This document shows, one piece after another, positions 1-64,000 of a stretch of DNA of 64,000 nucleotides. The notes beneath the pieces were generated by a model that saw only the letters and a list, made by a program, of their open reading frames with translations, was not told where the DNA came from and did not search any database. The stretch's first letter is position 1, and each line of letters opens with the position of its first letter. The position numbers were made by a program, and so were the translations under genes. This DNA comes from Hydrogenovibrio thermophilus (lineage in GTDB: Bacteria > Pseudomonadota > Gammaproteobacteria > Thiomicrospirales > Thiomicrospiraceae): positions 682,001 through 746,000 of the forward strand of contig NZ_CP035033.1 in NCBI RefSeq assembly GCF_004028275.1, given 5' to 3'.

Positions 1-129
1 CCGAGCGTATTGGCCGAGATTTCAGATTTCTGTTTTCAAGTGGATTCGGACGAGACCGCTCGGATACAGGAAGCGCACAGCTTCATCAGCCATCTTCTCT
101 GCGAAGGGCTGGATGAAGAGTTTGGATAG
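1..129 (+). CDS. SIS-domain phosphosugar isomerase, C-terminal end only (GmhA-like)
   Basis: The window opens inside a gene. An open frame from base 1 to the TAG at 127-129 gives 42 residues ending in ARIQEAH...LLCEGLDEEFG. The ARIQEAH and LLCE pattern is typical of the last helix of SIS-domain proteins of the GmhA/DiaA type (sedoheptulose-7-phosphate isomerase or the DnaA-binding homologue). The rest of the gene lies upstream, so GmhA and DiaA cannot be told apart. It is 57 bp upstream of glk on the same strand, so it could be the first gene of the glycogen operon or simply precede it. Confidence 0.6.
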   Translation, partial: PSVLAEISDFCFQVDSDETARIQEAHSFISHLLCEGLDEEFG

Positions 130-186
130 GAGGTTCATGCTTTTCCATTGAGCTTCCGGTACGTACGACTGTTTTGAGGGTGCTCA

Positions 187-1155
187 ATGTCTTATATCCT
201 AGCGGCCGATGTCGGCGCGACCAAAGTGTTGTTGCAGGCATCGGATACGACCAAGAATCTCGTGTTGGCCGAGAAACGCTACCTCAGTGCCGATTTCCCT
301 TCCTTGACGGCATTGATTGAAACCTTTCAATCCGAATTCGATTTGCCGGCCATCGATGCTGCTTGTCTGGGGTTACCCGGCCCCGTCAAAAGTCGTCGCG
401 CCGAGTTGACCAATTTACCTTGGACTGTGGATGCGGATGCCCTGGAAACCTTATGTGGCATCGATCGTGTCGATATTATCAATGATTTTTATGCAGCAGC
501 CCTCGGTGTGGACGATTTGCAGCCAGACGATTTGGTATGTTTGCAGGAAGGCCAATACGACATCACCGGTAATCGACTGGTGGTCGGTGCCGGTTCCGGT
601 TTGGGCGTGGCGCCGGTCAAGAATTGCAACGGCGCCTTTATCCCCCAGCCTTCCGAAGGCGGTCACGCCGACTTCGCCCCCGTCAATAATGAACAAGACG
701 ATATTCTGGCTTGGTTGCGCAAGAAATGGCCGCATGTTTCCTATGAGCGCTTACTGTCCGGCGAGGGCTTGGAAACCCTTTATTTCTTTTACAGCATCCA
801 AGCTCACGGCCACGGCAAGCGCGGCATTAATGCCGCCGAAATTCATCAAGCCGCGTTGGACGGTGAGCAGATCGCGGTACAGACGTTGGATACGTTTGTT
901 GAAATTTACGGCGCTTACATTGGTAATGCCGCACTGATTTGGGAGCCGCAGGCCGGTATTTTTGTGGCGGGCGGCATTGCACCTAAAATACAGGATTGGA
1001 TGACGCAACCTCGCTTTATCCACGCGTTTCTGAACAAAGGGCGCATGAAAAAGATCGTCGAAACCTTTCCGATTTATTTAGTGGTGAACGAGTCGGTGGG
1101 ATTGTTGGGTGCGATTCGGCATGCCCGAAGCTTGCTGAACGCCCATCCGGAATAA
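187..1155 (+). CDS. glk: Glucokinase
   Basis: Cytoplasmic enzyme phosphorylating glucose to glucose-6-phosphate with ATP. The 322-residue length matches bacterial Glk (about 320). Visible signatures are the N-terminal phosphate-binding loop AADVGATKVLLQ (residues 6-17), LGLPGPV near residue 60, NDFYAAALG near 100, GAGSGLG near 132 and EGGHADFAP near 156, the sugar-binding region of the Glk family. The ATG at 187 follows a GAGGG-type ribosome site about 6-10 bases upstream. It lies 50 bp before glgC in the same direction, so it probably feeds free glucose released by glucan breakdown (GH57 enzyme, MalQ, GlgP) back into the glucose-phosphate pool. Confidence 0.9.
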   Translation: MSYILAADVGATKVLLQASDTTKNLVLAEKRYLSADFPSLTALIETFQSEFDLPAIDAACLGLPGPVKSRRAELTNLPWTVDADALETLCGIDRVDIINDFYAAALGVDDLQPDDLVCLQEGQYDITGNRLVVGAGSGLGVAPVKNCNGAFIPQPSEGGHADFAPVNNEQDDILAWLRKKWPHVSYERLLSGEGLETLYFFYSIQAHGHGKRGINAAEIHQAALDGEQIAVQTLDTFVEIYGAYIGNAALIWEPQAGIFVAGGIAPKIQDWMTQPRFIHAFLNKGRMKKIVETFPIYLVVNESVGLLGAIRHARSLLNAHPE

Positions 1156-1205
1156 CTCGTCACAATCATTATTTCCAGTTGCACGAACCGAGAGGAGGTG
1201 ACCGC

Positions 1206-2474
1206 ATGAAGTACTATTGCGAAACGAAAACCGCAACGGACTTGACCCGTAAGACATTGGCGCTGGTGTTGGCCGGCGGGGAAGGAAGCCGATTGAAGGA
1301 ATTGACGAAATGGCGAGCCAAGCCGGCGGTTCCGTTCGGTGGCAAATACCGCATTGTCGATTTCGTGTTATCCAATTGTGTGAATTCCGGGATTCGCAAA
1401 ATCGGCGTCTTGACCCAATACAAGTCCCACTCGTTGATTCGTCATATCCAGCGAGCCTGGTCGTTTATGCGATACGAAGTCGGGGAGTTCGTCGAGTTGC
1501 TACCGGCTCAGCAACGGGTGGACAAAGGTTGGTATAAAGGTACAGCCGATGCCTTGTATCAAAATTTGGACATCTTGCGCCGCCATACCCCGGAGTATGT
1601 GCTGGTGTTGGGGGGCGACCATATTTATTCGATGGATTACAGCAAGATGCTGTATGAACATGCCGAGTCCGGTGCGGACGTCACCATCGGTTGCATCGAG
1701 GTGCCCAGAATGGAAGCGACCGGTTTCGGCGTCATGTCGGTTAATGAAAATCTGGAAATCACCAAATTTACCGAAAAGCCGGCCGACCCGGAACCCATGC
1801 CCGGTAAGCCGGATAAGGCGCTGGCTTCGATGGGGATTTATGTGTTTTCCACGGAGTTCTTGTTCGAAAAATTGATTGAAGACGCCGACAACATGACCTC
1901 ATCGCGGGATTTCGGCAAAGACATTATTCCGTCGGTGATTGCCGATTGGCATGTGCGTGCTTTTCCGTTTCAGGATGATGACGGCAGTCCTGTGTACTGG
2001 CGGGATGTGGGTACCATCGAGTCCTATTGGAAGGCGAGTATGGATTTGTGCTCGGTGACGCCCGAGTTGAATTTATACGACGATGATTGGCCGATCTGGA
2101 CGTATCAGGCCCAAATGCCACCGGCCAAATTCATCTTTGATGATGAAGGGCGTCGAGGTGAGGCCATCGACTCTTTGACCGCTGGCGGTTGCATTGTGTC
2201 GGGGGCGCGAATCAAACGTTCGGTGATTTCCAGTGGCGGGCGTATTCACAGTTACACCTTGATTAAGGACTCGGTCTTATTGCCACGCGTCGAAGTGCAG
2301 CGAAATTGCCGTATCCAAAATGCCGTCATCGACAAAGGATGCATTATTCCGGAAGGTACCATTATTGGTGAAAACTTGGAAGACGATAAAAGACGTTTTT
2401 ATGTTGAGGAATCTTCTGGTATTGTGTTAGTAACACCGGATATGCTTGGACAAAAACTGCATGTCACTCGTTAA
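1206..2474 (+). CDS. glgC: Glucose-1-phosphate adenylyltransferase (ADP-glucose pyrophosphorylase)
   Basis: Makes ADP-glucose from ATP and glucose-1-phosphate, the committed step of glycogen synthesis. The 422-residue protein shows the nucleotide-binding motif LAGGEGSRLKELT (about residues 20-32), KPAVPFGGKYRIVDF, GTADALYQNLDIL, LGGDHIYSMDY and a C-terminal left-handed beta-helix region (GGCIVSGARIKRSV, VIDKGCIIPEGT). The frame is open further upstream into glk, but ATG 1206 has a clear AGAGGAGG ribosome site and gives the usual GlgC length. Bacterial GlgC enzymes are usually allosterically controlled by glycolytic intermediates; which effector applies here cannot be read from sequence. It is followed 31 bp later by the GH57 gene. 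Confidence 0.96.
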   Translation: MKYYCETKTATDLTRKTLALVLAGGEGSRLKELTKWRAKPAVPFGGKYRIVDFVLSNCVNSGIRKIGVLTQYKSHSLIRHIQRAWSFMRYEVGEFVELLPAQQRVDKGWYKGTADALYQNLDILRRHTPEYVLVLGGDHIYSMDYSKMLYEHAESGADVTIGCIEVPRMEATGFGVMSVNENLEITKFTEKPADPEPMPGKPDKALASMGIYVFSTEFLFEKLIEDADNMTSSRDFGKDIIPSVIADWHVRAFPFQDDDGSPVYWRDVGTIESYWKASMDLCSVTPELNLYDDDWPIWTYQAQMPPAKFIFDDEGRRGEAIDSLTAGGCIVSGARIKRSVISSGGRIHSYTLIKDSVLLPRVEVQRNCRIQNAVIDKGCIIPEGTIIGENLEDDKRRFYVEESSGIVLVTPDMLGQKLHVTR

Positions 2475-2505
2475 AAACGTTCAATCAGCCTATTAGAATT
2501 CAGTT

Positions 2506-4233
2506 ATGGAACCGAAAAAAATCAAACTGGTGCTGTGCTGGCACATGCATCAACCGCATTATCGAGACGGGTTGAACGGCGAGTATCGTTTGCCGTGGGT
2601 GTATCTGCACGCCATTAAGGATTACACCGATATGGTGGCGCACCTTGAAAAATTGCCGGGTGCCAAGGTAGTGGTCAACTTCGCGCCGGTACTGCTTGAA
2701 CAACTTGACGATTACGCCAAGCAAATGCGCAGTTGGTTGCATTCCGGAACCCATGTTCAGGATGCACTGTTGAACTGGGTCTCGGGCGAAACCAAAGTAA
2801 CTCAGGACTTGAAACAGCGCTTTGAAATTGTCCAGGCCTGTCAGAAAGCCTTTGCGCCGACCATGATCGATACTTTCCCGGCGTTTCGGCGTTTGTTGGA
2901 TATGTCCAATTGCGATGAAGCGACGACGTTGGAAGATGCGATTTGTTTATCCTATTTCAACGAACAGTATTTCATCGATTTGTTGATGTGGTATCACCTG
3001 GCGTGGATGGGGCAAAGCTTGCGCCAAGACGATGAGCGGGTCGAGAACTTAATCGAAACCGGACAGAACGGCGTACACTTCACCCCGAAAGATCAGCGTG
3101 TGATGGTCGAAATCATGGCCGATGCGATTGAGGGGGTGATTCCGCGTTATCGACGCTTGATGGAAGCCGGACAAATCGAAATTTCCATGACGCCTTATGG
3201 TCACCCGATTGTGCCGTTGTTGATTGATTTTGACAGCATGAAAGACGCGCAACCGCATTCGCCGATGCCGGAATCCGAGTGTTACCCGGACGGTTACGAG
3301 CGGGCCAAATGGCACATGGAGCATGGTTTTAAAGTGTTTGAAGAACATTTCGGCGTGAAGCCGAAAGGCGTTTGGCTGTCGGAGGGCGCGGTCAGTGCCG
3401 CCGCCATCGGGTTGTTGGATTATTATGAAATCGATTGGACCGCGTCGGGCGAAGGTGTCTGGCGGCATTCTTGCGAAGCGTCCCATCTGGATCATCATGA
3501 TATTGCGTCGAAGCGGGCTTTGTATCAGCCGTTGCAGCATGCGACCCAGAATTGCGCGTTGTTTTTCCGCGACGATGGCCTGTCCGATTTGATTGGCTTT
3601 CAATATAAGGATTGGAACCCGCAGGACGCCGCCAATAATTTTGCCCATAACTTGCACAACATTGCCAATGCCTTGGGTGAAGATGTCGAAGATTACGTGG
3701 TCTCGGTCATTCTCGATGGTGAAAACGCTTGGGAATACTATCCGGACAACGCCTACCATTTCCTGTCGGCCTTGTACCAAACTCTGGTTGAGCATCCCCA
3801 GGTGGAAATGACGACCTTCTCCGAGGCGTTGGAAAGCGGGGTGCGCCCGCGGCACTTGCCGGTCTTGAAAGCCGGGAGCTGGGTCTATGGTTCTTTTTCG
3901 ACCTGGATCGGCGAACCGGATAAAAACGCCGGTTGGGATTTGCTGGTGGATGCCAAACTGACGTTTGATAAAGTGATGGCCTCCGGCAAGCTGTCGGAAG
4001 ACGAAGTCCGTCTGGCCACCGAGCAGCTTGCGATCTGTGAAGGTTCGGACTGGTTCTGGTGGTTTGGCGATTATAACCCGTCCGGAAGCGTTAAAGATTT
4101 CGATCAGCTGTTCCGGCGTCATTTGGAAAAGCTGTTCATTCTATTGGGTGAAAAACCGCCTGAACAACTCTCCATTCCGTTGTCTTACGGTGGTGGGGAT
4201 ATGGAAAACGCCGGCACCATGCGGCGTAATTAA
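2506..4233 (+). CDS. Glycoside hydrolase family 57 alpha-glucan enzyme
   Basis: A 575-residue GH57 protein, a family that holds alpha-amylases, 4-alpha-glucanotransferases and branching enzymes acting on alpha-1,4-glucans. The GH57 opening motif CWHMHQPHYRD lies at residues 11-21. WLSEGAVSAA near residue 290 carries the likely nucleophile Glu, and LDGENAWEYY near residue 403 carries the likely acid/base Asp. No signal peptide is visible, so it should act on cytoplasmic glucan. It sits between glgC and malQ with 31-32 bp gaps and is clearly part of the operon. Because glgB supplies a GH13 branching enzyme, an amylase or glucanotransferase role is more likely than branching, but specificity cannot be decided here. 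Confidence 0.87.
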   Translation: MEPKKIKLVLCWHMHQPHYRDGLNGEYRLPWVYLHAIKDYTDMVAHLEKLPGAKVVVNFAPVLLEQLDDYAKQMRSWLHSGTHVQDALLNWVSGETKVTQDLKQRFEIVQACQKAFAPTMIDTFPAFRRLLDMSNCDEATTLEDAICLSYFNEQYFIDLLMWYHLAWMGQSLRQDDERVENLIETGQNGVHFTPKDQRVMVEIMADAIEGVIPRYRRLMEAGQIEISMTPYGHPIVPLLIDFDSMKDAQPHSPMPESECYPDGYERAKWHMEHGFKVFEEHFGVKPKGVWLSEGAVSAAAIGLLDYYEIDWTASGEGVWRHSCEASHLDHHDIASKRALYQPLQHATQNCALFFRDDGLSDLIGFQYKDWNPQDAANNFAHNLHNIANALGEDVEDYVVSVILDGENAWEYYPDNAYHFLSALYQTLVEHPQVEMTTFSEALESGVRPRHLPVLKAGSWVYGSFSTWIGEPDKNAGWDLLVDAKLTFDKVMASGKLSEDEVRLATEQLAICEGSDWFWWFGDYNPSGSVKDFDQLFRRHLEKLFILLGEKPPEQLSIPLSYGGGDMENAGTMRRN

Positions 4234-4265
4234 ACCCGAAACGGGATTGGAAAGAGGTCTGGCCT

Positions 4266-5633
4266 ATGAGACAAAGACAAGCCGGCGTATTGTTGCATCC
4301 CACCTCCTTGCCGTCGGGTAAAATCGACGAGCAGGCCTGGCGGTTTTTGGATTGGATGGCGTCCGCCGGATTGACGGTTTGGCAGATGTTGCCGTTGACC
4401 GAACCGGTGCAAGGGTTGTCTCCGTATCAAAGTGTCTCGGCGTTCGCCATGAATCCCGCCTTGCTGCCGGAGAACTGGCAGGAGCAGGTTAATGAGACCG
4501 ATTACCTGACCTTTTTATCGGATGCGCCGCATTGGTTGGAAAATTACGCCTTGTTCATGGCATTGCGAAAGCATTTTAATCAGGCTTCTTGGGCGGATTG
4601 GCCGACAGCATACCGTAATCGCGGCAAGCAGGCGTTGACCGATTTTGCCTTGACGCACGCCGAGCAAATTGATGAGTTGAAGCGACAACAGTATGTGCTA
4701 CTGAAAAACTGGCATGCTCTGAAACAGGCCGCCAACGCCAAAGGCATCAAATTGTTCGGGGATATGCCGATTTTTGTGGCTTATGACAGTGCCGATGTGT
4801 GGGCCAACCCCCATTTGTTCAAGTTGGATGCCGATGGTCAACCGACGGTGGTCACCGGTGTCCCGCCCGATTATTTTTCCGAAACCGGACAGCGCTGGGG
4901 AAATCCGCATTACGATTGGCAGGCCATGCAACAGGACGGTTTTCAATGGTGGCTTCGCCGGGTGGAAGGTGCGCTGGAATTGTTCGACTTGATTCGCATC
5001 GACCATTTTCGTGGTTTGGAAGCCTGTTGGGAAATCGATGCCAGTGAAGAAACCGCCATTAACGGTCGCTGGGTGAAGGTGCCGGGTGATGCGTTTTTGA
5101 CGGCGTTGCAGGAAGAGTTTCCACGGTTACCACTGGTGGCGGAAGATTTGGGCATTATCACTCCGGAAGTGGTGGCGCTGAAAGAAAAGTTCGATTTACC
5201 GGGTATGTCTGTTTTGCAGTTCGGCTTTAACGGCCTGCCGGATAATCCCCATGCGCTGTCCGAACAGGTCGAGAATTCCGTGGTCTATACAGGTACGCAT
5301 GACAACGACACCACCTTAGGGTGGTGGGAATCTCTTGAAGGTGAGGAGTATCGACAATGGGTGCTGTCGCAATTACCGAACTCCGAACAGCCGATGCCCT
5401 GGCCGATGATTGAAGCGGCGATGGAGTCGGTGGCCTATCTGGCGATGATTCCGATGCAGGACTTTCTGGAACTGGATAACGACGATCGTATGAACACTCC
5501 GGGAACGGTTGAAGGGAACTGGTTATGGCGTTTGAAGCCTGACCAGTTGACCGAGCCTTTGGCTCAACAAGTGGCCGCCCAGGTACAGGCCAGCCGACGT
5601 AATGGTTCCGAACGCTCAGAAGAGAAAGAATGA
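4266..5633 (+). CDS. malQ: 4-alpha-glucanotransferase (amylomaltase), short form
   Basis: GH77 enzyme that transfers maltodextrin segments between alpha-1,4-glucans. Signatures are LHPTSLPS near the N terminus, GDMPIFVAYDSADVW near residue 165, IRIDHFRGLEACW near 242 (nucleophile Asp), VAEDLG near 291 (acid/base Glu) and YTGTHDNDTTLGWW near 345 (stabilising Asp). At 455 residues it is somewhat shorter than the common 490-510, but all catalytic blocks are present. The C terminus is a low-complexity RRNGSERSEEKE tail. Its stop is three bases before the glgB start, indicating translational coupling. With GlgP and Glk it would complete cytoplasmic glucan recycling. Confidence 0.93.
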   Translation: MRQRQAGVLLHPTSLPSGKIDEQAWRFLDWMASAGLTVWQMLPLTEPVQGLSPYQSVSAFAMNPALLPENWQEQVNETDYLTFLSDAPHWLENYALFMALRKHFNQASWADWPTAYRNRGKQALTDFALTHAEQIDELKRQQYVLLKNWHALKQAANAKGIKLFGDMPIFVAYDSADVWANPHLFKLDADGQPTVVTGVPPDYFSETGQRWGNPHYDWQAMQQDGFQWWLRRVEGALELFDLIRIDHFRGLEACWEIDASEETAINGRWVKVPGDAFLTALQEEFPRLPLVAEDLGIITPEVVALKEKFDLPGMSVLQFGFNGLPDNPHALSEQVENSVVYTGTHDNDTTLGWWESLEGEEYRQWVLSQLPNSEQPMPWPMIEAAMESVAYLAMIPMQDFLELDNDDRMNTPGTVEGNWLWRLKPDQLTEPLAQQVAAQVQASRRNGSERSEEKE

Positions 5634-5636
5634 TTT

Positions 5637-7817
5637 ATGACCCAGCAAACCGTATCACAAACTGATTTACAACGCTTAATCCAGGGAACGCATCATGACC
5701 CTTTCCAGGTTTTGGGCGTGCATCCGACGGGCCAGGCCTGGGAAATTCGCGAATGGTTGCCGACGGCGGAAAGTGCGAAAATCGACGGCGATATCGAACT
5801 GACGCGTATTGAGGGAACCGACTTATTTGTCGGGCGTTTGACGGTCGCACAAAAGAAAAAACTGCCGCCGCATTATACGGTGACTTGGGACGAAGCCGAC
5901 GGTTCGACGCATACCGCGGTATCGCCGTATACCTTTTGGCCGCAACTGGGCGAATTGGATTTGCACCTGTACGCTGAAGGGCGTCATTGGCAGCTCTATG
6001 ATTTGTTGGGCGCGCACGTGAAAGAAATCGACGGCATTGATGGGGTGCAGTTTTCGGTGTGGGCGCCGGCGGCCGAACGGGTGTCGGTGGTGGGGGACTT
6101 CAACGGTTGGAACGGTTTGCGTCACCCGATGCGCACCAATGGCACTTCCGGCGTGTGGGAGCTATTCATTCCCGGTTTGCAAGCCGGGGACATTTATAAA
6201 TTTGAGATTCGTAACCACCGAACCGGTCACTCACTGGTGAAAACCGATCCGTTTGCCAAGCAAATGGAATTACGCCCGAAAACCGGATCGGTGGTCTGTC
6301 AAACGACGTTTGAGTGGCAGGATCAAAGTTGGATGCAACAGCGTGAAGCCTATGATTGGCAACATGCGCCGGTCAATATTTATGAGGTCCACTTGGGTTC
6401 CTGGCAGCGTGACCACGACGGGCATTTCCTGAGTTACCGAGAGGTGGCGCACCGTCTGGTGGAATACGTGAAATGGATGGGGTATACCCATATCGAACTT
6501 TTGCCGGTCTCGGAACATCCGTTGGATGAATCTTGGGGGTATCAAACGTCCGGTTATTATGCGCCGACCAGCCGTTTCGGCTCGCCGGACGATTTCCGCT
6601 ATTTTGTCGATCACTGCCATCAAAACGGTATTGGTGTGTTTTTGGATTGGGTGCCGGCGCATTTCCCGAAAGACGAGTTTGCCTTGGCGCGTTTTGACGG
6701 CACCGCGCTATACGAACACGAAGACCCGAGAAAGGGCGAACACCGAGATTGGGGCACTTATATTTTCAATTTCGGTCGCAACGAGGTGCGAAACTTTTTG
6801 TTGGCGAATGCCTTATATTGGCTGAAGGAGTTTCACATCGACGGGCTGCGTGTCGATGCGGTGGCGTCGATGTTGTATCTGGACTATTCGCGTGAAGCCG
6901 GGGATTGGGTGGCGAATGAATACGGCGGCCGGGAAAACCTGGAAGCCATTGAGTTTCTGAAAACGCTGAATGCCGAAGTGCATTCGCAATGCCCAGGCAC
7001 GGTCATGATGGCGGAAGAATCGACGTCCTGGCCGATGGTATCGCGCCCCACCTGGATGGGCGGATTAGGCTTTTCCATGAAATGGAACATGGGCTGGATG
7101 AACGACACTCTGGACTTTTTCGAGAAAGACCCGGTGTACCGCCCTTACCACCATAATCAATTGACGTTCAGCCAAATGTACGCTTATTCGGAAAATTTCA
7201 TTCTGCCGTTATCGCATGATGAAGTGGTGCATATGAAGCATGCCTTGGTCAGTAAAATGCCGGGTGACAATTGGCAGAAAATGGCCAATATGCGTTTGCT
7301 GATGGCATACCAATCCTTGAACCCGGGCAAGAAATTATTGTTTATGGGGTCGGAGTTCGCGCAATGGCAGGAGTGGAGCGAAAGCCGTGGGCTGGACTGG
7401 TATTTGTGTGAACAGAGTGCCAACCGCGGCGTACAGCTGCTGGTACGGGATTTGAACCATCTGTATCGGGCGTCGTCGGCCTTGCATGCGCGGGATTTCG
7501 AGTCCGAAGGGTTTCAGTGGATTGATTGCCATGATTACGAACAGTCGGTACTGAGTTTCATGCGAATTTCCGATACGGAAAAATTGATCTGTGTGTTCAA
7601 CTTCACGCCGGTGCCGAGACACGATTATCGTATCGGTTTGCCGGAAGCCGGGGCTTATGAAGAAGTCGTCAACACCGATGCGGAGGTGTACGGTGGCAGT
7701 AATCTCGGCAATGGAGGCCTGTTGCACAGTGATGACCAGGCCTGGATGAATTTGCCTTATTCAACGTCGTTGGTGTTACCGCCTTTGGGGGCGGTGGTGT
7801 TGAAACGACAATCCTAA
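5637..7817 (+). CDS. glgB: 1,4-alpha-glucan branching enzyme
   Basis: GH13 enzyme introducing alpha-1,6 branches into glycogen. The 726-residue length matches the long GlgB type with an extra N-terminal domain (about residues 1-110), followed by a CBM48-like domain ([20 protein letters not shown] near 140) and the catalytic barrel. Catalytic residues are visible: Asp in [11 protein letters not shown] near 404, Glu in VMMAEEST near 459 and Asp in [10 protein letters not shown] near 526. ATG 5637 starts three bases after the malQ stop. Two copies of the CCAGGCCTGG repeat lie in this gene (5732, 7736), each read as Gln-Ala-Trp. glgA follows after 22 bp. Confidence 0.96.
5732..5741. repeat. CCAGGCCTGG palindrome, copy 1 (in glgB)
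   Basis: Exact copy of the window-wide 10-bp palindrome. It is read in frame as CAG GCC TGG (Gln-Ala-Trp) in the N-terminal domain of GlgB. Confidence 0.9.
7736..7745. repeat. CCAGGCCTGG palindrome, copy 2 (in glgB)
   Basis: Exact copy near the 3' end of glgB, again in the Gln-Ala-Trp reading frame (DQAWM). Confidence 0.9.
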
Positions 7818-7839
7818 TGTTTGGAGAGATACGACATCC

Positions 7840-9306
7840 ATGAAAATTTTGTTTGCGACTTCCGAGGCGCATCCTCTGATTAAAACCGGCGGCTTGGCGG
7901 ATGTGTCCGGTAGCTTGCCGGATGCTTACCGTCATCTGAAACAGCAGGTGCGAATGATTATGCCGGCTTACGGCGATGTCTGGGAAAAGGTGTCCCATAT
8001 TTCGCAAATCGCCGATTTTATGGTGCCGGCGTGCGGTCGTGAATTGCATGTGCGTATCTTGAAGGCCAAAGCGGAAGGCATTGACGTCCCGATTTGGTTG
8101 GTGGATATTCCCGAATTGTTCCATCGCCCGGGGAATCCATATCTGGCGTTGGATGGTCGGGATTGGTGGGATAACGGCGAACGTTTCGGCGTGTTTTCCA
8201 AAGCGGTGGTGGAAGTCGCCATGAATCGGGTCGGGTTGGGCTGGAAGCCGGATATGGTTCAAGCCAACGATTGGCAAACCGGTTTGGTACCGGCGTTGCT
8301 GACGCAGGAGGCGGATCGTCCGAAAACCTTGTTCACCATCCACAATATGGCTTATGCCGGTCTGTTTCCCAAGAGTTTGTTCGAAGGGTTGAAGCTGCCG
8401 TGGGAGTGGTGGTCTGCGGATAAGGGCATTGAATTTTACGGCAATATGTCGATGTTGAAATCCGGCATTCAAATGGCGGATTGGGTCACGACGGTCAGTC
8501 CGTCCTATGCCAAGGAAATCACGTATCAGGAATACGCTTACGGTTTGGAAGGTGTTTTGATGCGACGTGAGGCGGAAGGTCGCTTGGTCGGTATTTTGAA
8601 CGGTATCGATGGCAAGGTTTGGAATCCGCAGACGGACCCGTTTATTGCCAAGCATTATTCGTCTGAAAAAGGCCGGGTGTCGGCGAAAAAACATAACAAG
8701 AAAGCCATGCTGGATTTTTGGGATATGCCGGAAAGCGTCTTGGAGTCGGACGATCCGGTCATCGGTCTGGTGGGGCGTTTGGTGCCGCAGAAAGGGATCG
8801 ATATTGTATTGGAAATCCTGCCGGAATTGATTGAACAAACCTCGGCGCGTTTTGTATTGGTGGGCACTGGAGACAATCATTACGAATACCTGTTGAATGA
8901 AATGGCGCATCGTTATCCCGAACGGGTGCTGGTGTATATCGGGTATTCGGAGTCTTTGGCGCACAAGGTCGAGGCCGGTGCCGACCTGTTTTTGATGCCG
9001 TCGCGTTTTGAACCCTGTGGCCTGAACCAGATGTACAGTTTGATTTACGGTACGCCGCCAATCGTGCATTCCACCGGTGGGTTGGCCGATACGGTGGTGA
9101 ATGCCACCCAGGAAAACATCGCTGCGGGCACGGCGACCGGTTTCGTCTTTTACGACCCGAGCCGTCATGCATTGAAATCGACTATTTTGCATGCTTTGTA
9201 TCTGTATGGAAAGAAACGGACCTGGCAAAAATTGCAAAAAACCGGGATGCGTAAGGATTTCAGCTGGGATCGCAGTGCCAAGCAATACTTGGCGCTGTTT
9301 AAATAA
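7840..9306 (+). CDS. glgA: Glycogen synthase (ADP-glucose type)
   Basis: GT5 glycosyltransferase adding glucose from ADP-glucose to growing alpha-1,4-glucan. The 488-residue length is standard. The N-terminal ADP-glucose motif KTGGLADVSGSLP (from residue 15) and the C-terminal GT-B domain (GLVGRLVPQKGID, SRFEPCGLNQMY, TPPIVHSTGGLADTV) are clear. ATG 7840 follows a TTGGAGAG ribosome site. It is fifth of the six glg/mal genes running from glgC to glgP and is followed by a 99-bp gap before glgP. A long open antisense frame of over 500 codons covers the gene but looks like a codon-bias shadow. Confidence 0.96.
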   Translation: MKILFATSEAHPLIKTGGLADVSGSLPDAYRHLKQQVRMIMPAYGDVWEKVSHISQIADFMVPACGRELHVRILKAKAEGIDVPIWLVDIPELFHRPGNPYLALDGRDWWDNGERFGVFSKAVVEVAMNRVGLGWKPDMVQANDWQTGLVPALLTQEADRPKTLFTIHNMAYAGLFPKSLFEGLKLPWEWWSADKGIEFYGNMSMLKSGIQMADWVTTVSPSYAKEITYQEYAYGLEGVLMRREAEGRLVGILNGIDGKVWNPQTDPFIAKHYSSEKGRVSAKKHNKKAMLDFWDMPESVLESDDPVIGLVGRLVPQKGIDIVLEILPELIEQTSARFVLVGTGDNHYEYLLNEMAHRYPERVLVYIGYSESLAHKVEAGADLFLMPSRFEPCGLNQMYSLIYGTPPIVHSTGGLADTVVNATQENIAAGTATGFVFYDPSRHALKSTILHALYLYGKKRTWQKLQKTGMRKDFSWDRSAKQYLALFK

Positions 9307-9405
9307 GCGTAGAAAGTGTATTTTGAATCAACGTTCGATAACGTAAATAAACCGTTTTGGGGCAGCGTCGCCTGATTGAAATTTTCAAATTTTGGAGTGG
9401 TGGTT

Positions 9406-11910
9406 ATGGCAAAGAAAAAGCAGACGGAAGCAGAAACAGATCACGAAAAACACATTTTCGAGTTGCTCAAACAAATGGGCATGTCGGAGAAGGATATTGA
9501 AGCCGACTTCGTGCATTATCTGTACAACATGCTGGGGCGTGATATCGAATCGGACGCTTATTATCAGTTTAAAGCCATGTCTTATACGGTACGTGACCGG
9601 TTGATGATGCGCTGGAAAGACACCTGGAAAGCCTATAACGGTGGTAAAAATAAAAAAGCCTATTATCTGTCGATGGAGTTTTTGATTGGGCGTTCTTTGT
9701 CCAATAACCTGCTGAACCTAGGCATTGAAACCGAAGCCGAAAAAGCCATGTACCAACTCGGCGGCTCGCTGGAAATGATTGAAGAGGCCGAAAAGGACGC
9801 CGGCTTAGGCAACGGTGGTCTGGGACGTTTGGCGGCGTGTTTTATGGATTCCTGCGCGACGTTGGGCTTGCCTGTTTTGGGCTATGGACTGCGTTACGAA
9901 TATGGCATGTTCAAGCAATTGATCAAAAACGGGTATCAAGTGGAAGAACCCGATCACTGGCTGGGATTCGGTTATTATCCGTGGGAAATTCAGCGTTCCG
10001 AATACACGCGCGTGATTAAGTTCGGCGGCTACAGTCGCCAGTTCACCGACCCGCATACCGGTGAGCTTACCATTCACTGGGAAGATGCCGAAGAGGTGTT
10101 TGCGGTGCCGTTCGATGTGCCGATTCCCGGTTACAAGAATGGTGTGGTCAACACGCTGCGTTTGTGGTCGGCGGAAGCCACGGAAGGGTTTAATCTGTCC
10201 GAATTCAACCAAGGCTCGTATTTTGAAGCCGTGGCGGATAAGAGCGATGCCGAAAACATCACCATGGTGCTTTACCCGAACGACAGCAGTGAAAACGGTA
10301 AGGAACTGCGTTTGCGTCAGCAATACTTTTTGGTGTCCGCTTCTTTGCAAGATGTGGTCTGTCAATGGGTGGATAAATTCGGCGATGATTTCACCGATTT
10401 CGCGGAATACAATGTGTTTCAGTTGAACGATACGCATCCGAGTTTGGCGGTCGCGGAATTGATGCGTATTCTGATCGACGACCGTAAGCTGCATTGGGAC
10501 GAAGCTTGGGCGATCGTGTCCAGTTCCATGGCCTACACCAACCACACCTTATTGCCGGAAGCCTTGGAACGCTGGTCGGTTTCCCTGTTCGAAAAACTCT
10601 TGCCGCGCGTGCTGGAAATCATCTATGAAATCAATGCGCGTTTCATGAAACAAGTGGCCATGAAATGGCCGGGCGATTTACCGCGCCAAAGACGTATGTC
10701 GATTATCGACGAGCACAACCATGTGTGCATGGCGTATTTGGCGATTGTGGGCAGTTTCTCCATTAACGGGGTGGCGGCGTTGCATTCGCAATTGTTGAAA
10801 GAAGGCTTGTTCAATGATTTCTACCAACTGTGGCCGGAACGTTTTAACAACAAGACCAACGGTGTGACCCAGCGTCGTTGGATGGCGAGCTGTAATCCGG
10901 GGCTGAAAACCCTGCTCGACGAAAAAATCGGTGAAAAGTGGGTAACGGAGTTGACGCAATTAAGCAAAATCGAGGACTTCGTCAACGATAAGCCTTTCCG
11001 CCAGACCTGGATGGCTGTGAAGCGCGAGAACAAACAGCGATTGGCCGATCTGGTAGAGAAAGAAACCGGTGTGAAATTTGATGTCACCGCCTTGTTTGAT
11101 GTGCAAGTTAAAAGGATTCATGAATACAAGCGCCAGTTATTGAATGTGTTGCATGTCATTCATCTTTATTCGCGCATCAAGCGCGGTGACACCGATAATT
11201 GGACGAACCGTTGTGTCATTATCGGCGGTAAAGCGGCACCGGGCTATGCGATGGCTAAGAAAATCATCAAATTGGTCAACAGTGTGGCGGACATCGTCAA
11301 TTCCGACCCGGATGTTGGTGATAAATTAAAGCTGGCTTTCATTCCCAACTACCGGGTATCGGCCATGGAAATCATTGCACCGGGCACAGACTTGTCCGAA
11401 CAGATTTCCACGGCGGGTAAGGAGGCATCCGGAACCGGGAACATGAAATTTATGATGAACGGTGCCGTGACCATCGGTACGTTGGATGGTGCCAATGTTG
11501 AAATTCTCGATGCCGTCGGTCAGGAAAATTTCTTCCTGTTCGGTTTGAAAACCCCGGAAGTGGCTGAGTTGCGCCAGCATTATTATCCACAAGGCTACAT
11601 CGATACCGATTCGGATTTGCAGGCGGTGTTCGGGTTGCTGGAAGCGGGACATTTCAATCAGTTGGAACCGGGCATATTCGACGACATCATCCAATCGGTT
11701 AAAAGCCCGAACGACCCTTGGATGACGTTGGCGGATTTCCGCAGTTATGTGGAAGCGCAGGAGGAAGTGGCCTTGGCTTTCCAGAACCACAGTCGTTGGA
11801 ATACCATGAGCATCATCAATTCGGCGCGCAGTGGAATCTTCTCGACCGACCGGACCATGCGCGAATATAATGACGATATCTGGAAACTGAAACCGGTGAA
11901 AATGCCGTGA
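9406..11910 (+). CDS. glgP: Glycogen/starch phosphorylase
   Basis: GT35 enzyme that releases glucose-1-phosphate from non-reducing ends of glycogen using pyridoxal phosphate. From ATG 9406 the protein is 834 residues, normal for the family. Motifs include GNGGLGRLAACFMDS near 125, KRIHEYKRQLLN near 567 and the PLP-lysine motif EASGTGNMKF near 680. A TTG at 9376 would add ten residues, but ATG 9406 has a GGAG ribosome site eight bases upstream and MAKKK is a more plausible start. It is the last gene of the glycogen operon. The 137 bp after it hold a 9/10 match to the CCAGGCCTGG repeat at 11941. Confidence 0.96.
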   Translation: MAKKKQTEAETDHEKHIFELLKQMGMSEKDIEADFVHYLYNMLGRDIESDAYYQFKAMSYTVRDRLMMRWKDTWKAYNGGKNKKAYYLSMEFLIGRSLSNNLLNLGIETEAEKAMYQLGGSLEMIEEAEKDAGLGNGGLGRLAACFMDSCATLGLPVLGYGLRYEYGMFKQLIKNGYQVEEPDHWLGFGYYPWEIQRSEYTRVIKFGGYSRQFTDPHTGELTIHWEDAEEVFAVPFDVPIPGYKNGVVNTLRLWSAEATEGFNLSEFNQGSYFEAVADKSDAENITMVLYPNDSSENGKELRLRQQYFLVSASLQDVVCQWVDKFGDDFTDFAEYNVFQLNDTHPSLAVAELMRILIDDRKLHWDEAWAIVSSSMAYTNHTLLPEALERWSVSLFEKLLPRVLEIIYEINARFMKQVAMKWPGDLPRQRRMSIIDEHNHVCMAYLAIVGSFSINGVAALHSQLLKEGLFNDFYQLWPERFNNKTNGVTQRRWMASCNPGLKTLLDEKIGEKWVTELTQLSKIEDFVNDKPFRQTWMAVKRENKQRLADLVEKETGVKFDVTALFDVQVKRIHEYKRQLLNVLHVIHLYSRIKRGDTDNWTNRCVIIGGKAAPGYAMAKKIIKLVNSVADIVNSDPDVGDKLKLAFIPNYRVSAMEIIAPGTDLSEQISTAGKEASGTGNMKFMMNGAVTIGTLDGANVEILDAVGQENFFLFGLKTPEVAELRQHYYPQGYIDTDSDLQAVFGLLEAGHFNQLEPGIFDDIIQSVKSPNDPWMTLADFRSYVEAQEEVALAFQNHSRWNTMSIINSARSGIFSTDRTMREYNDDIWKLKPVKMP

Positions 11911-12047
11911 TTCGGTTGGCGGTCAAACTTGCGAAATCGGCCAGGCCTGCTTAACGGGAGGCTTGCGTTTGACGAAAGTGCTTGGCGTTCAGACTATCGT
12001 CATTTTTTCGAGGGTGGAAGAAACAATAATAAATAATGGATTGACGT

Positions 12048-12380
12048 ATGGATTATATCATTGAGGCCGTGTCCACCGTTTCCGGGTGGATGCGACCTTA
12101 TTTATCGGAAATCGGTCTGTCGATGGTGGCGACCTTACTGGTGATTTTCGGGAACGACATCACCGACTTCATTCGAAAGCAGATTGGCAGTTTGAAGTTT
12201 TTATTGAAGCTGACGCTATTTGTGTTGTTTTGTGCCTTTGGCTTCGCGTTCCTAACCTCATTTGTGACGCCGTTGCTGGTCGGTTTTATGGCGAAAACAC
12301 CGGATGGCTGGCTGGCCCCATTGGTAATTGTGCTGTTTTACGGTATTGGACTGCTGGCCCAGAAAAAACACATGCTGTAA
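12048..12380 (+). CDS. DUF3392-family membrane protein
   Basis: Small 110-residue integral membrane protein. Hydrophobic segments occur near residues 22-40 (SMVATLLVIFGNDI), 50-75 (FLLKLTLFVLFCAFGFAFLTSFV) and 85-105 (WLAPLVIVLFYGIGLLA). The IGLSMVATLLVIFGNDITDFIRKQI pattern with a basic stretch after the first segment resembles the DUF3392 family seen in gammaproteobacteria, whose function is unknown. It lies 12 bp upstream of the greB start in the same direction. No enzyme motif is visible. Confidence 0.7.
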   Translation: MDYIIEAVSTVSGWMRPYLSEIGLSMVATLLVIFGNDITDFIRKQIGSLKFLLKLTLFVLFCAFGFAFLTSFVTPLLVGFMAKTPDGWLAPLVIVLFYGIGLLAQKKHML

Positions 12381-12391
12381 GGTCGCCGGGT

Positions 12392-12856
12392 TTGAATTAC
12401 ATTACTCAGGACGGGTTTTATCGTCTGTCGGAAGAATTGAGTCATCTTTGGAAGGTCAAACGCCCGGAAATTGTACGGGCGATTAGTACGGCCGCCGCCG
12501 AAGGCGACCGGTCGGAAAACGCGGAGTACATTTATCGTAAAAAAGAGCTCCGGGAAACCGACCGGAAAATTCGCTATTTGGAGCGTCACCTGAAAGACAT
12601 TCAAGTGGTGCGCGATAAACCCCGTCAACGGGACAAGGTGTTTTTCGGCGCCAGCGTCTTGTTGGAAGATGAAATGGGCGATCAGGTGCGCTACCGGATT
12701 GTCGGTGGCTTGGAAGTGCGTTTGGAAGAAAATGAGATTTCAGTGGCCTCTCCGATGGCGAAAGCATTGCTCGGTAAAGCGCTGGATGACGATGTGGTGG
12801 TGTCTTTGCCGGATGGCCGTAAAGTGACGTATACGTTACTTGATATTGTATATTAA
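12392..12856 (+). CDS. greB: Transcription elongation factor GreB
   Basis: Cleavage factor that rescues backtracked RNA polymerase by stimulating cleavage of the RNA 3' end in the secondary channel. The 154-residue protein aligns by eye with E. coli GreB: an N-terminal coiled coil (GFYRLSEELSHLWKVKRPEIV), the acidic tip GDRSENAEYIYRKKELRE, then the FKBP-like domain (KVFFGASVLLED, SVASPMAKALLGKALDD). LW in the first helix and the IYRKKELRE stretch favour GreB over GreA. The start is taken as TTG 12392 because it gives MNYITQDGFYRL, matching the family N terminus; the frame stays open upstream but has no homology there. The upstream ribosome site is weak. Confidence 0.92.
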   Translation: MNYITQDGFYRLSEELSHLWKVKRPEIVRAISTAAAEGDRSENAEYIYRKKELRETDRKIRYLERHLKDIQVVRDKPRQRDKVFFGASVLLEDEMGDQVRYRIVGGLEVRLEENEISVASPMAKALLGKALDDDVVVSLPDGRKVTYTLLDIVY

Positions 12857-12933
12857 ACCACCGAGCGAGCCTTGGGGTGCAGTTGCTGAGTTCAAAATCG
12901 AATTTCGTGTGGAATAACAGAAGGAAAAATAAA

Positions 12934-13542
12934 ATGAAAAAAACACTCTGTCTGGGTTTGTTAGTGGCGGTCGGCGCCATGTCGGGATGCAGTACGCAGG
13001 AGAAAAAAGATGAATCAGCGGAAAAACAAAACCCACTAGCCGTTGCGGATTGCGTTTTCCCGAACACCAATGTCGCCGCGCCCGGTTGGATTTGTGATGA
13101 ACCGGTGGATAGCCTGGCCATCAGCGCGGTAGGTATTGCCGAGCCGTCCAAAGCGGGTATCAGTTTTATGAAAGATATGGCGGCGGCCGATGGTCGTGGT
13201 CGTTTGGCCGAACAAATCAAGGTTCAGGTGCAAAAGATGGTCAAACAGTATCTGGGTACTACTGGTGTGGCCGATACCGAAACCGTGGATGCCGCGGCCA
13301 GCTCCACCTTGAAAACCATCACCAACCAAAGTTTGGTTGGTTCCAAAGTCTATAAAACGCGAACAGGTCCAAACGGCAAACTGTATGCTCTGGTTGGAAT
13401 GGATAAAGCGACCCAGGATAAAATCGTCGAAACCGCGGTGCGTACGTCGATGAAAAACGACCAGGCACTGTGGCAACAGTTCAAAGCTCAGCAGAGTTTT
13501 GATGAAATGGCGCGAGACATTGCGAATCAACAGGTTCAGTAA
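12934..13542 (+). CDS. LPP20-type outer-membrane lipoprotein
   Basis: A 202-residue exported protein. A lipoprotein signal peptide ends at GAMSGC, placing the lipidated Cys at residue 19, followed by a charged linker (STQEKKDESAEKQ). The body contains an LPP20-like domain: an ISAVGIAEPSKAG strand region, a helical MAAADGRGRLAEQIKVQV segment and LYALVGMDKATQDKIV. Function is unknown; such proteins are predicted surface or periplasmic-face lipoproteins. ATG 12934 follows AAGGAA. It may be cotranscribed with greB 77 bp upstream. A GACCAAAC/GTTTGGTC stem at about 13557-13579 follows the gene and could be a weak terminator. Confidence 0.75.
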   Translation: MKKTLCLGLLVAVGAMSGCSTQEKKDESAEKQNPLAVADCVFPNTNVAAPGWICDEPVDSLAISAVGIAEPSKAGISFMKDMAAADGRGRLAEQIKVQVQKMVKQYLGTTGVADTETVDAAASSTLKTITNQSLVGSKVYKTRTGPNGKLYALVGMDKATQDKIVETAVRTSMKNDQALWQQFKAQQSFDEMARDIANQQVQ

Positions 13543-13624
13543 TGGTTTGATTATCTGACCAAACGATGAGTTTGGTCGGCTATTTGCTACGGGTTCGGCA
13601 ATTTTAAAACAAGAGGAAGTGACG

Positions 13625-13909
13625 ATGGGATGGGTGATTAAAGATCATTACGAAGATGAATACGACTTTGAAGTCGATCGGATGAATCTGGAAGCCATGG
13701 ACATAACGGCTTTTTCTTGCCCGAAGCTGCGGATCATTGAGGTGCCGGTGGATGAAAGCGACTTGGAAAAAATCGAGCAGGTCTATGAGATTCTGTTCCC
13801 CGGGTTGTTCGAAGACATGGCGGACATGATGGGCAGCGAGGATGCTCGAGACCCGTACCGGGTACGCTATTACTATAAGCGTCGTAAGTCCGATTCAGGG
13901 CAATTATAA
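13625..13909 (+). CDS. Hypothetical acidic protein
   Basis: A 94-residue protein I do not recognise. ATG 13625 has a good AGAGGAA ribosome site six bases upstream; a GTG at 13619 would add two residues. It is rich in Asp and Glu (DHYEDEYDFEVDRMNLEA, VDESDLEKIEQVYEILF, FEDMADMMGSEDARD) and ends with a basic YYYKRRK segment. There is no signal peptide or membrane segment. It stands alone between the lipoprotein gene and the ectoine leader. Strong codon regularity and the ribosome site support it as real. Confidence 0.6.
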   Translation: MGWVIKDHYEDEYDFEVDRMNLEAMDITAFSCPKLRIIEVPVDESDLEKIEQVYEILFPGLFEDMADMMGSEDARDPYRVRYYYKRRKSDSGQL

Positions 13910-13979
13910 AGGTCTATTAAATAGTTCTTTAAAATCATACTGTTATAAGTCCTGTTTGGGGCTAAATTGGTGCAATTGG

Positions 13980-14008
13980 TTGCAAGTGTGTTTGAAACTT
14001 GTTACAAT
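13980..14008 (+). promoter_or_regulatory. Probable sigma-70 promoter of the ectABC operon
   Basis: TTGCAA (13980-13985), a 17-base spacer and TACAAT (14003-14008) fit a sigma-70 promoter. Transcription would start near 14015, leaving a leader of about 280 bases before ectA. The 388-base gap 13910-14297 holds this promoter, several short hairpins (for example ACACTG/CAGTGT at 14220-14238 and GACCA/TGGTC just after 14100), and a small upstream frame that overlaps the ectA start. Confidence 0.5.
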
Positions 14009-14200
14009 AACGTCAATTTCATAACCCAAATAGGTTAAGTCATCTTTTTTTCAGCTGTATTTAATACACTGTCATTTGCGTTTAGGCGCCGTTCTTTTTT
14101 AGACCAATGCTGGTCGAGTCTAATCCAAAGGATCAGTCCTGAGGAGTCAATCGTAACCGTTTCCCCAATGCGAGCTTTATCCCTTGACGGGACAAAACCC

Positions 14201-14317
14201 ATGAACGAAACGATCGCCCACACTGGAAGTTTCAGTGTCGCACCTGTCTTTTTGCGATTGGTTGAATTATTAACCTTTCAAATCTTACAAAATAATCATG
14301 GATACCCAAAAATCTGA
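14201..14317 (+). other. Possible upstream leader ORF overlapping the ectA start
   Basis: ATG 14201 opens a 38-codon frame (begins MNETIAHTGSF, ends at TGA 14315-14317) that overlaps the ectA start by 20 bases in another frame. ectA itself has no recognisable Shine-Dalgarno sequence, so translation through this frame could assist ectA initiation. The ribosome site before ATG 14201 (GACGGGA) is only moderate, and no homology is recognised. It may equally be chance in a long untranslated leader. Confidence 0.25.
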
Positions 14318-14819
14318 AGTTTCCGTTCAGTTTAGAAAACCTAAATTGGAAGACGGACTGGCTATTTATCACTTAATCCAGGCGTCACCGCCGTTGGATG
14401 TGAATTCGAGCTATTTATATTTTCTGCAAGCGTCGCATTTTGCCGACACTTGTGCGGTGGCGGAGGTCGACGGTCAAATCGTCGGTTTTATTTCCGCCTA
14501 TTATCGACCGGATCGGCCTGGCGCCCTGTTTGTCTGGCAGGTAGCCATCTCCGATACGATGCGAGGCCAGGGCATGGCCAAACGTTTGTTGACGGCTTTG
14601 CTTAAGCAGCAGCCAAAAGACAGCGTGACGGAACTGTGTTGTACCATCAGCCCGTCTAACAAGGCCTCCCAAGGGCTGTTTAAATCATTTGCCAGACAGC
14701 ACGGTTTAACGTTACAGGTCGCGCCGTTTATCACCGAGGCACATTTCGGAGATGAAGGGCATGAAGCGGAAGAGTTGTACTCCCTGACGTCGGAAACCGA
14801 ATCAACGATTACACTTTAA
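14298..14819 (+). CDS. ectA: L-2,4-diaminobutyrate N-acetyltransferase
   Basis: GNAT-family enzyme acetylating the gamma-amino group of L-2,4-diaminobutyrate, the second step of ectoine synthesis. The 173-residue protein shows the EctA pattern FRKPKLEDGLAIYHLIQASPPLDVNSSYLYFL near the N terminus and the acetyl-CoA loop VAISDTMRGQGMAKRLL near residues 80-96. ATG 14298 is the only reasonable start because an in-frame stop lies at 14271. It lacks a clear ribosome site, which is unusual for this window. It is first of ectABC; ectB follows after 23 bp. Confidence 0.95.
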   Translation: MDTQKSEVSVQFRKPKLEDGLAIYHLIQASPPLDVNSSYLYFLQASHFADTCAVAEVDGQIVGFISAYYRPDRPGALFVWQVAISDTMRGQGMAKRLLTALLKQQPKDSVTELCCTISPSNKASQGLFKSFARQHGLTLQVAPFITEAHFGDEGHEAEELYSLTSETESTITL

Positions 14820-14842
14820 AAATTTTCAAAGGAACTTAAAAC

Positions 14843-16096
14843 ATGGCATTAGAAACGTTTAATAAATACGAATCGGAAGTGCGTGGTTACATTCGATCGT
14901 TTCCAACGATTTTCGATAAATCTAAAATGGCTGAAATTTGGGATGTGGACGGTAAACGTTACATCGACTTTTTTGCCGGCGCAGGCGCGCTGAACTACGG
15001 TCACAATAACCCGGCCATCAACGATGCTTTGATTGACTATCTGAAGCATGACGGCATCGGGCATGCGCTGGATATGGGGACCGTTGCGAAAAAAGACTTC
15101 ATTGAAAGCTTCGTTCATAACGTGCTGGAGCCGCGCGATATGGAGTACAAGCTTCAGTTTGTCGGTCCGACAGGCACCAACGCCATCGAAACCGCGTTGA
15201 AAATTGCCCGTAAGGTCAAAGGCCGTAAGCAGGTCATGTCCTTCACCAACGGTTTTCACGGTATGTCGATGGGCTCCTTGAGTATTACCGGTAACAGTTA
15301 TTACCACGACGAAAGTTACGGTGTACCGGGTTATACCACTCAGGTGCCGTTCCATAAGTATCTGGGTGATAAGGTCGATACCATCGCTTACCTGCGTAAA
15401 ATTCTGGAAGATACTTCCAGTGGGACGGAATTGCCGGCAGCCATCGTGTTGGAAACCATCCAGGCGGAAGGCGGGATCAACGTTTCCGGTGAACAGTGGC
15501 TACGAGATTTACGTCAAATCTGTGACGATTTCGACATCTTGATGGTGGCGGATGAGATTCAGGTCGGTAACGGTCGTTCCGGTGACTTCTTCAGTTTTGA
15601 ACGTGCAGGCATTCAGCCGGACATCATTACGTTGTCGAAATCGATTGGTGCCGGTCAGCCGATGGCCTTGGTGCTGTTGAAACCTGAGCTGGATCAGTGG
15701 AGTCCCGGCGAACACTCAGGAACCTTCCGCGGGAATAACTTGGCGTTTGTGTCTTCCAGTGTGGCCTTGAAAAAATATTGGTCGGATGACAGCTTCTCAA
15801 AAGAAGTGAAAGCGAAAGCCGCTTTGGTGCAGGCGCGCATGGAGAAATTGGCGCTGCGTTTCCCGCAATATGTGCGCGAAATTCGCGGGCATGGCATGAT
15901 TTGGGGCGCTGAATTTAAAGATCCGGATATGACGTCTAAAGTCTGTGCACAAGCCTTTGAAGATGGCTTGGTGATTGAAACGGCGGGGGCCGGCGATGAA
16001 GTCATCAAGTTCTTGGGGCCATTGGTGATTTCCGAAGACTTGATTAATGAAGGCTTTGATATTTTGGAAGGCGCGGTTGAGAAAGTCGGCAAGTAA
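14843..16096 (+). CDS. ectB: Diaminobutyrate--2-oxoglutarate aminotransferase
   Basis: PLP-dependent class III aminotransferase making L-2,4-diaminobutyrate from aspartate semialdehyde and glutamate, the first ectoine-specific step. It has 417 residues, normal for EctB. Visible are [34 protein letters not shown], the cofactor Asp in [14 protein letters not shown] and the PLP lysine in [14 protein letters not shown] near residue 265. Position between ectA and ectC fixes the call over general ornithine or acetylornithine aminotransferases. A GGAACTT-type ribosome site precedes ATG 14843. Confidence 0.96.
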
Positions 16097-16146
16097 TTTC
16101 TGCCTGCAAACGACAACCCTTGCAACAAAAACGATTAGGAGAAAAC

Positions 16147-16542
16147 ATGATTGTTCGTAACTTATATGACGATATTATCGGAACCGATGCCGATGTAGAT
16201 GATAAGCAGTGGACCAGCCGTCGCCTGTTATTGGCGAAAGACGGGATGGGCTTTTCGTTGCACGACACCTTGATCAAAGAAGGTGAAGAACTACATCTGT
16301 GGTACAAGAACCACTTGGAAGCGGTGTATTGCATTGAAGGCGAAGGCGAAATCGAAGAGAAGAAAAACGGTAAGGTACACGCCATTCGTGAAGGCACCGT
16401 TTACGCTTTGAACGAGCACGATCAACACATTCTGAAAGCCAATAAAGGCAGTCAGATGCGTATGGTGTGTGTGTTCAATCCGCCGGTTACCGGGCGTGAA
16501 ACCCATGATGAAGACGGTTCCTACGTCTTGGTGGATGCTTAA
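16147..16542 (+). CDS. ectC: L-ectoine synthase
   Basis: Cupin-fold hydro-lyase that cyclises N-acetyl-diaminobutyrate to ectoine, the compatible solute. ATG 16147, preceded by AGGAGAAAAC, gives 131 residues, the normal EctC length; the frame extends slightly upstream without family similarity. It begins [17 protein letters not shown] and contains the cupin segments [21 protein letters not shown] and [12 protein letters not shown] terminator-like palindrome follows 23 bases after the stop, separating it partly from ask. No ectD (hydroxylase) is present, so ectoine rather than hydroxyectoine is the expected product of this cluster. Confidence 0.96.
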
Positions 16543-16565
16543 TTCACCCGGTATTATCTATCTTG

Positions 16566-16589
16566 AAAATGCCCAGGCCTGGGCATTTT
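16566..16589 (+). terminator. Terminator built on the CCAGGCCTGG palindrome (copy 3)
   Basis: A 24-bp perfect inverted repeat with no loop spacer: the CCAGGCCTGG core at 16573-16582 is extended on each side to AAAATG.../...CATTTT. A 12-bp stem with a terminal T run after ectC fits a Rho-independent terminator usable from either strand. Since ask starts only 40 bp later, it may reduce rather than block read-through. Confidence 0.65.
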
Positions 16590-16628
16590 ATCCCTTTCAA
16601 TAACGGAGTTTTTTTCTAAAAAATTACC

Positions 16629-18074
16629 ATGTCAAACACACATAAAAATCAGTTGAGCGTCGAAAAAATCGGCGGTACCTCAATGAGTGATTACCCGGCG
16701 GTTCGGGACAATATCATTTTGTACCCGGAAAGCCCTTACCAGCGCATTTTCGTGGTGTCGGCCTATGGCGGCATCACCAATGATTTGCTGGAACATAAAA
16801 AGACCGATCAACCCGGCGTTTACGGCCTGTTTGCCAATGATGATGTCGAGGACGATTGGCGCATCGCTTTGGATCAATTGAGTCTGAAGTTGAATAAAAT
16901 CAATGCCGACTTGTTCGATGACGATGAATTGCGTGCTAAAGCCAATGCCTTTATCGACGAACGCTTTGCGGAAACCAAGCAGTTGCTGAATCATCTGCAG
17001 GACTTGTGCCGCCATGGACACTTTTCTCTGGAAAGCCATTTGTTGACGGTGCGCGAATTGCTGGCCAGTTTGGGTGAAGCCCACAGTGCCTGGAATCTGG
17101 CACACCTGCTTCAGCAAGAAGGCGTTAACGCCCGATTTGTGGATTTAACCGGCTGGCAAGCGGATAAAACCCTGCCGCTGGATGAGATGATCAAGGCGCA
17201 TTTGGGCGACGTGGATTTCACGCGCGTTCTGCCGATTGTCACCGGTTATGCGCATTGTCAGGAAAACCTGATGCATACTTTCGACCGCGGCTACAGTGAA
17301 ATGACCTTCAGTCGAATCGCGGTTTTGTGTGAAGCCACCGAGGCGGTGATTCACAAGGAATACCACCTCAGCAGCGCCGACCCGAAATTGGTCGGTGAAG
17401 AGAATGTGGTTCCAATCGGTAAAACCAATTACGACATCGCCGACCAATTGGCCAATCTCGGGATGGAAGCCGTGCACCCGAAAGCCGCGCAGGGCTTGCG
17501 TCAGGCACAGATTCCGTTGCGGATTAAAAACACCTTTGATCCGGGGCACCACGGCACCATCTTCACGGAAGATTATGTCAGTGAATTCCCTCAGGTGGAA
17601 ATCATTGCCGGTATGCAACACTTGATTGCTTTGGAAGTGTTCGATCAGGAAATGATGGGCCAACAAGGGCATTATGAAAAAATTCTGATCGACACCAGCA
17701 ATCGCCTGAAATGCCAGGTCATCACCAAGGATTTCAACGCCAATACCATTACTTTATATTTGAGTGCGTCCTTGAAGAAGGTCAAACGCCTTTCGGAGCA
17801 GTTGCAGCAAGCTTTGCCGACCGCGACCATCAACACCAGTAAGGTGGCGTTGGCGTCGGCGATGGGCAGCGACATGCGCATTAAAGGTTTGTTGGCGAAA
17901 GCGGTACAAACATTATTCGATGAGGGCATCAATGTGGAAGCGATTCATCAAAACACCCGTCAGGTCGAGATGCAGTTCTTCGTGAACGAAACCGATTTCG
18001 AAAAAGCGGTGAAAGCCTTGCATTCCAAATTGATTGAAGTCCATAACCATGGGAAGGCGATATGCGAACATTGA
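16629..18074 (+). CDS. ask: Aspartate kinase, ectoine-associated type
   Basis: Phosphorylates L-aspartate, supplying the aspartate semialdehyde branch used by EctB. The 481-residue protein has the kinase motif VEKIGGTSMSDYPAVRDNI near the N terminus, FDRGYSEMTFSRIA, the SADPKLV segment, and C-terminal ACT-like regulatory domains (SNRLKCQVITKDFNANTITLYLS; INVEAIHQNTRQVEMQFFV). Location directly after ectABC matches the Ask_Ect group, which is commonly less sensitive to lysine or threonine feedback; that property is inferred from context. Its last 13 bases overlap the next gene. Confidence 0.92.
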   Translation: MSNTHKNQLSVEKIGGTSMSDYPAVRDNIILYPESPYQRIFVVSAYGGITNDLLEHKKTDQPGVYGLFANDDVEDDWRIALDQLSLKLNKINADLFDDDELRAKANAFIDERFAETKQLLNHLQDLCRHGHFSLESHLLTVRELLASLGEAHSAWNLAHLLQQEGVNARFVDLTGWQADKTLPLDEMIKAHLGDVDFTRVLPIVTGYAHCQENLMHTFDRGYSEMTFSRIAVLCEATEAVIHKEYHLSSADPKLVGEENVVPIGKTNYDIADQLANLGMEAVHPKAAQGLRQAQIPLRIKNTFDPGHHGTIFTEDYVSEFPQVEIIAGMQHLIALEVFDQEMMGQQGHYEKILIDTSNRLKCQVITKDFNANTITLYLSASLKKVKRLSEQLQQALPTATINTSKVALASAMGSDMRIKGLLAKAVQTLFDEGINVEAIHQNTRQVEMQFFVNETDFEKAVKALHSKLIEVHNHGKAICEH

Positions 18075-18946
18075 TCATGTTGGGGCTGGCGCTGTTTCTG
18101 GCATCGGCGACGGCGGGTGCGGCCGATCAACGGCACTCCAAGGAGACACAGGATGTGGAGCAACTGAAAGAGCCGATGTACAACCCGTTTGTCGAACGGT
18201 ATGTCATGGACGAATTGAAACAGCTGCGCGTCGATATGAACGATCTGCACGTTGAGCTGACCAAAGAGGTCACCAATCGTGAATTGTCCGCGACTTCCCG
18301 CGCCGTCGGTTATGCGACCGATACCGTTACCTATTTCTTTTATCTGATTGCCGGAATTTCTTCCGTCTTGCTGTTGGTGGGATGGAACTCCATGCGAGAA
18401 GTGAAAGAGAAGGTGCTGAGTCTGGCTGACTCGAAAGTGGATAAGGTCATTGAGGAATACGAAGCACGTTTGGCGAAGCTGGAAGAAGAGTTGAACCGAA
18501 AATCGCGGGGCATTTCCAATGCTCAGAAACGATTGGCGCAACACCAAGATATTCACAGCTTGTGGTTGAAAGCCGGCCAAGAGCAAATTCTCAGTAACCG
18601 TATGGCGATTTACGATCAGATCTTGGAACTGGATCCCGGCAATACGGAAGCAATGACGTATAAAGCCGACGCCGCACTGGAAATGGGAGAGCCGCAATGG
18701 GCCGTGAACCTGTGTAACCAGGCGTTGCGGATTGACCCAGAGAATACCCATGCCTTTTACCAGTTGGCGGGGGCTTATGCGTTGATGGATAAAGCTTCGG
18801 AAGCCATTGAGTTTTTGCAAACGGCGTTGCAGAATTCCGAGGGGTATAAAGAGCAGGTTCAAAACGATCCGGTCTTCAAGTCCTTGCAGGACAATCCGGA
18901 ATTCCAAAAACTGTTGGAAGAAGACGAAACCCCGGCCTCTTCCTGA
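18062..18946 (+). CDS. Membrane-anchored coiled-coil TPR protein
   Basis: A 294-residue protein I cannot name. It has an N-terminal signal peptide (MRTLIMLGLALFLASATAGA), a periplasmic segment of about 75 residues, a membrane segment near residues 97-118 (VTYFFYLIAGISSVLLLVGW), a charged coiled coil near 120-165 (VKEKVLSLADSKVDKVIEEYEARLAKLEEEL) and TPR-like repeats near 170-260 (AIYDQILELDPGNTEAMTYKADAALEMGEPQWAVNLCNQALRIDPENTHAFYQLAGAYALMDKASEAIEFL). ATG 18062 lies inside the end of ask with a GGGAAGG ribosome site, so translation is probably coupled. Whether it has any role in osmoadaptation is unknown. Confidence 0.75.
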   Translation: MRTLIMLGLALFLASATAGAADQRHSKETQDVEQLKEPMYNPFVERYVMDELKQLRVDMNDLHVELTKEVTNRELSATSRAVGYATDTVTYFFYLIAGISSVLLLVGWNSMREVKEKVLSLADSKVDKVIEEYEARLAKLEEELNRKSRGISNAQKRLAQHQDIHSLWLKAGQEQILSNRMAIYDQILELDPGNTEAMTYKADAALEMGEPQWAVNLCNQALRIDPENTHAFYQLAGAYALMDKASEAIEFLQTALQNSEGYKEQVQNDPVFKSLQDNPEFQKLLEEDETPASS

Positions 18947-18960
18947 TTTATCTTTTCTTT

Positions 18961-18991
18961 GAGCGAGGCCCTCTGTATGCCTCGCTTTTTT
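18961..18991 (+). terminator. Rho-independent terminator after the ectoine/TPR unit
   Basis: Stem AGCGAGGC (18962-18969) with GCCTCGCT (18979-18986), nine-base loop, followed by a run of six T. Confidence 0.85.
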
Positions 18992-19023
18992 CTGCTTTCA
19001 TTTTTTATCCACATTATCTGCAT

Positions 19024-19041
19024 GTATTTATGTATAAATAC
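19024..19041. promoter_or_regulatory. Palindromic operator candidate upstream of the thioredoxin gene
   Basis: GTATTTA (19024-19030), four-base spacer, TAAATAC (19035-19041): seven-base perfect arms located about 30 bp upstream of an extended -10 element. It may bind a dimeric regulator; identity unknown. Confidence 0.35.
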
Positions 19042-19069
19042 GGACTATTGGCGATACGCTCAATGGCTG

Positions 19070-19078
19070 TGCTATGAT
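19070..19078 (+). promoter_or_regulatory. Extended -10 promoter element
   Basis: TGCTATGAT at 19070-19078 matches an extended -10 box (TGnTATnAT). It lies 77 bp upstream of the thioredoxin-like gene start. The -35 region is weak, as expected for this promoter class. Confidence 0.45.
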
Positions 19079-19154
19079 GCGCGCAAAAGCGGAGCGTGCG
19101 GCCGTAGAAAAGATACGTTTTTAACGGCGTGCAGATAACAAAAGGTGGTATGAG

Positions 19155-19661
19155 ATGAATAAGATTTGGCAAGCTGTCGGTATTACATTCTTGACGATGG
19201 CAAGTTTTCAGGTTTGGGCCGCCGACTTTTTCGATGAAACCTTCGGGAACCTTCAGGAAGAGTTGGAAGTGGCGAAAGATGACGGCAAACAGGGCATTTT
19301 TATTTTCTTTCACATGGAAGAGTGTCCCTTCTGCGACCGCATGAAAAACACCATTCTCAACAAGCCGGATGTCATTCAATATTTCAAACAACATTTTCTA
19401 ACCTACCAGGTCGATATCGAAGGATCCAATGAAATGGTTAACTTCGACGGAACGGAAGGGACCGCGCAATATCTCTCCGAAAAAGTTTATCGTGTTCGCG
19501 CCACACCGGTCATGATGGTGTTTAACTTGGAAGGCAAGCCGGTGCTGCGCTACACCGGGCCGACCCGTACGAAAGAAGAGTTTATGCTGCTAGGCAAATA
19601 TGTCGTGGACGGTGCTTATAAAGACATGTCGTTTACGCGTTATAAAAGACAGAATAAGTAG
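19155..19661 (+). CDS. Periplasmic thioredoxin-fold protein with CPFC motif
   Basis: A 168-residue exported protein. Residues 1-23 form a signal peptide (cleavage about WAA-D). The thioredoxin-like active site is C57-P-F-C60 in FFHMEECPFCDRMKNTIL, and a cis-Pro motif appears in RVRATPVMMVFN near residue 115. This arrangement (thioredoxin_2/SoxW-like) suggests a periplasmic thiol-disulfide reductase. Substrates are not identifiable. It precedes the TolC-like gene by 11 bp, so the three genes 19155-21567 are probably one transcript. Confidence 0.8.
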   Translation: MNKIWQAVGITFLTMASFQVWAADFFDETFGNLQEELEVAKDDGKQGIFIFFHMEECPFCDRMKNTILNKPDVIQYFKQHFLTYQVDIEGSNEMVNFDGTEGTAQYLSEKVYRVRATPVMMVFNLEGKPVLRYTGPTRTKEEFMLLGKYVVDGAYKDMSFTRYKRQNK

Positions 19662-19672
19662 CGGGTACTTCG

Positions 19673-21043
19673 ATGAGATTGAATCCGTTACGTTTTACGA
19701 TACGCGGTGTGCTGGTGCTGACGGCGTTGCTGCCACATACCGTTTTGGCCGCCGATGACGCTGCCGTGAATGCCGCTCAAACCACCGGGCCTGTGGCTGA
19801 ACAAGTGACCGCACCGGTACATCCGGCCCAGGATTTACCCGAGCCTTTGACCTTGGAAAGTGTGATGGGGTTGCCGGAAAACGTCAGTCCGCAGGTCATG
19901 CGGGCCAAAGCGCGGCATGCCCAAGCGCAAGCGCGTTATAATCTGCAAGAAACCGACGATAATTTCGAGCTGGATTTGATCGGTCGCTTGGGTTGGCGTG
20001 AGTATGACTTTCAGACCGAGGATAATCATTTATTTGGTTTGCATTTAGGCAAAGAATTGTATGACTTCGGCCGTAATGATGCGGCGCTGGAAGCGGAACA
20101 ACGCCTGACGGCAGCGCAGAATGAACTTTACCAGGACCAGAAAATTCAGTTTCAGATTCGGTTGATGCAAGCCTACTTCAACATCATCCTCGCCGACTTT
20201 CAGTACCGCATTGAAAATGAAGCCATGGCGGTGGCCTACATTGCCATGGATAAAGCCGAGGATCGGCACGAACTGAAACAGTTGTCCGACGTTGAGTACC
20301 TCAAACTGCAATCCGATTATGAAAAATTGTTGGTGAAACGCACACGTGCGTCTTACGAACAGCGCCGGACACGAACCAATCTGGCCAATTTGGTTGGTCG
20401 TCCGGACGCCTTGCCGGATAAGTTACGCTTCCCGTCGTTGGATTCCGTCACCAGTCGGGAGCTGGAAGAATTAAGCGTTTACCAGCAACAAGCCTTGGCG
20501 AATAATTTGCATTTGAAAAACTTGAAACTGACGTTGCAAGCCGCGGAATCGCGGTTGAATGGTGAGTCGCTGGAAGACATGCCGGTGTTTCGAGTGGATG
20601 CGCTGGGAGGGTATTCGTCGAATTATGCCTACGGCCGAGAAGGGCGCTGGCGTTTTGATTTGACGATGGATTATCCGCTGTACGACGGCGGTGTGCGCTC
20701 GGCGAAGGTAAGCGAAGCCCGTGCCGAGGTGCAGGCCATTCAAGCGGAAATTCACCAGTATCAGCAGTCTTTGCGTGATCAGGTGGCGGACTTGTATTTC
20801 AAGCTGCAAATGGCGGAAGCCGAAAAGAAACAGAACAAGGTGTTCGGCGAGTATTCCGAAATTTATTTGGATTACAGTCGCGCGCTTTATGAAAACGAAT
20901 CGACGACCGACTTAGGGGATTCGATGGTCCGCCTGTCGGAAGCGAATTATCAGGTTATCGCGCAGCAGTTCCGGCAAACGCTTCATTGGGCGCAGTTGGA
21001 TTATTTGATTGGTAAGCCGGTGCAATTGGAGACGTATCAATGA
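19673..21043 (+). CDS. TolC-family outer-membrane channel protein
   Basis: A 456-residue protein with a signal peptide (about residues 1-26, ...PHTVLAADD) and two repeats of the outer-membrane efflux protein fold with long amphipathic helices (ARHAQAQARYNLQETDDNFELDLIGRLGW; RFDLTMDYPLYDGGVRSAKVSEARAEVQAI). The LYDGG motif and helix pattern are typical of TolC relatives, which form trimeric exit ducts for efflux pumps or type I secretion. The first 60 mature residues are Ala/Thr/Pro rich. Its stop overlaps the start of the adaptor gene (ATGA), so both are translationally coupled. No inner-membrane pump gene is adjacent. Confidence 0.85.
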   Translation: MRLNPLRFTIRGVLVLTALLPHTVLAADDAAVNAAQTTGPVAEQVTAPVHPAQDLPEPLTLESVMGLPENVSPQVMRAKARHAQAQARYNLQETDDNFELDLIGRLGWREYDFQTEDNHLFGLHLGKELYDFGRNDAALEAEQRLTAAQNELYQDQKIQFQIRLMQAYFNIILADFQYRIENEAMAVAYIAMDKAEDRHELKQLSDVEYLKLQSDYEKLLVKRTRASYEQRRTRTNLANLVGRPDALPDKLRFPSLDSVTSRELEELSVYQQQALANNLHLKNLKLTLQAAESRLNGESLEDMPVFRVDALGGYSSNYAYGREGRWRFDLTMDYPLYDGGVRSAKVSEARAEVQAIQAEIHQYQQSLRDQVADLYFKLQMAEAEKKQNKVFGEYSEIYLDYSRALYENESTTDLGDSMVRLSEANYQVIAQQFRQTLHWAQLDYLIGKPVQLETYQ

Positions 21044-21567
21044 ACGAAATGAAAAACACGATGAAACGATGCACGATCGGATGTCTGATGTCCGGAAGTC
21101 TTTTTTTGGCCGGGATGCCAACGGCTTGGGCCGAAACGGTTCAAATCGGTTCTTTGGTGGCGGGGCAGGTTGAAAAAGTCATGGTGATGCCTGGACAAAA
21201 CGTTAAGACCGGTCAATTATTGATGACCATCGATGACGACCGTTATCAGGCCAAATTGAAAACCGCCCGGGCCGAGGTCAAATTGTGGGAATTGAAACTG
21301 GCGGATGCCCAAATCGAATTGGATCAAGCGCTGGATTTATTTGATCGAACCGTCACCGCCAAGCGTGAATTGGATGCGGCTCAGTTGGCGTATGGTGTGG
21401 TGAAACAGCAATTGGTAAAAGCACAAGGCAATCTGGAATCTTACCAGGCCTGGTCGAAATACTTTGTTATCAAGGCACCGGTTTCCGGCAAAATCGCTAA
21501 AATCAATGCGCCGAAAGGCACAACGGTGTATAAGGAAAATACGCCGTTGATTCAGATTGAATATTGA
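21040..21567 (+). CDS. Short HlyD/RND-type periplasmic adaptor
   Basis: A 175-residue protein with a signal peptide (through about ...PTAWA). It contains both halves of a lipoyl/biotinyl-like hairpin (VAGQVEKVMVMPGQNVKTGQLLMTIDDDRYQ and FVIKAPVSGKIAKINAPKGTTVY) around one coiled-coil hairpin (residues about 75-140). The usual beta-barrel and membrane-proximal domains of adaptors (normally 320-400 residues total) are missing, and the stop codon comes naturally after LIQIEY with no sign of a frameshift remnant. It may be a minimal adaptor for the TolC-like channel encoded just before it. Confidence 0.75.
   Translation: MNEMKNTMKRCTIGCLMSGSLFLAGMPTAWAETVQIGSLVAGQVEKVMVMPGQNVKTGQLLMTIDDDRYQAKLKTARAEVKLWELKLADAQIELDQALDLFDRTVTAKRELDAAQLAYGVVKQQLVKAQGNLESYQAWSKYFVIKAPVSGKIAKINAPKGTTVYKENTPLIQIEY
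21444..21453. repeat. CCAGGCCTGG palindrome, copy 4 (in adaptor gene)
   Basis: Exact copy, read in frame as Gln-Ala-Trp (YQAWS). Confidence 0.9.
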
Positions 21568-21630
21568 TGACAAGTCGGCCCGGCAAAGTGCCGGGTGCTG
21601 AAAAAACGCTACTGGAAAGCGTTAAAGGGG

Positions 21631-22020
21631 TTATAGGTCTCGGCCGAAACCAAAGAATGTGCCTTCGATGGCCGTTTGTCTGTCCAGTGCGCTGAGGCCT
21701 TTCACCGAACGGATAATCAACCAGATCATCCACCACACCAGCACTACTGCGCCGATAAAGACGGTGGCCAACAAGATACCGACCAGCAGATAAATCACGC
21801 CATACCAGAAGGTTTGAATTTGGAAGTCGAAGTGGGTTTTCAGCCAAACCGGCATTTCCGGTTCACTGCGTTTCACATAGGCCATGACCACGCCGATAAT
21901 GGCTGTCAGACCCATCACTAATCCGACCAGATACAGAATGTAGATAATCTTGGCGTAGGTGCTGTTACTGCGCGTCATCTCTTCAATCGACGGCCTTGCT
22001 TCCGTGGCTTGTTCGCTCAT
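21631..22020 (-). CDS. DUF4870-type small membrane protein
   Basis: A 129-residue protein with three or four predicted membrane segments (YAKIIYILYLVGLVMGLTAIIGVVMAYV; FWYGVIYLLVGILLATVFIGAVVLVWWMIWLII). The order HFDFQIQTFW then a hydrophobic pair and a C-terminal IRSVKGL segment fits the DUF4870 / YlaC-like small membrane family; function unknown. It is transcribed opposite to the efflux genes. Stem-loops (CCCGGCA/TGCCGGG at 21579-21595) lie between the converging genes. The start is ATG 22020 with a GGAGG ribosome site on the complementary strand. Confidence 0.75.
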   Translation of the reverse strand: MSEQATEARPSIEEMTRSNSTYAKIIYILYLVGLVMGLTAIIGVVMAYVKRSEPEMPVWLKTHFDFQIQTFWYGVIYLLVGILLATVFIGAVVLVWWMIWLIIRSVKGLSALDRQTAIEGTFFGFGRDL

Positions 22021-22126
22021 AAATGGTGTCCTCCCTGATTATTGTTATTGTGAGAATGTGGAGCTAAGCAAAAATCATTATTGTCGATGAACCGGGCTTT
22101 CTCCAATATAATTTTTTTGATTCAAT

Positions 22127-22144
22127 ATCATAGAATTCTATGAT
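22127..22144. promoter_or_regulatory. 18-bp perfect palindrome, operator candidate
   Basis: ATCATAGAATTCTATGAT reads identically on both strands. It is about 107 bp upstream of the DUF4870 start (minus strand) and overlaps the likely -35 position of a promoter whose -10 (TATATT on the minus strand) lies some 17 bp further on. It is probably a binding site for a dimeric regulator. Confidence 0.45.
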
Positions 22145-22187
22145 GAGGCACGATGAGAGCGCTGCCGGAACGGGGTGTTGACGGATG

Positions 22188-23516
22188 TCAGTACAGCTTC
22201 AGTTTGGGTTTGACTCGCCGTTCGATGAAGGCGGCGAGCAGAATCCACACCATGCGTCCGAGGCCGTGCAGTGTCATTTGGTGTTGACGATACAGGCTGG
22301 CGTAAGCCCAATGGGCGATTTTGCCTTCCAGCATCCAGTTCTTTTTGAACAGTTCATCCAATACGCTACCGAATGTTTGGAATCGACTCAGTGATAAAAG
22401 TGACCCGTGATCATGGTACAGGAATGATGTCAGCGGTTGCCCGTCTATGAGCGCCTGCAGGTTGGTTGCGCAAGTAGCGGCCATTTGATGCGCCGCCTGG
22501 GCCAAGGAAGGAACCGGGCGAGCCTGTTCACCTGCGCCTTGTATCAAGCTGGCACAATCTCCGATGGCGAAAATCGCCGATTCACCTTTAACCTGCAAGT
22601 TGGCGTCGATTTCGATTTGATGGATGCGGTTGGTGGGCAAGCCGAGCTCTGAAAGAAACTTCGGCGCTTTAACGCCCGCCGCCCATACTAAGAGGTCGGC
22701 TTGAAGGGTTTGATCCGCGGTGATCAACTGTTGGGCCTGAACGTCTTTGATCATGGTTTGGGTGCGTATATCAACGCCATGTTCTTTCAAAACCTGCTCG
22801 GCCTTGGCGGCCAGAGATTCCGGTAAGGCAGGCAAGATACGATCGGTGGCTTCAATGATCGTGACCTGTAGGCTGCTGGGGTGAATGGCCTTGATGCCGA
22901 ACTTTTCCAGCCGTTCAACGGCATTGCATAATTCCGCGGCCAGCTCAACGCCAGTGGCTCCGGCTCCGACAATGGCCACTCGAACCGGCTCAGGCGGCGT
23001 TTGGTCATGATGATTGGTCAAGGCATGCTGGTTTGCGGCTTCCGAAAATTGCATGAAACGATTCAGAAAGGTGAGATGAAAATCCTCCGCTTCCTGGGCC
23101 GAATCCAACGTGTGGCAATGCTCGCGCACCGAGCTGAGACCGAAGTCGTTGCTGCGGGCGCCGGTGGCCATCACCAGATAATCGTAGTGCACGAGGCGTT
23201 CGCCTAAAATCTCTTTGCCGTGGTGGTCCAGTAACGGCGCCAGAGTCAAGGTTTGATTGGTTTTGTCGAGACCGACCATCTGCCCCATGCGAAAATAGTA
23301 ATGGTGTTCGGATGAGTGGGCTCGGTAGCTCAGGGCTTCATGGCCGGTGTCGAGTGAACCCGAAGCCACTTCATGCAGCAGCGGTTTCCACAGGTGGGTG
23401 CGATTGGCGTCAATCAAGGTAATTTCCGCCAATCGCTTTCTACCCAGTGAGTCACCTAAGCGAGTGGCCAGCTCCAAGCCGCCGGCACCACCGCCGACAA
23501 TCACGATCTGTTTCAT
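22188..23516 (-). CDS. ndh: Type II NADH dehydrogenase (NDH-2)
   Basis: Membrane-associated flavoprotein passing electrons from NADH to quinone without proton pumping. The 442-residue protein has an FAD Rossmann motif VGGGAGGLELATRLG at residues 6-20, the NADH motif VAIVGAGATGVELAAEL near 180, WAAGVKAP and the C-terminal FAD contact FAIGDCA. The C terminus (KKNWMLEGKIAHWAYASLYRQHQMTLHGLGRMVWILLAAFIERRVKPKLKLY) carries the amphipathic membrane-binding region. ATG 23516 is chosen because GAAGGA precedes it and MKQIVIVGGG matches the family; an upstream GTG in frame adds 20 unrelated residues. 23,517-23,753 contains its upstream region and the tRNA promoter. Confidence 0.93.
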   Translation of the reverse strand: MKQIVIVGGGAGGLELATRLGDSLGRKRLAEITLIDANRTHLWKPLLHEVASGSLDTGHEALSYRAHSSEHHYYFRMGQMVGLDKTNQTLTLAPLLDHHGKEILGERLVHYDYLVMATGARSNDFGLSSVREHCHTLDSAQEAEDFHLTFLNRFMQFSEAANQHALTNHHDQTPPEPVRVAIVGAGATGVELAAELCNAVERLEKFGIKAIHPSSLQVTIIEATDRILPALPESLAAKAEQVLKEHGVDIRTQTMIKDVQAQQLITADQTLQADLLVWAAGVKAPKFLSELGLPTNRIHQIEIDANLQVKGESAIFAIGDCASLIQGAGEQARPVPSLAQAAHQMAATCATNLQALIDGQPLTSFLYHDHGSLLSLSRFQTFGSVLDELFKKNWMLEGKIAHWAYASLYRQHQMTLHGLGRMVWILLAAFIERRVKPKLKLY

Positions 23517-23691
23517 GTTCTGTCCTTCTTTGCTGTTGGGTTGGCAAATCAACAGAGGCCGAACTACCGTGTGCAACCTGAATTGATGTAAAAAGTTAAA
23601 GGTAATAGCGTTATTTTACGTATTCAATAGCCGGTTGAAAGGGGCTTTTTCAGACTTTACCCAATTAGTCACAAAAATTTCAAAATAGGGC

Positions 23692-23719
23692 TTGTCAGAG
23701 ACAAAATTATCTCTATAAT
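23692..23719 (+). promoter_or_regulatory. tRNA-Asn promoter
   Basis: TTGTCA (23692-23697), 16-base spacer, TATAAT (23714-23719): a near-consensus sigma-70 promoter 34 bp before the tRNA. Confidence 0.8.
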
Positions 23720-23753
23720 ACACATCCATCAAACGCAAGGTTTGAATGACTAT

Positions 23754-23829
23754 TCCCCAATAGTTCAGTTGGTAGAACACCGGACTGTTAATCCGTATGT
23801 CGCTGGTTCGAGTCCAGCTTGGGGAGCCA
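23754..23829 (+). tRNA. tRNA-Asn (anticodon GTT)
   Basis: A complete 76-base cloverleaf: acceptor TCCCCAA/TTGGGGA, D arm GTTC...GAAC, anticodon stem CCGGA/TCCGT with loop CTGTTAA (anticodon GUU), T arm GCTGG-TTCGAGT-CCAGC, discriminator G and an encoded CCA end. Confidence 0.97.
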
Positions 23830-23837
23830 AATTCTTG

Positions 23838-23865
23838 AAAAAGCCGCTTTTATGCGGCTTTTTTT
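23838..23865 (+). terminator. Rho-independent terminator after tRNA-Asn
   Basis: Stem AAGCCGC (23841-23847) / GCGGCTT (23854-23860), six-base loop, flanking A and T runs. Confidence 0.85.
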
Positions 23866-23900
23866 ATTGTTTTTTGTTAGAATTTGGTCTTTCACATTAT

Positions 23901-24013
23901 GGTGACTCTGTTCGTCCCCTCGCGACGATAGGTTGGAAACCCCGCCAGGTCCGGAAGGAAGCAACGGTACCTTCTGATTCGTGCGCCGAGGTCAGGCGGG
24001 CAGGGTCGCCTCC
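23901..24013 (+). ncRNA. ffs: 4.5S signal recognition particle RNA
   Basis: The conserved SRP domain IV is present: GTCCGGAAGGAAGCAACGGTA-type tetraloop/internal-loop core around 23949-23968, flanked by long complementary arms (GGTGACTCTGTTCG... with ...GCAGGGTCGCC). Size near 113 bases and the hairpin topology match bacterial small SRP RNA, which binds Ffh and directs co-translational membrane targeting. Ends are estimated from pairing. As in many proteobacteria it sits just upstream of dnaX. Confidence 0.93.
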
Positions 24014-24109
24014 ATTTTCTCAAGCCTTTTCATTTTCCTCAATTTAAACTCGCATTCCTCTGCTTAGACGTTAAAATAGTCCTTATTTCAATCATAAGAA
24101 TCGAAGCCT

Positions 24110-26440
24110 GTGAGCGATACCGTTTTAGCCAGAAAATGGCGCCCGAAAAACTTCTCCGAACTGGTCGGTCAAGAGCATGTCATGCAAGCGCTTGCCAATG
24201 CGCTGGATCAGCAACGGCTACATCATGCCTATCTGTTTACCGGCACCCGAGGGGTGGGCAAAACCACCATCGCACGGATTTTTTCCAAGGCCCTGAATTG
24301 TGAGCAAGGGATCAGCTCCAAGCCCTGTGGTGTTTGTTCGACCTGCCGGTCGATTGACGAAGGACGTTTTGTCGACCTGATAGAAGTGGATGCGGCCTCC
24401 AAGACCAAGGTGGAAGACACGCGCGAATTGTTGGAAAACGTCCAATATGCGCCGGTTCAAGGGCGTTATAAAGTCTATCTCATCGACGAAGTGCACATGC
24501 TGTCGAAAAGCAGTTTCAATGCGTTGTTGAAAACTCTGGAAGAGCCGCCGGAACATGTGAAGTTTCTGCTGGCCACCACCGATCCGCACAAGTTGCCTAT
24601 GACGGTTTTATCGCGCTGCTTGCAGTTCAACTTGATGCGCTTGACGCAAACACAGATTCAAACCCATTTGGGGCATATTCTTCAGCAGGAAGGCATTACG
24701 TTTGAGGACGCGGCCTTGGCGATGATTGCCAAAAGCGCCGACGGTTCGGCGCGAGATTCCCTGAGCATACTCGATCAAGCCATCGCTTACGGAGGTGGTC
24801 AGGTTCAGTTGGCGGCCGTTCAGGCGATGCTTGGCTTGGTTGATCAGCAATTCACCCGGCAGATTCTGGCGGCTCTGGCGGACGAATCCGCCGACGCCTT
24901 AAAAAACGTCATCCAACAGTTGGCCGCGATGGGGGTGGACTATACCGCACTGAACGCGCAACTGATTGAAGTTCTGCACCAAATTACCCTGTTGCAGGTA
25001 TTGGGAACATTGGACGATGGGTGTGTTCTGGACGACGAAACCATGCAGGTGTTGGCTGAAACGCTTTCGCCGGAGCGGGTACAGGTTCTCTACCAAATCG
25101 CCTTATTGGCCAAGCAGGATATGTCGATGGCGCCCGATATCCGCATCGGTTTCGAAATGGCTTTGTTGCGGATGTTGGCTTTTCAGCCGATGGCGCCGGG
25201 CGCCGGCGGACTAAGTTCGGGTGGCGAAACGGTCCAAGCACCTGCCAACACTAATTCCGGAGAAGCCTCGGTGATGGCAAAAATCACCCGGCCTGGCGAT
25301 GTCTTGAAACAACAAGGGTTGAAAGATGTTGCGGAACCCGAACCAGCCGAACCGTCTCAAACGGCGGAGCCAGCGCAGTCTGTGGCATCTCCCTCGAACG
25401 ATGTGATGGACTCGGAGCCGATGGTAATCGCCGAACCGGTGCCTGAATCGATTGCAACACCCGCTCTCAACCAAGCGGTTTCTGAACCTGTTCCTGATGC
25501 GCCGGTCGATCATCTGGCGGACTTAAAAGCGAGGTTAGACCTCACGCTGGGAAAGCCTGAAACGATCCGTTCAGCGGCCGAATCGGCTGCGCCTGAAGAG
25601 GCGTCTATTCAGCCTCCAGTTGCCAATCCGGATGCTGAAACCGCGTTGAATCCGGCGATGGAAACGCCGTCCGAATCGCCCGTGTCGCAAGCCTCCGCAC
25701 CTTCCGTTCCGTTGCCTTGGGAAGAAGACAATTCAATGTCCGACGACGCGTTGAACGCCGCGCCGACGGATTCGACAAATGCGGCATTACAGGATGAATC
25801 GCCTTGGCCGAAATCGACGGTCGAAGAGGCGCTTGGTACAGAATCGATTCCGCCAACGTTTGAGGATGCTCCGCAAACGGCTTCCATGAATACGGCGATT
25901 CGACAGGAACCGGCTTGGGAGGGGGCGGCTTCTGAACCGGAACGCGTAATGGCAGAAAGCCAACCGCCGATGGCGGAAGTGGCAAGCGCCGAACCGGAAT
26001 ATCGTCCGAATGACGCCGTTTCTTCACTAACGGTCTCCACGGGGGATGCGGGTGAATGGCGTGACGCCGATAAATGGTTACAGATGATCGTGCAATTGCA
26101 GTTGGATGGCATGGCCGCCGAGTTGGCCCGGCAATCGATTCTGGTCTCACAGGATGCGCAGACGTTGACGTTGAGTGTGGATCCGCAACAGATGCATGCG
26201 AAAACCGAGCTGGCCTTACAGCGGCTGGAAGAGCAAATCAAGGCACAGTTGGGTTGTCGATTGGTGTTTGTGCAGGCCGATCAAGCCCATTTGACCCCGG
26301 CGCGTTATGAAATCGAAATGAAAGCTCAACGGCAGGCGAATGCCGTGAACAGTATTCAATCCGACCCTCAGGTGCAAAGCCTGATTCAGACATTAAATTT
26401 AAAGGTCATCGAATCGTCGATTCGACCGGTCAAACACTAG
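24110..26440 (+). CDS. dnaX: DNA polymerase III subunits gamma/tau
   Basis: Clamp-loader ATPase that organises the replisome. From GTG 24110 (SDTVLARKWRPKNFSELVGQEHV) the protein has 776 residues. Walker A GTRGVGKTT lies near 45, the zinc-binding cysteines CEQGISSKPCGVCSTC near 64-79, Walker B LIDEVHML near 126, and sensor SRC near 170. Residues about 365-640 form a long Pro/Glu/Ala-rich acidic linker, then a conserved C-terminal tau domain (WLQMIVQLQLDGMAAELARQSIL). No obvious slippery heptamer with hairpin is seen where gamma would end, so whether a short form is made is unclear. It is followed by ybaB and recR, the standard order. Confidence 0.95.
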   Translation: MSDTVLARKWRPKNFSELVGQEHVMQALANALDQQRLHHAYLFTGTRGVGKTTIARIFSKALNCEQGISSKPCGVCSTCRSIDEGRFVDLIEVDAASKTKVEDTRELLENVQYAPVQGRYKVYLIDEVHMLSKSSFNALLKTLEEPPEHVKFLLATTDPHKLPMTVLSRCLQFNLMRLTQTQIQTHLGHILQQEGITFEDAALAMIAKSADGSARDSLSILDQAIAYGGGQVQLAAVQAMLGLVDQQFTRQILAALADESADALKNVIQQLAAMGVDYTALNAQLIEVLHQITLLQVLGTLDDGCVLDDETMQVLAETLSPERVQVLYQIALLAKQDMSMAPDIRIGFEMALLRMLAFQPMAPGAGGLSSGGETVQAPANTNSGEASVMAKITRPGDVLKQQGLKDVAEPEPAEPSQTAEPAQSVASPSNDVMDSEPMVIAEPVPESIATPALNQAVSEPVPDAPVDHLADLKARLDLTLGKPETIRSAAESAAPEEASIQPPVANPDAETALNPAMETPSESPVSQASAPSVPLPWEEDNSMSDDALNAAPTDSTNAALQDESPWPKSTVEEALGTESIPPTFEDAPQTASMNTAIRQEPAWEGAASEPERVMAESQPPMAEVASAEPEYRPNDAVSSLTVSTGDAGEWRDADKWLQMIVQLQLDGMAAELARQSILVSQDAQTLTLSVDPQQMHAKTELALQRLEEQIKAQLGCRLVFVQADQAHLTPARYEIEMKAQRQANAVNSIQSDPQVQSLIQTLNLKVIESSIRPVKH

Positions 26441-26452
26441 AAAGGAGTAGCC

Positions 26453-26782
26453 ATGTTTGGTGGAAAAGGTGGTTTGGGCAACTTGATGAAGCAAGCCCAG
26501 GAAATGCAAAAGAATATGCAAGCGGCGCAAGAAGAAATCGCGCAAATGGAAATTACCGGTGAAGCCGGTGGCGGGATGGTCAAAGTGGTCATGACGGGTA
26601 AGCACGAACTGGTTAAGGTGGACATTGACGACAGTTTGATGGACGACCGTGAAATGCTGGAAGACTTGTTTGCGGCGGCGGTTAACAGCGCGGCACGTCG
26701 TGTTGAGGAAGAAACGCAGGAGCGCATGTCGGGATTAACCGGTGGGATTGATTTGCCACCGGGCATGAAAATGCCGTTTTGA
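26453..26782 (+). CDS. ybaB: YbaB/EbfC nucleoid-associated protein
   Basis: A 109-residue DNA-binding protein of the YbaB/EbfC family, forming a tweezer-like homodimer. It has the helical N-terminal segment [51 protein letters not shown], typical of the family, with a Gly/Met-rich tail. AGGAGT precedes ATG 26453, 12 bases after the dnaX stop. Location between dnaX and recR is conserved in proteobacteria. Its TGA directly abuts a copy of the CCAGGCCTGG palindrome. Confidence 0.95.
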
Positions 26783-26800
26783 CCAGGCCTGGTTGTTTTT
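26782..26800 (+). repeat. CCAGGCCTGG palindrome, copy 5, terminator-like
   Basis: The core is at 26783-26792, within the 12-bp palindrome ACCAGGCCTGGT starting on the last base of the ybaB stop codon, followed by TGTTTTTT. It lies between ybaB and recR, so it could cause partial termination. Confidence 0.7.
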
Positions 26801-26829
26801 TACGCTATTGACGGATAGGACAGCGCTAG

Positions 26830-27423
26830 ATGCAAAGCCCTTTGATTAACGAATTGATTGAAGCCTTCAAATTGTTGCCGACCATCGGCCCCAAGTCGGC
26901 GCAGCGGATGGCCTACTATCTGTTGCAAAACAACCCAAACGGTGGCAAGCGATTGGCGGAGGCGATTGTCGAGGCCATCGATAAGGTCGGGCATTGTGAC
27001 CAGTGTCGCAACTTTTCCGAAACCGACGTCTGCCGTATCTGCGCGTCGCCGGCGCGTAAACGTGATCAACTCTGTATTGTGGAAACGCCGACCGATGTGG
27101 TGGCGATTGAGCAGTCCGGCATTTACCAGGGACTGTATTTTGTTTTGATGGGGCATTTGTCGCCGATTGATGGCGTTGGGCCGGAAGACTTGGGGTTGCC
27201 TCTGCTGGAAGAGCGCTTGAAGGACGGCGAGGTCTCGGAATTGATTCTGGCCACTAATCCGACCGTGGAAGGCGAGGCGACCGCACATTATATCCATCAG
27301 ATGGCAACCTCGATGCAGGTGCCGGTCACGCGTTTGGCGCAGGGCATTCCGTTGGGCGGCGAGTTGGAATATATCGACAGTGGAACGCTCAGTCAGGCCT
27401 TTGCCGGGCGCAAAGCGGTTTAG
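26830..27423 (+). CDS. recR: Recombination mediator protein RecR
   Basis: A 197-residue recombination mediator that loads RecA with RecF/RecO at gaps. Visible are the helix-hairpin-helix region LLPTIGPKSAQRMAYYLLQ (residues 14-32), the Cys4 zinc finger CDQCRNFSETDVCRIC near 57-72 and the Toprim domain (LCIVETPTDVVAIEQSG; LATNPTVEGEATAHYI). Length is standard. It is cotranscribed after dnaX-ybaB, possibly modulated by the palindrome between them. Confidence 0.96.
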   Translation: MQSPLINELIEAFKLLPTIGPKSAQRMAYYLLQNNPNGGKRLAEAIVEAIDKVGHCDQCRNFSETDVCRICASPARKRDQLCIVETPTDVVAIEQSGIYQGLYFVLMGHLSPIDGVGPEDLGLPLLEERLKDGEVSELILATNPTVEGEATAHYIHQMATSMQVPVTRLAQGIPLGGELEYIDSGTLSQAFAGRKAV

Positions 27424-27464
27424 TGTGGCATGAATCGATAGTTATCTTTCACAGAATCTAAATG

Positions 27465-27505
27465 AAAAAACGGCCGGCATAGGTGAACTATGCCGGCCGT
27501 TTTTT
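27465..27505. terminator. Bidirectional terminator between recR and argF
   Basis: An 18-bp stem (27465-27482 with 27488-27505; core CGGCCGGCATAG / CTATGCCGGCCG), loop GTGAA, A run before and T run after. It serves the converging recR (+) and argF (-). Confidence 0.92.
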
Positions 27506-27524
27506 TAGACGATTTGAATGGAGG

Positions 27525-28427
27525 TTACGCCATGAGGAATTCCAGCAGCGCTTTTTGAGCGTGTAACCGGTTTTCGGCTTCGTCCCAGACGACGCTGTCT
27601 TCGGCATCCATGACCTCGGCTGAGACTTCTTCGCCGCGGTGGGCCGGCAAACAATGCATGAACAGGGCGTCCGAATTGGCTTGCGCCATCAATTCGCTGT
27701 TGACCTGGTAATCCTTAAAGGCGCGCTCGCGCTTTTTCTGTTCTTCTTCCTGGCCCATGCTGGCCCAGACATCCGTGACCACCAAATCCACGTTTTCGGC
27801 CGCGTCCATCGGGTTGCGAATCAATTCCACTCGGTCTTGATTGGCGGCGACCAAATCGGCGTTCGGTTCGTAGTCTTCCGGGGTGGAAATGCGCAGTTTG
27901 AAGCCGTATTGTTTGGCGGCGTTAATGTAAGAGTGGCACATGTTGTTGCCGTCGCCAACCCACAATACGGTTTTGCCGGCAATGCTGCCGCGGTGCTCGT
28001 AATAGGTCTGCATGTCCGCCAATAATTGGCAAGGGTGGAAGTCGTCCGTCAGGGCGTTGATGACCGGCACTTGAGAATGCTCGGCCATTTTTTCCACGAC
28101 GTCGTGCCCGAAGGTGCGAATCATGATGCCGTCGGCCATGCTGGAAATGACGCGTGCACTGTCTTCAATCGGCTCGCCGCGACCTAGTTGGGTGTCTTTG
28201 GGCGAAAGGAATAGGGCATGGCCGCCCAGTTGACTCATGCCGATTTCAAACGAGATGCGGGTACGGGTCGAGGATTTTTCGAAAATCATCGCCAGTGTTT
28301 GGTTTTTCAACGGCTCGAAAATCTCGCCCGACTTTTGCATTTTCTTCAACTCAACGGCGCGCAGTAGCAGTTGGTTCAGTTCCTCGGAAGAGAGGTCGTT
28401 TAAGGTTAAAAAATGTCTGATGCTCAT
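27525..28427 (-). CDS. argF: Ornithine carbamoyltransferase
   Basis: Makes citrulline from ornithine and carbamoyl phosphate in arginine synthesis. From ATG 28427 ([17 protein letters not shown]) it has 300 residues. Visible are the carbamoyl-phosphate motif [10 protein letters not shown] near 55, [15 protein letters not shown] near 130 and the ornithine motif [12 protein letters not shown] near 263. The frame is open 26 codons further upstream but that part overlaps the argD end region and lacks similarity; AGAAGA precedes ATG 28427. argD lies upstream on the same strand with a 31-bp gap, forming an argDF operon. Confidence 0.95.
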
Positions 28428-28458
28428 AAGCTGTCTTCTTTCAGTTCTGGCAAGCGAA

Positions 28459-29640
28459 TTAACCTTGCTGGGTGAATTGGTTGACGAGTTCGACGACGGT
28501 TTCAATCAATTGATCGGTTTGGTCGTTGGACATCACGAAAGCCGGCAGCAAACGGATGGTGTTGCCTTGCGTGACGTTGATCAGAACGCGTTTTTCCAGC
28601 GCCTGGGCGACCAGCTCGGCGCATGGCCGATCCAGCTCGATGCCGATCATGTAACCGAGGCCGCGAACGTCTTTAACCGCCGGGTTGTCGGACAGAGCGG
28701 ATTGAAAACGCGTCAGGATTTCCTGGCCTTTATCGGCGACATGTTCGATGAAGTTATGGGTTCTCATGACCTTTAAAACGGCCAGGCCTGCTGCGCAGGC
28801 TAACGGGTTGCCACCGAAGGTGGTGCCGTGATTGCCGGGTTCCAGAATATTGGCGGCTTTTTGCCCGGCCAAGCAGGCACCGATTGGCAAACCGTTCCCC
28901 AGTGCCTTGGCCAGAGACATGACGTCCGGTTGGATGCCTTCGTGTTGGTGGGCGAACCATTTGCCGGTACGGCCGATACCGGTTTGAATTTCGTCCAGCA
29001 TCATCAGCCAGCCGTTACGGTCGCAGATGGCGCGAATGGCTTTTAAATAACCTTTCGGCGGGATATTGACCCCGCCTTCACCCTGAATCGGTTCCACCAG
29101 AACGGCGACGACGTCCTGGTCGCCATTGTGGGCTTCCACGGCGTCGGCATCGCCGAATGGCACACGGACGAAGCCTTCCACAAGAGGGGCGAACCCTTCC
29201 TGAACTTTTTTGTTGCCGGTGGCCGACAAGGTGGCCAGTGTTCGACCGTGGAAACTGTTTTCCATGACGATGATTTTCGGCGCAGTAATTTGTTGCTGGT
29301 AGGCGTATTTGCGCGCGATTTTAATGGCGGTTTCATTTGCTTCGGCACCGGAGTTGCAGAAGAACACTTTTTCCATGCCGGAGATGTCGATCAATTCTTC
29401 CGCCAAGGCCGCTTGCTTTTCAATGCAATACAGATTGGAGGTGTGAATCAATTCACGGCTTTGGGCGCAAATCGTTTCGGTGATTTCCGGGTGGGCGTGT
29501 CCTAAGCTGCACACGGCGATGCCGCTGATGGCGTCCAGATAGTTTTGGCCGTTTTCGTCGTAAAGCCAAGCGCCTTTACCGGATTTAAAGCAAACCGGCA
29601 GTCTGGCATAGGTGTTCATTAAATGCGGTGATGTTTTCAT
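28459..29640 (-). CDS. argD: Acetylornithine aminotransferase
   Basis: PLP-dependent class III aminotransferase in arginine (and probably lysine) synthesis. The 393-residue protein shows [24 protein letters not shown] at the N terminus, [17 protein letters not shown], the cofactor Asp in [13 protein letters not shown] and PLP lysine in [15 protein letters not shown] near residue 245. ATG 29640 is kept because the [13 protein letters not shown] extension is typical of the family, although the ribosome site is weak. Upstream, between argD and divergent ilvE, lies a strong hairpin with T runs on both strands. A 9/10 copy of the CCAGGCCTGG repeat occurs at 28782. Confidence 0.93.
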
Positions 29641-29690
29641 TGTCGTTATTATTCTTTTCCAGCGTTTTCAATAAAAGGGTCTTTGAAAAC

Positions 29691-29729
29691 AAAAAAGCAA
29701 TCGCAAGACGAGCTTGGGATTGCTTTTTT
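29691..29729. terminator. Strong bidirectional hairpin between divergent argD and ilvE
   Basis: GCAATC (29697-29702) pairs with GATTGC (29718-29723), then CAAG/CTTG above a five-base loop, flanked by six A (29691-29696) and six T (29724-29729). It looks like a Rho-independent terminator in both directions, but its neighbours diverge. It would lie in the leader of any argD transcript that starts upstream of it. The gap 29641-29968 also holds a short palindrome (ATGATTTTAATCAT at 29766-29779) and otherwise AT-rich sequence. Confidence 0.7.
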
Positions 29730-29968
29730 GAATCGAATCGGGTTTTTATTTATAAATTCAAAAGAATGATTTTAATCATATGCTCCGTAATTTCAAGCAA
29801 AATTGTGGTGAAATTCCGCGGAAAGGACGGCACAAGTCTATGAAAGAGCTATAAATCGTGATGCTGAAAAATCCAATTTAGGATAAAATAATGCAAATTA
29901 GTCCCGAATAAAATCCATGTCGGTGCCGAGATGGAAGAACAAAAAAACAGATATAAGGAAATCTTGCA

Positions 29969-30895
29969 ATGCAAACAATGAGTGATCGTGACGGCCTGAT
30001 TTGGCTGGATGGTGAAATGGTTGATTGGCGGGAAGCGAAAACCCATGTCCTGACCCATACCTTACATTATGGAATGGGGGTGTTTGAGGGGGTGCGCGCC
30101 TATGAAGCCGAGCAGGGCACCGCCATTTTTCGCTTGGAAGCCCATACCGATCGCTTATTTAATTCGGCCAAAATCATGAACATGCCGATGCCGTTTTCCA
30201 AAGAGGAATTGAACGAAGCGCAGCGTGCCGCGGTGCGTGAAAACGATTTGAAATCCGCTTATATCCGTCCGATGGTGTTTTACGGTTCGGAAGGCATGGG
30301 GTTGCGCGCCGATAACCTGAAAGCGCACGTTGTGGTTGCGGCCTGGGAATGGGGCGCTTATATGGGTGAAGAAAACTTGAAAAAAGGCATTAAAATCGCC
30401 ACATCTTCTTTCACGCGTCATCATGTTAACGTTACCATGACGAAGGCCAAGTCCAACGGTTCGTATATGAATTCGATGCTGGCCCTGCAGGAAGCGGTCA
30501 GTCACGGTTGTGACGAGGCGTTGTTGCTGGATACGGAAGGGTATGTTTCCGAAGGGTCCGGCGAGAACTTCTTTATGGTTCGCGACGGTGTGATTTACAC
30601 GCCGGAATTGACCGCGGCATTGGACGGGATTACCCGTAAAACCATTATGCAGTTGGCAAAAGATGCCGGGTATGAAGTGCGTGAAAAACGCATTACGCGT
30701 GATGAAGTCTATATCGCCGATGAAGCTTTCTTTACCGGAACGGCGGCGGAAGTCACGCCGATTCGCGAGTTGGACAATCGAACCATCGGTCAAGGGTCTC
30801 GTGGGCCGGTGACCGAAATGCTGCAAACCAAATATTTCGATGTGGTCCACGGCCGGTCCGAAGCGCATTTGGATTGGTTGACGCCGGTCGCTTGA
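29969..30895 (+). CDS. ilvE: Branched-chain amino acid aminotransferase
   Basis: Class IV PLP aminotransferase for leucine, isoleucine and valine. The 308-residue protein has MGVFEGVRAYE near residue 34, KAKSNGSYMNSMLALQEA with the PLP lysine near 158, EGSGENFFMVRDG and the FFTGTAAEVTPI motif near 255. ATG 29969 follows AAGGAA by about nine bases; a second in-frame ATG three codons later is possible. It is followed 33 bp later by a zinc-ribbon protein and then a terminator made from the CCAGGCCTGG repeat. Confidence 0.95.
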   Translation: MQTMSDRDGLIWLDGEMVDWREAKTHVLTHTLHYGMGVFEGVRAYEAEQGTAIFRLEAHTDRLFNSAKIMNMPMPFSKEELNEAQRAAVRENDLKSAYIRPMVFYGSEGMGLRADNLKAHVVVAAWEWGAYMGEENLKKGIKIATSSFTRHHVNVTMTKAKSNGSYMNSMLALQEAVSHGCDEALLLDTEGYVSEGSGENFFMVRDGVIYTPELTAALDGITRKTIMQLAKDAGYEVREKRITRDEVYIADEAFFTGTAAEVTPIRELDNRTIGQGSRGPVTEMLQTKYFDVVHGRSEAHLDWLTPVA

Positions 30896-30928
30896 TGAAA
30901 TTGGAATTGGAAACGTAAGAGAAGATTT

Positions 30929-31120
30929 ATGAGTAAACAAACCGTTATTGAAATCACATACGATGATTTGCCGCTGACGTGCCCGATGCGTGGTCAGGAG
31001 CAATGGAATTCCCACCCGAAGGTCATGTTGCCGATTGAAGAAACCGGCAAATCGAAATGTCCTTACTGTGGAACCGAGTATGTTCTGAAAGACTGGGATC
31101 CAAATCACAAAAGCCACTGA
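30929..31120 (+). CDS. Zinc-finger (CHCC-type) small protein
   Basis: A 63-residue protein with the pattern TCPMRGQEQWNSHPKVMLPIEETGKSKCPYCGTEYVL: one Cys, one His, then CPYC, as in zf-CHCC domains related to the NDUFS6 subunit of complex I. Such proteins commonly follow ilvE in gammaproteobacteria; function is not established. It has its own AAGAGAAG-type ribosome site and ends 23 bp before a terminator. Confidence 0.8.
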   Translation: MSKQTVIEITYDDLPLTCPMRGQEQWNSHPKVMLPIEETGKSKCPYCGTEYVLKDWDPNHKSH

Positions 31121-31143
31121 TTGAATCGCTTTTGACCTATTTG

Positions 31144-31171
31144 AAAAACGACCAGGCCTGGTCGTTTTTTT
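31144..31171. terminator. Terminator built on the CCAGGCCTGG palindrome (copy 6)
   Basis: A 26-bp perfect palindrome (31144-31169) centred on the core at 31152-31161, extended to AAAAACGA.../...TCGTTTTT, plus further T. It ends the ilvE unit. Confidence 0.8.
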
Positions 31172-31221
31172 ATGTCTGAACGTCAGTAATAGCGTTTAAC
31201 GTATATCTCTTTGTCAGGCAT

Positions 31222-31250
31222 AAAAAAAGCCCGCTTTTGCGGGCTTTTTT
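31222..31250. terminator. Bidirectional terminator at the end of glnA
   Basis: AAAAAAGCCCGC (31223-31234) pairs with GCGGGCTTTTTT (31239-31250), loop TTTT. It is 22 bp after the glnA stop on the minus strand. Confidence 0.9.
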
Positions 31251-31271
31251 GGGTTTCGGTTAATCTTGCGA

Positions 31272-32678
31272 TTAACGAGAGTAGTACATGTCGAACTCGA
31301 TTGGGTGAGTGGTTGCACGCATGCGTGTCACTTCTTCCATTTTCAGTTCGATGTAAGAGTCGATGGCTTCGTCTGTGAAGACGCCACCGGCTTTCAAGAA
31401 CTCTCTGTCTTCGTCCAACGCCGCCAAGGCTTCTTCCAAAGACGCACAAACCGTGGTGTAAGTGGCTTCTTCTTCCGGTGGCAAATCGTACAGATCTTTC
31501 TCGGAAGGCTCGCCTGGATCGATCTGGTTCATGATACCGTCAAGGCCGGCCATCAAGGAAGCAGAGAACGCCAAGTATGGGTTAGCCGTTGCATCCGGGA
31601 AACGTAGCTCAACACGACGTGATCTTTCAGACGGCGCGTATGGGATACGGATGGAAGCAGAACGGTTAGAACCGGAGTAGGCCAATAGAATTGGCGCTTC
31701 GAAACCAGGGACCAAACGCTTATAAGAGTTAGTGCCCGGGTTAGTGAAGGCGTTCAAGGCACGAGCATGCTTGATCAAACCACCGATGTACCAAATGGCT
31801 TCTTGCGATAGACCGGAATAAACGTCACCTGCGAAAATGTTTTTGCCACCTTTCGACAAAGACATGTTGATGTGCATACCGGAACCGTTGTCACCGACGA
31901 TTGGCTTAGGCATGAAAGTCGCTGTTTTACCCAAAGCGTTACAGGTGTTGTGTACTGCGTATTTCAGAATTTGCACTTCGTCGGCTTTTGCAGTCAAAGT
32001 GTTACCGGCTACCGCCAATTCACATTGTCCGCCTGCAGCCACTTCATGGTGGTGTGCTTCCAGTTTGAGGCCCATTGCTTCGGCCATGGCGCAGATGTCC
32101 GCACGCACTTCGTGCAATTGGTCAACTGGTGGTACTGGGAAGTAACCGCCTTTTACCTTAGGACGGTGACCGATGTTACCGTCTTCGTAAACTTTTTCAG
32201 AATCCCAAGCGGATTCGCCGGATTGCATCTTAACGAAGCAGCCGGACATGTCTGCGCCCCAACGAACGTCGTCAAAGATGAAGAATTCTGGTTCTGGACC
32301 GAAGAAAGCCGAGTCGGCGATGCCGGTAGAAGCCAGGTATGATTCCGCTTTTTTCGCGATGCCGCGAGGATCCTTTTCATAAGCTTCCATCGTGGAAGGC
32401 TCAACAATCATCATACGGATAATCAAAGTTGGATCATTGGTGAATGGGTCCATGAAGAAACCATCGGTTTGTGGCATCAAGATCATGTCCGAGTTGTTGA
32501 TACCTTTCCAGCCTTGAATGGATGAACCGTCAAAAGTTTCACCGTCCGCAAAAAAGTCTTCATCCACTTTATCAGCCGGGATGGTGACATGTTGCTCTTT
32601 ACCATGTGTGTCGGTAAAGCGAAGATCTACCCATTTAACGTCATTGTCTTTGATTAAATCAAAAATTTCTTGCGACAT
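31272..32678 (-). CDS. glnA: Glutamine synthetase, type I
   Basis: ATP-dependent ammonia assimilation into glutamine; forms a dodecamer. The 468-residue protein has the GSI pattern [28 protein letters not shown] near 50, the metal and glutamate site segments [15 protein letters not shown] and [16 protein letters not shown], and [11 protein letters not shown] Tyr near residue 397 in [11 protein letters not shown] is the usual adenylylation site, so GlnE control is expected. ATG 32678 follows AAGGACACACTT. The long upstream gap (32679-33185) carries a sigma-54-like promoter and GGTGCA repeats that may be NtrC half-sites. Confidence 0.97.
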
Positions 32679-32899
32679 AAGTGTGTCCTTTTAGATTGTT
32701 GAAAAATGCGAAGTGGTTCTTGAAGCAAGTCAAGGATTTTCAGCGAGTGCTGAGTGGTCCGTCCTTGTTCTCGAATGCGCTAAAATCGCACGTTGAATTA
32801 AAAAAAATAAGTTTGAATGTGTGTTTGGTGCAACCGTTTAAAGCCCGGTAAATTCGCTGGAATCTACCGGATTTCATAAAATTTTGTCCTGTTGATAAT

Positions 32900-32915
32900 A
32901 GCTGGAACCATGCCA
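32900..32915 (-). promoter_or_regulatory. Candidate sigma-54 promoter for glnA
   Basis: On the minus strand TGGCATG-GTTC-CAGCT has the invariant GG and GC at correct -24/-12 spacing (consensus TGGCACG-N4-TTGCW), with mismatches at one base of the -24 box and two of the -12 box. Transcription would start near 32888, leaving a leader of about 210 bases. Confidence 0.4.
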
Positions 32916-33021
32916 GAATGCCAATATTTTTTTAAAGATTTTTAAGTCCTTGATAGACAAGAAAAAATACTCTCAATAAAAGTATTGTTGTTGTTCAAAG
33001 GCCAGTAACAAGGATGTTTTA

Positions 33022-33049
33022 TTGGTGCAAGTTGGGTTGTTTTGGTGCA
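33022..33049. promoter_or_regulatory. Two TTGGTGCA repeats, possible NtrC half-sites
   Basis: TTGGTGCA occurs at 33022-33029 and 33042-33049, two helical turns apart, about 110-150 bp upstream of the candidate sigma-54 promoter. A third copy is at 32825-32832. GGTGCA is the NtrC half-site core; the opposing half is poor in each case. Confidence 0.35.
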
Positions 33050-33117
33050 TTTTAAACCAGGCGGTTGAAAATGGGAAGTCGTGAGTTTAAGCGGCTCTCA
33101 GATCAAATTCTTTGGGA

Positions 33118-33151
33118 GTTTAATCTTTCTGTCATATTGAAAAGCTATTAT
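33118..33151 (+). promoter_or_regulatory. Pho box and -10 upstream of pstC
   Basis: GTTTAAT-CTTT-CTGTCAT (33118-33135) is an 18-bp PhoB box of two seven-base repeats; TATTAT (33146-33151) follows after exactly ten bases, the standard PhoB-dependent promoter layout. Confidence 0.65.
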
Positions 33152-33185
33152 CTACACATCTTAAATCACTCCCTAGGAATTTTGG

Positions 33186-35453
33186 ATGGATCAGTCAGCG
33201 CAGAAAGCATTAGAACAGGCTCTGAAAGGGCCTAAGTTTGAAAAGCGTATCAAACGCCGTAACCTTGTTGATAAGGGGTGGGCTTCCAGTATTTCAGTCG
33301 GTGGCGTCGGGGTTATTTTGTCGGTGCTGCTGATTATGTTCTTCCTTGTTTATGTGGTGGCGCCTTTGTTTATGCCGGCCAGTGTCAAGGAGCACGCTTC
33401 GTATGCGTTGCCGGGCGGCAGTCAGGAGAAGACGCTTTTTTACGGCATGGATGAATATAAGGAAACGGCGATGCGCATCACCGAATCCGGTAAGTTGATC
33501 GGGTTCAATGCCAATAATGGACAACTGCTGACCGAGTCCAGCTTGCCGTTGAATGGGGAGTCGATTACCAGTTTTGCGCGGGTGAAGGAGTCCGATAAAT
33601 TGATTGCGTTCGGTTTGTCCGGTGGCGGGGTATTGCTCGCAAAATACGGTTATAAAGTGACCTACCCGGATAACGTTCGTAAAATCACGCCGGCCTTGAC
33701 TTTTCCGTTCGGGCAGGAGCCATTGGTTGTGGCCGATCAACCCATTTCCAAAGTCGCGGCGCGCAGCAGCGATTCTCAGTTGGTGGTGGCCTATCAATTA
33801 GCGGGTCAGTCGCATGTGTTCGTCAAACAATACGACAAAGTCGAATCCATGTTGTCGGATGACGTGGCCCTTGAAGAATACGCTGAAGGCGAAGTGCCGA
33901 ACAATATGCCGGTCGATTGGCTGATGATGGGCGGCAATATGCGTAATTTGTATCTGGTGTCCGAAGACGGTTCGACCTTGTATTATGATTTGTCGAATAT
34001 TCGTGAGCCGGTTTTGTTGCAAAAAGTGAATATGGTCAATGGTGATGAGCACATTTCGTCATTACGTTTTTTGTTGGGTGAATATTCCTTGATGGTCGGG
34101 ACGTCGAAAGGGCGTGTGTTGCAATGGTTCCCGGTACGAGACGAAAACAACAACTTCCAGTTGGAGTTTATTCGTGAGTTTGAAGTGGATAAGAAGCCTG
34201 TGAACTTCATCGCTATCGAACACAGTCGTAAAGGGTTTGTGACGCTGGACCGTTCCGATGAAATCAATTTGTACAACGCCACGGCGGAAAGACATTTGGC
34301 CTCGGTGGACTTGAAAACCGGGTTGAATTTCATTTTGATGGCGGAACGCGGAAACGGCGCTTTGCTGGAAACCGCTGACGGCCAGATGGTCAATTACGAC
34401 ATTAAAAACGAACACCCGGATGTCTCTTTCTCCAGTTTGTGGGGGAAAGTCTGGTATGAGGGCTACGAAGAGCCAAGCTATACCTGGCAGTCTTCGTCCG
34501 CCAGTGCCGACTTCGAGCCGAAATTCTCCATGGTGCCGTTGACGTTCGGTACCATCAAAGCGGCTTTGTATTCGATGTTATTTGCCGTGCCGATTGCCGT
34601 TTTGGCGGCGATTTACACCGCCTTCTTTATGGACAACAAAACCCGCCAATACATCAAGCCAACCATTGAGCTGATTGAAGCTCTGCCAACGGTTATTCTC
34701 GGTTTCTTAGCCGGGTTGTGGCTGGCACCGTATATGGAAGCCCATTTGGCCGGCTTCTTTGCCATCTTACTGGTGGTGCCCATCGGCATCCTTTTATTCG
34801 GTTTTGGCTGGTCTCGTCTGCCGGAACCGGTGCGTTTGTTGATTCCAACCGGCAGACGGGCTGTGTTGATGCTGCCGGTGGTGGTTTTTCTCGGTTGGTT
34901 TGCCCTGTCGTTGAGCTCACCAATCGAAAACCTGTTCTTCCACGGTGATATGCGTCACTGGTTAACGTCCAGTGCCGGCATCGATTTTGACCAGCGTAAT
35001 GCCTTGGTCATCGGGTTTGCGATGGGCTTCGCTTTGATCCCAACCATTTTCTCGGTGGCGGAAGACGCCATCTACAACGTGCCGAGTTACTTGGTGAACG
35101 GTTCTCTGGCGTTGGGCGCCAGCGGGTGGCAGACATTGGTCGGTGTGGTCTTGCCGACGGCCAGTCCGGGAATCTTTTCGGCCATCATGCTCGGTTTCGG
35201 GCGCGGCATCGGGGAAACGATGATCGTATTGATGGCCTCCGGCAACACGCCGCTGATGGATGTGAACATCTTCCAGGGGATGCGTACTCTGTCGGCCAAC
35301 TTGGCGGTGGAAATGCCGGAAGCGGAACTGTACAGTTCGCATTATCGAGTGCTGTTCCTGTCCGGTCTGATTCTGTTTATCTTCACGTTTGTTTTCAATA
35401 CGCTCGCAGAAGTGGTGCGCGAACGCATGCGCCGTAAGTATGGCTCACTATAA
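33186..35453 (+). CDS. pstC: Phosphate ABC transporter permease PstC with large periplasmic insertion
   Basis: Inner-membrane channel subunit of the high-affinity phosphate importer. At 755 residues it is more than twice the usual PstC (about 315). A basic N terminus and one membrane helix (residues 37-62) are followed by roughly 390 extra residues predicted periplasmic, then the normal permease core from about residue 455 (KAALYSMLFAVPIAVLAAIYTAFF) with the EAA-type loop LALGASGWQTLVGVVLPTASPGI near 641. The insertion contains repeating strand patterns such as SLMVGTSKGRVLQWFPV and EINLYNATAERHLASVDL, resembling a WD40/beta-propeller. It is preceded by a Pho box and followed by pstA after 11 bp. 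Confidence 0.92.
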   Translation: MDQSAQKALEQALKGPKFEKRIKRRNLVDKGWASSISVGGVGVILSVLLIMFFLVYVVAPLFMPASVKEHASYALPGGSQEKTLFYGMDEYKETAMRITESGKLIGFNANNGQLLTESSLPLNGESITSFARVKESDKLIAFGLSGGGVLLAKYGYKVTYPDNVRKITPALTFPFGQEPLVVADQPISKVAARSSDSQLVVAYQLAGQSHVFVKQYDKVESMLSDDVALEEYAEGEVPNNMPVDWLMMGGNMRNLYLVSEDGSTLYYDLSNIREPVLLQKVNMVNGDEHISSLRFLLGEYSLMVGTSKGRVLQWFPVRDENNNFQLEFIREFEVDKKPVNFIAIEHSRKGFVTLDRSDEINLYNATAERHLASVDLKTGLNFILMAERGNGALLETADGQMVNYDIKNEHPDVSFSSLWGKVWYEGYEEPSYTWQSSSASADFEPKFSMVPLTFGTIKAALYSMLFAVPIAVLAAIYTAFFMDNKTRQYIKPTIELIEALPTVILGFLAGLWLAPYMEAHLAGFFAILLVVPIGILLFGFGWSRLPEPVRLLIPTGRRAVLMLPVVVFLGWFALSLSSPIENLFFHGDMRHWLTSSAGIDFDQRNALVIGFAMGFALIPTIFSVAEDAIYNVPSYLVNGSLALGASGWQTLVGVVLPTASPGIFSAIMLGFGRGIGETMIVLMASGNTPLMDVNIFQGMRTLSANLAVEMPEAELYSSHYRVLFLSGLILFIFTFVFNTLAEVVRERMRRKYGSL

Positions 35454-35464
35454 AGGATATTGAC

Positions 35465-37111
35465 ATGAAAGAATGGTTCAAAAAAGGCGAACATTGGGTT
35501 TGGTTTAGTGCGTCGACTGTCAGTATCAGTGTGGTGTTGGTCGTTGGCTTGTTGTTGATGATTTCGTTCCGAGGCCTGGTGCATTTCTGGCCGCATTCGG
35601 TGTATGAATACGAAGTGAAAACCGATAACGGCAAACTGGAGCAAGTGGTCGGTGAATTGCATGAAGTCAAAAGCAAGGAATTCAAAGACCCGAAAGCCGA
35701 AGACGGCATTGTCCGCATTCCGCAGTACCTATTGAAAGTCGGTAACCGTGACGTTTACGGCATTGATTTCCGCTGGATTAATTCGGCGAACATCATCGGT
35801 CGCCAGGACATTCTCGATGACGGCGTCACGGTGGTGGAGCGTTACGAATGGGGGAATGTCTACGGCCATTTGGAATACATTAAGCAGGACGGCAAAATCG
35901 TCGCACGTGGCGATAATGTGTTGCCGATGATGCAGCAGCTGGTGGACAGTGGTCTGGATCTACACAACCAAATCCGATACATCGAAAAAGTCATTATCGG
36001 TGGTATTAACTATAAATTAGAGCAACTGCGTTTGAATGAAAAGCGGCTTGAGACCGACGGTGAATACACTGCCGAGAAACAAGCCGAGTTCGAGGCCGAG
36101 CGCACCACGCTGAAACAAGAATTCAGTGATCAGCAAGATACGTTGAAGGTGTTGTATCGCCAGTCCAATAATCTGGGTGAAGTTACGTTGCAAATTGCGG
36201 GAAATAAATTCATTCATGTTCCGTTGAAATCCATTGTACGTTTCTGGCAGCCAAACAACATGACGTTTGGCGAGCAGGTTGGTTTCTTCTTCACGTCCAT
36301 CGGACACTTCTTGATTGACGATCCGCGTGAAGCGAACACCGAAGGCGGGGTTTTCCCGGCCATCGTCGGGACGGTAACGATGGTGATCCTGATGGCGATT
36401 TTTGTGACGCCGATGGGGGTGATTGCCGCCGTCTATATGAGCGAATACGCCAAAGACGGCATTTTATTGCGGACGGTACGAATTTCCATCAACAACCTGG
36501 CGGGGGTGCCGTCCATCGTGTTCGGTATCTTCGGTCTCGGGTTCTTCGTTTACATCATCGGGGGCAGTATCGACGAACTCTTCTACAGTTACGCCTTGCC
36601 GAGTCCGACCTTCGGTACGCCGGCGTTGCTGTGGGCTTCTTTGACGATGGCGTTATTGACCCTGCCGGTGGTGATCGTTTCGACTCAGGAAGGCTTGTCC
36701 CGTATTCCGCGTGCCTTGCGTGAGGGTGGTCTGGCGCTGGGTGCGACCAAGTCCGAAACCATTATGAAAATTGTCCTGCCGATGTCGATGCCGGCGATTA
36801 TGACCGGTCTGATTCTGGCCGTGGCGCGTGCCGCCGGGGAAGTGGCACCGTTGATGTTGGTCGGTGTGGTGAAATTGGCGCCGGAACTGCCAATCGATTT
36901 GAACGCACCGTTTATTCACTTGGACCGTAAGTTCATGCACCTTGGTTTCCATATCTACGACGTCGGTTTCCAAAGCCCGAACGTTGAAGCGTCTCAGCCG
37001 TTGGTCTATGCCACCTCTTTGTTGTTGGTGTTGATCATCATCGGTTTGAACCTCGGAGCGATCACGATCCGTAATAAGCTGAGAGAGAAGTACAAGGCTC
37101 TGGATAATTAA
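35465..37111 (+). CDS. pstA: Phosphate ABC transporter permease PstA with periplasmic insertion
   Basis: Partner permease of PstC. It has 548 residues against the usual 280-300. A membrane helix near residues 10-34 is followed by about 230 extra residues including a charged coiled-coil stretch (YKLEQLRLNEKRLETDGEYTAEKQAEFEAERTTLKQEF). The standard permease core starts near residue 295, with the EAA-type loop LALGATKSETIMKIVLPMSMPAIM near 421-445. The matched enlargement of PstC and PstA suggests the two extra domains meet in the periplasm. A CCAGGCCTGG copy lies four bases after the stop. Confidence 0.93.
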   Translation: MKEWFKKGEHWVWFSASTVSISVVLVVGLLLMISFRGLVHFWPHSVYEYEVKTDNGKLEQVVGELHEVKSKEFKDPKAEDGIVRIPQYLLKVGNRDVYGIDFRWINSANIIGRQDILDDGVTVVERYEWGNVYGHLEYIKQDGKIVARGDNVLPMMQQLVDSGLDLHNQIRYIEKVIIGGINYKLEQLRLNEKRLETDGEYTAEKQAEFEAERTTLKQEFSDQQDTLKVLYRQSNNLGEVTLQIAGNKFIHVPLKSIVRFWQPNNMTFGEQVGFFFTSIGHFLIDDPREANTEGGVFPAIVGTVTMVILMAIFVTPMGVIAAVYMSEYAKDGILLRTVRISINNLAGVPSIVFGIFGLGFFVYIIGGSIDELFYSYALPSPTFGTPALLWASLTMALLTLPVVIVSTQEGLSRIPRALREGGLALGATKSETIMKIVLPMSMPAIMTGLILAVARAAGEVAPLMLVGVVKLAPELPIDLNAPFIHLDRKFMHLGFHIYDVGFQSPNVEASQPLVYATSLLLVLIIIGLNLGAITIRNKLREKYKALDN

Positions 37112-37114
37112 TGA

Positions 37115-37124
37115 CCAGGCCTGG
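37115..37124. repeat. CCAGGCCTGG palindrome, copy 7 (pstA-pstB gap)
   Basis: Exact copy in the 52-bp gap between pstA and pstB. Flanks are not extended into a long stem and no T run follows, so it is not an evident terminator. Confidence 0.9.
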
Positions 37125-37163
37125 TGGATTATTGCAATAGAATTTTAGAATAGGAATGTTGTT

Positions 37164-37982
37164 ATGACTGAACAGAATATGAATATTTCGATTGATCGTG
37201 ATCATCGTGGTATGCACTTGGACAACGAAAAAATGGCGATTGAGGTCAAGGATTGGAACCTGTTTTACGGTTCCAAACAAGCCTTGCAGAACATCAATAT
37301 GAAACTGCCGCAAAACCGTGTGACGGCGTTTATCGGGCCGTCGGGTTGCGGGAAGTCCACCTTGTTGCGCTGCTTCAACCGCATGAACGATTTGATTGAC
37401 ATCGTGCGCGTGGAAGGGGAGATGCTTTTGCACGGGGACGACATGTACAGTAAGCACATGGATGTGGCGGCGCTGCGTCGTCGTGTGGGCATGGTGTTCC
37501 AAAAGCCGAACCCTTTCCCGAAATCGATTTATGAAAACGTCTGTTACGGTTTGCGTCTGCAAGGCATCAGCGATAAGAACGTGCTGGATGAAACGGTGGA
37601 ATGGGCCTTGAAAGGCGCCGGACTTTGGGAAGAAGTCAAAGACCGTTTGGACGAGAATGCTTTGGGCATGTCGGGTGGTCAGCAACAGCGTTTGTGTATC
37701 GCGCGTGCCATCGCCATCAAGCCGGAAGTTTTGTTGTTGGACGAACCGACATCGGCACTGGATCCGATTTCCACTTTGGCCATCGAAGAATTGATTTTCG
37801 AGCTGAAAAAGGACTTCACGATTTTGATCGTCACGCACAACATGCAGCAGGCAGCTCGTGTGTCCGATTACACCGCATTCATGTACATGGGAGACTTGAT
37901 CGAATACACCGATACCGACTCTCTGTTCACGAATCCGCAAGTCAAACGTACCGAAGATTACATTTCCGGTCGTTACGGTTAA
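37164..37982 (+). CDS. pstB: Phosphate ABC transporter ATP-binding protein
   Basis: Cytoplasmic ATPase of the Pst importer, 272 residues. Walker [14 protein letters not shown] near residue 57, the PstB-specific [14 protein letters not shown]-loop VFQKPNPFP, signature [14 protein letters not shown] near 172, Walker [14 protein letters not shown] near 192 and the H-loop [13 protein letters not shown] are all present. The N terminus has about 25 extra residues. Its stop codon directly abuts the 164-bp palindromic element that separates it from phoU. Confidence 0.97.
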
Positions 37983-37983
37983 G

Positions 37984-38147
37984 TTGAGAGCTTTACACGA
38001 GATGGGTACACGGCTAAAAATAGCTAAAATCTTCCTGAATGTCGTTGAAAAACTCGTTAATAGCTAGCTATTAACTTCGTTTTCCGCCTGATTCAGAAAA
38101 ATTTTATCTCATTTTTTCCTCGCGTCCCACTCGTGCAAAGCTCTCAA
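37984..38147. repeat. 164-bp near-complete palindrome between pstB and phoU (MITE-like)
   Basis: TTGAGAGCTTTACACGAG starting at 37984 is the inverted counterpart of CTCGTGCAAAGCTCTCAA ending at 38147, with one mismatch. The similarity continues inward, and the exact centre (38065.5) is the 20-bp perfect palindrome GTTAATAGCTAGCTATTAAC. By eye most of each 82-base arm can pair. It has the shape of a small non-autonomous mobile element or ERIC-like repeat. No clear target duplication flanks it and no second copy is seen in the window. RNA from it would form a very long hairpin. Confidence 0.8.
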
Positions 38148-38195
38148 TGTTGAGTATTGAGTTATAGTTATAAGAACAGTCAGGAGAGTCATCAC

Positions 38196-38930
38196 ATGGA
38201 AAAACAAGAATTCAGCTCACACATTTCGGAAATGCTGAACCGTAATCTGGAAGATTTGTTCAACCACATTCTGGAAATGGGCGGCATGGTCGAGCGCCAG
38301 TTTGAAACGGCGTTGGTCGCTTTGGGCAGTGGCGATACCGAAAAAGCGGTGGAAATCATCGCCTTCGACAAAGCAATTAATAAAGCGGAAATGGAAATCG
38401 ACCGTTTGTGCGCGAAAGTATTGGCGCGCCAACAACCGACGGCTTCCGATTTGCGTTTGATCATTGCCGCGATTCGCATCGCCATCGATCTGGAGCGTAT
38501 GGGCGACGAAATCGTCAAGATCGCGAAAATGGTCATCGTGTTCGGAAAAGAGCACCAAGTGAAGTGCGCTGAATTGCCGGGCTACGTTGAATTGATGGAC
38601 ATTTCCACGCGCTCCAACGCCATGCTGAAAACTGCGCTGGATTCTTTTGCTCGCGTTTCCACCGAAGGGGCTGGTAAAATCATTCAGGAAGAAGAATTGA
38701 TCGACGACATTTTCGCCGATGCCATGGCGGATTTGAAAACCTCTCTGAAAGAGATGCCGGATCAAGTAGAATGTCTGATGGAAATGATCATCGCATTGCG
38801 CGCTTCCGAGCGTGTATCGGATCATGCCAGAAACATTGTGGAAAGCATCATCTACCTGGTTCAAGGGATGGATATGCGTAACCTAGACAGCGAACGCTTA
38901 AACGAGTTCTTGAGCGAGCTGGAATCTTAA
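38196..38930 (+). CDS. phoU: Phosphate signalling regulator PhoU
   Basis: A 244-residue helical protein with two PhoU repeats (LFNHILEMGGMVERQFETALVAL...IEIDRLCAKVLARQQPTASDLRLIIAAIRIAIDLERMGDEIVKIAK; second repeat near residues 115-220 with SERVSDHARNIVESIIYL). It links Pst transport activity to PhoR/PhoB signalling and restrains the regulon when phosphate is sufficient. ATG 38196 has an AGGAGA ribosome site; a TTG at 38157 would lengthen it by 13 residues and begin beside the palindromic element. phoB follows after 12 bp. Confidence 0.95.
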   Translation: MEKQEFSSHISEMLNRNLEDLFNHILEMGGMVERQFETALVALGSGDTEKAVEIIAFDKAINKAEMEIDRLCAKVLARQQPTASDLRLIIAAIRIAIDLERMGDEIVKIAKMVIVFGKEHQVKCAELPGYVELMDISTRSNAMLKTALDSFARVSTEGAGKIIQEEELIDDIFADAMADLKTSLKEMPDQVECLMEMIIALRASERVSDHARNIVESIIYLVQGMDMRNLDSERLNEFLSELES

Positions 38931-38942
38931 CGGGAAAGATTT

Positions 38943-39635
38943 ATGACAGAGCAATGCATTTTAGTGGTCGAAGATGAAGCCGCCATTCGCGATATGTTGA
39001 ATTTCACGTTAACAGCGGCGAATTATAAGGTCATCGAAGCCCCGAATGCAGAGCAAGGCTGGAAACTGTTGTTGGAACACCAGCCGGACTGCGTGTTATT
39101 GGATTGGATGTTGCCGGGCGTGTCGGGTGTTTCGCTGGCTCAGCGTATTCGTCAGAACGACCAGACCGCCGGCATTCCGATTATCATGCTGACGGCCCGT
39201 GGTGAGGAAAACGACCAGGTGCAGGGTTTTGATGCGGGTGCCGACGATTACGTCGTCAAACCCTTTTCGCCGCGAGCCTTGGTGGCACGGGTCAAGGCCT
39301 TGCTGCGACGTCAATCCCCCGAAAAGAATGCGCTGGACGTGGTGCGTTCCGGCGATTTGAAGCTGGATTTATCCAGTTACCGTTTTACAGTCAATGACCA
39401 AGAAGTTAAACTTGGGCCAACAGAGTTCAAGTTGATGCATTTCTTCATGACGCATTCCAACCGTGTTTATACCCGTGTCCAGTTGCTGGACCAGGTGTGG
39501 GGGGAGAATGTCGTGGTCGAAGAGAGAACCGTCGATGTTCACATTCGGCGTCTCAGAAAACTATTGGAGCCCGTCGGGGCAGCCGATACGATTCAAACCG
39601 TAAGAGGTGCTGGCTATCGTTTCTCTGTTGAATAA
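38943..39635 (+). CDS. phoB: Phosphate regulon response regulator
   Basis: A 230-residue OmpR-class regulator. The receiver domain has acidic residues in VVEDEAA and the phospho-acceptor Asp in CVLLDWMLPG near residue 54, with Lys in YVVKPFSP near 105. The winged-helix domain ends with VDVHIRRLRKLLEPVGAADTIQTVRGAGYRFSVE. Predicted to bind the Pho boxes before pstC (33118) and pstS (42794). phoR follows after 15 bp. Confidence 0.97.
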   Translation: MTEQCILVVEDEAAIRDMLNFTLTAANYKVIEAPNAEQGWKLLLEHQPDCVLLDWMLPGVSGVSLAQRIRQNDQTAGIPIIMLTARGEENDQVQGFDAGADDYVVKPFSPRALVARVKALLRRQSPEKNALDVVRSGDLKLDLSSYRFTVNDQEVKLGPTEFKLMHFFMTHSNRVYTRVQLLDQVWGENVVVEERTVDVHIRRLRKLLEPVGAADTIQTVRGAGYRFSVE

Positions 39636-39650
39636 GAGGAAAACGATTCA

Positions 39651-40934
39651 GTGTCAAAAGGAATTACGCGGGAACTCACCTGGGTCATCACCAGTGTGTG
39701 GCTCGCCCTGTTCATCGCATGGATGACCGATTGGTGGATGGCCACCTTTTTCGGTTATTTGCTGTTCTATATCGCCCGTCAATTGTACAGTATCTATCGC
39801 TTCGAACTTTGGATGAAGGGCACGCCTAATGTGTCTTATCCACCTGGCTCCGGTCTGTGGGGCGAGTTAGGGTATCTGGTCTCACGCAAACAGCGTTCGC
39901 TGGAAAAGCACGCCGACTTACAGTTTTACAAATCCGAGCAATTCCTGGCCGCGTCCATGACGATTCCGGACGCCATTATCTCGCTGAATGAATCCAATCA
40001 AATTGAATGGTTTAACAATTCCGCCAAAAAGCTGTTCAAGCTGAAACACAGTGATACCCATCGTAAAATCGAAAATCTGCTGCGGCACCCGGATTTCATT
40101 CAGTACCTCAAGTCGGGGCGTTATGAAAAATCGGTGATTTTATCTTCACTCAACGGGATTCCTCGGGTGTTCAATCTGAAATTATTCCCGTATTTTCAGG
40201 AACATAAGCTGCTGATCGTCAAGGACATTCACGAGCTTTACAATCTGGCGCAAATCCGCCGTGATTTCATTGCCAATGCGTCACATGAACTGCGTACGCC
40301 GCTGACCGTATTGAACGGTTACATCGAAGTGATGATGGACGGCCAAGAACCGGATTCCATGTGGGTGAAGCCGTTGGAACAGATGCACAACCAATCCGAA
40401 CGGATGCAGTCCATCATCAACGATTTGCTGACGCTTTCGGCCATGGAATCGGAAACGCTGGTCGGTAAGGAGAAAACCGTTCCGATTGCTCCCATCCTCA
40501 AAAAAATGGAACAGGACGCCACTCAGATGAGCCAAGGAAAACACAGTTTTAGGTTTGAGTTGGACGAGAGTCTGGCGTTGAAAGGTTACGAAGAACCGCT
40601 GAAGAGTGTGTTGATGAACCTGATTTCCAACGCCATCCGTTATACGCCGGAAGGCGGGCAAATCACCGTGCGCTGGTACGAAGACGCAAAAGGGCCGCAC
40701 TTTCAGGTGGACGACACCGGCATCGGGATTTCGCAGGAACACATCAGTCGCCTGACCGAACGTTTTTATCGTGTCGATACGGCACGTTCACGCGACACCG
40801 GTGGCACCGGTTTGGGGTTGGCCATCGTCAAGCACATCCTGGAACGTCATGATGCCAAGTTGGTGATTAAAAGCCAGTTGGGTAAAGGGTCAAGCTTCCG
40901 GTGCGATTTTCCGCGCAGCAAGGCCGTGCATTAA
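39651..40934 (+). CDS. phoR: Phosphate regulon sensor histidine kinase
   Basis: A 427-residue membrane kinase starting at GTG 39651. Two close hydrophobic segments lie at about 10-45, then a PAS-like region (ASMTIPDAIISLNESNQIEWFN), the H-box NASHELRTPLTVLNGYIEVM near residue 207, N-box LISNAIRYTPEGGQ, and G boxes DDTGIGI and GTGLGLAIVKHILERH. It lacks a large periplasmic loop, like E. coli PhoR, in keeping with sensing through Pst/PhoU. After it come two copies of the CCAGGCCTGG palindrome and convergent pit. Confidence 0.96.
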   Translation: MSKGITRELTWVITSVWLALFIAWMTDWWMATFFGYLLFYIARQLYSIYRFELWMKGTPNVSYPPGSGLWGELGYLVSRKQRSLEKHADLQFYKSEQFLAASMTIPDAIISLNESNQIEWFNNSAKKLFKLKHSDTHRKIENLLRHPDFIQYLKSGRYEKSVILSSLNGIPRVFNLKLFPYFQEHKLLIVKDIHELYNLAQIRRDFIANASHELRTPLTVLNGYIEVMMDGQEPDSMWVKPLEQMHNQSERMQSIINDLLTLSAMESETLVGKEKTVPIAPILKKMEQDATQMSQGKHSFRFELDESLALKGYEEPLKSVLMNLISNAIRYTPEGGQITVRWYEDAKGPHFQVDDTGIGISQEHISRLTERFYRVDTARSRDTGGTGLGLAIVKHILERHDAKLVIKSQLGKGSSFRCDFPRSKAVH

Positions 40935-40982
40935 ACGACGGATGTCATCAGGGTTGCGATGACTCTGGATAGTAGGGAATGA

Positions 40983-41017
40983 CCAGGCCTGGCGGAAATG
41001 AAAATAGCCAGGCCTGG
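40983..41017. repeat. CCAGGCCTGG palindrome, copies 8 and 9 in tandem
   Basis: Exact copies at 40983-40992 and 41008-41017, with 25 bp between their start points, in the 134-bp gap between convergent phoR and pit. They are flanked by short A runs. It is the only place in the window where two intergenic copies are this close. Confidence 0.9.
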
Positions 41018-41068
41018 TTAAAATGAATGATGTCTTGACGAATCGGAAGACCGATTACAGCCATTGGG

Positions 41069-42640
41069 TTATGGCAGCATCATACCGCGGATCGTGAAGT
41101 AAATCATCGCCGCCAGAATGCCGGAAACCGGGACGGTGATGACCCACGCGGCGACGATTTTCAAGAAGGCCGAACGTTTGACCAGCTCTTTCTGATACAC
41201 CTTATTCAAGGATTTACGTTCTTTCTTGGTCAATTCCACTTCCGCTTTATGCTGCTTTAGTTCCGCCAGCATGATTTTCTTCTCCTGAATGCTGGCTTTT
41301 CCGAAACGCTCGATGTATTGCTCGATTTCCGCCTGATTGGCGCCTTCGTGGTGGTCACGAATCTGCTGCAGGGTTTTGGCGTAGTTGCGCTTCAGGTATT
41401 CACGCAGGAAGCCGACACCGAAAATCCCGCCCACGGCAATGTGAGTGGAACTGACCGGCAAGCCCAGCTGAGACGCGATGATGACGGTAATGGCCGCGGC
41501 CATCGCAATCGAGAAGGCACGCATTTGATCCAGTTCGGTGATTTCGGAACCGACGGTTTTAATCAGTTTCGGCCCGAACAACAGTAGCCCTAAACTGATG
41601 CCGATGGCACCAATCAACATGACCCACAATGGAATTTCAGCTTTGGTGGAGACCTGATGGCTCTGCACCGCATCGTTAATGGCAGCCAAAGGCCCGACGG
41701 CGTTGGCGACGTCATTGGCACCGTGCGCGAAGCTCAATAGCGCGGCGGCGAAAATCAACGGAATGGTGAAAAGAGCGTTGACACTGGCTTTGCTGCTTTT
41801 CAAGCCATTGGCTTGGCGGGCAATCATCGGGCGGACGCTTAAGTACACCATGAAGGCGATGGCGAGACCGACCAGTGACGCGGTTAAAAAGTCCGCGTGC
41901 CAGATTTTTTTCAGGCCTTTCAGAATCAAATAGGTCGAGAAAGCCCAGGCCATGACGGAAATCAGAATCGGCACCGTCCTTTTTGCCGCGGCGAGCATGT
42001 CGTCCTGATAGGTGATGCTGCGTTTGATCCAGAGCAGGAACATGGCCGCGATCAACCCCCCGATGACCGGTGAGATAATCCAGCTGGCGGCAATGGCGCC
42101 CATTTTGTCCCAGTTGGCGATTTCCCAACCGGTGGCGGCGATGCCGGCGCCGAGAACGCCGCCCACAATGGAGTGGGTGGTGGACACCGGCGCGCCCATG
42201 GCCGTGGCCAGGTTCAGCCAAATCGCTCCGGACAGGAGGGCGGCGATCATCAGCCAGACAAAGGTATCGCCGTTCTCAATCAGAGCGGGGTCGATAATGC
42301 CTTTTTTAATGGTGCTGATGACGTCGCCACCGGCAATCAAGGCCCCGGCGGATTCGAAGACGGCGGCGATGATGATGGCGCCGGTCAAGGTTAAGGCTTT
42401 CGAGCCGACGGCGGGGCCAACGTTGTTGGCCACGTCATTGGCGCCGATGTTCATCGCCATGTAACCGCCGATCATGGCGGCAATGACCAATTCGACACTG
42501 ACCGTTCCGGTGCCCAGTTGCAAATTGGCGGAGAAAAGCATGATGAGGATAATGAAGAGCAGGGCCGATCCGAAGCGGAACATTTCCTTCCGACTTTTGC
42601 TGGTGGCGTCTTCGATGTCATTAATGTCCCGAAATTCCAT
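41069..42640 (-). CDS. pit: Low-affinity inorganic phosphate transporter (Pit family)
   Basis: A 523-residue secondary phosphate transporter with about ten membrane segments. The duplicated family signature appears twice: NIGANDVANNVGPAVGSKAL in the first half and SFAHGANDVANAVGPLAAI in the second. A basic cytoplasmic stretch near the C terminus (KKIMLAELKQHKAEVELTKKERKSLNK) precedes the last helix. ATG 42640 with GAGAGA upstream is chosen; the frame is open 31 codons further but that part is not transporter-like. It is convergent with phoR and divergent from pstS, so the pho region carries both high- and low-affinity uptake. Confidence 0.93.
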   Translation of the reverse strand: MEFRDINDIEDATSKSRKEMFRFGSALLFIILIMLFSANLQLGTGTVSVELVIAAMIGGYMAMNIGANDVANNVGPAVGSKALTLTGAIIIAAVFESAGALIAGGDVISTIKKGIIDPALIENGDTFVWLMIAALLSGAIWLNLATAMGAPVSTTHSIVGGVLGAGIAATGWEIANWDKMGAIAASWIISPVIGGLIAAMFLLWIKRSITYQDDMLAAAKRTVPILISVMAWAFSTYLILKGLKKIWHADFLTASLVGLAIAFMVYLSVRPMIARQANGLKSSKASVNALFTIPLIFAAALLSFAHGANDVANAVGPLAAINDAVQSHQVSTKAEIPLWVMLIGAIGISLGLLLFGPKLIKTVGSEITELDQMRAFSIAMAAAITVIIASQLGLPVSSTHIAVGGIFGVGFLREYLKRNYAKTLQQIRDHHEGANQAEIEQYIERFGKASIQEKKIMLAELKQHKAEVELTKKERKSLNKVYQKELVKRSAFLKIVAAWVITVPVSGILAAMIYFTIRGMMLP

Positions 42641-42793
42641 GGAATGTCTCTCTGTTTCACTGTTTGATTTTGAGCGATTCTGACAAGCGGGAATTGTATA
42701 AAAAATTACGTGAGGATTGGGATAATGTGACAAATATATTGCAATATTTTTGATGTGTGTTTTGTTTACGGGGCTGGAAAGGCCCGATTGACG

Positions 42794-42849
42794 GTGTCAT
42801 ATAACTGTCATTTTTGTTTCATTTGGATGTTACGCCAGCCCGTCATAAT
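42794..42849 (+). promoter_or_regulatory. Four-repeat Pho box array and -10 for pstS
   Basis: Seven-base repeats spaced by four bases: GTGTCAT (42794), CTGTCAT (42805), GTTTCAT (42816), ATGTTAC (42827). The last ends ten bases before CATAAT (42844-42849). This is two adjacent PhoB boxes in register with the promoter, predicting strong phosphate-starvation induction. It lies in the 259-bp gap between divergent pit and pstS. Confidence 0.8.
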
Positions 42850-42899
42850 CCTTCCTGTCTATAAAGATAAATACTTTCTATTTTTTAGGAGAAGAAGTA

Positions 42900-43868
42900 A
42901 TGAAACGCAATCTACTAATTGCAATGGGTCTTGCTACCGCTGTGGTTTCTAACTCTGTTTATGCCGCTGGTGTGGATTCTGCTATTCCAGACTACAAAAA
43001 AGTTTCCGGTGTTTCCGGTAACCTGTCTTCTGTTGGTTCCGATACTTTGGCGAACTTGATGACGCTTTGGGCGGAAGAATTCAAGCGTACTTATCCTAAC
43101 GTCAACATTCAGATTCAAGCGGCCGGTTCTTCAACGGCTCCTCCAGCGTTGACTGAGTCAACTTCTAACATCGGTCCTATGAGCCGTAAAATGAAGTCTA
43201 AAGAAACGGCCATGTTCGAAAAGAAACACGGTTATAAGCCTACTGCAATCGGTGTTGCAATCGATGCGCTAGCGGTTTACGTCAACAAAGACAACCCAAT
43301 CAAAGGTTTGGCGATTCCTCAAGTGGATGCCATCTTCTCTTCAACTCGTAAGTGTGGCGCGAAAAACGACGTGACAACTTGGGGTGGTGTTGGTCTGACA
43401 GGTGAGTGGAAAGACAAGTCTATCCAGCTTTACGGACGTAACTCTGTTTCCGGTACTTACGGTTACTTCAAGAAGAAAGCGCTTTGTAAAGGTGACTACA
43501 AGTCTTCTGTGAACGAGCAACCAGGTTCAGCTTCCGTTGTTCAATCCGTTACTTCTTCTTTGAACGGCATCGGTTATTCCGGTATCGGTTACAAAACAGC
43601 CGGTGTTAAAGCGGTTCCGCTTTCTAAGAAAGACGACGGTAAATTCGTCGCGGCGACACCTGAGAATGCTTTGAACGGCACTTATCCTTTGGCGCGTGTG
43701 CTTTACGTTTACGTCAACAAAGCGCCTAACAAGCCGCTTGAGCCAGTTGTGAAAGAATTCTTGAACTTGGTTCTTTCTCAAAAAGGTCAACAAGACGTAG
43801 TGAAAGACGGTTACATTCCTCTACCAGCGAACATGGTTGAGAAATACCGCGCGATCATCAACAAGTAA
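42900..43868 (+). CDS. pstS: Periplasmic phosphate-binding protein
   Basis: A 322-residue solute-binding protein delivering phosphate to PstCAB. A signal peptide ([24 protein letters not shown]) is followed by the phosphate-site motifs [41 protein letters not shown] and [26 protein letters not shown] precedes ATG 42900. Unusually it is separated from pstCAB by phoU-phoB-phoR and pit, with its own Pho box array. It is followed by a strong terminator. Codons favour T in third position more than in neighbours, as expected for a highly expressed gene. Confidence 0.95.
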
Positions 43869-43886
43869 TTGTTGGTTATCCTTGTC

Positions 43887-43912
43887 AAAAAGCCCTCTTC
43901 GGAGGGCTTTTT
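43887..43912 (+). terminator. Rho-independent terminator after pstS
   Basis: AGCCCTC (43891-43897), loop TTCG, GAGGGCT (43902-43908), flanked by A and T runs. A weaker hairpin with T run (CCACC/GGTGG) follows at about 43924-43948. Confidence 0.92.
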
Positions 43913-43980
43913 TCGTTTGAGATGAAACCACCTTAACCGGTGGCTTTTTATGTTTGTTTAGTCGACTTTAGCCAATCGCA

Positions 43981-44232
43981 TTAAACCAGTTCGATTTCAA
44001 TGTCCGATAAGGGAATCACGCTGCACGTCAAGATATAGCCGCTGTCGGTTTCATAGACCGGATCCTGAATTTCTTCCACATCACCGGAAACCAAGCGCAC
44101 TTCACAGGCACCGCAGTTGCCACCGCGACAGCTGTAGGGCATATCAAATCCGGCTTCGTCCAATGCGTCCAGTAATGAAAACTGGCCGTCAAATTCACAT
44201 TCTCCTTGTCCTGATACTTTAATTTTCGGCAT
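43981..44232 (-). CDS. [2Fe-2S] plant-type ferredoxin
   Basis: An 83-residue electron carrier. Cluster ligands are C35, C40, C43 (CRGGNCGAC) and C70 (ILTCSV), the plant-type spacing. No signal peptide, so cytoplasmic. It is a single gene between pstS and the ion channel with no nearby reductase; its electron donor and acceptor are unknown. The start ATG 44232 is the only candidate. Confidence 0.9.
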   Translation of the reverse strand: MPKIKVSGQGECEFDGQFSLLDALDEAGFDMPYSCRGGNCGACEVRLVSGDVEEIQDPVYETDSGYILTCSVIPLSDIEIELV

Positions 44233-44363
44233 GGTTTTGACCTTTGTTAAGCGTGTTAAAAGTTTTATTTTAACAATTCAAATCCCATCCTTTGCAGTAA
44301 AATAGCCTCAATTTATAAACTTGGTTTATTCGGTTAATCATTTATTTTAATGGAAGGGTGATT

Positions 44364-45197
44364 ATGACGTGGACAGCGTTTCAGTCTAAATTTCAACACA
44401 TTCGCGACAACAAAGTGTTCGAGTTGTTTGTCATTTCCGTGATTATCCTCTCGTCGCTGTTGATTGGCGTGCGCACTTACAATCTGCCGGAGACGGCGAT
44501 TACATTCCTGTGGGTCATGGATTATGGCGTGACGGTGTTTTTCTTGATTGAAATCCTGATTCGGATGGCGGCGGAAGACCGTTTGAAGGATTTCTTCAAG
44601 AAGGGCTGGAATATCTTTGATTTCACCATTGTAGTGGTGAGTTTGATTCCGTTGGACGATTCCGAGTATGCCTTGATTGCGCGGATGCTGCGTTTGTTCC
44701 GGGTCATGCGTTTGATTTCATTCATTCCGGAACTACGGGTGCTGGTCAGCGCTTTGATTACCGCCTTGCCGCGCATGGGCTATGTGGCGTTGTTGATGTT
44801 CATTATTTTCTATTTGTATGCCGTTATCGGTAATCTGATGTTTGCCGACATCAATCCGAAACTGTGGGGCGACTTGGGGATTTCCCTGTTGACCCTGTTC
44901 CGGGTCGCCACCTTTGAGGACTGGACGGATGTGATGTACGAAACCATGGCGGTGTACAGTTTAAGTTGGATTTATTATCTGACGTTCATTTTCTTCTCGG
45001 CATTCGTTTTCCTGAACATGATGATCGGGATCGTCGTAGAAGTGCTGGACGAAGAGCATAAAAAAATGCTGGCCGAGGAAGAGGAAGTCGTGCATCAACA
45101 GGAGCAGGCGTATCAGGATAAGCTGGAAGGCGAAATCGCAGCCTTACACGAAAAATTGGATCGGTTGCTGGCAGAGCGCAGTGAGGTTCGCTCTTAA
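44364..45197 (+). CDS. Voltage-gated-like ion channel, single-domain
   Basis: A 277-residue six-helix channel subunit of the bacterial NaChBac-like superfamily, expected to form homotetramers. The voltage-sensor S4 pattern with regularly spaced Arg (ARMLRLFRVMRLISFIPELR) lies near residues 108-128. The pore loop is RVATFEDWTDVMYE near residue 180, and S6 FFSAFVFLNMMIGIVVEVLDEEH precedes a C-terminal coiled coil. The filter reads TFEDW, not the TLESW of NaChBac-type sodium channels, so ion selectivity is uncertain. ATG 44364 follows GGAAGG. Confidence 0.85.
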   Translation: MTWTAFQSKFQHIRDNKVFELFVISVIILSSLLIGVRTYNLPETAITFLWVMDYGVTVFFLIEILIRMAAEDRLKDFFKKGWNIFDFTIVVVSLIPLDDSEYALIARMLRLFRVMRLISFIPELRVLVSALITALPRMGYVALLMFIIFYLYAVIGNLMFADINPKLWGDLGISLLTLFRVATFEDWTDVMYETMAVYSLSWIYYLTFIFFSAFVFLNMMIGIVVEVLDEEHKKMLAEEEEVVHQQEQAYQDKLEGEIAALHEKLDRLLAERSEVRS

Positions 45198-45321
45198 AGC
45201 AAACGATGGCTGATTATAAAATAAATTTATCATTAGATAAAAGTTGATATAGGACAAGTTTGTATATAAGCTACTTCTTATATATACATAAAAACGCTAA
45301 CTAGAACTTATTATCGCTCAA

Positions 45322-45391
45322 ACCGTGTGGCGAGGAACACGGTGCGGGCGCTTTCCAGCCGTTAAGGGGATAAGCCGTTAACGTTGGAAAG
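45322..45391 (+). promoter_or_regulatory. Structured leader upstream of the TsoY-like gene
   Basis: Two stems precede the gene. Stem 1 is ACCGTGT (45322-45328) with ACACGGT (45337-45343), loop GGCGAGGA. Stem 2 is CTTTCCA (45351-45357) plus CGTTAA (45360-45365) with TTAACG (45378-45383) plus TGGAAAG (45385-45391), loop GGGGATAAGCCG. GGC in loop 1 could pair with GCC in loop 2. The ribosome site (AGGAG) follows ten bases after stem 2. I could not match it to a known riboswitch. 45198-45321 upstream is AT-rich and probably holds the promoter. Confidence 0.45.
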
Positions 45392-45413
45392 TTATCTCAA
45401 TAAGGAGTTAGCC

Positions 45414-46649
45414 ATGAAACCGTTTCCGTTCCAGATATTACACATCCTCGCGCCGCTGGGTGCGGCCGGGATGACCGCCTCGTTCTTTTTTGTCGTCAAT
45501 TACATGACCGCCCATCCGGGCAATGCGTTTATCGATTTCAATACGTTACTCGCCCATCATTTCGGTAAAACCGATGCATTGAATCTGTTGATTCAAACCT
45601 ACATCGGCGGCATTGTTTTGTCCGCTTTCTTGCATTTCTTTTTACTGTTCCGGTGGTTCAGGGGATTCAATCGTTTTCGACAGAGTGCCGAATACACCGC
45701 CCTAAAAGCGTCCAATAAGGAAGTGCAGTTAATGGCGATTCCCTTGACGCTTACCATGACCATGAATGTATTGTTTATTCTCGGTGCCTTGTTTATTCCG
45801 GGCTTATTTGATCCAGTGACTTGGATGGGGATGCAAGCACAGCTGATTGATTTTTTGTTTGTTGGTGCCGGGGTGTATTTCATTGCCATGTTGGTCTTGG
45901 CGTTGAAAATCTTTTCGGTGTATTGGTTGCGCTTGGTGCATGGCAATTTGGATTTCAGTGAAAACGCCAACCTGTCGCAATTGATTGCCATTTTTTCGTT
46001 TGCGATGATTGCGGTGGGGTTGGGCGCCTTAGGGTTTTCCAAAGTGCCGTGGATTGCCTTGGTCGGCATGAGTTTGTCGTACATTGTGCTGGGGATGACG
46101 GCGATTCTGGCCGGTATCAAATTGGTGTTGGGCTTTAAATCCATGTTCAAGCAAGGCATTTCGGCCGCAACCTCAGTGACATTGTTGCTGCCGGTGGTGA
46201 TTATCGGCATGTTCGTGGTGGGCTTATACCGTGCGGACATTGCCAATATGCATGCCTTGCAGTTGGAGCGTAATGTCAATTACCATTTGCTGGTGTTCAC
46301 GGTCGGGGCGGGCATTTCGGTGTTGGTCGGTTTGTTCGGACTGATGGTGATGAAACGCAGCGGCTTTTTCAAGCAGATGGCTGAAAATCGTTCGGATGCG
46401 TCATCCTTTGCCATGGTGTGTCCGGGGTTTGGTTTTGAAGTGCAGTTGGTGCTGTGGTTGAATATCGGTTTGGTGTATTCAGGCCTGGTGGAATTCGGCA
46501 GTTCCGGTTATTTTGCCTTGTGGGTGCCGCTGATTCTGGTGCAATTAACCACCATTTATTTTCTGTTGCGCTTGCTGCGTATGCACCGCTTTCTCAAGTT
46601 TGAACAGGCCTCAACCGCCAAGCCTTCTGGCTTTATGGTAATGCGCTGA
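45414..46649 (+). CDS. TsoY-like polytopic membrane protein
   Basis: A 411-residue integral membrane protein with about ten hydrophobic segments. The SFAMVCPGFGFEVQLVLWLNIGLVY segment near residue 340 resembles a family I recall as TsoY (seleno)proteins, in which the Cys of CPGFGFE may be selenocysteine in other species; here it is Cys. That name is from memory and unverified. Function unknown; a role in sulfur metabolism is suggested only by the convergent DsrE-like neighbour. ATG 45414 has an AGGAG ribosome site; a TTG at 45384 would start inside stem 2 of the leader and is unlikely. Confidence 0.55.
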   Translation: MKPFPFQILHILAPLGAAGMTASFFFVVNYMTAHPGNAFIDFNTLLAHHFGKTDALNLLIQTYIGGIVLSAFLHFFLLFRWFRGFNRFRQSAEYTALKASNKEVQLMAIPLTLTMTMNVLFILGALFIPGLFDPVTWMGMQAQLIDFLFVGAGVYFIAMLVLALKIFSVYWLRLVHGNLDFSENANLSQLIAIFSFAMIAVGLGALGFSKVPWIALVGMSLSYIVLGMTAILAGIKLVLGFKSMFKQGISAATSVTLLLPVVIIGMFVVGLYRADIANMHALQLERNVNYHLLVFTVGAGISVLVGLFGLMVMKRSGFFKQMAENRSDASSFAMVCPGFGFEVQLVLWLNIGLVYSGLVEFGSSGYFALWVPLILVQLTTIYFLLRLLRMHRFLKFEQASTAKPSGFMVMR

Positions 46650-46691
46650 GCAGAGGGAGAGCATCTGTTAAAACAGGGCACACTTAAAATG

Positions 46692-46720
46692 CAAAAAAGC
46701 ACCTGAAAAGGTGCTTTTTG
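46692..46720. terminator. Bidirectional terminator between TsoY-like and DsrE-like genes
   Basis: AAAAAGCACCT pairs with AGGTGCTTTTT around a GAAA loop, with A and T runs on the two sides; it serves both converging genes. Confidence 0.85.
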
Positions 46721-46746
46721 CTATTGGCTGGTAGGTCCGTGGTGGA

Positions 46747-47274
46747 TTACCAGACCAGCAGTTTATAGCCTTCTTCCTGCAGTTCCATCAAGGCCGCGGC
46801 CCCCACTTCGGAATATTCCGCAAACGGGCGCATGTCCTTGTCGGTCCAATGCAGCGTGTTCATGGTGTTCCCACAGGCAATCCAACGCACATTGTAGTCT
46901 TTGGCGAAGCTGGCTACACGCTCGTAGGTCAGTGGTTCCACTTCGCGTTGCGGTTTTTTCGCCAACACATGGATGCCTGGGCCAATCGCGACCACCGCGA
47001 TGTCCACATTATCGCCGTAGCGTTTAATCATCGCCTGGATGGAATTCAAAATGCTGTGTTGGTAGGCCGGGTCGGCTTTGTTCCACATATAAACGGCATG
47101 GTGTTCGGCCGGGTCGCCCGGAAAACGGTCAGACGGCGGGTCCTGCAGTTCCGGCACCGGCTTCAGTTTACCGTCGTTTCCGGCGGAACCGTCTGCGGAG
47201 GCCTGCGCGCCCAACGCCAAGCACATCAGCAAGGCAAAAGGGATGAGTCGGTTGAGTTGCGTGTTTAATCGCAT
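46747..47274 (-). CDS. Exported DsrE-family protein
   Basis: A 175-residue protein with a signal peptide (RLIPFALLMCLALGAQASA) and a DsrE/F-like alpha-beta domain: HAVYMWNKADPAYQHSILNSIQAMIKRYGDNVDIAVVAIGPGIHVLA and VRWIACGNTMNTLHW. The Cys in IACGNT occupies the place of the active Cys in DsrE-like sulfur carriers. Periplasmic location is inferred from the signal peptide. ATG 47274 follows AGGAG. It converges on the TsoY-like gene. Confidence 0.78.
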   Translation of the reverse strand: MRLNTQLNRLIPFALLMCLALGAQASADGSAGNDGKLKPVPELQDPPSDRFPGDPAEHHAVYMWNKADPAYQHSILNSIQAMIKRYGDNVDIAVVAIGPGIHVLAKKPQREVEPLTYERVASFAKDYNVRWIACGNTMNTLHWTDKDMRPFAEYSEVGAAALMELQEEGYKLLVW

Positions 47275-47359
47275 AGTGATCTCCTGATTCAATTCGAAAA
47301 CCATTATACTCTTCATGATTCGGACAATCTGAAAGAGATATTTTATAGAGGATTATAAG

Positions 47360-47665
47360 TTGAGCTTACAGACACAAATTGAAAACAAAGTGAAAGCCGC
47401 GTTTGATGTCACCTTTATGCAACTGGAAAATGAAAGCCACATGCATTCCGGCCCGGCGGACGAATCGCATTTCAAATTGACCTTGGTGGCGGCCGAGTTC
47501 GATGGCTTGTCGAAAGTCAAACGTCATCAGGCGGTGTACAAAGCGCTGAGCGATGAGATGCCGCAATTTCATGCGCTGGCCTTGCATACGTTCAGCCCGG
47601 CGGAATGGGAAGCCCGCCCGGACGTGGCAGATTCGCCGCTTTGCAAGGGCGGCAGCAAAGCGTAA
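47360..47665 (+). CDS. bolA: BolA-family protein
   Basis: A 101-residue protein with the BolA pattern LENESHMHSGPADESHFKLTLVAAEFDGLSKVKRHQAVYKAL followed by a helix (FHALALHTFSPAEWE). BolA proteins partner with monothiol glutaredoxins in iron-sulfur trafficking and stress response. The start is TTG 47360 with an AGAGGA ribosome site; no ATG fits. It ends in a hairpin made from the CCAGGCCTGG palindrome. Confidence 0.92.
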   Translation: MSLQTQIENKVKAAFDVTFMQLENESHMHSGPADESHFKLTLVAAEFDGLSKVKRHQAVYKALSDEMPQFHALALHTFSPAEWEARPDVADSPLCKGGSKA

Positions 47666-47688
47666 AAATCGCCAGGCCTGGCCGTTTT
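47665..47688. terminator. Terminator-like hairpin on the CCAGGCCTGG palindrome (copy 10)
   Basis: The core at 47672-47681 lies in a 24-base near-perfect inverted repeat with AAAA and TTTT ends (one mismatch, one G-T pair). It is between convergent bolA and tesA and can act in both directions. Confidence 0.65.
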
Positions 47689-47700
47689 CAGGGTTTCGCG

Positions 47701-48411
47701 TTAGGCGGCTTTGGCCGGTTTTTGGGTAATGAGCTGTTCAATCAGCGGTTGCACGCGTTGGAGTATGGCCGGCTGGGCTTGAGCGTTTGGGTGTAGGCCA
47801 TCGTCTTGCGCCATATCCGGGTCCATCACCACCGTTTCCAAGAAAAACGGGTCAAAGAGCAGTTGGTTGCGTTCGGCGACTTGCTGAAAAGTCTTTTGCA
47901 GTAACGCATCGTAGGCCGGGCCGTAATTGGTGGGCAGACGAATGCCAAGCAGCAACACCTCGGCACCGGCTTGGCGGCTCATGTCCACCATCTGTTGCAG
48001 GTTGCGTTCGGTGGTTTGCAACACCTGGCCGCGCAAGGCATCGTTGGCCCCCAGTTCCAGAATCACCCAATCCGGTTGATGTTGTTTCAGTAAGGCGGGT
48101 AAGCGGCTTTTGCCGCCAGAGGTGGTTTCGCCGCTGATGCTGGCGTTCACCACTTGAATGTTTCGGTTTTTTAAATCCTGTGTCAGCAGCGCCACCCAAC
48201 CTTTTTCCACCGGCATACCGTAGGCGGCACTCAAACTGTCGCCCAAGACCAGAAGCGTCGGTTCTGTGGGGGCGGGTTTTGCTTTGGGTTTTTCCTCGGC
48301 TTGCGTTACACTTGAGTAACCAAACAGAACGGTCAACGTCACCGTCAGAAACAAAAGAGAGCGAAGATGAAAGAAGAAGCCGTTTTGTGCTTGAAGGACG
48401 TGCATTACCAT
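47701..48411 (-). CDS. tesA: Exported SGNH esterase / acyl-CoA thioesterase I-like
   Basis: A 236-residue GDSL-family hydrolase. The N-terminal hydrophobic segment (LRSLLFLTVTLTVLFGYSSVTQA) is a signal peptide, followed by a Lys/Pro linker. SGNH blocks are LLVLGDSLSAAYGM near residue 54 (catalytic Ser), NASISGETTSGG, ELGANDALRG near 119 and DDGLHPNAQA near 203 (Asp and His). The arrangement tesA divergent from ybbA-ybbP is the same as in E. coli, supporting the name. ATG 48411 makes it overlap the 5' end of ybbA by 45 bases; an internal start would shorten the overlap. Confidence 0.9.
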   Translation of the reverse strand: MVMHVLQAQNGFFFHLRSLLFLTVTLTVLFGYSSVTQAEEKPKAKPAPTEPTLLVLGDSLSAAYGMPVEKGWVALLTQDLKNRNIQVVNASISGETTSGGKSRLPALLKQHQPDWVILELGANDALRGQVLQTTERNLQQMVDMSRQAGAEVLLLGIRLPTNYGPAYDALLQKTFQQVAERNQLLFDPFFLETVVMDPDMAQDDGLHPNAQAQPAILQRVQPLIEQLITQKPAKAA

Positions 48412-49044
48412 GTCTCGTCTGATGATGAAGAGTTATCTATCATAAAGGGCTGCGATTTGTCTGTCCAGCCGGGCGAAAAGCTGTCGATTGTCGGTCGCTC
48501 CGGTTCGGGAAAATCCACCTTGTTGTCGTTGATGGCCGGGCTGGAATTGCCGACCGGCGGCGAGGTGCGCTTGTTCGGTCAGGCCCTGAATCACCTCGAC
48601 GAAGACCGTCGCGCGCAGTTACGGGCCTTGCAGGTAGGATTTGTTTTTCAGAATTTCCAGTTGATGCCGAGCATGACGGCATTGGAAAATGTGCTGATGC
48701 CGCTGGAGTTGTTTCAAGTCAGTGATGCTGATGACAAAGCCTTACAGGCCTTGGATAAAGTCGGGCTGGGGCATCGTTTGTCGCACCGGCCGTCGGAACT
48801 CTCCGGCGGCGAGCAGCAGCGAGTGGCGCTGGCAAGAGCCTTTGTCACCGAACCGAAAATTCTGTTTGCCGACGAACCCACCGGTAACCTTGACGAAACC
48901 ACCGCAGAACAGGTTCAGCACTTGCTGTTTCAACTGAATGACGAACTGCACACCACCCTCGTGCTGGTAACACACGACTCCGATTTTGCCCGCCAGTGTG
49001 ATCGGGCGCTGACCTTGCATAACGGACGGTTACAAGCGGTATGA
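48367..49044 (+). CDS. ybbA: YbbA-like ABC transporter ATP-binding protein
   Basis: A 225-residue ATPase of the LolD/MacB type. Walker [14 protein letters not shown] near 44, Q-loop [24 protein letters not shown], signature [15 protein letters not shown] near 140, Walker [18 protein letters not shown] near 162 and H-loop VTHDSDFA. It pairs with the large permease encoded directly downstream, whose start overlaps its stop by four bases. Probably drives export or release of a lipid-like or hydrophobic substrate; not established. Confidence 0.93.
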
Positions 49045-51512
49045 AAGGTTACTGGCAAGATGCTTGGACAGCTTCGCTGTGGTTTTGGCGCGGACTGAAA
49101 CGCGGCGATTGGGTATGGTTATTGTTGGCGGTGGTGATTGCCAGCGCCTCGGTGACGTTTGTGGAGCAGCTCGGTAAAACCGTGAAGGATTCCATGTTGC
49201 GCCAAGCCGCCAATGACTTGGGTGCGGATTATGTGTTGCGCAGTTCCCGGACGATTGACGACCAGTGGACAACCTTGGCCGGCGAACTGGATTTGCAAAC
49301 CGCGCAAACCGAAACGCTGGTGACCATGGCCTTGAGTGGAGGACGTTTCCAGTTGGTGCGCCTCAAAGGGGTATCGTCAAATTATCCGTTACGCAATTAT
49401 CAAAACCGTTTTCCGGCTGTAATGCCATCGGATAAAACCTCTGAACAGCGAAGTGTCTGGGTGGAGTCGGCGTTGATTCCGTTAATGCAATTGCAAGACG
49501 ACAGCACTATTACGCTGGGGAAAACCGAATTTGCCTTGGGCGGTACCTTCCAGCCGTTGGGCGCGGCCGGAGGCATGGGCGCCTTTTCGCACCAAATGGT
49601 GATTCCGCTGGCGGATATGGCCGCCACGGAATTGAAAGGGCCGGGCAGTCGTGTCGAATACGAATTGGCCTTGATTGGAACACCGAACGCGATTGAGCGT
49701 TTTGCCGAGGCCGTGGACGCGGAACAGAATCCGCATCTTCAAAGTTTATCCGCGCAAGCGCCATCGCAGGATTTGGCGCAATCGCTGGACACGGCCTGGC
49801 TGTTTTTGGAGTTGTCGGCCTTGTCCGCTGTGTTGGTGGCGGGCTTATCGATTCTGATTGCCAGCCGTTTTTATTTGCAGCGTTGGCAAAATTCCATCGC
49901 CCTGATGCGGGCCTTCGGCGCGCAACGCGCTCAGATGACCCGTTTGTTCGCGTTTCAGCTGAGCTGGCTGGCGATTATCGCCAGCGGTGTTGGTGTGGCG
50001 CTGGGGGCCGGTTTGTTTCAAGCCAGTTTGCCGTTGCTGTGGGATTACTTCGATCCGCTGGTGCCGGCGTATCAACCGTCGATTTATGTGCATGGCTTTT
50101 TGATGGGCTTTTTGGTGTTGTGGAGTTTTGCCTGGCAGGCCTATCGCCATGCGGTCAGCACCTCGCCGATGCAGTTGTTGAAGAATTTATCGCGTCAGCC
50201 GCAAATGCGCCAATGGCTGGTCAGCCTGGGGTTGATTCTGCTGGTGGTGATGTTGATGACCGGCTATGTCTGGTGGGTGCTGGTCGGGCTGGTGGCGGCC
50301 GGTGTCGTATTGTATCTGGCTGCTTTGGGGTTGTTGCGCTTTGTCGGTTGGTTGCAACGCCGCAGCCGCGGCTGGCTTAAACTGTCGTTGGCGGCTTTGT
50401 TGCGCGAGCCAGGCCTGGTGAAAATTCAGTTAATCTCAATGGGGCTGGTTTTGTTCGTATTGATGTTGATGACTTTTGTGCGCCATGATTTGATGGCCAA
50501 TTGGCAGGCGTCTTTACCGGCCAATACGCCGGATACCTTTATCGTCAACGTGCAACCGGATCAAAAAGACACGGTGCAAACCGTGTTGAAAGGGGATGGC
50601 ATTGAAACCAACTTAGTGCCGATGGCGCGAGGGCGCTTGGTCGCAGTGAACGACGAACCGATTCGTGCCCAGGAACAGGAATCCAACCGTGCCAGACGCC
50701 TGCTGGAACGGGAATCGAATATCGCCGTGCTGGAAACGCCACCGGCTTACAATGAAATGCTGGCGGAAAGTGAACCGAAACACGGTTTGCCGCAGGTATC
50801 GCTGGAAGAAGGCATGGCCGAATTGTTCGGGTTGCAGTTGAACGATGTGCTGACTTTCAGTTTCAGCGGACAGGATTGGCGTTATGAAGTGACCTCGATT
50901 CGCAAGGTGCAGTGGCAGAGTTTCCGTTTGAATTTCTTTTTCATTGTGCAACCGGAGGCCGATCGGTTGCTGCCGATTTCCTATATCGGTAACTTTGCGC
51001 TGGCAGACCGTTCGGTGGACGTCAATGCGCTGACCCAGCAATTGGCACAACAAGCGCCGGGCGTGTTGCTGATTGATGCCCGGCGCATTCTGACTCAGGT
51101 GCAAACCATTATGTCGCAAGCCAGTTGGGCGGTGTCCGGGCTGTATGGCTTTACCTTGCTGGCGAGTTTGATTGTCTTGTTCACCGCCACCATGGCCAGC
51201 CAACAAACACGGGTGCAAAGCTGGTTGCTGTTGCGGACCCTGGGGGCGACACAACGCGACATCACCAAAATCGGTTTGATGGAGTTTATTCTGCTCGGTG
51301 CCTTGGCCGGGTTACTGGCGGCCACCTTTGCTCAACTCGCCGGTTTGGCGGTCAATCAATTCGTGCTGGAAGTGTCACCGGAATGGAACCCGGAATTGTG
51401 GGTGATCAGTGTGGTGAGCGGGGCGATGATTCTGTGGCTGATTGGCTGGCTGACGCAAAAACGTTATTTACGTTTATCGCCGCGCCGAATGGCGCAAAAG
51501 TGGTCGGATTGA
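49041..51512 (+). CDS. ybbP: YbbP-like ABC transporter permease (FtsX family)
   Basis: An 823-residue membrane protein with two FtsX-type units. A first helix (WVWLLLAVVIASASVTFVEQLG) is followed by a periplasmic domain, then helices near 255-460, a second periplasmic region and a final three-helix block (residues about 690-810, LYGFTLLASLIVLFTATMASQQTRVQSWLLLRTLGATQRDITKIG). This layout matches the YbbP permease next to tesA/ybbA. Known relatives are linked to lipid or lipoprotein handling; the substrate is uncertain. Confidence 0.9.
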   Translation: MKGYWQDAWTASLWFWRGLKRGDWVWLLLAVVIASASVTFVEQLGKTVKDSMLRQAANDLGADYVLRSSRTIDDQWTTLAGELDLQTAQTETLVTMALSGGRFQLVRLKGVSSNYPLRNYQNRFPAVMPSDKTSEQRSVWVESALIPLMQLQDDSTITLGKTEFALGGTFQPLGAAGGMGAFSHQMVIPLADMAATELKGPGSRVEYELALIGTPNAIERFAEAVDAEQNPHLQSLSAQAPSQDLAQSLDTAWLFLELSALSAVLVAGLSILIASRFYLQRWQNSIALMRAFGAQRAQMTRLFAFQLSWLAIIASGVGVALGAGLFQASLPLLWDYFDPLVPAYQPSIYVHGFLMGFLVLWSFAWQAYRHAVSTSPMQLLKNLSRQPQMRQWLVSLGLILLVVMLMTGYVWWVLVGLVAAGVVLYLAALGLLRFVGWLQRRSRGWLKLSLAALLREPGLVKIQLISMGLVLFVLMLMTFVRHDLMANWQASLPANTPDTFIVNVQPDQKDTVQTVLKGDGIETNLVPMARGRLVAVNDEPIRAQEQESNRARRLLERESNIAVLETPPAYNEMLAESEPKHGLPQVSLEEGMAELFGLQLNDVLTFSFSGQDWRYEVTSIRKVQWQSFRLNFFFIVQPEADRLLPISYIGNFALADRSVDVNALTQQLAQQAPGVLLIDARRILTQVQTIMSQASWAVSGLYGFTLLASLIVLFTATMASQQTRVQSWLLLRTLGATQRDITKIGLMEFILLGALAGLLAATFAQLAGLAVNQFVLEVSPEWNPELWVISVVSGAMILWLIGWLTQKRYLRLSPRRMAQKWSD
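50409..50418. repeat. CCAGGCCTGG palindrome, copy 11 (in ybbP)
   Basis: Exact copy; the only coding copy not read as Gln-Ala-Trp (here Pro-Gly-Leu). Confidence 0.9.
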
Positions 51513-51607
51513 TTTCAGCGTAAGCCCGCGTCGAATGCGGCCAGAAAGCGAGCACAAGGTGCTTGATTAAAATCCGAATCACTTTATAATGTGCGATTCA
51601 ATGGTCT

Positions 51608-51684
51608 CGGGGCATGGCTCAGTCTGGTAGAGCACCGTCATGGGGTGGCGGGGGTCGCAGGTTCAAATCCTGCTGTCCCGACCA
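51608..51684 (+). tRNA. tRNA-Pro (anticodon GGG)
   Basis: A 77-base cloverleaf: acceptor CGGGGCA/TGTCCCG, D arm GCTC...GAGC, anticodon stem CCGTC/GGCGG with loop ATGGGGT (anticodon GGG), T arm GCAGG-TTCAAAT-CCTGC, discriminator A and encoded CCA. It resembles E. coli proL. Confidence 0.96.
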
Positions 51685-51725
51685 ATTTTCTTCGCGCCGT
51701 CCGGCGTATCAATCACTCGTTGTAT

Positions 51726-53330
51726 TCAATTCAGAATGTCTTCCCATTTACGCATGGCTTCCTGGCAAGCAGAATCGGTGGCGACGCAGACTTTATTGCG
51801 CCCTGTTTGTTTGGCTTGGTAGAGCGCTACATCGGCTTGTTTTAACACCTTTTTCATATCCTCGGCGGTTTCCGGCCAGTGGGCGACGCCCAGAGAAATG
51901 GTAATGGTGCCTACGGTTTTCAATGGCGCCTCCGACATGGTTTTCCGTAATCGTTCGGCTACTTGCACGGCGTATTCCAACGGTGTGTAAGGCAATAACA
52001 TCAAAAATTCTTCGCCGCCGGTGCGGCTTAACACGTCTTGATTGCGGGAGCATTCTCGCATCTGTTCGGTGACGGCTTGAATGACCTGATCGCCGACATC
52101 GTGCCCGTGAGCATCGTTGACGGCCTTGAAGAGATCGATGTCCAGCGAGATGACGGAAAAAGGAATGTTTTCAAGTTGCCAGGTTTCAAGCTGTTGTTGC
52201 AAGCCGCGACGATTCAGGATGCGGGTGAGCGGGTCGGTCAGGGATTCGGTTTTCAAGGCGTGGATGTGCTGGTGGACACTGCCGAATCCTTTCAACAGGG
52301 CAGTTTTCAGCTCGTCAGCTTCGTAATACCAGGTTTTAATCAGTTTGACCTCGGATTCGGTTTCCGGGGTTTCCGGGTGTTCGGCTTGTTGCGCCAAGTG
52401 CCAGAGCGGCTTGGAAATGCGCCCGGCAAACAGCCAGATAATCAGGCCGGTAACGAGAAGAATCGGTAGGGAGTGCCAAAGGACACTGAGCATTTGTTTG
52501 TCCAGCGTGGCGAGCGTGGCTTGCAATGGGCGTTGCGAGACGACTCCCCAGCCGGAAATGCCGACCGGCGAATAACCTGCCAGCATATTGATGCCTTGGC
52601 TGTTGATGATTTTTTGATGGCCGGTTTGCCCATCCAGCACCGTTTCGATGGCCGGGTTGTCGAGTACCTTTTCGCCGATGCGCGTTTTGTCCGGGTGGAC
52701 GATAAGGCGATGTTTCGCGTCGACGACGTAGAGGTAGGTCTCGTCCTGATAGCTTTGGTCGCTCAGCAGTCGGTGCAGAATGCTGCGGTCGTGTAAATTG
52801 ATGAGCCCGCCGATAAAGCCGTCATAATGGCCCGCTTCATCGATAATCGGCTGGGAAACCAGAATGAAATATTGACCTTGGTTTAAACGAAACGGTGAGC
52901 TGATTCGGGTTTGCTGCTGTGTTAAGGCTTCCTGAATCGGCGCGTCTTTCAGGATGACATCGGCTTTGAAGGATTCGGGAGCGGCCACGGCTTGCAGTTG
53001 GCCGTTTGCATTGACGCGCACCACGGCATTGAAACTGTCTGATTGGCGTAACAAGCGTTCGGTTTCCAGTTGCGAAAGCGACGGGTTCTGCGGGGCTTGT
53101 GCAATGGCTTGGCTGCTCCAGTTCAGTTCGCTCATGACTAAATTGAGGTGCATGGCGGTGCTGCGCGCCAGTTTGGTGGCGTAGGCTTCATTGGCGTGTA
53201 AGGTGCCGTCGATGAGAAGGTTTTTCTGCACCTTGTAAGTGGCGTAAAGCGCATTGACTAGGGTCAGAATGACGCTGACGGTGGCCAGAGAGAGAATAAG
53301 GCGTCGTAAATCGATTCGGTTAAGCTGCAT
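51726..53330 (-). CDS. Membrane-bound Cache-GGDEF diguanylate cyclase
   Basis: A 534-residue c-di-GMP synthase. One N-terminal helix (LILSLATVSVILTLVNALYAT), a double-Cache-like periplasmic sensor of about 230 residues (including QPIIDEAGHYDGFIGGLINL and VVDAKHRLIVHPDKTRIGEK), a second helix near 283-305 and a short linker precede a GGDEF domain. The active motif is RTGGEEF, and the inhibitory I-site RNQD lies five residues before it, so an active, product-inhibited cyclase is predicted. The start is ATG 53330. 53,331-53,491 upstream is AT-rich with a GTCTGA/TCAGAC inverted repeat. Confidence 0.9.
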   Translation of the reverse strand: MQLNRIDLRRLILSLATVSVILTLVNALYATYKVQKNLLIDGTLHANEAYATKLARSTAMHLNLVMSELNWSSQAIAQAPQNPSLSQLETERLLRQSDSFNAVVRVNANGQLQAVAAPESFKADVILKDAPIQEALTQQQTRISSPFRLNQGQYFILVSQPIIDEAGHYDGFIGGLINLHDRSILHRLLSDQSYQDETYLYVVDAKHRLIVHPDKTRIGEKVLDNPAIETVLDGQTGHQKIINSQGINMLAGYSPVGISGWGVVSQRPLQATLATLDKQMLSVLWHSLPILLVTGLIIWLFAGRISKPLWHLAQQAEHPETPETESEVKLIKTWYYEADELKTALLKGFGSVHQHIHALKTESLTDPLTRILNRRGLQQQLETWQLENIPFSVISLDIDLFKAVNDAHGHDVGDQVIQAVTEQMRECSRNQDVLSRTGGEEFLMLLPYTPLEYAVQVAERLRKTMSEAPLKTVGTITISLGVAHWPETAEDMKKVLKQADVALYQAKQTGRNKVCVATDSACQEAMRKWEDILN

Positions 53331-53491
53331 GTTTTTTGTATTTTTATTGTTTTTGTCTGACTAAGCTGAGCAAAAAATATTTATCAGACGTGATTATACT
53401 TGTTTATTCTTGTCGGTGGCTGGTTTAAACACAATTCGGTTTTATTTAACCGTATGAAAAGTAAGATAAAAGGGCTGAAATGACACGCCAA

Positions 53492-53716
53492 TCAGCTTTC
53501 CGACGTTAAGCATTCGACCAAACGTTGCACCTGACGTTTGCAACAGCCGTTGCCGTCGGTGGCGTAGGTTTGGTTTCGCACTGCGTCCAGTGTGTCGGCG
53601 CCGGCTTCAATGGCGTCGATGATGTCGCGTTTAAGAATGCCGTTGCAGACGCAGAGGTTTTCGTCCAAATCTTTTTGAAGGATGTCCGGCAGTTTGTCGA
53701 GAGTGCTTTGTTTCAT
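53492..53716 (-). CDS. BFD-like [2Fe-2S]-binding protein with altered cysteine pattern
   Basis: A 74-residue protein resembling the bacterioferritin-associated ferredoxin domain: C22-V-C24 near the start (NLCVCNGILKRDIIDAIEAGADTLDAV) and a C-terminal NGCCKRQVQRLVEC. In the usual fold the second pair is C-x2-C; here adjacent C58-C59, with Asn at the expected first position and another Cys at 69. Cluster binding is therefore plausible but not certain. The AAAGGG ribosome site lies immediately against ATG 53716. It is divergent from the phosphoesterase gene. Confidence 0.7.
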   Translation of the reverse strand: MKQSTLDKLPDILQKDLDENLCVCNGILKRDIIDAIEAGADTLDAVRNQTYATDGNGCCKRQVQRLVECLTSES

Positions 53717-53739
53717 CCCTTTATTTTAATGCAAAGCGG

Positions 53740-53749
53740 CCAGGCCTGG
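53740..53749. repeat. CCAGGCCTGG palindrome, copy 12 (divergent gap)
   Basis: Exact copy in the 108-bp gap between divergent BFD-like and metallophosphoesterase genes, 24 bp upstream of the former. A location between divergent starts does not suit a terminator. Confidence 0.9.
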
Positions 53750-53824
53750 TGGATTTTGCGCCGACTTCGGTTTATGCTGAATAAAATGGTTAGCAACAGG
53801 ATTAGGAAAGAATTAGGAGCGGAC

Positions 53825-54442
53825 ATGAAAATTTTTTGCATCAGTGACACCCATGGTTACCACCGGCATATGCGCGAGATTCCGCAGGCCGATGTGGTAG
53901 TGCATGCGGGGGATATTTGCAATCTGGGCAGCGCCAAGCAAACCGAGGATTTTTTGGATTGGTTCCGCGCTTTGCCGATGCCGCATAAAGTATTGATTGC
54001 CGGCAATCATGATTTTCTGTTGGATACACAGCGCCAGGCCGACCTCGGGAAACCGTCCCAGTCGTTCGATTTTTCCGGCATTCATTACCTGATGGATGAC
54101 GCGGTTGAAATCGATGGGGTGACCTTTTACGGCTCGCCGTGGCAGCCGGAGTTTCAGGCGATGGCGTTTAATCTGCCGCGCGAAGGGGAAGGATTACGCC
54201 AGGCCTGGCAGAATATTCCGGAAGCGACGAATGTGCTGGTCACCCACACGCCGCCTTATGGCATTTTGGATCAAACCAACGGCGGGTTTGGTGTCGGTTG
54301 CGAGTTGCTGACAGAACGCCTAGCCGAACTGCCGCAGGTGAAAGCCCATGTGTTCGGTCACGTGCATGAAGCGGCAGGTTACCAACAGCAGAGCGGGCGG
54401 CAGTTCGTCAATGCCTTTGAACCCCGCGTGATTGAGATTTAA
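53825..54442 (+). CDS. Metallophosphoesterase (calcineurin-like)
   Basis: A 205-residue hydrolase of the MPP superfamily. Metal-binding motifs occur in order: DTHGYH (residue 8 on), VHAGDIC near 31, AGNHDFLL near 59, VTHTPPYG near 139 and FGHVHEAAG near 179. No signal peptide. Substrate unknown; relatives include cyclic-nucleotide and nucleic-acid phosphodiesterases. ATG 53825 has a TTAGGAG ribosome site; the frame is open far upstream but that region is antisense to the BFD-like gene. Its stop overlaps the stop of the convergent chemoreceptor by four bases. Confidence 0.87.
54199..54208. repeat. CCAGGCCTGG palindrome, copy 13 (in phosphoesterase gene)
   Basis: Exact copy, read as Gln-Ala-Trp (RQAWQ). 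Confidence 0.9.
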
Positions 54443-57117
54443 AAATCACTCCATTCATCGCTCTGTGACGGCGCTTTTGCTTTCTCTGGCCGGTTGGCGG
54501 AAATGGCTTGAGAGGGTTGTTTTGGCAGCGCCGTGCTCTCCTGTTCGCCGGTAATCGCTTCGCACAGGGCGTCCATTTCCACCAGCAATTGTTCGGACAA
54601 TTCGGACACCGTTTTCCGGTGTTGTTGCATGGTGTCGTCATCGGCGAGTTTTTTCGCATCAATGACCTTGCCGACCATGCTGTGCATTTCGGTATGGGTT
54701 CGAATCAATTGCTGCATTTCCGGCATCGATTGATATTGTCGGCCGACGGTGTTCAACCATTGGCCCAACGGGCAAAGATCGTCCCGACGCGCGCTGTGTT
54801 CATCGAAGTCTACTTTTTCACCCAAGAGGAAACGTTCCAGGCGGACGTTCCAGGCGCGGTGTTTGTTTTTGGCGTCTTCCAATTCAAAGGTGGCTTTATG
54901 GCCGCCTTGACCGGATGCGGAACGCTCGGAGATTTTGAATTTACCGACGAACTCGGCCTGCATTTCCGCTTGTTCGCTCATATTCCCTGCCGTGGCGGCC
55001 AGCTCTTCCACCAGCGCGGCATTTTGCTGCGTCATTTCATCCAGTGAGTTGACGGCGATGTTGATTTGTCCCAGCCCTTTGGATTGCTCGGTGGCGGCTT
55101 TGGAGACCGAGTCCACCAAACCGCTGACCTGTTCGATTTTATTGACCATGTCTTCAAACATGCGGTTGGTTTCTTCCACCAACGAGGTGCCTTGCGAGAT
55201 TTGTTCGGTGGCGGTGCCAATGAGGTTGGAAATCTCTTTGGAGGATTCGGCGGATTTCTGTGCCAGGTTGCGCACCTCGCTGGCGACGACGGCAAAGCCT
55301 CGACCGTGTTCTCCGGCACGGGCGGCTTCCACCGAGGCGTTCAGGGCCAAGAGATTGGTTTGGAAGGCAATGCCGTCGATGACGGTGGTGATATCGGCGA
55401 TTTGGCTGCTCAATTCACTGATGCCGTGCATGGCTTTGGAGGTTTGTTCCATGACTTGAATGCCGCTTTTCGCTTCCGTGGCGGCTTCCGATGACAGGCG
55501 ATTCGCCTCGTGGGTGTTGTCGGTGGATTGCTGAACCCGGCTGGTGATTTGTTCCATGGAAGCGGCGGTCTGTTCCAGTGATGCGGCTTGCGATTGGGTG
55601 CGTTCCGACAGGTCTTCACTGGCCTGCGAGACCTCGTTGGACATTTGGCCGATTTCGGTGGAACCGATTTTGACTTGCCCGAAGGTGGCTTCGATATTGG
55701 TCAGCGCATTATTGATGGCCACTTGCATGGCATGTACTTCGCCTTTGTATTCGCCTTCCATTCGGCTGGTCAGGTCGCCGTTGCTCATCAGGCAAAGGAT
55801 GCGGCTGAGGTCTTGCACCAGTGCGGAAAAGGAATCCAGTAAGGTGTTGATGGACAGCGACAACTGATGGTTGAAGCCTTCCAGTTTGGAGGCGTCGATG
55901 CGGTCCTTGAGAATGCCCAGCGAGGCGTTGGACACCAGGTGTTCGATATTTTCTTCAATCGCCAGTTGCTCGGTAATGTTTTTCCATTCTGCGACGGTGC
56001 CGATGCGCTCGTGTTTTTCATTGAAAATCGGATCGACGACGAGGTCAATGGTGGCGTCACCCACGTTTATGCGGGCTTCGTAGGTTTCGGTAAGATTGTC
56101 AAGCAAATTGGCCTGGTGTACCGGGTGCTGGTGGAAAATGTCGATGGACTGTCGCAGCAAATTGTCGGCATCGAAATGCGGTAAGTCTTTTTGCAGTTCC
56201 GGTTCGGCTTGTTTCAGCATGCGTTTGACCGATTCGTTCATGAAAATGATGCTGCGAAAGCGGTCGGCGACCATGATATTGGACGAAGCCGCGTTCAGTG
56301 CGCTTTCAATGCGTTTGGCATTGTTCAGCGAAGCGTTGACGTCGTCGAAATCAGCGCCGAGGCGAATCTGCATGGACTTCACCCGCCCGAGTATTCGGTT
56401 GACCAAGTTACGCCCGGAAACTTGAATGGGGCTGTTGAAGTGACCGCCGGAAATTTCGGTGAGCAAATGGTGAACTTCTTTGAACTTGCGGTCGTTGCTC
56501 CAGGCAATCAGGAAAATCGCCACAATGAATAAGGCGCTGATGCCTTCAAACAACAGCGGCTGAGTGCCGAGGTTCAAAAGCGGCATATTGGCGGTGATGA
56601 ACAGCAGAATGCTGAACAGCATAATCAAGCGGCTGGCTTCGAACTGGTTAAAGGGGTTGAGCCGGGTTCCCAGTGTGACCGGGCTGCCGCCGGACAATTT
56701 CAGTTTGCCGGCACCAATGTCTTGGTAGGCTTGCTCCGCTTGGGCGACTTGTTCGCGGGATGCGGGCGTTCGAACCGACATGTAACCGACGATTTCGTCG
56801 TTTTCGAACATGGGCGTGGCATTGGCGACGACCCAATAATGGTCGCCGTTTTTACGTCGGTTCTTGACGATTTGCGACCAGGGCCGCCCGGCTTGGATGG
56901 TACCCCAGAAGTCTTTGAAAACGGCGGCAGGCACATCGGGGTGCCGGAGAATGTTATGCGGTTGGCCGACCAGCTCCAACCAGTCGTAACCGCTGGCTTC
57001 GATAAATGCCTCGTTGGCTTCGGTGATGTTCCCGTGTAAATCGGTGCGAGAGACAATAGTGAGACCCTCTGGTAACATATATTCTTTTTGGGTAACCGAG
57101 CGACTTTTTACGTCCAT
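54439..57117 (-). CDS. PAS-containing chemoreceptor with C-terminal CZB zinc domain
   Basis: An 892-residue methyl-accepting chemotaxis protein. The N-terminal PAS ([39 protein letters not shown]) is of the Aer type that binds FAD in redox sensing. Two hydrophobic segments near 165-205 anchor it, a second PAS-like region follows near 270-390, and the signalling domain has the hairpin [43 protein letters not shown]. The C terminus is a CZB domain: [21 protein letters not shown] and HTEMHSMV supply His3Cys zinc ligands. ATG 57117 is chosen because GGAAA precedes it and the extra 24 upstream residues look non-coding. Confidence 0.9.
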
Positions 57118-57407
57118 TTTCCAAAGACCTTTTTGTACAACTAAATTTCGCTTAGTAGACTCAAAAGCCCAAAGCTTGGCAATAATCAAAAAAACGCATA
57201 TTTCCTTTTTTTAAAAAAGGGTATATAAAATTTACTGTTTATTTTCAAAGAGTTGATTGGGTTTAATATTTTGAATGTCTAAAAGCTTAATTTTTTTATG
57301 TCTATATAAGTTGTTGAAATAAAAGAAATTTTTAATGAGTTTAAATGTAAGTTCTTTTGCTTATAAAGAAGTCGGCACCGAGTCGGGCAATTTCTTGGAA
57401 TATTGTG
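57118..57407. other. AT-rich divergent intergenic region
   Basis: About 290 bp of distinctly AT-rich sequence between the divergent chemoreceptor and hrpB. It has A/T tracts, the palindrome CCTTTTTTTAAAAAAGG-like core near 57205-57225 and several TATA-like boxes, but no gene. It probably holds both promoters. Confidence 0.5.
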
Positions 57408-59975
57408 ATGGCTGATTTGCCGATAATCCCCATTCTACCGGCGATTCGGCAGGGTTTGGCAGAACACGATAACCTGGTTTTGCAGGCCGAACCGGGCGCC
57501 GGTAAATCGACCGCTGTGCCGTTGGAACTGCTGAAATCGCCTTGGCTGAACGGACGTAAGGTGCTTCTATTGGAGCCCCGCCGTTTGGCGGTGAAATCCA
57601 TTGCCTATTATCTATCGGAACAACTGGGTGAAACGGTCGGGCAGCGAATCGGTTATCAAATTCGCAACGAACGCCGCGTGAGCCGCGAAACGCAATTGGA
57701 AATCGTCACCGAAGGTATCTTGACGCGTCGCTTGCAGCAAGACCCGGAGTTATCGGATGTGGCCTTGGTGATTTTTGATGAATTCCATGAACGTTCTTTG
57801 CATGCCGACTTGGCGTTGAGTTTGTGTTTGGACGTGCAAGCCGCACTGCGGGATGATTTGAGGTTATTGGTCATGTCCGCCACCATCGATCTGGACGCGG
57901 TTCAAAGCCTGTTGGCGGCCAATGGTGCGTCGGTGGCACAGGCGCAGGCACCGGGCCGTACTTATCCGGTATCGGAACACTATTTGCCGAAGCCGTTGGC
58001 GTCCACGCACTTTCGCGAGGTATTACCGGCGCTGATTCAACAAATTCGCCAGGCCTGGCAGGAAACCGAAAAGGATATTCTGGTGTTTCTGGCCGGGCAG
58101 GGTGAGATTCGCCGCGTACAGGAACGTTTGGAAGAAACGCCCTGGTCGAATACGGTGATGCGTCCGTTGTACGGCGCTTTGAAACCGGAAGAGCAAGAAT
58201 TGGCGCTGGTGCCGGATGCAGACGGTCGCCGCAAAGTGGTGCTGGCCACCAACATCGCCGAAACCAGTTTGACCATCGACGGTATTAGCGCTGTGGTGGA
58301 CAGCGGCTTGAGCCGTAAAGCTTTGTACGATGTATCCAGCGGCATGACGGCTCTGACGACGCAGCGGGTTTCCAAAGCCTCGGCCGAACAGCGCAAAGGC
58401 CGCGCCGGGCGTTTGGCGGCCGGACGGGCTTATCGTCTCTGGACCGAAAGCCAGCAACTGCAATTGGCGGATTTCGATCCGCCGGAAATCGAGCAGGCCG
58501 ATTTGAGCGCGGTGTGTTTGGAGTTGGCGATTTGGGGCATTCATAATCCGGCGGATTTGAATTGGATGACACCGCCGCCCAAAGCGCACTTTGACGCGGC
58601 ACAGGCACTCTTGATGGCCTTGGATTTGTTGACCGACACGGGGCAGGCGACCGATTGGGGTCGTAAAGCGGCCGAGTTCGGTTGGTCACCGCGTTTGGCG
58701 GTGATGTGTTTGAAAGCCGAATCGGTCTGTGATTTGTCGCCGAATCAGGCCAAAACACTGGCGACCGACTTGGCGGCGATTTTATCGGAACGGGATGTGC
58801 TGCAAACGCGTGATGACGCCGATTTAGTTCAGCGGGTGCTGGCGTTACAGGCGTATCGCCAAAACCGTTCTTCAGCGTGTCAGGCCTACCCGGTGCAACG
58901 CTCGGCGATGGAACAGGCCTTGAAAAACGCGCGTTCTGCGCTTAAAAAATTGAATGAATCGTCGCCTTGCCAACCGTTGAGTTTGGCGATGTTACAAGCC
59001 GAGTGCGGTAAGCTGGTGGCGCTGGCTTATCCAGATCGGGTGGCAAAACGCCGTGGGGCCAAAGCGGCACGCTTTCAGTTGAGCAACGGCAAGGGCGCGG
59101 TGTTGGCGGAGTTTGATCCGCTGGCTCAACAGGATTGGCTAGCGGTGGCGCAACTCGACGGCCAGCGTCAGGATGGGCGGATTTATCTGGCCGCGCCTTT
59201 GGACGTGGCGGACATCGAAACCTTATTTGCCGAGCAAATTGAAGAGCGGCCTTATCTGGGCTTGAATAAAAGCAAAGGCGAGTTGGCGGCGGTGCAGCAA
59301 CGCTGGTTGCACAGGTTGCTACTGTCTGAAAAACCATTGAAAAACCCCGACCCGGATACCTTGCAGAAAGCGTTGTTGGCGCTGCTGGCGGAGGATTTAT
59401 CTTATTTGCCGTGGCGGGAAAACACCCAGGCCTGGTTAAAACGGGTCAATTGGCTGGCCGGGTTCGATTCGGGCCATGAAACGCCTTTTCCCAATTTCGA
59501 CCAGGCCTGGCTAAAAGCCCATCTTGACGACTGGTTGGCACCTTATTTGAATGGGGTTACAACAATCAAAGGCTTGCAGTCGCTGGATGTGTTGATGCTG
59601 TTGCAGAGTCAATTGACTTATGAGCAACAGCAGGTGTTGGCCCAGCAAGCGCCCACTCATTACACGACGCCGTCCGGGCATCGGGTGAGGATTGATTACA
59701 GCGGTGCTTCGCCGAAAGTGTCGGTGATTTTGCAGGAAATGTTCGGCGAACTGACCAGCCCGCGGTTGGCGTGGGGCCAGGTGCCTTTGACGTTTGAGCT
59801 GTTGTCGCCGGCTCGGCGGCCGATTCAAGTGACCAGCGATTTGGCCAATTTTTGGCAGACGTCTTACTTTGAAGTGGCGAAAGACATGAAAGGGCGTTAT
59901 CCGAAACACCGCTGGCCGGACAAGCCGTTAGAGGAAAAACCGGGGCGTTCGGTCAAATCGAAACCCGCTCAGTAA
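57408..59975 (+). CDS. hrpB: ATP-dependent DExH helicase HrpB
   Basis: An 855-residue DEAH-box helicase. From ATG 57408 (MADLPIIPILPAIRQGL), preceded by TTGGAA: Walker A QAEPGAGKSTAVPLELL near 24-40, LLLEPRRLAVKS, Walker B FDEFHERSLHADLAL near 122, motif III MSATID, then the helicase C domain (TNIAETSLTIDGI; RKGRAGRLAAGRAYRLW), HA2 region and the HrpB C-terminal domain (WGQVPLTFELLSPARRPIQVTSDLANFW). The exact cellular role of HrpB is poorly defined. Three exact CCAGGCCTGG copies occur within the gene, more than in any other. Confidence 0.94.
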   Translation: MADLPIIPILPAIRQGLAEHDNLVLQAEPGAGKSTAVPLELLKSPWLNGRKVLLLEPRRLAVKSIAYYLSEQLGETVGQRIGYQIRNERRVSRETQLEIVTEGILTRRLQQDPELSDVALVIFDEFHERSLHADLALSLCLDVQAALRDDLRLLVMSATIDLDAVQSLLAANGASVAQAQAPGRTYPVSEHYLPKPLASTHFREVLPALIQQIRQAWQETEKDILVFLAGQGEIRRVQERLEETPWSNTVMRPLYGALKPEEQELALVPDADGRRKVVLATNIAETSLTIDGISAVVDSGLSRKALYDVSSGMTALTTQRVSKASAEQRKGRAGRLAAGRAYRLWTESQQLQLADFDPPEIEQADLSAVCLELAIWGIHNPADLNWMTPPPKAHFDAAQALLMALDLLTDTGQATDWGRKAAEFGWSPRLAVMCLKAESVCDLSPNQAKTLATDLAAILSERDVLQTRDDADLVQRVLALQAYRQNRSSACQAYPVQRSAMEQALKNARSALKKLNESSPCQPLSLAMLQAECGKLVALAYPDRVAKRRGAKAARFQLSNGKGAVLAEFDPLAQQDWLAVAQLDGQRQDGRIYLAAPLDVADIETLFAEQIEERPYLGLNKSKGELAAVQQRWLHRLLLSEKPLKNPDPDTLQKALLALLAEDLSYLPWRENTQAWLKRVNWLAGFDSGHETPFPNFDQAWLKAHLDDWLAPYLNGVTTIKGLQSLDVLMLLQSQLTYEQQQVLAQQAPTHYTTPSGHRVRIDYSGASPKVSVILQEMFGELTSPRLAWGQVPLTFELLSPARRPIQVTSDLANFWQTSYFEVAKDMKGRYPKHRWPDKPLEEKPGRSVKSKPAQ
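58049..58058. repeat. CCAGGCCTGG palindrome, copy 14 (in hrpB)
   Basis: Exact copy, Gln-Ala-Trp frame (RQAWQ). Confidence 0.9.
59426..59435. repeat. CCAGGCCTGG palindrome, copy 15 (in hrpB)
   Basis: Exact copy, Gln-Ala-Trp frame (TQAWL), 75 bp before the next copy. Confidence 0.9.
59501..59510. repeat. CCAGGCCTGG palindrome, copy 16 (in hrpB)
   Basis: Exact copy, Gln-Ala-Trp frame (DQAWL). Confidence 0.9.
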
Positions 59976-60052
59976 CCTTGGTTTTTTCCCGTGACGGGGT
60001 ATTTTTGAATTTTGTTACGAACATACTATACCGACTTATTGATTAAAAATGT

Positions 60053-60062
60053 CCAGGCCTGG
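60053..60062. repeat. CCAGGCCTGG palindrome, copy 17 (hrpB to hydrolase gap)
   Basis: Exact copy in the 153-bp gap after hrpB, with an AAAAATGT left flank but no matching right arm. Confidence 0.9.
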
Positions 60063-60128
60063 CTTGCAACGGCGTGATATCAGGTTGTTTTGATGAACGT
60101 TATGACGCTCTAAAGGAGAGTTATTGAA

Positions 60129-61328
60129 ATGACGGACTGGCGAAAATGGTTGGCTAACGGACTTTTGTTGGCTTGGATCGGTTTGGCCGTGGGTTGCACC
60201 GCCGTGGCGGATAAGCCGGAGTTGCAATCGGCCAAGACGTTTCCGGTGATTACTCAGGTGACGTTTGACGATTACCGTTTGCAAACCCGTCAGTGGTTGA
60301 CGGAGCACCGGCTGTTTTTGAGCGAAGACCCGGCGGCGGAAGTGGAAGCCAATAGCCCGCAGGAGTGGCGGCCGACCTCGAAACCGAAAAAAGGCATTTT
60401 GCTGGTGCACGGCTTGGGGGATTCGCCGTATTCGTTTTCCGACATCGGCCCGGTATTGGCGCAAAACGGTTTTTTAGTGCGGACATTGTTATTGCCGGGG
60501 CATGGTACGCGGCCGGGCGATATGTTGAATGTGCAGATTGATCAATGGCGCGCCTTGTTGAAAAAGCAAACCCACATCTTGGAAGGCGAGGTGGATCAGG
60601 TGTACTTGGGCGGTTTTTCCACGGGGGCGAACCTGGTGACCGAGTTGGCGTTGCAGGATGAGCACATTGCCGGATTGATCTTGTTTTCTCCGGCATTTGA
60701 ATCCAATGCGCCGATTGATTGGATGGCACCTTGGATTCAAAACATGGTGCCTTGGCTGCGAACCGACATGAAATACACCCACGATATTTATGTGCGTTAT
60801 GGCAATATGCCCACCAATGGGTTTTCGCAATACTATTATTCCAGCGAATCGGTGCTCAAAGCCTTGTCGAAAAAATCCTTTGATAAGCCGACGTTGATGG
60901 TGGTCAGCGAAGCCGATTCGGTGGTGGATGTGCCGCAAGTTCTGGCGTTGTTTACGACTCGCTTTACTCATCCGGACAGCCGGTTGATCTGGTATGGGGC
61001 ACCACCGGAAACCGATGATGCTCGCATTTTAGTGCGAACCGCTTATTTGCCGGAATGGCGCATTAGTAACTTCTCTCACATGGGCATGGTGTTTTCGCCC
61101 GATAACCCACTTTACGGTATCAACGGCCAGTTTCGCATGTGTTGGAACGGTCAATCCGATGCGCATTATCAGCTGTGCGAGAAGGGGGAAGCCGTGTGGT
61201 ATTCCGCCTGGGGCTATGAAACGGATGACAAAGCGCATGCGCGTTTGACATTTAATCCATATTTCGCTTGGCAAAATGACGTAATGTTAAAGGTGCTGGC
61301 GTCGGGCTCCGTGGTGCCCAAGCCTTGA
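60129..61328 (+). CDS. Lipoprotein alpha/beta hydrolase
   Basis: A 399-residue exported hydrolase. A lipoprotein signal ends at GLAVGC (Cys23). The alpha/beta-hydrolase core begins GILLVHGLGDSPYSFSDIGPVL near 98, with LLLPGHGTRPGDM, the nucleophile elbow GGFSTGAN near 162 and LMVVSEADSVVD near 256 (likely acid). The late His probably lies in ISNFSHMGMVF near 315. It resembles serine lipases/carboxylesterases of the monoacylglycerol-lipase type. A GGAGAG ribosome site precedes ATG 60129. It is a single gene. Confidence 0.85.
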   Translation: MTDWRKWLANGLLLAWIGLAVGCTAVADKPELQSAKTFPVITQVTFDDYRLQTRQWLTEHRLFLSEDPAAEVEANSPQEWRPTSKPKKGILLVHGLGDSPYSFSDIGPVLAQNGFLVRTLLLPGHGTRPGDMLNVQIDQWRALLKKQTHILEGEVDQVYLGGFSTGANLVTELALQDEHIAGLILFSPAFESNAPIDWMAPWIQNMVPWLRTDMKYTHDIYVRYGNMPTNGFSQYYYSSESVLKALSKKSFDKPTLMVVSEADSVVDVPQVLALFTTRFTHPDSRLIWYGAPPETDDARILVRTAYLPEWRISNFSHMGMVFSPDNPLYGINGQFRMCWNGQSDAHYQLCEKGEAVWYSAWGYETDDKAHARLTFNPYFAWQNDVMLKVLASGSVVPKP

Positions 61329-61376
61329 TTCAAATCCCTCTATGAATCGATTAAATAATATTGTTACACAGGTGTT

Positions 61377-61414
61377 GTACAAAAATTGTACTCATAAAAT
61401 AAAATCGGTATACT
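61377..61414 (+). promoter_or_regulatory. Promoter with palindromic operator for the soluble chemoreceptor
   Basis: TTGTAC (61386-61391), a 17-base spacer and TATACT (61409-61414) form a good sigma-70 promoter. The -35 box is the right half of GTACAA-AAA-TTGTAC (61377-61391), a perfect inverted repeat likely to bind a repressor or other dimer. Confidence 0.6.
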
Positions 61415-61472
61415 GAGCTGAAAGCCAGCTTGGTTTCCGGCATAAAAACAAATAAATACGACTAGGACAACT

Positions 61473-63212
61473 ATGTTCAATTCACAGTTAAAGCATGATT
61501 ATGCTCAGTTGCAAAAACGTTATGATTCGGCGCAAGGTGTGCTCGATGCCTTGAACCGCTCCATGGCGGTCATTGAATTCGATTTGGAAGGCAAGGTGCT
61601 CCATGCGAATGACAATTTTCTGAAAACCGTCGGTTACGCTCTGGAAGAGGTTGCCGGCCGGCACCATCGAATTTTTGTACCGTCGTCGATTGCACAGGCG
61701 TCGGACTACGCGGCTTTTTGGAGCAAACTGGCGAAGGGCGAGTTTGTTTCCGGGCGTTTTAAGCGCGTCAATAAGCAGGGCGACACTGTTTGGTTGGAGG
61801 CGAGCTATAACCCGATTGTGAATGCGCAAGGTCAGGTGGAAAAAGTGGTGAAGTTCGCTTCCGACATTACCGAACAGGTGGAAGGTGAGCTGGAATTCAA
61901 AGCGCAAATGGATGCGATTAATCGAGTGATGGCGGTGATTGAGTTTGAGCTTGATGGCACCATCCGTACCGCGAACGAAAATTTTTGCAAAACCATGGGC
62001 TATTCGTTGGCGGAAATCCAAGGGCAGAAACACGCGATGTTTGCCGAGCCGGGGTCTGCCGATACTGACGAATATCGGGCGTTTTGGGGTGAATTGAACC
62101 ACGGAAAGTTTGTGTCCGGCACCTTTAAACGTGTGAAGAAAAATGGCGAAGACGTTTGGTTGGAAGCCAGTTACAATCCGATTTTGGATACCGAGGGGCG
62201 GCCATACAAAGTGGTGAAATACGCCACTGATGTCGGTCAGAACGACAATATGAAATTGCTGCGCCGTGTGGTGGACGAAGCGACTCGAGTGATGCAGGCG
62301 TTTGCCGCCGGCGATTTAACGCGCCGGATGCCGGAAGCGCTGCAATCGGGGCGAGGTTCGATGTTCTCGCCGGAAATCGAACGCATCAACGATGGTATCG
62401 GTCAGATGTCTGACCGTTTGACGGAAGTCATCGCGCAAGCCACCGAGGCCACTCGCGTGGTGGCCTCGGCTTCCGATGAAGTTTCGCAAGGCGCGCACGA
62501 TTTGAACGACCGAGTGCAAGAGCAGGCGGCGGCGTTGGAGGAGACGGCGCAGAACATGGAAAACATGACGCAGGTGGTTAAGAATAATGCCCAGCATTCG
62601 CAGCAGGCGTCACACGTTTCCATCGAGGTACAAGGCAAGGCGTCGGATGGTATGCAGGTGATGCGTGCCACCATTGACGCCATGGGCGCAATTCAGGAGT
62701 CCAGCCATAAGATTGCCGACATCGTTACTTTGATTGACAGCATTGCGTTTCAGACCAATTTGCTGGCGTTGAATGCCGCGGTGGAAGCGGCCAGAGCCGG
62801 AGATCATGGCCGTGGTTTCGCGGTGGTGGCCGGAGAAGTTCGGGCCTTGGCACAGAAGTCGTCCGACGCGGCCAAGGAAATCCGTCAGTTGATTGATGAG
62901 AGCGTGAAGCGGGTTGAACAGGGTAGTGAGCAGGCCTCCAAGTCCGGGGAAGTGTTGGAGCAAATCGCCCAGTCCATTGACAGTGTCACGGAAATGGTCA
63001 ATCAAATCGCCTCGGCAACCGCCGAGCAGATGACCGGCATCGAGCAGGTGCACCATACTGTGACCCAGTTGGATGACGTGACCCAACAAAACGCCGCTTT
63101 GGTCGAGGAAACCACCTCGGCGGCGGAAAGTTTACGTTATCAAGCCGATATTCTGGCGAAAGACATGTCGTTTTTCACGACGGATAAACCCTCGGAACTG
63201 ACCAAGAAGTAA
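61473..63212 (+). CDS. Soluble chemoreceptor with two PAS domains (BdlA/Aer2-like)
   Basis: A 579-residue methyl-accepting chemotaxis protein without membrane segments. Two tandem, very similar PAS domains ([30 protein letters not shown] near 28-135; [30 protein letters not shown] near 150-260), each ending in [10 protein letters not shown], are followed by a HAMP-like linker ([17 protein letters not shown]) and the signalling hairpin [44 protein letters not shown]. The soluble PAS-PAS-MCP layout is that of P. aeruginosa BdlA, a biofilm-dispersal regulator; with the nearby diguanylate cyclase such a role is possible but unproven. Confidence 0.9.
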
Positions 63213-63340
63213 GGCATGTGCCTTTCAGGGCTTACGATAAAACGTCTTCGCTCTAAAGGGTATAAAGGCCTGTCCGTTTCCTGAAAAATGTTTCATCTCG
63301 GTTGTTTATTGTCGATGACGCCGGGTTGGTTTGAGCGGCA

Positions 63341-64000
63341 TCAAAGACCGGCGATGTCGGTGACTTTATAGCCGGTGGTGATGACCATGGTGTAAGCCGC
63401 ACGAACGTGTTCCTGACTGATGTCCAAATGGCTGAGAGCGTAATCGCGGGATTGTTTGAGCTCGTCGCTGACGTAGTTTTGCCCCATGGCGGAGCAGGCG
63501 ACAAAGTCGCTGAGCATCATCAACAGTGCCATGTTGCAGATTTTGTTGTGTGTTTGGCGAATCTGTGGCGTGATGTGGCGGGAGTGGTGCAGCAAAATCC
63601 CTTTGTAGATTTCGGGAATCATATCCCAGTTCTTGGCAATGATGACCCCGGCTTCACTGTGGGATGTGTCGAACATGTCCAATTCCTGTTGCCGTGCGGT
63701 ATAGGGTTTGGACAGGGATTTCAGGAAAATCGGCTTATAGGCGATGGGGTCGATTTTCGAGAGGAAAACGGCTCCGATGTTTTGTAGAAGTCCTGCCAGA
63801 TAAGCCTCGGAGCGACTGATGCCGTCAATGCTATCGGACAGTTCCGCTGCGGCCAAACCGGCGTTCATGCCGTGCTTCATAATCGCGTTTTCCAGTGGAC
63901 TGTTATTGTGTTGCCGCACCAGAATCGCGGAGGAGAACAGTTCGAATACATTGTCCAGTCCGATCAGGTTGAGAATGGTGCGGACCTTCATCAATTGGTC
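63341..64000 (-). CDS. HDOD-domain signalling protein, truncated at window end
   Basis: At least 219 codons on the minus strand, open to the window edge. It contains VRTILNLIGLDNVFELFSSAILV, AIMKHGMNAGLAAAELSD, AYLAGLLQNIGAVFLSKI and DTSHSEAGVIIAKNWDMIPEIYKGILLHHSRH, the helical pattern of HDOD domains, which are related to HD phosphohydrolases but usually lack catalytic metal residues. The N terminus lies beyond base 64000. The 128 bp between it and the chemoreceptor show no feature. Confidence 0.8.
   Translation of the reverse strand, partial: DQLMKVRTILNLIGLDNVFELFSSAILVRQHNNSPLENAIMKHGMNAGLAAAELSDSIDGISRSEAYLAGLLQNIGAVFLSKIDPIAYKPIFLKSLSKPYTARQQELDMFDTSHSEAGVIIAKNWDMIPEIYKGILLHHSRHITPQIRQTHNKICNMALLMMLSDFVACSAMGQNYVSDELKQSRDYALSHLDISQEHVRAAYTMVITTGYKVTDIAGL

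Follow-up and report, generated by a model that had tools for sequence, protein, structure and literature searches.

ERIC elements have a palindromic shape, and both they and the Correia elements have end sequences and duplication rules other than those of the MITE described here, which lies between pstB and phoU of Hydrogenovibrio thermophilus. ISAba12, which has a MITE attributed to it, belongs to the IS5 family. Like the pst element, ERIC and Correia are high-copy intergenic MITEs, and they are reviewed as affecting transcripts (PMC10969869). The Chunjie MITE of Geobacter uraniireducens also lies in a phosphate uptake operon, but according to its description it is set apart from the pst element by its length of 235 bp, by its other host and by being said to disrupt the operon (PMC10969869). 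MITEAba12 of Acinetobacter, attributed to ISAba12, is similarly short and shares identity with the IS in the terminal repeats only; it differs in being mostly 113 bp long, in its ends (GGCTTTGTTGCACAAA), in its 9-bp duplication and in having a known co-resident parent IS (PMC6382973). Some copies of the BrickBuilt MITE of Porphyromonas gingivalis have ends GAGACCTTTGCA and its ends are near those of IS5-family insertion sequences, as for the pst element, whereas it contains a minisatellite, and its flanking duplications vary in length and sequence between copies (PMC4596501).

ISAba23 is described as an IS5-family element of 1249 bp with 16-bp inverted repeats and a 5-bp duplication (PMC4110982). 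The pst MITE has the same lengths of ends and target duplication, but with its 160 bp it shares only the ends with an element that carries a transposase gene. The likeness of the ends was judged on the ISAba23-like elements read here, the ends of which are like GAGACCTTTGCACGA. Searches of PMC open-licence papers brought up no description of the MITE family. The kind of element is well known, and its hairpin shape is unusually well preserved. A high-copy MITE family of sulfur-oxidising bacteria is hereby added with its likely parent named, so that its copies can be annotated and need not be mistaken for regulatory RNAs.

Results

The element between pstB and phoU

The window analysed is a stretch of 64,000 nucleotides of the H. 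thermophilus chromosome. In the initial annotation a near-complete palindrome had been described in it, with 82-base arms around a centre at 38065.5, outer 18-bp ends with one mismatch and a 20-bp perfect core. Comparison of the arms (37984-38065 and 38066-38147) bore out all of these measures, with 17 of the outer 18 bases complementary; over the full arms 58 of the 82 positions are complementary (71%), so the inverted repeat is real and the wording "near-complete" is generous. The RNA of 37980-38151 is predicted to fold at -62.3 kcal/mol against -29.7 (sd 3.36) in 200 shuffles (z -9.7), none of which folds as well.

Comparison with the copies elsewhere in the genome set the true ends at GAGAG...CTCTC (Table 1), and the outermost TT/AA of the previously described arms are flanking DNA, outside the element. 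The boundary at 37984, with which the element had been described as abutting the pstB stop codon, includes some of this flank; there are 3 bases between the stop codon and the element. The two 16-bp ends differ at one base. The right target-site duplication has one extra base relative to the left one, or matches it at 3 of 5 positions when aligned ungapped. With 160 bp, within the 500-bp limit of MITEs, 16-bp terminal inverted repeats and no transposase gene the element has the size and gene content of a MITE, and its G+C content is 0.40 as compared with 0.51 for the window. No Rfam family matched the element at its gathering score, and the matches seen lie far below these scores. At 23754-24005 the window contains a tRNA gene and, 82 bases further on, a bacterial small SRP RNA gene.

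Table 1. Features of the pst locus (window coordinates) and of the IS loci read in other genomes
Feature	Position or locus	Strand	Sequence or remark	Basis
pstB, phosphate ABC transporter ATP-binding protein	37164..37982	+	upstream neighbour	TIGR00972
Left target-site duplication	37981..37985	.	AAGTT; AA is part of the pstB stop codon TAA	5-bp rule from the family in Milos-T2
MITE, non-autonomous	37986..38145	+	160 bp, imperfect hairpin over full length	arm comparison, fold, copies elsewhere
Left terminal inverted repeat	37986..38001	+	16 bp, GAGAGCTTTACACGAG	
Perfect palindrome	38056..38075	.	20 bp, hairpin tip	arm comparison
Right terminal inverted repeat	38130..38145	-	16 bp, GAGAGCTTTGCACGAG on minus strand	
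Right target-site duplication	38146..38151	.	AATGTT, decayed	flank comparison
phoU	38196..38930	+	downstream neighbour	TIGR02135
Contig-end repeats, apparent multicopy IS5-family IS, Methylophilaceae LF-bin-10	L084 6979-7426; L135 1-257; L137 5609-5904			
IS, 1,249 bp	L365		target duplication TATGA	
IS, 1,271 bp	L366		target duplication ATATC; 2 mismatches per end in 12 bases	
IS, 1,204 bp	L368		target duplication AATGG	
IS, 1,203 bp	L369		target duplication TACCT	

Copies and target duplications

Further copies, which the initial annotation had suggested looking for, were sought at the DNA level in the genome itself (one contig, 2.61 Mb): the element has 17 near-complete places, several of them listed on both strands owing to the palindrome, plus fragments and weaker copies. 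The 5-bp flanks were inspected in 19 copies (L001-L017, L019 and L026). In 18 of these, nine matched at 5/5 bases, three at 4/5 and six, including the pst copy, at fewer; the other one, L002, has an insert in its left end and AATAA on both sides, which brings the perfect duplications to 10 of 19. One own copy (L012, 1504-1698) is 195 bp long and carries an additional internal insert with an inverted repeat in it; copies from other species have similar inserts (L100, L149) or one of a different sort (L101).

The family is far more numerous in Thiomicrorhabdus sp. Milos-T2, where 254 + 251 ends (505) with at most two mismatches, against 1 + 0 for a reversed-pattern control, correspond to about 250 copies by end count in a 2.7-Mb genome. 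Pairing of adjacent ends on contig C1 gave 208 elements shorter than 300 bp, of which 103 have a perfect 5-bp duplication, 53 match at 4/5 and 52 at fewer, and when the register was shifted by 1-3 bases only 0-2 perfect duplications were left; 151 ends (three mismatches) had no partner. In the 180 kb of contig C2 examined, six of ten copies have a perfect 5-bp duplication. The commonest size on C1 is 159 bp (n=71), followed by 184 (n=20), 240 (n=11), 204 (n=8), and 160 and 179 bp (n=7 each), and the target duplications are A+T-rich. According to a crude ORF caller none of the Milos-T2 copies of 100-300 bp lies within a called gene, and their gene contexts (122 tandem, 44 divergent, 23 convergent) are near the bp-weighted background; the tandem cases are oriented 70 with the gene direction and 49 against it, with 3 undecided (p 0.066). 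Loci L077, L079, L080 and others of NZ_KL370891.1 (Milos-T2) carry members of the family.

Distribution and empty sites

The MITE was matched in 17 of the 55 genomes searched, the window's own included, and all 17 are within the family of the window genome. No DNA match was obtained in the plasmids or phages searched, and a scan of 17 viral-contig loci for elements of 150-170 bp found none. The pstB-phoU gap was also compared in relatives, as had been proposed. A search of 37 genomes gave PhoU in 31, counting the window genome itself. Among the 30 loci obtained, 23 show a PstB-like ORF upstream, and the remaining seven are uninformative on the gap. Only the window genome and G009, a second species, have the element there; their gaps measure 213 and 215 bp. 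In the remaining 21 loci the gap, taken to where the PhoU match begins, is 18-110 bp long and lacks the element, the best 16-base likeness to either MITE end having 6-10 mismatches; the window gap without the element and one target duplication would be about 48 bp.

Additionally, the two flanks of each of 11 other own copies were joined and used as queries against eight relatives. In G009 seven of the 11 match across the junction and are thus empty (L004, L008, L009, L010, L011, L012, L014; that of L012 has 17 bases fewer and still matches across), two (L005, L015) are filled, the match being interrupted by about 160 bp where a MITE is listed, L003 gave an ambiguous result (222 bp for 180 at 75%) and L007 no match. 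The L004 site is empty also in G002, G006 and G008, and the L008 site in G006 and G008. Judged by its sequence and its copies, the element at the pst locus is a mobile element, a multicopy MITE. The previous designation "MITE or ERIC-like" stands in its first half by the copy number, target duplications and empty sites; "ERIC-like" fits the shape, but the family has 5-bp duplications and IS5-type ends.

The likely parent insertion sequence

The family is defined here by ends GAGA(G/C)CTTTGCACGAG, a length of mostly 159-160 bp and a 5-bp target duplication. The pst copy is very probably a type II MITE that would have been moved in trans by an ISAba23-like transposase of the IS5 family, since MITE and IS agree in their ends and in the length of the target duplication; beyond the ends no likeness between the MITE interior and the IS is visible by eye.

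Three contigs of Methylophilaceae LF-bin-10 break off within a repeat beginning GAGACCTTTGCACGAGCC, and its minus strand resembles the C terminus of an IS5 transposase (Table 1). The peptide of this repeat matched 35 plasmid records, many with an annotated ISAba23-family transposase beneath the match (49% identity), and among 369 genomes of the class 14 had a match to it; the IS end in L084 had no DNA match in plasmids. When 28 loci (L365-L392) were read for paired ends, six had an end pair at IS distance and 22 had none. Four of the six show perfect 5-bp duplications, with lengths of 1,203-1,271 bp and ends 0-2 mismatches from GAGANCTTTGCA, while L367 and L373 have end pairs without duplication. 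L365 equals ISAba23 in length. Its transposase and that of L368 score above the cut-offs of NCBIfam transpos_IS5_4 and Pfam DDE_Tnp_1, with DUF772 also matched.

Within the window's family nine of 62 genomes match the ISAba23-like transposase at E 1e-15, several of these matches being fragments and that of G018 weak (32% identity). One of these genomes, G032, has a 1,251-bp IS (L423) with target duplication AATAA and one end 16/16; L424, L425, L426 and L432 have both ends present and no intact duplication. MITE match rows were found in five of the nine (G410 18, G418 18, G420 10, G405 7, G019 1), and no MITE match in G425, G030, G032 and G018. G410 and G418 contain a full-length IS (337-aa open frame, both ends, target duplication not intact) beside their 18 MITE matches each, so that IS and MITE coexist in some genomes. 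In the eight other genomes with at least nine MITE match rows (G001, G002, G009, G014, G025, G029, G031, G033) the same search found no such transposase.

In the window genome there is no PF01609 match and no match of the ISAba23-like transposase at E 1e-15; the expectation of the initial annotation that the autonomous parent is not in the window agrees with this. A co-resident autonomous IS was looked for in the whole of the window genome and not found, and loss of the parent after the MITE had spread would give the same picture. Both the identity of the transposase that moved the MITE and its absence from this genome are probable.

Several other candidates were considered and rejected. Eight of 37 relatives are positive for PF01609, and none of the 20 loci returned has a matching end pair at IS distance. 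Milos-T2 is reported to be rich in transposases (PMC6501319); its genome gave 22 PF01609 matches, and the alignable ones among the 14 loci compared have other ends. No IS with MITE ends was seen on its contig C1, where nine end pairs 500-6000 bp apart have a perfect duplication; six of them were translated, and by eye their ORFs look like host genes. Near twelve unpaired ends in named loci, visual inspection of the ORFs of at least 110 aa revealed no DDE transposase, though an integrase-like ORF lies about 1.7 kb from the unpaired end of L120, and the 701-bp end pair of L174, with its perfect duplication, has no convincing transposase inside.

Conservation of the hairpin

Of 135 distinct elements measuring 150-170 bp and having acceptable ends, 57 were not first taken from Milos-T2 pieces, and these gave an alignment of 49 rows after eight scoring below 60 to a typed consensus had been dropped (12 own, at least 8 Milos-T2). 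The structure used consisted of 16 terminal pairs and the RNAalifold helices, 51 pairs in total. In the alignment 95.6% of the cells pair, a figure to which the choice of rows by their ends contributes in the terminal helix, 19 pairs are changed on both sides, and doubly changed cells number 137; the rows being related, these cells are not independent events. Shuffles gave 89.3% pairing, 10.8 pairs changed on both sides and 43.1 doubly changed cells (sd 6.0), and slid structures 36-56%, 6-12 and 11-44, respectively. As read from the aligned copies, paired changes maintain the hairpin over its whole length in the different hosts.

In three of the 51 pairs the commonest state is G-T (44, 41 and 49 of the 49 copies), a type of column that RNAalifold favours. 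With these set aside, the deviations from Watson-Crick pairing comprise 42 G-U, 60 A-C and 45 others, and as there is no G-U excess over A-C, nothing here points to selection acting on a single RNA strand. Certain mismatches between facing bases are fixed: T-G at columns 61/105 in 49/49 copies, C-C at 69/97 in 46/49 and T-C at 62/104 in 44/49.

A variant test, which is small, was made in Milos-T2 with the 65 well-aligned copies kept of 78 distinct ones. Private variants number 40 in the 116 stem columns and 15 in the 43 loop columns (p 1.0), while variants common to at least four copies occur in 10 of 116 stem versus 12 of 43 loop columns (p 0.0036). When 17 terminal columns per end were removed, shared variants still lay in 9 of 82 stem versus 12 of 43 loop columns (p 0.023), and private ones, with the same lean, numbered 19 in 82 versus 15 in 43 (p 0.28). 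Shared variants thus avoid the stem and private ones do not significantly do so, from which the stem is read as mattering for which copies spread. Among private changes 41 are on one side of a pair only and 10 on both, five of the latter being doubly changed Watson-Crick pairs private to one copy.

The surroundings of the element

Between 37950 and 38220 no intrinsic terminator was found, and one promoter-like site is at chance level. The insertion between pstB and phoU would predate the separation of the window genome from G009, and it would have duplicated AAGTT, a target that takes in the final AA of the pstB stop codon. A pstB-to-phoU transcript would then contain the long hairpin, and it is conceivable that, as suggested in the initial annotation, its processing by RNase III or the pstB/phoU ratio is affected.

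Discussion

The preservation of the hairpin can be explained in more than one way. The full-length hairpin might itself be a working part of the element, with lineages spreading if compensatory changes preserve their stem, mismatches being fixed at particular places, and not spreading if the stem is lost; the shared variants avoiding the stem point in this direction, and we regard the proposal as tentative and rather doubtful, the more so for the private doubly changed pairs, which favour copying between the arms. If it were true, the element would move via an extruded or single-stranded hairpin, or be recognised or protected by one, in contrast to the movement by the ends alone that is expected of an IS5-type DDE transposase. 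Alternatively the arms may stay complementary because they copy each other, by template switching at quasi-palindromes, and not by selection; this explanation concerns the hairpin and not the MITE status of the element. It is a real possibility, somewhat short of probable: compensatory changes with no preference for G-U are what correction at the DNA level would give, and the five private doubly changed Watson-Crick pairs arise more easily in this way than by two separate mutations, unless the copies concerned are lone survivors of old lineages; nevertheless correction should erase the facing mismatches that are fixed across hosts, and private changes on one side outnumber those on both, only half of which pair. 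The paired changes of the stem raise the question why MITEs of such shape keep the whole palindrome.

The position between two operon genes and the hairpin shape could also suggest a regulatory hairpin native to the operon and never mobile, and in the initial annotation its conservation as part of the operon in different genera, without copies elsewhere, had been named as the observation that would decide for it. Neither half of this holds, since the element has copies elsewhere in the genome, flanked by 5-bp duplications, and is absent from 21 of the 23 readable pstB-phoU gaps; a native hairpin is therefore extremely improbable. It is easier to imagine, though still unlikely, that a MITE insertion was taken over as a regulator of pst, RNase III cleavage or upstream stabilisation setting the levels of pstB and phoU apart. 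The location and the stability of the fold given above would suit such a role, the three G-T-dominated pairs would be tolerable as G-U in RNA, though RNAalifold favours such columns, and Correia elements are described as cut by RNase III and ERIC elements as affecting transcripts (PMC10969869). The same absence from most relatives speaks against it, however, as do the other pairs, which have no preference for G-U over A-C, contrary to selection on one RNA strand, the private mutations of Milos-T2, which do not significantly avoid the stem, and the lack of a terminator at 37950-38220. For the pst operon the element is a natural insertion, any effect of which can be measured.

Elements with the same ends and a length of 138-139 bp were additionally seen in Candidatus Endonucleobacter (L097, L115, L138), Chromatiaceae SZUA-76 (L076, L088, L117) and D96SM.bin.20 (L106, L143). 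They probably represent sister families, MITEs of the same kind of IS; the one interior inspected, that of L115, differs from the pst MITE family, and six of these elements have perfect 5-bp duplications.
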